Positions 1 through 16,627 of a stretch of DNA of 16,627 nucleotides are shown here, one piece after another. Made by a program: the position numbers and the translations under genes. The number at the start of each line of letters is the position of its first letter. The stretch's first letter is position 1. The DNA is from a bacterium. Lineage in GTDB: Bacteria > RBG-13-66-14. The notes under the pieces are model-generated. The model was given only the letters and a program-made list of their open reading frames with translations, was not told the origin of the DNA and made no database searches. Location: positions 1 to 16,627 of the forward strand of contig DATKYS010000091.1 in the NCBI GenBank assembly GCA_035528375.1, written 5' to 3'.

Positions 1-175
1 GGTGAGGGCCACCCTATAAAAAAACGGGCGGGTCAGGAGACCCGCCCCACGTCATCGCAACCGGGGGTGGGGGCTGCCGCTATCCCCTCTCCCCGTGGGA
101 GCGGCGCGCCGACGGGTCGGGGTGAGGGCCACCCTATAAAAAAACGGGCGGGTCAGGAGACCCGCCCCTACGTCA
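1..175. repeat. Tandem pair of inverted-orientation REP-like units with CTCTCC/GGTGAGGG element
   Basis: Bases 1-48 recur exactly as 121-168, giving a 120-bp direct period that the window cuts on the left. Each copy holds a 9-bp hairpin (GGGCGGGTC with its complement, loop AGGA, at 26-47 and 146-167) beside an A7 run, so in the leftward direction each reads as hairpin plus T7. Between the copies (84-129) lies the second dispersed element, in reverse orientation relative to the copies at 2327 and 2535. These are the same two repeat families that fill the other gaps of the window. No coding sequence is apparent here. Confidence 0.85.
138..167 (-). terminator. Leftward terminator-like hairpin
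   Basis: Stem 146-154/159-167 (9 bp, 4-nt loop) followed on the minus strand by seven T residues (138-144 on plus are A). An equivalent copy lies at 18-47. The shape fits a Rho-independent terminator for leftward transcription, but no leftward gene ends here, so it may simply be the structure of the repeat rather than a dedicated terminator. Confidence 0.45.
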
Positions 176-178
176 TCA

Positions 179-207
179 TTCATTCCCGCCCCGAAATGAG
201 ATAAAAT
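179..207 (+). promoter_or_regulatory. Putative sigma70 promoter of pdxJ-folC
   Basis: TAAAAT at 202-207 (5 of 6 matches to the -10 consensus) lies 17 bases after TTCATT at 179-184 (3 of 6 to the -35 consensus). Transcription would start near 214, giving a leader of about 25 bases before the pdxJ ATG. The -35 is weak, so the call rests mainly on the -10 and spacing. Confidence 0.45.
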
Positions 208-238
208 GTCCGGTGTAAGCTGAACCGAGGAGGAAACC

Positions 239-946
239 ATGGCCCGCCTGGGCGTGAACATAGACCACATCGCCACCCTGCGCCAGGCCCGCCGGACCTT
301 CGAGCCCGACCCGGTGAACGCCGTGGGCATCGTGGAGCGGGCCGGGGCCTACGGGATAGTCTGCCACCTGCGCGAGGACCGTCGGCATATAGGCGACCGC
401 GACCTGCGCCTCATCCGACAGGTCTGCCGCAGCCACCTGAACCTGGAGCTCGCCGCCTCGGACGAGATCATCGAAATCGCCCGCGAGGTCGGCCCCGACA
501 CATGCACCCTGGTCCCCGAGCGCCGGGAGGAGGTCACCACCGAGGGCGGCCTGGACGTGGCCGGGCGGCTCGCCGCCTTGAAAGAGGTCGTCGAGCGCTT
601 GTCCCCGATTCCCGTCAGCGCCTTCATCAACCCGGTGGAGGGCCAGATAATGGCCTCCCTGGACGCCGGGTTCACCGCCGTGGAGCTGCACACCGGGGAG
701 TACGCCAACGCCAAGCCGGGGCCGGAGCGCGACGAGCGGCTCTCGCGTCTGGCGCAGGGGGCGGAAATCGCCGCCGAATTGGGGCTCTACGTCGCAGCCG
801 GGCACGGCCTCACCTACCTGAACGTCGCCCCCGTCGCGGAGCTTGGCGTTTTCGCCGAGTACAACATCGGCCACTCCATCATCGCCCGCGCCGTCTTCAC
901 CGGCCTCGAGGAGGCGGTCCGCGAGATGGCGCTCCTGGTCGGCTGA
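239..946 (+). CDS. pdxJ: Pyridoxine 5'-phosphate synthase PdxJ
   Basis: Joins 1-deoxy-D-xylulose 5-phosphate with 3-amino-1-hydroxyacetone phosphate to give pyridoxine 5'-phosphate, the last ring-forming step of the DXP-dependent vitamin B6 route; cytosolic TIM barrel. At 235 residues it matches the usual length of about 240. Family signatures are visible: [14 protein letters not shown] near residues 6-19, HLREDRRHI at 43-51 with the conserved histidines, NLELA at 68-72, [10 protein letters not shown] at 144-153, and the phosphate-binding [10 protein letters not shown] at 186-195. The start is fixed by GAGGAGG at 227-233, five bases before the ATG. The stop codon shares one base with the folC start, implying translational coupling. 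No pdxA or other B6 gene is nearby. The PLP made would serve the racemase and aminotransferase downstream, though that link is only functional inference. Confidence 0.96.
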
Positions 947-2271
947 TGGGCTTCGACGAGGCCCAGGCCTACCTCTACTCCTTCGCCGATTACGAGCGGA
1001 AGGACCGCTTCACCTACGACACGCGGACGTGGAACCTGGTCGCTTTCCGTAAATTCCTGGACGAGCTGGGCGCCCCCGACGGGGCGCTTTCCGTCGTCCA
1101 CGTGGCGGGGACGAACGGGAAAGGGGCGGCGGCGGCGGCCCTGGCGGCCCTTCTAACCGCGGGCGGAAAAAAGACCGGCCTCTACACCTCCCCCCACCTG
1201 GCGACCATCCGGGAGCGCGCCCGCGTGGACGGCGCGATGATTTCAGAAACCGACTTCGCCCGCCTCACCGGGAAGCTCAAAAAAGTTCAGGCAAAATCCG
1301 GCCACGGCGAAGGCGGCGGCTACCGCACGACTTTCGAGCTACTCACAGCCCTGGCGCTCCTCCACTTCGCCGAGGAAAAGGTGGAGTGGGCCGTGCTCGA
1401 GGTGGGCCTCGGGGGGAGGCTGGACGCCACCAACGTCATGGCGCCCACGCTGTGCCTATTCACGCGCATCGCCCTGGACCACGAGGGGGTGCTGGGCGAG
1501 GGGCTGGAATCGGTGGCGCGGGAGAAGGCGGGAATTTTAAAAGCCGGCGTCCCGGCGATTAGCGTCCCGCAGGAGGACGTCGTGCGGGGTATATTGGAGG
1601 CGCGGGCGGCGGAGGTCGGGACGGAGCTGCGTTTTCTGGGGGAAGACGATTTCGCGGGCCTCGGCTTGGACGGGGACCGCCGGGTGCTCTGGAACTCGAA
1701 GCCGCTGGCGCTCAAGGGGGATTTCCAGCGGGGGAATCTCGGTCTGGCGCTGGCGGCGTACCGATTTCTGGCCGGACGCTTCGATTTCCCCGCGGATGAA
1801 GATTTACTTTTACGCGGATTGACGGGGCTGCGCTGGCCGGGGCGTTTCGAGGTCGTGGGTGAAAAGCCGACCGTCGTCCTGGACGGCGGTCATAACCCGG
1901 CGGCGCTGTCGGCCATCTTTGGCGAGGTGCGGCGGCTGCCGGCGGAGCGCAGATTCCTCGTCTTCGGCGTTTCCGCGAACAAGGATATTCCCGCGATGTG
2001 CGCTCTGGCCGGGTCCTTCGACCGCATTTTTTTGACGGAGGCGGACAGCCCCCGGGCGGCGGCGGTGGAGACCCTGGCCGCGCTGCTGCCGGTGGAGAAG
2101 ACCGTTGCGGTTCCAGGCGGTCCCGTGGAGGCGTTGCAGGCGGCTTTGTCGGAATCACGGCCGGGGGATTTGATTCTGGTCGCGGGATCGCTGTACGTGG
2201 CGGGGGAGGTCAAGGCGCGGGCGGCGGAGCTGGGGCTGGACGGGTCGTTGGAGACGTGGGCCGCGCCGTGA
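946..2271 (+). CDS. folC: Bifunctional folylpolyglutamate/dihydrofolate synthase FolC
   Basis: Mur-ligase-family ATP-dependent enzyme that adds glutamate to dihydropteroate and/or folates; cytosolic, 441 residues, normal for the family. Seen in order: P-loop GTNGKG at 55-60 followed by Ala61 (family members usually have Ser), TSPHL at 81-85, FELLTALALLHF at 130-141, EVGLGGRLDATNV at 152-164, ALDHEGVLG at 176-184 and AREKAGILK at 191-199, then the Mur C-terminal domain with DGGHNP. The ATG overlaps the pdxJ TGA (TGATG), and protein similarity to the FolC N-terminus (helix ending in TWNL) begins directly after it, so longer in-frame readings that run back into pdxJ are rejected. Pairing of B6 and folate biosynthesis in one operon is plausible as cofactor supply. 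A hairpin with T6 ends the unit just downstream. Confidence 0.95.
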   Translation: MGFDEAQAYLYSFADYERKDRFTYDTRTWNLVAFRKFLDELGAPDGALSVVHVAGTNGKGAAAAALAALLTAGGKKTGLYTSPHLATIRERARVDGAMISETDFARLTGKLKKVQAKSGHGEGGGYRTTFELLTALALLHFAEEKVEWAVLEVGLGGRLDATNVMAPTLCLFTRIALDHEGVLGEGLESVAREKAGILKAGVPAISVPQEDVVRGILEARAAEVGTELRFLGEDDFAGLGLDGDRRVLWNSKPLALKGDFQRGNLGLALAAYRFLAGRFDFPADEDLLLRGLTGLRWPGRFEVVGEKPTVVLDGGHNPAALSAIFGEVRRLPAERRFLVFGVSANKDIPAMCALAGSFDRIFLTEADSPRAAAVETLAALLPVEKTVAVPGGPVEALQAALSESRPGDLILVAGSLYVAGEVKARAAELGLDGSLETWAAP

Positions 2272-2669
2272 GTGCTGCGACGGCGTAGGGGCGGACCTTC
2301 AGGTCCGCCCGTTTTTTATAAGGTAGCCCTCACCCTTAATCCCGTCGGCGCGCCGCTCCCACGGGGAGAGGGGGACAGGGTACCGCCGCGTTCTCCACGT
2401 TCGCGGCCCCGACCCTCACCCCAGCCCGTCGGCGAGCCGCTCCCTAAAAGGGAGAGGGGACCGCTGCACCCCTCACCCGCGGTTGCGATGACTTAGGGGC
2501 CGACCTTCAGGTCGGCCCGTCTTTTATGAGGAAGCCCTCACCCCTAGCCCCGTCGGCGCGCCGCTCCCACGGGGAGAGGGGGACGATGGGCCGCCGTATT
2601 TACGTTCCCGGCCTCGACCCTCACCCCAGCCCGTCGGCGAGCCTCTCCCTGGAAGGGAGAGGGGGGCCG
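2272..2669. repeat. Repeat array between convergent folC and sirtuin genes
   Basis: About 400 bases with no credible gene. It contains two REP-like hairpins (2289-2310 and 2497-2518, the second GGGCCGACCT/AGGTCGGCCC followed by GTCTTTT) and four copies of a second element that begins CCCTCACCC, runs through a GTCGGCGCGCC or GTCGGCGAGCC core and ends in GGGAGAGGG (about 2327-2373, 2412-2459, 2535-2582, 2618-2666). Hairpins and CCCTCACCC elements alternate. The array lies between two converging transcription units, where terminator-like sequences are tolerated or useful. Confidence 0.85.
2289..2317 (+). terminator. Intrinsic terminator of pdxJ-folC formed by a REP-like hairpin
   Basis: A perfect 10-bp inverted repeat (GGGCGGACCT at 2289-2298, AGGTCCGCCC at 2301-2310) separated by TC is followed by T6 at 2312-2317, eighteen bases after the folC stop. 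It is a member of the dispersed repeat family, so the terminator function appears to be supplied by a repeat copy. Confidence 0.75.
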
Positions 2670-3422
2670 TCATGCGAGGATTTTCGGCAAAACGCGGCCC
2701 GCCGGCTCGAAGAGCGACACATTGCACCGCTCCGTCAAGAGCGTGGGCTCGATGTTGACCTCGACCACGTACGCCCCGGCGCGGCGCGCCAACACCGGCA
2801 GGCTCGCCGCAGGCTGCACCTCACCCGAGGTGCCGACCACGAACATCAGGTCGCACCCCTCGGCGGCCCGGAAGGCGGCCTCGATCACCCGCCCGTCCAG
2901 CGCCTCCCCGAACCAGACCACCGACGGGCGCATGAGCGACGCGCAGTCCGGGCACAACGGCAGCGGGTCCGCCTCCCCCTGGGTGACCTTTTCGAGCCAG
3001 TGGCGGCTCCGGTCGTCGGTGGTCGGGCAGGAGAGGCATTGCTCGCGCCAGATGTTGCCGTGGAGCTCGAGGAAATTCACGGAACCGGCGAAGGCGTGGA
3101 GGCCGTCCACGTTCTGGGTGGCCAGGGTGAGGTGGACCCGCCCGGCGGCTAGGGCGATGGCCCGGTGGCCGTCGTTGGGCTCGACCTCGAGGAGCCTGTT
3201 CCGCCGCTCGCGGTACCAGCCCCAGACCAGGGCGGGGTTGCGTTGGAAGGCATCGAGAGTGGCCAGGTCCTGGGCGCGGAAGTTCTTCCACAGGCCGCCC
3301 TGGCCGCGGTAGGTGGGGACGCCGGATTCGGCGGACATCCCCGCCCCGGTGAAGACAACGACGCTCGCCGCGTCGGCCACACGCCGCCGGAGGTCCGTAA
3401 TCACCGCTTCGGTCGCACCCAT
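2670..3422 (-). CDS. cobB: NAD-dependent protein deacylase, sirtuin (CobB/SIRT5-like)
   Basis: Removes acyl groups from lysine side chains, consuming NAD+ and releasing nicotinamide and O-acyl-ADP-ribose. All 250 residues fit a single Sir2 domain: FTGAGMSAESGVPTYR (24-39) binds NAD, TQNVDGLH (102-109), catalytic His121 in ELHGN, zinc ligands Cys129/Cys132 and Cys157/Cys160, GTSGEVQPAASLP (197-209) and VEVNIEPT (220-227). Tyr70 and Arg73 (WYRER) match the Tyr-xx-Arg pair that in human SIRT5 and E. coli CobB recognises succinyl/malonyl-lysine, so desuccinylase or demalonylase activity is likely beside deacetylation. The ATG follows the nadB stop by seven bases with a GGGGGA ribosome site, so it is the second gene of a nadB operon. 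No cobalamin genes are nearby, so the symbol only marks family. Confidence 0.93.
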   Translation of the reverse strand: MGATEAVITDLRRRVADAASVVVFTGAGMSAESGVPTYRGQGGLWKNFRAQDLATLDAFQRNPALVWGWYRERRNRLLEVEPNDGHRAIALAAGRVHLTLATQNVDGLHAFAGSVNFLELHGNIWREQCLSCPTTDDRSRHWLEKVTQGEADPLPLCPDCASLMRPSVVWFGEALDGRVIEAAFRAAEGCDLMFVVGTSGEVQPAASLPVLARRAGAYVVEVNIEPTLLTERCNVSLFEPAGRVLPKILA

Positions 3423-3429
3423 CTTCCCC

Positions 3430-5007
3430 CTAACCGAACTGGGTGAGAACCGTGTCTTTGGCCCAGTGGACGTCGTCGGTCTCGGGGCAGTCGCGGTTGA
3501 AGTGCAGCCCGCGGCTCTCCCGGCGCCCCAGCGCGCTCTGGACTATCATGCGGGCCACCTGGGTGATGTTGCGCAGCTCGATGAGGTCGGCGCAGAAGCC
3601 CCGCCGGAAGGTGTCCTCCACACTGCGGGCGATGAGCCGGAGCCGGTCGGCGGCCAGGCGCAGCCTGCGGTCGGAGCGCACGATGCCCACGTAGTCCCAG
3701 GTCAGGCGGCGGACGTTGTCCCAGTCGTGGTCCAGGGTGACCATCTCGGTGGGCTGGCGGACCTGGGGGACCTCGGTGGGCGGGGCGTCCACGGGCGGCG
3801 GACCCAGCTCCTCCAGCCAACGGGGCAGGTCGCCCGCGGCCTCGTGGGCAAAGACCACGGCCTCCAGGAGCGAGTTGCTCGCCAGGCGGTTCGCCCCGTG
3901 GACCCCGGTGCAGGCGCACTCGCCGACGGCGTAGAGGCGGGGGAGGTCGGTGCGGCCGCGGAGGTCGGTCAGGACCCCGCCGCAGAAATAGTGGGCCGCC
4001 GGGACCACCGGGAAGGGTTTCTCCGCGATGTCGTACCCCAGCTCCAGGCAGCGGCCGTAGACGTTGGGGAAGCGCTTTTTCAGCTTCTCCGCCCCGACGG
4101 GCGTGGCGTCCAGCAGGACGTGCTTCTCGCCGGAGGCCTTCATCTCGGAGTCAATGGCCCGGGCGACGATGTCGCGGGGCGCCAGCTCGGCGCGCTCGTC
4201 GTAGTCGAGCATGAAGCGGCGGCCGTCGTTGCTCAGAAGCCGCGCCCCCTCGCCCCGCAGCGCCTCCGTTATCAAAAAGCTCCGCTCCTGCGGGTGGTAC
4301 AGGCACGTGGGGTGGAACTGGACGAACTCCATGTTCGCCATCCGGCAGCCGGCACGGAGGGCCAGGGCCATGCCGTCGCCGGTGGCCACGTCGGGGTTGG
4401 AGGTGTAGAGGTAGACCTTGCCGGCGCCGCCGGTGCAGAGGAACACGGCCCGCGCGCGGTAGAAGACGACCTCGTCCCCCTCCACCGCCGCCACCCCGGT
4501 GCACTGGTTGAGGCCGTCGGGCCCCGGGGCCAGCGTCAGGTCGTAGGCCAGCGAGTTGGTGACGATTTCCACGCCGCGCTTGCGGGCGGCGGTCAGGAGC
4601 GCTTTCTCTATCTCGTAGCCGGTCAGGTCGCTGGCGTGGACGATGCGGCGCGAGGAGTGGCCGCCCTCCCGGCCCAGCTCGAATGCGCCGTCGGGCTCGC
4701 GGGTGAAATCGGCCCCCAGCTCCACCAGCTCCCGGACACGCTCGGGTCCCTGGCGCACCATGAGCTCCACGGCGTCTAGGTGGCAGAGGCCGACCCCGGC
4801 GCGGAGGGTGTCGTTGACGTGCTGATCGAAGGAGTCGCCGGGGGCGATGACCGCCGCGATGCCGCCCTGGGCCAGGTTGGTGTTGCTCTCGGCGGCTTCC
4901 TTCTTCGTCAGAACGACGACGGAACCGTGGGAGGCGGAGCGCACGGCGATGGAGAGCCCGGCGATGCCGGAGCCGATGACCAGGAAATCGCATTCGCGCA
5001 GTTTCAT
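3430..5007 (-). CDS. nadB: L-aspartate oxidase NadB
   Basis: FAD enzyme oxidising L-aspartate to iminoaspartate, the first step of de novo NAD synthesis, with oxygen or fumarate as acceptor; NadA then makes quinolinate. Length 525 is typical. Visible: dinucleotide-binding GSGIAGLSIAV (12-22), TNLAQGGIAAV (43-53), HSSRRIVHASDLTG (117-130), EFVQFHPTCLY (227-237), ITEALRGEGARLL (246-258), the catalytic-arginine region APRDIVARAID (276-286), and FAD-closing YAVGECACTGVHGANRLASN (359-378). The Cys-Ala-Cys-Thr-Gly stretch and HGANRL favour NadB over succinate dehydrogenase. No strong Shine-Dalgarno precedes the ATG, but the Rossmann strand begins immediately after it. nadA and nadC are not in the window. 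Co-transcription with the sirtuin links NAD supply to an NAD consumer. Confidence 0.96.
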   Translation of the reverse strand: MKLRECDFLVIGSGIAGLSIAVRSASHGSVVVLTKKEAAESNTNLAQGGIAAVIAPGDSFDQHVNDTLRAGVGLCHLDAVELMVRQGPERVRELVELGADFTREPDGAFELGREGGHSSRRIVHASDLTGYEIEKALLTAARKRGVEIVTNSLAYDLTLAPGPDGLNQCTGVAAVEGDEVVFYRARAVFLCTGGAGKVYLYTSNPDVATGDGMALALRAGCRMANMEFVQFHPTCLYHPQERSFLITEALRGEGARLLSNDGRRFMLDYDERAELAPRDIVARAIDSEMKASGEKHVLLDATPVGAEKLKKRFPNVYGRCLELGYDIAEKPFPVVPAAHYFCGGVLTDLRGRTDLPRLYAVGECACTGVHGANRLASNSLLEAVVFAHEAAGDLPRWLEELGPPPVDAPPTEVPQVRQPTEMVTLDHDWDNVRRLTWDYVGIVRSDRRLRLAADRLRLIARSVEDTFRRGFCADLIELRNITQVARMIVQSALGRRESRGLHFNRDCPETDDVHWAKDTVLTQFG

Positions 5008-5039
5008 GGTGACGGGGGTCCGCGTTGAGGTGCGGGGCT

Positions 5040-5069
5040 AGTTTAGTCCCGTTGGTGGATTGGTGTAAA
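5040..5069 (-). promoter_or_regulatory. Putative promoter of nadB-sirtuin operon
   Basis: Read on the minus strand: TTTACA (5069-5064; 5 of 6 to -35) then 18 bases, then TAAACT (5045-5040; 4 of 6 to -10). The start would be near 5033, leaving a leader of about 26 bases. The same hexamers and spacing occur before mop at 6833-6804. Confidence 0.55.
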
Positions 5070-5399
5070 GGGGGACGGCGCCGCGTCATGCGTTTTGCGA
5101 TGATGTAAGGCGGTCCCTCCGCGGGCCGCCGTCATCACGTTCCCAATCTCGACCCTCACCCTAGCCCGTAGGCGCGCCTCTCCCTGGAAGGGAGAGGGGA
5201 CCGATTCACCCCTCTCCCCGGCACTGTATCGTTGCGCTGGCGTAGGGCGGGGAATCCTTTCCCCGCCGCATTTAAAAGGTGGCCCTCACCCTCAATCCCT
5301 CTCCCGGAGGGAGAGGGAGGCCGCGGGCCGCCGCGTTTTCGACGATTCCTACCCCGACCCTCACCCCAACCCTCTCCCTAGAAGGGAGAGGGAGCCGCT
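5070..5399. repeat. Repeat array upstream of nadB
   Basis: No gene seen. It holds a degenerate REP-like hairpin (GGCGG/CCGCC, 5109-5130), a variant hairpin with GGCGGGGAA and its complement (5246-5254/5259-5267, loop TCCT), and CCCTCACCC...GGGAGAGGG elements at about 5153-5199, 5283-5317 and 5358-5392, plus a truncated piece near 5206-5220. The last two lack the GTCGGCGCGCC core found in the longer copies, so short and long forms of the element coexist. Confidence 0.82.
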
Positions 5400-5714
5400 T
5401 CAGGCCGGGGTCCAGAGGAAACGCTTCAGGTCTATACGGCCCCGGTCGTCGAAGATGACCCCCTCGGCCGCGAGCATAGCCCGCTGCTCCTCGTACCCGC
5501 GACCCGGGGGCAGGGAAATGGTCCCCCGGCCGTTCACCACGCGGTGCCAGGGGAGGCTCTCGGTTTCCGAGGAGGAGTGGAGGAGGCGGACGACCTGGCG
5601 CGCGGCGCGGGGGTTGCCGGCCAGGTCGGCTATCTGCCCGTAGGTGGCCACCCGTCCTCGCGGGACGGCCCGGATGAGGGCGAGCGCCCGCCGGGTGAAA
5701 TCCGTCTTCGCCAT
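5400..5714 (-). CDS. Alkyltransferase-like (ATL) DNA-damage recognition protein
   Basis: A 104-residue homologue of the DNA-binding domain of O6-alkylguanine-DNA methyltransferase. The methyl-accepting cysteine of the PCHR motif is replaced by tryptophan: PWHRV at 55-59. In the known ATL family (E. coli YbaZ, yeast Atl1) this substitution abolishes alkyl transfer; the protein flips and binds O6-alkylguanine and hands it to nucleotide-excision repair. Supporting residues are Tyr25 in VATYGQIA and the arginine finger region ARQV (38-41), with the recognition-helix pattern intact and the usual GRGYEEQRAMLAAEGV tail. It is the last gene of a three-gene unit, 16 bases after the membrane protein; its ribosome site (AGAGGG) is rather distant. 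A functional methyltransferase is excluded by the missing cysteine. Confidence 0.9.
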   Translation of the reverse strand: MAKTDFTRRALALIRAVPRGRVATYGQIADLAGNPRAARQVVRLLHSSSETESLPWHRVVNGRGTISLPPGRGYEEQRAMLAAEGVIFDDRGRIDLKRFLWTPA

Positions 5715-5730
5715 TCGATTCCGGCCCTCT

Positions 5731-6537
5731 TTAGGGGACGATGTGGATCGAGACCTTCGTGCCGTCGTGGGGGTGGATGCGCGCGGAGAAGCTCTTCCCG
5801 AGCTTGCTCTGGATGAGACCTATAACGTTGGTCGGCAGCGGCACGTCCTTTTCGAAGGTGTACGTTTCGGCGCCCTTGGGGCTCACCTCTATGGTGAGGT
5901 GGACGACGGGGTTGAAGTCCTGGCTCCGGCCGGTGTCCTCCAGGGCGAGGTACTTGGCGGTGCCGTCAATCCCCTCGGCCTCCAGGAGCCGCTTGTCCAT
6001 CTCGCTCCACTTGGAGCCCACGGAGGGCGCCTCCGGCTGCTCGCCCGACGAGCCCCGCTGCCAGTCTATGATGATCTTGTCCGGGTTCTCGGGGTCAATC
6101 TTTATCGGTATGACCGCGCCGGGTTGGAACTGCGGCACCGCCGACCGGGGGATGACGGTGTCCAGGCTGACCGGGTAGGGCGGCACGCTGCCGTCATGTA
6201 CTTCCAGTTGCAGGTTCAGAAGCGGCTGGTCGTTGATGGTGACTATCCCGCCCTCGGAGTTCTCGCCGATGGCCTGCACGATGGCGGTGGCCTGCCGACC
6301 CTCCGCCTGGATGCGCTTCGATTCCTTGGTCCCGAAGAAGGAGCCGAAGGCGCTCTTGAAGGGTAAGAGCGACATAACGACCACGAAGCCGATGAGGATG
6401 ACCCAGATGATGACGTTGACGACCTCGCCCAGCTCCTCCTCGGGGTTCCACCCCGCTATCTCCGGCAGCAGGGCGTAGAGGATCAGGGGGATGGGGGCGA
6501 GGAAGGGGAGGATGAAAAATTTGCCGATTCTTGCCAT
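5731..6537 (-). CDS. Two-TM membrane protein with tandem duplicated beta-rich domain, unknown function
   Basis: Not assigned to a named family. Of 268 residues, 7-27 and 39-60 look like membrane helices, joined by a short acidic loop (PEEELGE). The rest contains two related units of about 80 residues: 80-160 and 189-268. Both begin with a Gly plus an A-T/T-A beta strand, carry an N-P-x-hydrophobic or N-D-Q-P segment leading into a strand of the form LxLEV/LTIEV, then a proline-rich turn, a charged strand (PIKIDPENPD in the first, ARIHPHDGT in the second) and end in hydrophobic strands. This looks like an internal duplication of a small beta-barrel-like domain displayed on one face of the membrane. 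Similar repeated domains occur in uncharacterised actinobacterial-type membrane proteins (recalled, not searched). The start is set by AGGAG at 6548-6544, six bases before the ATG. The gene lies 21 bases after mop. Confidence 0.75.
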   Translation of the reverse strand: MARIGKFFILPFLAPIPLILYALLPEIAGWNPEEELGEVVNVIIWVILIGFVVVMSLLPFKSAFGSFFGTKESKRIQAEGRQATAIVQAIGENSEGGIVTINDQPLLNLQLEVHDGSVPPYPVSLDTVIPRSAVPQFQPGAVIPIKIDPENPDKIIIDWQRGSSGEQPEAPSVGSKWSEMDKRLLEAEGIDGTAKYLALEDTGRSQDFNPVVHLTIEVSPKGAETYTFEKDVPLPTNVIGLIQSKLGKSFSARIHPHDGTKVSIHIVP

Positions 6538-6558
6538 GCCGGACTCCTGTGGGGTTGG

Positions 6559-6768
6559 TTATTCCTTGACGGGCAGGACGTTGACGGCCTTGACCACGAG
6601 GCGGACCTCGTCGCCGGGTTTCAGGCCCAGGTGCTCCAGCGACTCCACGGTCAGGACCGAGGCCATCTCGGCGGGGGTCGTGACGTCGAACTTGACCAGG
6701 GCCATGACGTCGCCCTTATTGACGGAGGTGACCCGGGCGGTGATTTGGTTTCTGGCGCCGTACTTCAC
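6559..6768 (-). CDS. mop: Molbindin (Mop/TOBE-domain molybdate-binding protein)
   Basis: A 69-residue stand-alone TOBE/Mop domain that in the known family assembles into hexamers storing or buffering molybdate/tungstate in the cytosol. The typical pattern is visible: start with GARNQITARVTSVNKGDVMALVK, then the short strand leading to SVLTVESLEHLGLKPGDEV and the closing VVKAVNVL. The start codon is GTG at 6768-6766, supported by AAGGAG (6779-6774) five bases before it and by the family N-terminus K-x-x-ARNQ. It begins a three-gene minus-strand unit (mop, membrane protein, ATL) from its own promoter. No molybdate ABC transporter or cofactor genes are in the window, so its metal source is unknown. 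Confidence 0.9.
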   Translation of the reverse strand: MKYGARNQITARVTSVNKGDVMALVKFDVTTPAEMASVLTVESLEHLGLKPGDEVRLVVKAVNVLPVKE

Positions 6769-6803
6769 GACGACTCCTTCGGCTGGAGTGCAATGGTGCG
6801 GTC

Positions 6804-6833
6804 AGTTTATCCCAGGGCGCGGAATCGTGTAAA
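6804..6833 (-). promoter_or_regulatory. Putative promoter of the mop operon
   Basis: On the minus strand: TTTACA (6833-6828), an 18-base spacer, TAAACT (6809-6804). Leader to the GTG start is about 30 bases. The hexamers and spacing are identical to those before nadB, supporting both calls. Confidence 0.55.
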
Positions 6834-6854
6834 GGGCAAAAAAGCGCCGCGCCG

Positions 6855-7241
6855 GGCCGCGCCGGGTTGCGACGATGTAGGGGCCGACCGACCGGTCGGC
6901 CCGCGGGCGACCGTGGACGGCCGCCCCTACGGGTTTGATACGCGGATTATCGTAGGGGCGGGTGTCCACACCCGCCCGTATTCACCCCTCTCCCCGGCCC
7001 GTAAGCAACCCTCCGCCCAGAGGGGGGAGGGGACATAAGGCAGCCCTCACCCCCATCCCCGTAGGCGAGCCTCTCCCACAGGGAGAGGGGGGCCTTTTCA
7101 CCCCTCACCCCAACCCTCTCCCTGGAGGGGGGAGGGGACGCTGCAACCCCGGCCCTCGCTCCGCTTCTTGCGACGACGTAGGGCGGCCCCGTAGGACGAG
7201 TCCTCTGCGGGCCGCCGCTTTACACCTCACCCCGGCCTCCG
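6855..7241. repeat. Repeat array between the mop and racemase operons
   Basis: No gene seen. Hairpins occur at 6881-6902 (GGGCCGACC stem, loop GACC), 6905-6926 (inverse orientation, one mismatch), 6956-6977 (GGGCGGGTGT/ACACCCGCCC, 10 bp) and 7182-7216 (nested: outer GGCGGCCC/GGGCCGCC, inner AGGAC/GTCCT). The second element appears at about 6985-7033, 7044-7090 and 7101-7138. The first two hairpins are back to back, head-on, as in BIME-type REP pairs. Confidence 0.82.
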
Positions 7242-8330
7242 TCACACCACGCGCTTCTCGATGTACTTGGAGTGCATCAGCCGCGCCGCTCCCATGTAGT
7301 TGGGCTTGAAGCGCACCGAGCCCCCTACCCGGTAACGGGGGCGCCCGCCGCGGCCGAGGTTCGATTCCAGGCTGTAAACCGTCATGTCCGAGGTGGTCCC
7401 GGCGAACCGCATCCGGTGGTCCTTGGGCGTCAGGTTCTCCACGGCGACGTCCATCATGCCGAAATCCACTATGACCCGGTGCCGGAGCTCCTCCCCTTCG
7501 TGGGTTTGGGCGCGCCCGACGTGCCCCCGGCCGACAACCCCTTCCGGGACGCTGGGCTTGCGCTTCAGCTCGAGAATATGGCCGACGAAATCGAAGGCGT
7601 CGGTTGAGAGGTTGCGGAAGCGTTTCCCGGTCAGGGGGGTGGTCCCGAGGAGGGCCGCCTCGCCGATGCGGAAGTGGTTGACCGCCGCGGGGACCTTCCG
7701 CCGCCTCAGGAGCGGCAGGGTGATGGAGCTCCCGCCGGAAACGAGCTCCAGACTCCGGCCCAGGCGGGCCTCCAGCAGTTGCCTGTACAGGCTGAGCTGG
7801 ATGAGTTTGTCGTAGGTGGGCTCCACGCCGTGCATGCAGCCCAGGTTGGTCCCGATGCCGAGGATGGTGATGTGCTTCAGCCTGAGTATCTCGGTGTAGA
7901 AGTCGAAGATCCTCTCGGCGATGACCCCCTCCCGGAGCTCGCCCATCTCGAGCATGACGATGACGCCGTGCCGTCGTCCCGAGTCCGCGGCGGCCTCGTC
8001 CAGGGCACGGATGGTGGCCAGGGAGGAGTTGAGCGAGACGTCGGCGTAGCGGACCACCGAGCGGACCAGTCTGAGCGGCGGCGGCTTGAGGTACATCGTC
8101 GTCATCCCGGGCCGGAGCTGCTTGACCCTCATCAGGCCCGAGAGGCGCGAATCGGCGATCGAGTGGAGCCGCTCCACCACCGGGTCGGAGAGGAGCCGGT
8201 GCAGGGAGGGCTCGTGTCCCGAGAAGAGCTTGGTCACCAGGGTCCAGCGCTTGTCGTACCGGCTCAGGTGCTCGTCGAGCTTGCGGATGTTGGAGAGTAT
8301 CTTGGCGATGTTTATCCGGAGGTGCGCCAT
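7242..8330 (-). CDS. PLP-dependent alanine/ornithine racemase-family enzyme
   Basis: A fold-III PLP enzyme of the alanine racemase N-terminal barrel family, closest in pattern to ornithine racemase (Orr/YhfX-like). 362 residues, about normal. The PLP lysine is Lys34 in LVTKLFSGHE. Other shared blocks: ADSRLSGLMRVKQLRPGM (59-76), YADVSLNS (94-101), MLEMGELREGV with the catalytic-site acidic/arginine residues, ILGIGTNLGCMHGVEPT, LVSGGSSITLPLL for phosphate/PLP contact, and FRIGEAALLG. The C-terminal beta domain continues to YIEKRVV, as expected for full length. The substrate could be ornithine, alanine or another amino acid; sequence alone does not say. Its ATG is immediately adjacent to the stop of the GNAT gene, whose last codons (GGAGGAG) supply the ribosome site, so the two are translationally coupled. 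Confidence 0.88.
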   Translation of the reverse strand: MAHLRINIAKILSNIRKLDEHLSRYDKRWTLVTKLFSGHEPSLHRLLSDPVVERLHSIADSRLSGLMRVKQLRPGMTTMYLKPPPLRLVRSVVRYADVSLNSSLATIRALDEAAADSGRRHGVIVMLEMGELREGVIAERIFDFYTEILRLKHITILGIGTNLGCMHGVEPTYDKLIQLSLYRQLLEARLGRSLELVSGGSSITLPLLRRRKVPAAVNHFRIGEAALLGTTPLTGKRFRNLSTDAFDFVGHILELKRKPSVPEGVVGRGHVGRAQTHEGEELRHRVIVDFGMMDVAVENLTPKDHRMRFAGTTSDMTVYSLESNLGRGGRPRYRVGGSVRFKPNYMGAARLMHSKYIEKRVV

Positions 8331-8798
8331 CTACTCCTCCTCCGGGGGCCGTTTCCAGCGCATCTCGATGTAGACCTTGGCGAAGCCGAGTCTGGAGTAG
8401 ATGCGTCGTGCGGCGTTGTCCGGCTCCACGTGGAGGGCGACGTCGCCCTCGCTTTCCTCCAGGGCGCGGCGGACGAGCTCGGCGCCGGTGCCCAGGGGGG
8501 CCCGCCTCCGGTCGGCGGCCACGTAGACGAGGTAGTTCTCCGGGATGTAGCCGCTCATGCCGGTGCGGTTCATCACCGCCGCCCCCACCGTTTCCCCGCC
8601 CTGCTCGGCCAGGAGGACGAAGCCGCCCTTGCCGGCCTCGGGGGAGAAGGCGTACTCCAGCGCCCGGGCGATGGAGGTCCGGTCGTCGCTGAAGCGGCCC
8701 AGGTGCTCGTGGAGGAAATCCACCACGTCGCCCGCGACGAGACCGTCCGGCAGGTCCTTTTCTTCGGTGATTTTCAAATATGTGAGCAGGGAGACCAT
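8331..8798 (-). CDS. GNAT-family N-acetyltransferase
   Basis: 155 residues with a C-terminal GNAT domain that would transfer acetyl from acetyl-CoA to an amine. Core strand and pyrophosphate loop: NYLVYVAADRRRAPLGTGAELVRRAL (88-113); the usual Arg/Gln-x-x-Gly-x-Gly is slightly rearranged (Arg99, Gly103, Gly105), so CoA binding is likely but the loop is one residue off. Motif B is clear: VEPDNAARRIYSRLGF (124-139). The N-terminal 50 residues are helical with no obvious motif. ATG 8798-8796 follows GAGAAAGG. It is the first gene of a two-gene unit with the racemase, with no spacer. Acetylation of the racemase product is a guess from linkage; protein-N-terminal or antibiotic targets are not excluded. 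Confidence 0.85.
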   Translation of the reverse strand: MVSLLTYLKITEEKDLPDGLVAGDVVDFLHEHLGRFSDDRTSIARALEYAFSPEAGKGGFVLLAEQGGETVGAAVMNRTGMSGYIPENYLVYVAADRRRAPLGTGAELVRRALEESEGDVALHVEPDNAARRIYSRLGFAKVYIEMRWKRPPEEE

Positions 8799-8866
8799 CC
8801 CCTTTCTCGGCAGGTTTTTTCCGGTATGTCCGCTCCGGGCGGGGCGTTCACGCGATGCCTTTTATA

Positions 8867-8895
8867 ATTATAAGATATTTAACGCTTTATCGCAA
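8867..8895 (-). promoter_or_regulatory. Putative promoter of GNAT-racemase operon
   Basis: On the minus strand TTGCGA (8895-8890, 4 of 6), 17 bases, then a perfect TATAAT (8872-8867). Start near 8860, leader about 60 bases. The -10 sits in the palindrome TTATAATTATAA (8862-8873). Confidence 0.6.
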
Positions 8896-8915
8896 GGGCC
8901 CTCCGCGGGGCCCTT
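8894..8915. promoter_or_regulatory. Perfect inverted repeat between divergent -35 boxes
   Basis: AAGGGCCC (8894-8901) and GGGCCCTT (8908-8915) form a perfect 8-bp dyad around TCCGCG. It overlaps the edge of the leftward -35 (8890-8895) and the rightward -35 (8914-8919), so a bound regulator could occlude both promoters. It could equally be a transcript hairpin for neither gene, since it lies upstream of both starts. Confidence 0.45.
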
Positions 8916-8942
8916 TACCTCCCCCCTGGACCGTGTTAAAAT
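8914..8942 (+). promoter_or_regulatory. Putative promoter of hisC-like-purF operon
   Basis: TTTACC at 8914-8919 (4 of 6), 17 bases, TAAAAT at 8937-8942 (5 of 6). Start near 8949, leader about 40 bases to the ATG at 8990. Confidence 0.6.
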
Positions 8943-8989
8943 CCCGTTCCACTATCCACGCCCACCGCCAAAACCCAACGGGAGCCGCC

Positions 8990-10108
8990 ATGTTCCGCGT
9001 GCGCGAGACCGTCAAGGGCATCCGCCCCTACAAGCCGGGCAAGCCCTCCGATGAGCTCAGGCGCGAGCTGGGCCTCGAGGGCGAGATAATCAAGCTGGCC
9101 TCCAACGAGAACCCGCTCGGGCCCCCGCCGCGGGTGATGCGCGCTCTCCGGGCGCACGTGGGCGAGGTCCACCTCTACCCGGACGACGCCTGCTACTACC
9201 TGACGCGGGCCCTGGCCGAGCACCACGCGGTGGACCCCTCCATGATAATCGTGGACCGGGGCTCGTCGGGCGTCATCGAGCTGGCGGCCAAGCTCCTCTT
9301 GAACCCCGGCGACGAGGTCGTTTACTCCGAGAAGAGCTTCCTCATGTACCCGCTGATGGCGCAGACATTCGGCGCCGTGCACCGGAGCGTACCCCTGCGC
9401 CCGGATTACGTCATAGACCTGGACGGGATGCTGGCCGCTATAACCCCCAAGACCAAGCTCGTCTACCTGCCCAACCCGAACAACCCCACGGGGACGTACA
9501 ACGACGCGGCTTCGCTGGGGCGGTTCATCGGGGCGCTGCCCGACCACGTGGTCCTGGCGCTGGACGAGGCGTACGTGCTCTTCGCCGACGACATGGTCTC
9601 CGATTACGAGTCGGGCCTTAAATTCCTCGTCTCCGGCCGGCGGAACGTCTTCATCCTGCGCACCTTCTCCAAGTCCCACGCCATGGCGGGCCTGCGGGTG
9701 GGGTACGGCATCGGGGACCCGGAGCTGGTCGTCGAGATGCACAAGGTCCGCGCCCCGTTCAACGTCGTTTCCCTCTCGCAGCACGCCGCCCTGGCCGCCC
9801 TGGAAGACTCCGAATTCGTCGCCCAGACCCTGGAGGTCAACCGCGCGGGGATGAAGACACTCGTCGAGGGCCTGCGGGGGCTGGGATTCGAGACGGTGCC
9901 CTCGACGGCCAACTTCGTGCTTTTCCCCGCCGACACGGCGGAGCGCGCCGCCTTCCTCTCGGACGGCCTGTTGAAAAAGGGCGTCATCGTCCGGCCCATG
10001 ACCGCCTTCGGCCTCCCCGACCACATCCGCGTCACCGTCGGCCTGGACTGGCAGATAGAGGCCTTCCTCGAGGGTCTGGCGGCGGTGTTGAAAACCGAAA
10101 AGAAGTGA
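8990..10108 (+). CDS. hisC: Histidinol-phosphate aminotransferase family (HisC-like) PLP enzyme
   Basis: Fold-I PLP aminotransferase of the HisC subfamily, which converts imidazole-acetol phosphate to histidinol phosphate with glutamate, or in paralogues transaminates aromatic amino acids. 372 residues, normal length. Seen: KLASNENPLGPPP (35-47), PNPNNPTG (161-168), Asp192/Tyr195 in LALDEAYV, the PLP lysine Lys228 in RTFSKSHAMAGLRVGYG, and Arg347 in HIRVTVG for the substrate carboxylate. The cofactor-phosphate loop reads GSSGVIEL rather than the common GSDE, and SKSHAMAG differs from the frequent SKAYGLAG, so a HisC2/aromatic-type role is possible. Start chosen at 8990 because GGGAG precedes it by six bases and the HisC N-terminus follows; an upstream in-frame extension from 8855 crosses the promoter. 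No other his genes are near. Confidence 0.88.
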   Translation: MFRVRETVKGIRPYKPGKPSDELRRELGLEGEIIKLASNENPLGPPPRVMRALRAHVGEVHLYPDDACYYLTRALAEHHAVDPSMIIVDRGSSGVIELAAKLLLNPGDEVVYSEKSFLMYPLMAQTFGAVHRSVPLRPDYVIDLDGMLAAITPKTKLVYLPNPNNPTGTYNDAASLGRFIGALPDHVVLALDEAYVLFADDMVSDYESGLKFLVSGRRNVFILRTFSKSHAMAGLRVGYGIGDPELVVEMHKVRAPFNVVSLSQHAALAALEDSEFVAQTLEVNRAGMKTLVEGLRGLGFETVPSTANFVLFPADTAERAAFLSDGLLKKGVIVRPMTAFGLPDHIRVTVGLDWQIEAFLEGLAAVLKTEKK

Positions 10109-11622
10109 CCTTGAACCACGCGACCGAACCGGACCGTCCCCGCGAGGAGTGCGGCGTATTCGGCATTTTCGGCCATCCCGAGAGCGCCGTTTACACCTAC
10201 CTCGGCCTCTACGCCCTGCAGCACCGGGGCCAGGAGTCGGCGGGCATCGCCTCGCGCCTGACCGACGGCACCATGCGCTTCCACCGGGCCATGGGCACCG
10301 CGGCCGAGGTCTTCGACGAGCGTGAGCTGAGGCGCCTCAAGGGCGACGCCGCCATCGGACACGTCCGCTACTCCACCACCGGCGCCAGCCGCCTCCTCAA
10401 CGCCCAGCCCATCTACGTCGAGTTCGGCAAGGGCAAGCTCGCCGTGGCCCACAACGGCAACCTCACCAACGCCCAGAGCATCCGCCGGAGCCTCGAGGCC
10501 CAGGGCTCCATCTTCACCACCACCACCGACTCCGAGGTGATGGTCCACCTGATGGCGATGAGCCGGGAGAGCGAACCCGAGGGGTTCATCGGCGACGCCC
10601 TGCGGCGGTGCCAGGGCTCCTTCTCCCTGGTGGCCCTGACCCCGGACCGGCTGGTGGCCGTGCGCGACCCGCGGGGGATACGCCCCCTGTGCCTGGGCAC
10701 CCGCGAGTGGACCGACGAGGCGGGGGAGGCCCACCTGGCCTGGCTCGTTTCCAGCGAGTCGTGCAGCTTCGACGTGATAGACGCGCGCTACGAGCGGGAG
10801 ATAGCCCCCGGCGAGATGGTGGTGGTGGACGCGGGTGGCCTGCGGAGCGTGTGGCCATTCGATCCGCGGCCCGAGGCGTTCTGCGTCTTCGAGTACGTCT
10901 ACTTCGCCCGCCCGGATTCGGTCCTGCGGGGCAAGAGCGTTTACGGCGTGCGCAAGGAGCTGGGCCGCCGCCTGGCCGTGCAGCTCGCCGAGGCCGGAAT
11001 CACCGGCGACGTGGTCATCGCCGTCCCCGATTCTTCTAACCCCACCGCGCTCGGGCTGGCGCAGGCCTCCGGCATACCCTTCGAGTTCGGGCTCATCCGC
11101 AGCCACTACGTCGGCCGCACCTTCATCGAGCCCAAGCAGCAGATACGCGACTTCGGCGCCAAGCTCAAGTACAACCCAGTCCGCACCGTGCTGAAGGATA
11201 AGAGAGTCATCTGCGTGGACGACTCCATCGTGCGCGGGACGACAAGTAAAAAAATCGTCAAGATGCTCAAGGCCGCCGGCGCCTCCGAGGTCCACCTCGC
11301 CATAAGCTGCCCCCCCTGGCGCTACCCCTGCTACTACGGCATAGACGTCAGCAACTACATGGAGCTCGTCGCCAACGAGAGCTCCTCCATGGACCGGGTA
11401 CGGGAGTTCATCGGCTGCGAGACGCTGACCTACCTGACGCTGGAGCATCTTTTGGAGGGGACGGGTCTGCCGGTGGACAGCTTCTGCCACGCATGCTTCG
11501 ACGGCATCTACGTGGTGCGGCCCGAGGGGCCGGTTCACGGGCCGGGCCAGCCGCAGCTATTCCTCGGCTTGGCCGACGCCCCGTCGCACAAGGAGTCCGA
11601 GTTCCCCGAGGGCGAGCGGTAG
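10105..11622 (+). CDS. purF: Amidophosphoribosyltransferase PurF (iron-sulfur type)
   Basis: Transfers glutamine amide nitrogen to PRPP, giving 5-phosphoribosylamine, the committed step of purine synthesis. 505 residues: an N-terminal Ntn-glutaminase with nucleophile Cys16 in ECGVFGIFG, exposed after removal of a 15-residue propeptide, HVRYSTTG (86-93) and HNGNL (116-120), then a phosphoribosyltransferase domain with PRPP loop VICVDDSIVRGTT (368-380). Cys260 (FCVFEYVYFARPDS), Cys409 (PCYYGID), Cys461 and Cys464 (CHACFDG) correspond to the four cluster ligands of the Bacillus subtilis enzyme, so it should hold a 4Fe-4S cluster and be oxygen sensitive. The start is GTG inside GTGA, overlapping the aminotransferase stop by four bases; TTG at 10111 is an alternative. 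AMP/GMP feedback inhibition is known for the family. Confidence 0.95.
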   Translation: MTLNHATEPDRPREECGVFGIFGHPESAVYTYLGLYALQHRGQESAGIASRLTDGTMRFHRAMGTAAEVFDERELRRLKGDAAIGHVRYSTTGASRLLNAQPIYVEFGKGKLAVAHNGNLTNAQSIRRSLEAQGSIFTTTTDSEVMVHLMAMSRESEPEGFIGDALRRCQGSFSLVALTPDRLVAVRDPRGIRPLCLGTREWTDEAGEAHLAWLVSSESCSFDVIDARYEREIAPGEMVVVDAGGLRSVWPFDPRPEAFCVFEYVYFARPDSVLRGKSVYGVRKELGRRLAVQLAEAGITGDVVIAVPDSSNPTALGLAQASGIPFEFGLIRSHYVGRTFIEPKQQIRDFGAKLKYNPVRTVLKDKRVICVDDSIVRGTTSKKIVKMLKAAGASEVHLAISCPPWRYPCYYGIDVSNYMELVANESSSMDRVREFIGCETLTYLTLEHLLEGTGLPVDSFCHACFDGIYVVRPEGPVHGPGQPQLFLGLADAPSHKESEFPEGER

Positions 11623-11702
11623 GTTTTAGCGATTGTCCGCGAGGTTGAATTACGATGTGTCGTCGGTACTGGGGCGATATGGCTAGGGAAGTAGACTCGT
11701 AG

Positions 11703-11724
11703 GGGCGGACCTTCAGGTCCGCCC
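11703..11724 (+). repeat. REP-like hairpin upstream of the RAYT
   Basis: Perfect 10-bp stem GGGCGGACCT/AGGTCCGCCC around TC, preceded by CGTAG and followed by GCGG. Identical in stem to the copy at 2289-2310. No T-tract follows this one. Confidence 0.85.
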
Positions 11725-11736
11725 GCGGAACGGCGA

Positions 11737-12210
11737 ATGGCTGAAAATCAACCCAAACGTCTCACCGCGCCGCGGCTGCATTCATTCAAATACACCGGCC
11801 CGTACGCGTATTTCATTACCATCTGCACCTACTCCCGCCTACCTCTTCTAAAAGGCGAAACCCTTGTTTCCGGTATTCTAGCCTTATTGGAATCGGCGTG
11901 TGACGAGGAGAGTTTCCACCTTATGGCGTACTGTTTCATGCCTGACCATCTGCATCTTTTGGTCGCGGGCGAAGAGAAGAGCAGCCTCGCCAAGCTGGTA
12001 AAGAGGTTCAAGCAGAACAGCTCGTTTCATTACAGGGGAGGCGGAGGTTCCCACTTGTGGCAGAGAAGCTACTACGACCACGTTTTAAGGTGTGAGGAGG
12101 AAGTGGTCGAAGTTGCCAGGTACATTTGGGAAAATCCTATTCGAAAGGGTCTGGTTGAAACTATCAGTGATTATCCATTTTCGGGTCCCGTTGATTTAAT
12201 GCCCTCGTGA
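11737..12210 (+). CDS. REP-associated tyrosine transposase (RAYT, Y1/HUH family)
   Basis: A 157-residue Y1 transposase-like single-strand nuclease. The metal-binding HUH motif is His71-Leu-His73 within FMPDHLHLLV (67-76), and the catalytic tyrosine is most likely Tyr113 in WQRSYYDHVLR (108-118). The block VARYIWENPIRKGLV (126-140) is typical of RAYTs (usual form YIxxNPxRAGLV). Known RAYTs bind and cut REP hairpins and, unlike IS200 transposases, do not usually move their own gene; they are thought to have been domesticated for REP dispersal. Here REP-like hairpins flank the gene on both sides. The ribosome site is poor (GGAA about eight bases before the ATG), suggesting low expression. Codon use and about 50% G+C differ from purF and purM on either side, which fits horizontal acquisition. 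Confidence 0.9.
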   Translation: MAENQPKRLTAPRLHSFKYTGPYAYFITICTYSRLPLLKGETLVSGILALLESACDEESFHLMAYCFMPDHLHLLVAGEEKSSLAKLVKRFKQNSSFHYRGGGGSHLWQRSYYDHVLRCEEEVVEVARYIWENPIRKGLVETISDYPFSGPVDLMPS

Positions 12211-12218
12211 ACGGACAC

Positions 12219-12252
12219 GGGCCGACCTGAACGGCGCGCCGTCGGTCGGCCC
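12219..12252 (-). repeat. Inverse REP-like hairpin downstream of the RAYT with inner palindrome
   Basis: Outer 9-bp stem GGGCCGACC (12219-12227) with GGTCGGCCC (12244-12252); the loop contains a 12-base perfect palindrome ACGGCGCGCCGT (12231-12242), so it can fold as a stacked hairpin. CTAC follows, the reverse of the GTAG that precedes other copies, so this unit is inverted relative to 11703-11724. Confidence 0.8.
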
Positions 12253-12289
12253 CTACGAGGGTGTACCGGAATTGAAAACAGACCCGTAG

Positions 12290-12311
12290 GGGTGGACCTT
12301 CAGGTCCGCCC
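12290..12311 (+). repeat. REP-like hairpin in the purM leader
   Basis: GGGTGGACCT/AGGTCCGCCC around TC, with one G-T wobble; GTAG precedes it. It lies 65 bases before the purM start and lacks a T-tract, so it may be read through; if purM is transcribed from upstream it lies in the message. Confidence 0.8.
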
Positions 12312-12376
12312 GTGGTTGAATCGAAAAAGACGATTGGCTGAAGCCGTTGACCGTGCTTGACCGCGAAAGGGGCCGG

Positions 12377-13420
12377 ATGGACCAGGGGCGCAATCCGTAC
12401 GCGAAGGCCGGGGTGGACGTGGGGGCCGGGGAGCGGTTCGTCGAGGCCATAAAACCCCTGGCCGCCTCGACGCGCATCCGGGGCTGCGTGGACGCGCTGG
12501 GCGGCTTCGGCGCCGCCTTCGACCCGAAAGCCGCCGGGCTCGAGGACCCGCTCCTCGTCTCCGGCACCGACGGCGTGGGGACCAAGGTCCTGGTCGCCAT
12601 CCGGGCCGGGGTCCACGACACCGTCGGCATAGACTGCGTGGCGATGAACGCCAACGACGTGCTGTGCGCGGGGGCGCGGCCGCTCTTTTTCCTGGACTAC
12701 CTCGCCACCGGGAAGCTCGACGCGGAGCGGGACACGGCGATTCTTTCAGGCGTGGCCGAGGGCTGCCGTCGGGCGGGCTGCGCGCTCATCGGCGGCGAGA
12801 CGGCGGAGATGCCGGGCGTTTATAAGGAAGGCGACTACGATTTGGCCGGGTTCGTCGTGGGGGCGGTGGAGCGGGGGCGGGAGTTTTCGCCGGAGAGGGT
12901 GACGCCGGGCATGGCGCTGGTGGGCCTCGGCTCGTCGGGGCTCCATTCCAACGGATTTTCGCTGGTGCGGCGGCTGGTTTTCGACGTGGCGGGCCTGGAC
13001 GTGGACGCGCACGTGGACGCGCTGGGTAAGACCGTGGCCGAGGAGCTCTTGACGCCCACGCGCCTCTACACGAAGCTCCTGCCGCTGTTTAACAAGCACG
13101 GGACGGCGGCGCTGGCGCACATCACCGGGGGCGGCATCGCCGGCAACCTGGGGCGTGTGATCCCGCCGGGGGCGAAGGCCGTCGTGAAGCGTGGCAGTTG
13201 GCCGAAACAGTCGGTCTTCGCCTGGCTGCAAAAAATCGGCAAGTTGGCGGACGACGAGATGGAGCGGGTGTTCAACTGCGGCTTGGGGCTCATCGCCTGC
13301 GTGCCGGAGGAGAAGGCCGAGGCGCTGGTGGCCGATCTCGCCAAGGCTGGGGAGTTCGCCTACCGGGTGGGCGAGGTGGTCGCCGCCGACGGGGAGCCCC
13401 GGGCGGCGGTGGTGGATTAG
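12377..13420 (+). CDS. purM: Phosphoribosylformylglycinamidine cyclo-ligase PurM (AIR synthetase)
   Basis: ATP-dependent ring closure of FGAM to aminoimidazole ribonucleotide, fifth step of purine synthesis; cytosolic dimer. 347 residues, matching about 345 in E. coli. Visible: YAKAGVDVGAG near 8-18, ATP/Mg site SGTDGVGTKVLVA (62-74), DCVAMNANDVLCAGARPLFFLDY (86-108), GGETAEMPGVY (139-149), and later the glycine-rich HITGGGIAGNLGRV. The start is ATG 12377 with GAAAGGGG just upstream; a TTG start at 12347 would add ten residues (TVLDRERGR) not typical of the family. It lies downstream of purF in the same orientation, separated by the RAYT and hairpins, so an ancestral purF-purM unit may have been split. 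No promoter was confidently found in front. Confidence 0.95.
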   Translation: MDQGRNPYAKAGVDVGAGERFVEAIKPLAASTRIRGCVDALGGFGAAFDPKAAGLEDPLLVSGTDGVGTKVLVAIRAGVHDTVGIDCVAMNANDVLCAGARPLFFLDYLATGKLDAERDTAILSGVAEGCRRAGCALIGGETAEMPGVYKEGDYDLAGFVVGAVERGREFSPERVTPGMALVGLGSSGLHSNGFSLVRRLVFDVAGLDVDAHVDALGKTVAEELLTPTRLYTKLLPLFNKHGTAALAHITGGGIAGNLGRVIPPGAKAVVKRGSWPKQSVFAWLQKIGKLADDEMERVFNCGLGLIACVPEEKAEALVADLAKAGEFAYRVGEVVAADGEPRAAVVD

Positions 13421-13467
13421 GCGCCGGGCGGTCCGAGCCCGTTCCGTGCCGCGTTGCGATGACGTAG

Positions 13468-13495
13468 GGGCCGACCTTCAGGTCGGCCCGTTTTT
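13468..13495 (+). terminator. Intrinsic terminator after purM formed by a REP-like hairpin
   Basis: Perfect 10-bp stem GGGCCGACCT (13468-13477) with AGGTCGGCCC (13480-13489), then G and T5 (13491-13495), 47 bases after the purM stop. Another repeat-family copy serving as a terminator. Confidence 0.7.
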
Positions 13496-13831
13496 GCCCC
13501 TCTCCCTAACCCTCCCCCCAGAGGGGGGAGGGGACATGCACCCCTCACCCCGGCCCGTCGGCGCGCCGCTCCCTGAGAGGGAGAGGGGATAGCTGCACCC
13601 CCCTCCCCGGCCCGTTGCGATGTCGTAGGGGGCGACCTTCAGGTCGGCCCGTTTTTGCCCCTCTCCCTAACCCTCCCCCCAGAGGGGGGGAACATACGGC
13701 AGCCCTCACCCCCATCCCCTCTCCCACGGGGAGAGGGGGGCCGCTACACCCCTCACCCGCGAGTGCGATGACGTAGGGCGGCCCCGTAGGACGAGTCCTC
13801 TGCGGGCCGCCGCGAATTGCGATTACGTAGG

Positions 13832-13861
13832 GCGGGGAATCCTTTCCCCGCTGCTTTTTTT
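13832..13861 (+). terminator. Terminator-like hairpin with T7
   Basis: 8-bp stem GCGGGGAA (13832-13839) with TTCCCCGC (13844-13851), loop TCCT, then TGC and T7 (13855-13861). It lies upstream of the rnfC promoter and would block read-through from the purine side. Confidence 0.6.
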
Positions 13862-13966
13862 AAGGAAGCCCTCACCCCCATCCCCGCGCCTCGCAGGCCT
13901 CCCCCGGGGAGAGGAGGGCCACGGGTCGCCCTACATTTATAAACCGGCGGACTATTATTTACCCCC

Positions 13967-13996
13967 TTGGCAACCGCGGTCCGGTTGTGGCAAAAT
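13967..13996 (+). promoter_or_regulatory. Putative promoter of the rnf operon
   Basis: TTGGCA (13967-13972; 5 of 6 to -35), 18 bases, CAAAAT (13991-13996; 4 of 6 to -10). Start near 14003, leader about 60 bases to the rnfC ATG. Confidence 0.5.
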
Positions 13997-14063
13997 CTGA
14001 GTCCCTTTGCTCCGCGCTTTCGGTAACCAACTCCGCCCCGCTTCCACCCCCCGGAGGCGAGAT

Positions 14064-15392
14064 ATGCCCCTGACCTTCACCGGCGGCGTCCACCCCCCCG
14101 AATCGAAGCACCTCACCGAGGCCCGGCCTATCGAGCCCGCCGCGCGCCCTGCCGAGGTCGTCGTCCCCCTGTCGCAGCACATCGGCGCCCCGGCGACCCC
14201 CGTGGTCGAGAAGGGCGCCGTCGTAAAAGCGGGCCAGGTGGTCGGCGAGGCCTCGGGCTTCGTCTCCGCCCCGGTCCACTCGCCGGTCTCCGGCACGGTG
14301 AAGGCGGTCAGCGACCGTCCCCACGGTCTGGGCGGGAACCAGCCGGCGGTGGTCATCGAGCCCGCGGAGGAAGACGAATGGGCGCTCATGGAGCCCTTCA
14401 CCGACCTGGACCGGACGCCGGTGGAGAAACTGGTGGAGCGGATCCGGGATGCGGGGCTGGTCGGCATGGGCGGAGCGGCCTTCCCCACCCATGTCAAGGT
14501 CGTCCCCCCCAAGGGCCACACCTTCGACACGGTCATCCTCAACGGCGCGGAGTGCGAGCCCTTCCTCACCTGCGACCATCAGCTCATGCTCGCCAAGGGC
14601 GAGGAGATCGTCAAGGGCCTGAAAATCCTTTTGAAAATCACCGGGGCCCAGCGGGGCTTCATCGGCATCGAGGCCAACAAGCCGGACGCGGTCAAGCATC
14701 TGGAGGAGCTGACGCGCCACGCGGCCAACATCAACGTCGCCGTGTGCCGGGTCAAGTACCCCCAGGGGGCGGAGAAGCAGCTCATCAAGGCGATCACCGA
14801 CCGCGAGGTCCCCGTGGGCGGGCTGCCGTTCCAGGTCCGGGTTCTGGTGCAGAACGTTGGCACGGCCTACGCGGTGTGGGACGCGGTGGCGAACGGCCGT
14901 CCGCTCGTGGAGCGCGCGGTGACCGTCACCGGCCCCATCGTCAAGGAGCCGAAGAACCTGTGGGTCAAGGTGGGCACGCCGGTGGGCGAGCTCCTGGAGC
15001 GCTGCGGCGGGCTCACCGACGACGCCGCGCGGTTCATCCTCGGCGGGCCCATGATGGGACTGGCCCAGCACCGCTTCGACATCCCGGTGACCAAGGGCAC
15101 GTCGGGTGTTCTGTTCCTGCCGCCGCCGCGGCCCGAGGACTTCATCGCCACCCCCTGCATCCGCTGCGCCCGGTGCGTGGACACGTGCCCGATGAACCTG
15201 GTGCCCTGCGAGGCGGCCACCTTCTCCGAGGCGGGGAAGCTCGACGAGGCCGAGCTCTACGGCGCGGGGGACTGCATCGAGTGCGGCTCCTGCGCCTACG
15301 TCTGCCCGGCCCGGCGGCACCTGGTCCAGTCCATCAAGGTCTCGAAGCCGGCGGTGCTCAAGCGCCGCGCCGAGCGCGCCAAAGGGGCCTAA
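14064..15392 (+). CDS. rnfC: Ion-translocating oxidoreductase subunit RnfC
   Basis: Peripheral electron-input subunit of the Rnf complex, which couples ferredoxin:NAD+ electron transfer to Na+ or H+ export (or the reverse). 442 residues. Order: N-terminal TFTGGVHPPESKHLT (4-18); a lipoyl-like barrel with PATPVVEKGAVVKAGQVVGEASG (43-65); the flavin/NADH-binding core with GMGGAAFPTHVK (134-145) and NGAECEPFLTCDHQLM (160-175); then two 4Fe-4S motifs, Cys365/368/371/375 and Cys404/407/410/414. The start at 14064 is fixed by GGAGGCGAG (14053-14061) and the family N-terminus; a 19-residue upstream extension in frame is rejected. The usual next gene, rnfD, follows only after an A+T-rich insert of about 0.8 kb. 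Its stop codon overlaps a strong AAGGAGG. Confidence 0.95.
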   Translation: MPLTFTGGVHPPESKHLTEARPIEPAARPAEVVVPLSQHIGAPATPVVEKGAVVKAGQVVGEASGFVSAPVHSPVSGTVKAVSDRPHGLGGNQPAVVIEPAEEDEWALMEPFTDLDRTPVEKLVERIRDAGLVGMGGAAFPTHVKVVPPKGHTFDTVILNGAECEPFLTCDHQLMLAKGEEIVKGLKILLKITGAQRGFIGIEANKPDAVKHLEELTRHAANINVAVCRVKYPQGAEKQLIKAITDREVPVGGLPFQVRVLVQNVGTAYAVWDAVANGRPLVERAVTVTGPIVKEPKNLWVKVGTPVGELLERCGGLTDDAARFILGGPMMGLAQHRFDIPVTKGTSGVLFLPPPRPEDFIATPCIRCARCVDTCPMNLVPCEAATFSEAGKLDEAELYGAGDCIECGSCAYVCPARRHLVQSIKVSKPAVLKRRAERAKGA

Positions 15393-15397
15393 GGAGG
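15391..15397 (+). promoter_or_regulatory. Strong ribosome binding site at the rnfC stop
   Basis: AAGGAGG begins inside the TAA stop of rnfC and lies five bases before the ATG of the HNH-like gene. It is where one would expect the rnfD ribosome site, suggesting the insert took over the host signal. Confidence 0.8.
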
Positions 15398-15402
15398 CAA
15401 TA

Positions 15403-15786
15403 ATGGCTTGGAAGATAAAAATAGCTTTTTCGGAAAAAAAGAAAAAAATGGTGTGGAGTAAACATCCAGATAGTTGTGCTTATTGTTTAAAAGAAATACA
15501 TTACGACGATCACGGTAAGTGTCAAGCTAATCCACCTGAGACAGCATGGGAAATAGAACATGATGTACCTGAAACTGATGACTATTGGAAAATAACAGGT
15601 AAAGATCCTCATAATATAGACAATCTATGGCCGGTTTGTTGTGATTGTAATGATACGAAAGACGAACTATGGGGGTATGAGTATTTAGATATTCTCAAGA
15701 GTGAGGGAATTATGTGTGACGAAGCTGTGTATGGAGAAATATTATCAATTGCTGCAATTAGGAAGACAGAATTGTTAGATGAATAG
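15403..15786 (+). CDS. HNH-endonuclease-like protein
   Basis: 127 residues in an A+T-rich gene. The zinc-supported HNH (beta-beta-alpha-metal) pattern is readable: Cys25-x2-Cys28 (CAYC), then WEIEHDVPE with Glu52-His53 in the place of the usual Asp/Glu-His, then Asn74 in DNLWPV and Cys79-x2-Cys82-Asn83 with Lys86 (CCDCNDTK). This is the layout of stand-alone HNH nucleases that cut or nick DNA with a divalent metal. The N-terminus is lysine-rich (SEKKKK, 10-15), which could contact DNA. No signal peptide, membrane segment or toxin-delivery domain is seen. The ribosome site at the rnfC stop implies co-expression with the rnf genes. It could be a restriction-type, homing-type or toxin nuclease; the target is not predictable. 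Confidence 0.75.
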   Translation: MAWKIKIAFSEKKKKMVWSKHPDSCAYCLKEIHYDDHGKCQANPPETAWEIEHDVPETDDYWKITGKDPHNIDNLWPVCCDCNDTKDELWGYEYLDILKSEGIMCDEAVYGEILSIAAIRKTELLDE

Positions 15787-15805
15787 AATCCTATTTTAAT
15801 CTTGT

Positions 15806-15822
15806 TACATGATTTACATGTA
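15806..15822. promoter_or_regulatory. 17-bp palindrome upstream of the small acidic gene
   Basis: TACATG (15806-15811) and CATGTA (15817-15822) form a perfect 6-bp dyad around ATTTA, in the 62-base gap between the two insert genes and 26 bases before the second start. Its size and position suit an operator for a dimeric regulator, but no T-tract follows, so it is not a terminator. Confidence 0.4.
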
Positions 15823-15848
15823 GATATTTGCAGCCTAAGGAGAGGAAG

Positions 15849-16175
15849 ATGGACAAGAACGACTTTAGTATTTCTCTTGACATTATTGCTGTTGAGATTT
15901 TATTGAAATGTGTATTAGATGATATACAAAAAATGGATGTATACAAAGCAAGTTTGGTAAAGAAGGTATTTGAAAGAGTCAACGATAAAATTGAATTTTT
16001 GACAGGTGATGTTGAGAATATAATAAAAGATACATCATTTGCTAAGTTAAAAAAATTTGTATTTGAGCTTCTAGAAGGCTATCCGAACCAAGAGCTGATT
16101 GGTTATTGGCAAATTGATTATATTTTTGATGGGTTAAATTACGATGAATTAAAAAAGGATGGAATAATTGATTGA
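15849..16175 (+). CDS. Small acidic protein of unknown function, partner of the HNH-like gene
   Basis: 108 residues, not recognised. It is acidic (about 22 Asp/Glu against 14 Lys/Arg), appears mostly helical (long amphipathic stretches at 8-29 and 31-51, and around 64-77), and ends in an aromatic, acidic tail (GYWQIDYIFDGLNYDELKK, 85-103). There is no signal peptide or membrane segment and a single Cys (21). ATG 15849 is chosen because AAGGAGAGG (15837-15845) precedes it; a TTG start seven codons earlier would translate that ribosome site. Acidic small proteins encoded directly after a nuclease are often its inhibitors (immunity proteins), which is the favoured but unproven idea. Base composition matches the HNH gene, so the two probably arrived together. 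Confidence 0.65.
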   Translation: MDKNDFSISLDIIAVEILLKCVLDDIQKMDVYKASLVKKVFERVNDKIEFLTGDVENIIKDTSFAKLKKFVFELLEGYPNQELIGYWQIDYIFDGLNYDELKKDGIID

Positions 16176-16231
16176 TAGGTTTAAAACAACGCAGGATACC
16201 TTTTTTAACACCGTTCGGGAGTAAGCCCTAG

Positions 16232-16627
16232 ATGCCCAAAGACGACGACATCCCGGCCGAAGGGGCCACCGGGGAAGGCGAATCGCCCGGGGATACGGCC
16301 AAGCCTGCGCCGGAGCCCGCGCCCGAATCCGCCGAGAAACCGAAGCCCAAGCCCGCCGCCAAGCCCGTCCCCAAGAAGGAGCCGGAGAAGTCCTACCGCC
16401 TCTCCGTCTCCGCCGCCCCGCATCTCAAGAGCCCCGAGGACACCGCGAGAATCATGCGCTGGGTCCTGGTCGCCCTCCTGCCCGCCCTGGCGGGGGCGGT
16501 GTGGTTCCAGGGCTGGCGGTCGCTGATGCTCGTCGCCGTCGCCGCGGTGAGCGCCGTGGTCTTCGAGGCGGTCATCCAGCTCGTCACCAAGAAGCCGGTG
16601 ACCGTCATGGACGGCTCGGCGGTGGTG
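16232..16627 (+). CDS. rnfD: Ion-translocating oxidoreductase subunit RnfD, N-terminal part
   Basis: Membrane subunit of the Rnf complex carrying covalently bound FMN; the window ends after 132 codons with the frame open. Residues from about 56 match the RnfD start: SAAPHLKSPEDTARIMRWVLVALLPAL, a first helix, then a second ending in FEAVIQLVTKKPVTVMDGSAVV. Before it lies an unusual extension of about 53 residues made almost only of Pro, Lys, Glu, Ala and Gly, which most RnfD proteins lack. The ATG at 16232 has GGGAG (16217-16221) ten bases upstream; the next in-frame Met is inside the first helix, so the long start is preferred. Composition returns to G+C-rich at this gene, marking the end of the insert. 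Confidence 0.88.
   Translation, partial: MPKDDDIPAEGATGEGESPGDTAKPAPEPAPESAEKPKPKPAAKPVPKKEPEKSYRLSVSAAPHLKSPEDTARIMRWVLVALLPALAGAVWFQGWRSLMLVAVAAVSAVVFEAVIQLVTKKPVTVMDGSAVV

Follow-up and report, generated by a model that had tools for sequence, protein, structure and literature searches.

A single-copy RAYT gene and its probable cognate GTAG REP hairpins between purF and purM in an uncultured bacterium

Background

REPtrons, in which a RAYT gene is flanked by a REP and an inverted REP (iREP) with many further copies in the genome, are a kind of system that has been described since 2010-2013. The group-3 REPtrons of Marinomonas sp. MWYL1 (Mb) and Stenotrophomonas maltophilia (Sm) combine a single small Y1 gene with perfect-palindrome GTAG REPs (PMC8266576). 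TnpA-REP enzymes bind the REP, but not the iREP, as a folded single strand; the GTAG foot guides the choice of the cleavage site, CT or CA, and the tyrosine cleaves and rejoins the strands (PMC8266576). The Marinomonas enzyme of group 3 required T12, T13 and A15 of its TTTA loop in vitro, position 14 being free (PMC8266576), and the motifs tabulated for group 3 (subclass 2.5) are DH[LF]H / WQ / YIxxNP (PMC6006769). The REPs of the GTAG superfamily (Di Nocera et al. 2013, PMC3733652) share the GTAG foot and a short loop, form several families per genome, are intergenic with convergent and same-direction gaps favoured, and occur in head-to-head (HH) and TT dimers. What RAYTs do for the cell is generally unknown (PMC8049555). 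Here we describe a system of this kind found in a 16,627-nt contig (DATKYS010000091.1; the window, meaning the whole stretch of DNA analysed) of the draft assembly (144 contigs, 2.63 Mb) of an uncultured bacterium.

The RAYT locus

The first-pass annotation had placed in 11698-12315 a RAYT bracketed by a plus, an inverted and another plus hairpin and separating purF from purM, and this arrangement was found as described:

10105-11622, purF, upstream of the RAYT gap
11699-11724, + strand, REP, class A, GTAG followed by GGGCGGACCT-TC-AGGTCCGCCC, perfect 10-bp stem
11737-12210, + strand, RAYT / TnpA-REP gene, 157 aa, HUH motif H71-L-H73, catalytic Tyr129
12219-12256, - strand, iREP, class A, 'GAC' arm GGGCCGACC, TTCA loop preceded by 12 extra nt
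12286-12311, + strand, REP, class A, one stem mismatch (GGGTGG)
12347-13420, purM, downstream of the RAYT gap

The first REP, whose sequence has 17 exact copies genome-wide, stops 12 nt 5' of the RAYT start codon, and the other two hairpins form an iREP-REP pair. The iREP has a class A stem and is missed by a strict scan because of the extra nucleotides preceding its TTCA loop.

The RAYT protein reached 55.5 bits with the Pfam Y1_Tnp model (PF01797) and 109.4 bits with the NCBIfam equivalog REP_Tyr_transpos (NF047646, cut-off 80). A sequence search of the PDB gave as top match 4er8, the E. coli TnpA-REP bound to a REP, with Tyr129 aligned to its position 115, and the same structure ranked first when the AlphaFold2 model (25 aligned sequences, mean pLDDT 87.6) was submitted to Foldseek (TM 0.72, rmsd 2.1 over 133 columns), followed by the ISDra2 and IS608 transposases. 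Residues H71, H73, K92, W108, Y129 and N133 are invariant in alignments of 14 and 25 relatives. The motifs DHLH, WQ and YIWENP, together with the TTNA loop of the flanking hairpins, fit group 3 (subclass 2.5), to which the RAYT may belong.

Both the Y1_Tnp domain and the IS200-like fold could fit an ordinary IS200/IS605 insertion sequence, a reading that we give hardly any credence. The gene is the only Y1 match in the genome even at E <= 10, which bears out its earlier description as single-copy, where insertion sequences typically occur in multiple copies that have fixed ends and subterminal hairpins; it scores above the cut-off of the REP-specific model and below that of the IS200 model (42.3 of 55 bits), and GTAG REPs flank it in a REP/iREP arrangement. 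The single copy led us to reject this candidate. The gene is probably a domesticated small transposase gene.

Comparison with described systems

The locus resembles the Mb and Sm REPtrons in its single small Y1 gene, its perfect-palindrome GTAG REPs and its HUH and Tyr motifs, and it shares with Mb the TTNA loop (PMC8266576). The stem is 9-10 bp long and directly follows the GTAG, whereas in Mb it has 5 bp and lies 2 nt away from the foot (PMC8266576). The host also belongs to a different, sparsely sampled phylum, and its system is known from sequence. With the E. coli TnpA-REP (4er8) and the Y/Z BIMEs of group 2, besides the top sequence and fold match, it has in common the GTAG foot, the alternating orientation and the pairing of two arm types in dimers. 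Unlike those of E. coli, its REPs are perfect palindromes without a stem bulge, and the protein appears to be devoid of the C-terminal extension described for group 2. The hairpins have the unpaired 5' GTAG, the short loop, the high copy number and the intergenic location of the GTAG superfamily, including its preference for convergent and same-direction gaps, its HH and TT dimers and its several families in one genome; they differ from the described members by their stems (GGGCGGACC/GGGCCGACC) and by a 2-nt spacer that never varies in close HH dimers (PMC3733652). By identity (47-52%) the closest RAYTs were those of Chloroflexota/Dehalococcoidia (L110 and L112-L116, e.g. JADFRJ010000235.1), each likewise flanked by GTAG hairpins, with TTCA, TTTA or TTGA loops; these belong to another phylum and their stems are mostly GGGACAGACC or similar.

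The window system is an ordinary REPtron, a known kind in an uncommon host. REPtrons as such are described, and at most the lineage may be new; a search of the literature available gave no papers on REPIN/RAYT in uncultured lineages, although this is no proof of absence.

Hairpin families in the window

A strict GTAG-plus-stem scan of the window detected 11 hairpins, the mean for 20 first-order Markov sequences being 0.4. The dozen related hairpins noticed before turned out to be of mixed kinds. About half belong, with the flanking ones, to the class A of the RAYT:

2285-2310, + strand, REP, class A, identical to 11699-11724, T run after
2493-2518, + strand, REP, class A, foot decayed to TTAG
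13464-13489, + strand, REP, class A, 'GAC' arm, T run after
13625-13650, + strand, REP, class A, one mismatch

The rest are members of other GTAG families, one of them degenerate:

146-171, - strand, GTAG hairpin, near class B, TCTCCTGA tip
5242-5267, + strand, GTAG hairpin, class C, GTAGGGCGGGG...
6877-6902, + strand, GTAG hairpin, degenerate loop, 2 nt from 6905-6930 in head-to-head orientation
6905-6930, - strand, GTAG hairpin, class B, GTCCAC loop, outside the class of this RAYT
6952-6977, + strand, GTAG hairpin, class B, GTAGGGGCGGGTGTCCACACCCGCCC, matching RAYT found in the congener G001
13827-13851, + strand, GTAG hairpin, class C

Other repeats were also seen in the window. A second palindromic repeat, without GTAG (CCCTCACCC...CTCTCCC...GGGAGAGGGG), shares gaps with the GTAG hairpins and is interspersed with them (2318-2374, 2526-2582, 5154-5208, 7035-7091 and 13531-13597, with an inverted copy at 69-125). 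A 50-nt element (GTAGGGCGGCCCC-GTAGGACGAGTCCTCT-GCGGGCCGCC) found at 7169-7218 and 13764-13813 (98% identical) resembles a class D hairpin that carries an insert within its loop or close to it. At the contig start, positions 1-48 and 121-168 are identical 48-nt stretches, both of which contain a GGTGAGGGCC motif and one arm of a hairpin. At the contig end, an HNH-domain ORF and a neighbouring ORF (15403-16175; GC 35% and 30% in a genome of 65% GC) look like foreign DNA.

Abundance and placement in the genome

The counts given here rest on genome-wide pattern searches and on stretches totalling ~735 kb. The flanking family, class A (GTAGGGGC-SSACC-TTYA, searched as GTAGGGGCGGACCTTCAGGTCCGCCC), has 121 copies in the genome at <= 3 mismatches, 17 of them exact, while the reversed pattern was found at 0 places. 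A generic scan for GTAG plus a stem in 382 kb of large contigs gave 113 hairpins, against 8 in Markov sequence, which scales to ~700 hairpins per genome. Six of the seven permuted feet used as controls gave 4-16 hairpins; the remaining one, TAGG, had 99 matches and is not independent because it is GTAG read one base later.

None of 111 GTAG hairpins fell inside genes called by a simple codon-usage gene caller, a figure to be read as 'very few' because this home-made caller missed the RAYT itself. Convergent gaps hold 42 of the 92 hairpins with both neighbours called, compared with 26 convergent gaps among 288 gene pairs overall, and a TTTT was found within 10 nt of 38 of the 111. The intergenic pattern is the same as that described for GTAG REPs (PMC3733652).

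Dimers were studied in the whole ~735 kb, including a second set of stretches, mostly contigs known to carry hairpins, which was excluded from the density estimate. All 19 head-to-head pairs <= 6 nt apart had a 2-nt spacer. In 16 of the 18 head-to-head dimers that could be scored a 'GG' arm was paired with a 'GAC' arm, whereas random pairing gave a mean of 8.4 and 0 of 5000 randomisations came as high, and A-with-B dimers (5 of 14, random mean 7.0) indicated that the classes mix about as by chance.

Pairing of the RAYT with class A

Loop types were scored on a tree of 60 RAYTs from the GTAG hairpins found at <= 300 bp. TTNA loops required 2 changes on this tree, versus a mean of 14.4 when shuffled, and 0 of 500 shuffles were as low. 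In the group of the window RAYT, which takes in Chloroflexota as well as RAYTs from a second family of the host's own phylum, 13 of 13 were flanked by hairpins with TTNA loops, although the support of this group was moderate (SH-aLRT 81) and TTNA-type loops also arise twice outside it. The best evidence that class A is the substrate of this RAYT is that the loops of the whole group match the loop rule of the Marinomonas enzyme. Position, genomic copy number and the tree, all of them sequence data, together make the cognate pairing of the RAYT with the class A REP well supported.

A different reading of the same locus is that the RAYT came later, into a gap where REPs were present before it, the hairpins being leftovers of an earlier, lost system that now persist as relics or transcription terminators, on which the RAYT has little or no effect. 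The T runs near a third of the hairpins would suit it, and so would the composition of the RAYT gene, which has 50% GC compared with 65% in the genome and was missed by a codon model trained on the neighbouring genes. Most RAYT genes checked, in more than one phylum, have 42-57% GC, clearly under their flanks (L032-L034, L041, L042, L076, L084, L110, L116), the exceptions being L042 and L033, nearly equal to their hosts. Since most of the other RAYT loci are also below host GC, a low GC alone is no mark of recent arrival, and we rejected it as proof of a recent transfer. The match of RAYT group and loop type on the tree across several phyla also speaks against a late arrival.

The purF-purM site and the congeners

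In G001, the nearest congener, purF and purM are separated by ~119 bp that hold just two hairpins (a class B pair). In G002 a 1.58-kb gap contains other genes and then, before purM, the same odd iREP and class A REP as in the window, to which it is 86% identical from 12213 on, i.e. from just past the RAYT stop codon. G003 has a class A REP 3' of purF, a class C hairpin 5' of purM and other genes between them. The presence of the same iREP-REP pair without a RAYT in G002 means that the window hairpins need not have come with the RAYT, and the class A REPs in this gap in both G002 and G003 agree with a late arrival of the gene. In all the versions of the gap compared (11623-12346 here, L209, L210 and L211) the cargo differs per genome (a RAYT, hairpins alone, an AT-rich ORF plus another gene, or other genes) and hairpins always adjoin purM or purF. 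This variable cargo between REPs indicates that the purF-purM gap is a place of recurrent insertion or replacement bounded by REPs.

Class A is present in all the congeners, including those that lack this RAYT group, which also agrees with a late arrival; the highest count of its family, however, is that of the genome with this RAYT. Within family f1 this genome has 121 copies and those without its RAYT group have 50, 51, 28, 13, 28 and 3; within f3 there are 22, 9 and 11 copies with the group and 1 without it. The chance of this direction in both families with labels random within them is ~1 in 28, a weak figure from few genomes that differ in completeness. Equal abundance in relatives lacking this RAYT, which had been named beforehand as an argument against the link, was not seen (121 versus 28-51, in few genomes), but the copies do persist there, in numbers of roughly one quarter to two fifths of those here. 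Weighing all this, we regard a late arrival as unlikely, and prefer the reading of a working RAYT with its cognate REPs.

Classes B and C

The genome holds at least three hairpin families and its RAYT matches only one of them. Class B (GTAGGGGCGGGTGTCCACACCCGCCC) was found at 158 places, more than any other GTAG family counted here, and at 64 in G001; class C (GTAGGGCGGGG) at 81 and 110 places, respectively. In the congeners these classes flank RAYTs of a separate clade (L041 with B; L042, L076 and L081 with C), and two more of its members (L084 and L071) are flanked by a TTTA-loop variant of C. A search with L041 revealed no second RAYT in this genome; with no RAYT matching B or C in the assembly, both a loss and an assembly gap at repeats are possible. 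The likeliest makers of the B and C hairpins in the window are other RAYTs, members of the clade that the congeners retain, which have been lost here or escaped assembly. We observed too that G001 has the class B RAYT (L041) and yet fewer class B copies than this genome. A rule by which the presence of a RAYT means more hairpins fails for class B. Given that B and C are abundant without a matching RAYT, copy number does not follow the presence of a RAYT as a general rule.

It might also be thought that the units are mixed composites and that one RAYT handles several or all of the GTAG families (A, B and C) in this form; B and C would then not be orphans. This is the sole Y1 enzyme found although the commonest family is B, and the constant spacer, the chance-like A-B pairing and the 'GG'-'GAC' rule would all be expected; the dimers resemble the Y-Z BIMEs of E. 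coli and leave room for some shared handling of A and B. Nevertheless, a different RAYT clade is flanked by B and C in the congeners, and those group-3 enzymes that were tested elsewhere depend on specific bases of the loop (PMC8266576); we think this reading improbable. Its more specific form, in which a single RAYT would mobilise several loop families through 'GG'/'GAC' head-to-head dimers with the 2-nt spacer, recognising the composite unit and not one loop, seems to us more improbable still.

Proposed mechanism

The explanation that we favour, and hold to be quite probable, is that a single-copy group-3-like RAYT and its cognate GTAG REP/iREP form a REPtron that occasionally spreads REP units. 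By homology the RAYT would be a HUH/Y1 single-strand nuclease binding the REP as folded single-stranded DNA and reading its TTNA loop and 5' GTAG. Tyr129 would cleave beside the hairpin and the RAYT would join the strands, whereby short units, either a REP or a REP-iREP, may now and then be copied or moved to other intergenic gaps. Cleavage and strand transfer are attributed to the window RAYT by analogy with the enzymes studied, and the class A copies were presumably made by this RAYT rather than by an earlier one. The position of the hairpins had been taken as direct evidence linking the RAYT with their dispersal, a claim that is supported only in part. What stands is a partnership with one REP family, shown by proximity and backed by copy number and by the tree, from which we soundly infer an ongoing dispersal of class A by this RAYT. 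The claim does not extend to B and C, as abundant or more without a matching RAYT, for which dispersal by it is not supported, and it has to accommodate the class A copies of the congeners that lack this RAYT.

Conclusions

The locus extends REPtrons to a sparsely sampled phylum. It also offers a set of natural cases on which to test the RAYT-REP recognition code, with one RAYT group associated with TTNA loops across phyla and another clade, in the same genus, mostly with other loops. Finally, it reveals a genome in which two abundant REP families appear to have outlasted their RAYT or been deprived of it.

Follow-up and report, generated by a model that had tools for sequence, protein, structure and literature searches.

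Classical HNH domains are known to occur as toxin domains accompanied by unrelated small immunity proteins, and standalone cassettes with toxin domains are also found (PMC3482391). HNH genes of another kind, the mob genes of T4, encode endonucleases with a distinct C-terminal region (PMC2988022). Here we describe a small HNH gene that is followed, on the same strand, by a gene for a small acidic protein, both located between rnfC and rnfD of a bacterium from a phylum represented by 14 genomes in our collection. The window analysed is a whole contig (C91; 16,627 nt, 67 % G+C) of a 2.63-Mb draft genome in 144 contigs.

The original prediction was that an A+T-rich block separates rnfC from rnfD, and this description is accurate. 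G+C content is about 0.32 over approximately 0.8 kb (about 15,401–16,205), compared with about 0.67–0.71 in the flanks and 0.70–0.76 in rnfD, and the block carries two well-formed genes. The rnfC gene (14007–15392, forward strand; first in-frame ATG at 14064) matches the Pfam families RnfC_N (2e-35), Complex1_51K (7e-52) and SLBB, and its orthologues across the genus and family are 71–94 % identical. Likeness to the relatives stops at the rnfC stop codon (TAA, 15390–15392), and immediately 3′ of it a short junction zone (15393–15402, forward strand) contains the Shine–Dalgarno sequence AAGGAGG. The HNH gene follows (15403–15786, forward strand, 127 aa), then a 62 nt intergenic stretch (15787–15848, forward strand) containing the Shine–Dalgarno sequence of the second gene, and then the second gene itself (15849–16175, forward strand), which encodes 108 aa from its ATG or 115 aa from an upstream TTG. 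The right junction zone (16176–16231, forward strand) contains, at some point within it, the border between foreign and native DNA; its final 30 nt are similar to the rnfD leader of the sister genome G003. The rnfD gene begins with an ATG at 16232 and its 5′ part runs to the end of the contig (16232–16627, forward strand), with a match to PF03116 at 16406–16627. Before its first conserved stretch, the predicted RnfD protein has a long Pro/Lys/Glu/Ala-rich N-terminal extension (encoded by 16232–16400), the length of which varies within the genus.

Both block genes lie on the strand of the rnf operon and each is preceded by a strong, near-ideal Shine–Dalgarno sequence (CTAAGGAGGCAATAATG and CTAAGGAGAGGAAGATG). 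The ten bases GCCTAAGGAG are found upstream of both genes, a sharing that may be due to chance around the ribosome-binding site. G+C content at third codon positions is 0.27 and 0.26 in the two ORFs, against 0.93 in rnfC. In 5000 first-order Markov shuffles of the block, a longest ORF of at least 127 aa arose in 1.3 % of trials and a second ORF of at least 115 aa in none; two ORFs of such size are not expected by chance. There was no sign of a recombinase in the block, as had been predicted; terminal repeats were likewise lacking by inspection for repeats and Pfam search. No Rfam family matched within it, no structured RNA exceeded what was seen in shuffled sequences, promoter-like sites were at chance level and no terminator was found. 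Inspection by eye revealed no paired RYYYAAC/GTTRRRY sites of the attC type, and neither gene is flanked by long paired arms.

The first protein belongs, on sequence grounds, to the HNH endonuclease superfamily (PF01844) and is a putative nuclease, as its HNH-like features had originally suggested. Its Pfam match (E 8e-5, 23.1 bits) exceeds the curated cut-off of 21.4 bits, and the metal-binding and catalytic positions (C25-x2-C28, E52-H53, N74, C79-x2-C82-N83 and K86) are all intact. The best profile match is to a phage family of HNH endonucleases, phrog_2118 (1.4e-8). Pfam recognizes the HNH domain only within the 127 aa, with no delivery, pre-toxin or secretion domain. The protein downstream has no family at E≤0.001 in Pfam, PHROGs, NCBIfam, PADLOC or the PDB, and no immunity or antitoxin family was matched. 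The profile searches that had been called for placed one protein of the pair and left the other an ORFan. The second protein is acidic (pI 4.5), as predicted, but acidity does not set it apart, the HNH protein itself having a pI of 4.7. The structures of the two block proteins were predicted without homologues (pLDDT 34 and 43) and are uninformative and too poor for fold searching; the low-confidence model of the second protein suggests that it is probably mostly helical.

Among the relatives that carry the operon, three congeneric and two from other genera of the family, both block genes are absent from the rnfC–rnfD junction in all five, and neither gene was found elsewhere in those five genomes. 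Relatives all carrying the two genes at native composition had been named as counting against an insertion, and this is not what is seen. The gap between rnfC and rnfD measures 839 nt in the window. The three congeners have 193, 248 and 169 nt, the two other genera of the family 45 and 875 nt, and other phyla mostly −10 to 46 nt with one example of 324 nt; within this family the spacer is therefore variable. The 875 nt spacer (genome G004, locus L007; 54 % G+C) contains no convincing ORF and shows the site filled with other material. A dispersed, palindromic, GC-rich repeat, GGGGCGACCGTCCACGGTCGCCC, is present in the spacer of all three congeners and missing from that of the window genome, which nevertheless holds 60 exact copies elsewhere; the congeners have 28, 12 and 1, and the single exact copy in G003 is the one in the rnfC–rnfD spacer. 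As the five relatives have a junction without both genes, we regard the block as a lineage-specific acquisition on this comparison, and the simplest reading seems to be that it took the place of a repeat-bearing spacer. A foreign insertion within the rnf operon is thus well supported by the absence of both genes from relatives and by their unameliorated composition. The clean empty site and precise ends that had been envisaged were not forthcoming, since sister species already differ in this hypervariable spacer and exact ends are undefinable.

Several other features of these genomes may be recorded. A copy of GGGGCGACCGTCCACGGTCGCCC with one mismatch lies at 6905–6927 of the window, and GC-rich intergenic repeats, with PVGxPLPxGEG-like peptides in chance ORFs, occur at about 2300–2700, 6960–7200 and 13450–13750. 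A gene of the Y1 (IS200-like) transposase family (11737–12210; 157 aa) lies in a local dip to about 53 % G+C, has no obvious insertion sequence around it and may encode a REP-associated (RAYT-like) enzyme linked to the dispersed repeat. In G003 an A+T-rich island (contig C543, about 1300–3120, locus L061; 32–45 % G+C beside 65–70 %) contains an HNH gene of about 196 aa, the product of which is not a close relative of the HNH protein described here.

It might be argued that A+T-rich DNA of another organism was wrongly joined into the rnf operon during assembly, given that the draft is in 144 contigs, that the window contig ends 396 nt into rnfD and that the single-copy block differs from the remainder of the genome. 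A fixed-length overlap between contigs is the trace left by a k-mer graph assembler at a branch. The end of the window overlaps contig C77, which carries rnfD onward, by exactly 141 nt at 100 % identity (16487–16627, equivalent to 21375–21515 of C77), placing the branch about 250 nt inside rnfD and away from the edges of the block; both joins of the block therefore lie inside one unbranched path. As the contig runs through the block into rnfD and on to this overlap, misassembly, which the original prediction had named as a possible source of error, is unlikely. A chimera would in addition require two false joins made independently and close together, with rnfC and rnfD left flanking the block in native order and orientation, and we consider it very improbable.

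Whether the two genes travel together elsewhere was addressed by searches of phages, plasmids, viral contigs, species genomes (by pattern scans only) and whole genomes (193 for the HNH protein and 386 for its partner). No homologous pair was found, an absence that is weak evidence because the searches extended to little more than close relatives and a sample of genomes; within that range the pair was never seen elsewhere, an outcome that had been named as counting against a conserved module. In phages and plasmids, tblastn gave no match at E 0.01 for the HNH protein or at E 1 for the partner, and at E 10 a single plasmid-borne HNH protein of Tenacibaculum (35 % identity, E 2) located beside unrelated genes. 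Strict back-translated scans yielded no relatives of the HNH protein in viral and genome contigs or of the second protein in viral contigs. The pattern NLWPxCxxCN retrieved one distant HNH protein. Wider patterns were taken from an alignment (A1), rows 2–4 of which were written by us as bait, are not natural proteins and served only this purpose; they retrieved two jumbo-virus HNH proteins (286 aa) and one deltaproteobacterial HNH protein (140 aa), 26–32 % identical to ours, and none of the corresponding genes adjoins anything like the second gene. Matches to the second protein in the 386 genomes were at chance level and mostly inside long unrelated frames, and no locus fetched for them had an HNH-like gene. 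The nearest HNH proteins found are 26–35 % identical and lack a similar neighbour. The protein described here is a highly divergent new member of the HNH superfamily, encoded beside an ORFan.

Our tentative working hypothesis is that horizontal transfer brought in a nuclease-plus-immunity-like module, which would be expressed by read-through from the rnf operon. Its two genes would have come recently from an A+T-rich donor (a phage, a plasmid or another bacterium), and the block would have replaced the repeat-bearing spacer, a variable non-coding site at which a same-strand, ribosome-ready insert with no terminator may do little harm. The foreign composition, the absence from relatives, the intact HNH motif, the same-strand order, the strong ribosome-binding sites and the lack of a detected terminator are observed directly. 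Beyond these, we infer that the genes may be co-transcribed with the rnf operon, that the HNH protein may be a zinc-stabilized DNA nuclease, that the small acidic helical protein, encoded 3′ of the nuclease gene as immunity proteins are, may bind and restrain it, and that the pair may persist, in domesticated or selfish form, as a module of the nuclease/immunity type. The toxin-first order, the 62 nt gap, the small acidic second protein and the absence of a terminator are consistent with such a module. Several points count against it: no second occurrence of the pair turned up in the searches made, the partner matches no immunity or antitoxin family, no delivery or secretion domain is present, and the pI of 4.7 of the HNH protein would be unusual for a free DNase toxin of the colicin type, such toxins being basic. 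A functional pair is no more likely than mere passenger DNA. A phage or plasmid fragment carrying a small HNH gene and an ORFan may have settled, possibly transiently, in a tolerant spacer with no joint function for its genes, and we consider this a real possibility given the phage family that best matches the HNH protein, the lack of detected relatives of the ORFan, the unameliorated composition and a spacer filled differently in each relative (169–248 nt with the repeat, 45 nt or 875 nt). Against the passenger reading, both genes are intact, lie on the operon strand, are compactly spaced and have strong ribosome-binding sites, in a block that contains nothing else.

Two further readings assign a different role to the nuclease. 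One is a compact anti-phage system, or a subunit of one resembling Septu PtuB, SAVED-HNH or McrA. In its favour PADLOC gave weak hits to PtuB and SAVED-HNH (E 0.005–0.01), but these are not significant and involve only the generic HNH region. As the block encodes no ATPase, SAVED or other sensor domain (neither a PtuA ATPase nor a SAVED domain was detected in either protein by Pfam or PADLOC), the known HNH-subunit defence systems are without support, and we regard a defence function as improbable. That the HNH gene sits in an intergenic gap flanked by conserved genes, as T4 mob genes typically do (PMC2988022), could instead point to a homing endonuclease of the free-standing type, which would spread by cleaving rnf alleles that lack the insert and would carry a passenger gene. 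This is less likely, and in our view quite improbable, because no separate DNA-binding region is recognized in the protein and there is no trace of spread, the gene being missing from every other rnf locus inspected and having turned up nowhere as a family that spreads.

The block documents how one lineage of a bacterial phylum with few sampled genomes recently acquired genes at a hypervariable spacer. If it were a true nuclease/immunity module, it would add a new family of small inhibitors and would show how foreign genes can settle in a respiratory operon by way of a spacer. It is interesting to speculate, though we think it unlikely, that it represents an undescribed kind of minimal nuclease/inhibitor module, which would pair an acidic HNH enzyme with a new immunity-like family, settle in operon spacers and rely on host read-through in place of a promoter.

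Compared with classical HNH endonucleases (PF01844; phrog_2118), the protein has the same C-x2-C, E-H, N, C-x2-C-N and K pattern yet is only distantly related to the nearest sequences found, is acidic and lacks an accessory domain. With the Septu PtuB and SAVED-HNH defence nucleases it has the HNH core in common, whereas an ATPase or sensor partner is missing and profile scores are not significant. The T4 mob genes likewise place an HNH gene between conserved genes, but the block has a second gene, no recognized DNA-binding region and no sign of spread among relatives. A nuclease gene with a small acidic gene downstream of it on one strand is an arrangement shared with the polymorphic toxin systems, in which a Tox-HNH domain is paired with a small immunity protein; unlike them, the block has rnf genes as neighbours with no full-length toxin nearby, no delivery or pre-toxin domain, a partner matching no known immunity family, and no homologous pair in the searches made. 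For these reasons the pair is not filed among nuclease/immunity cassettes, but it may still work like one.
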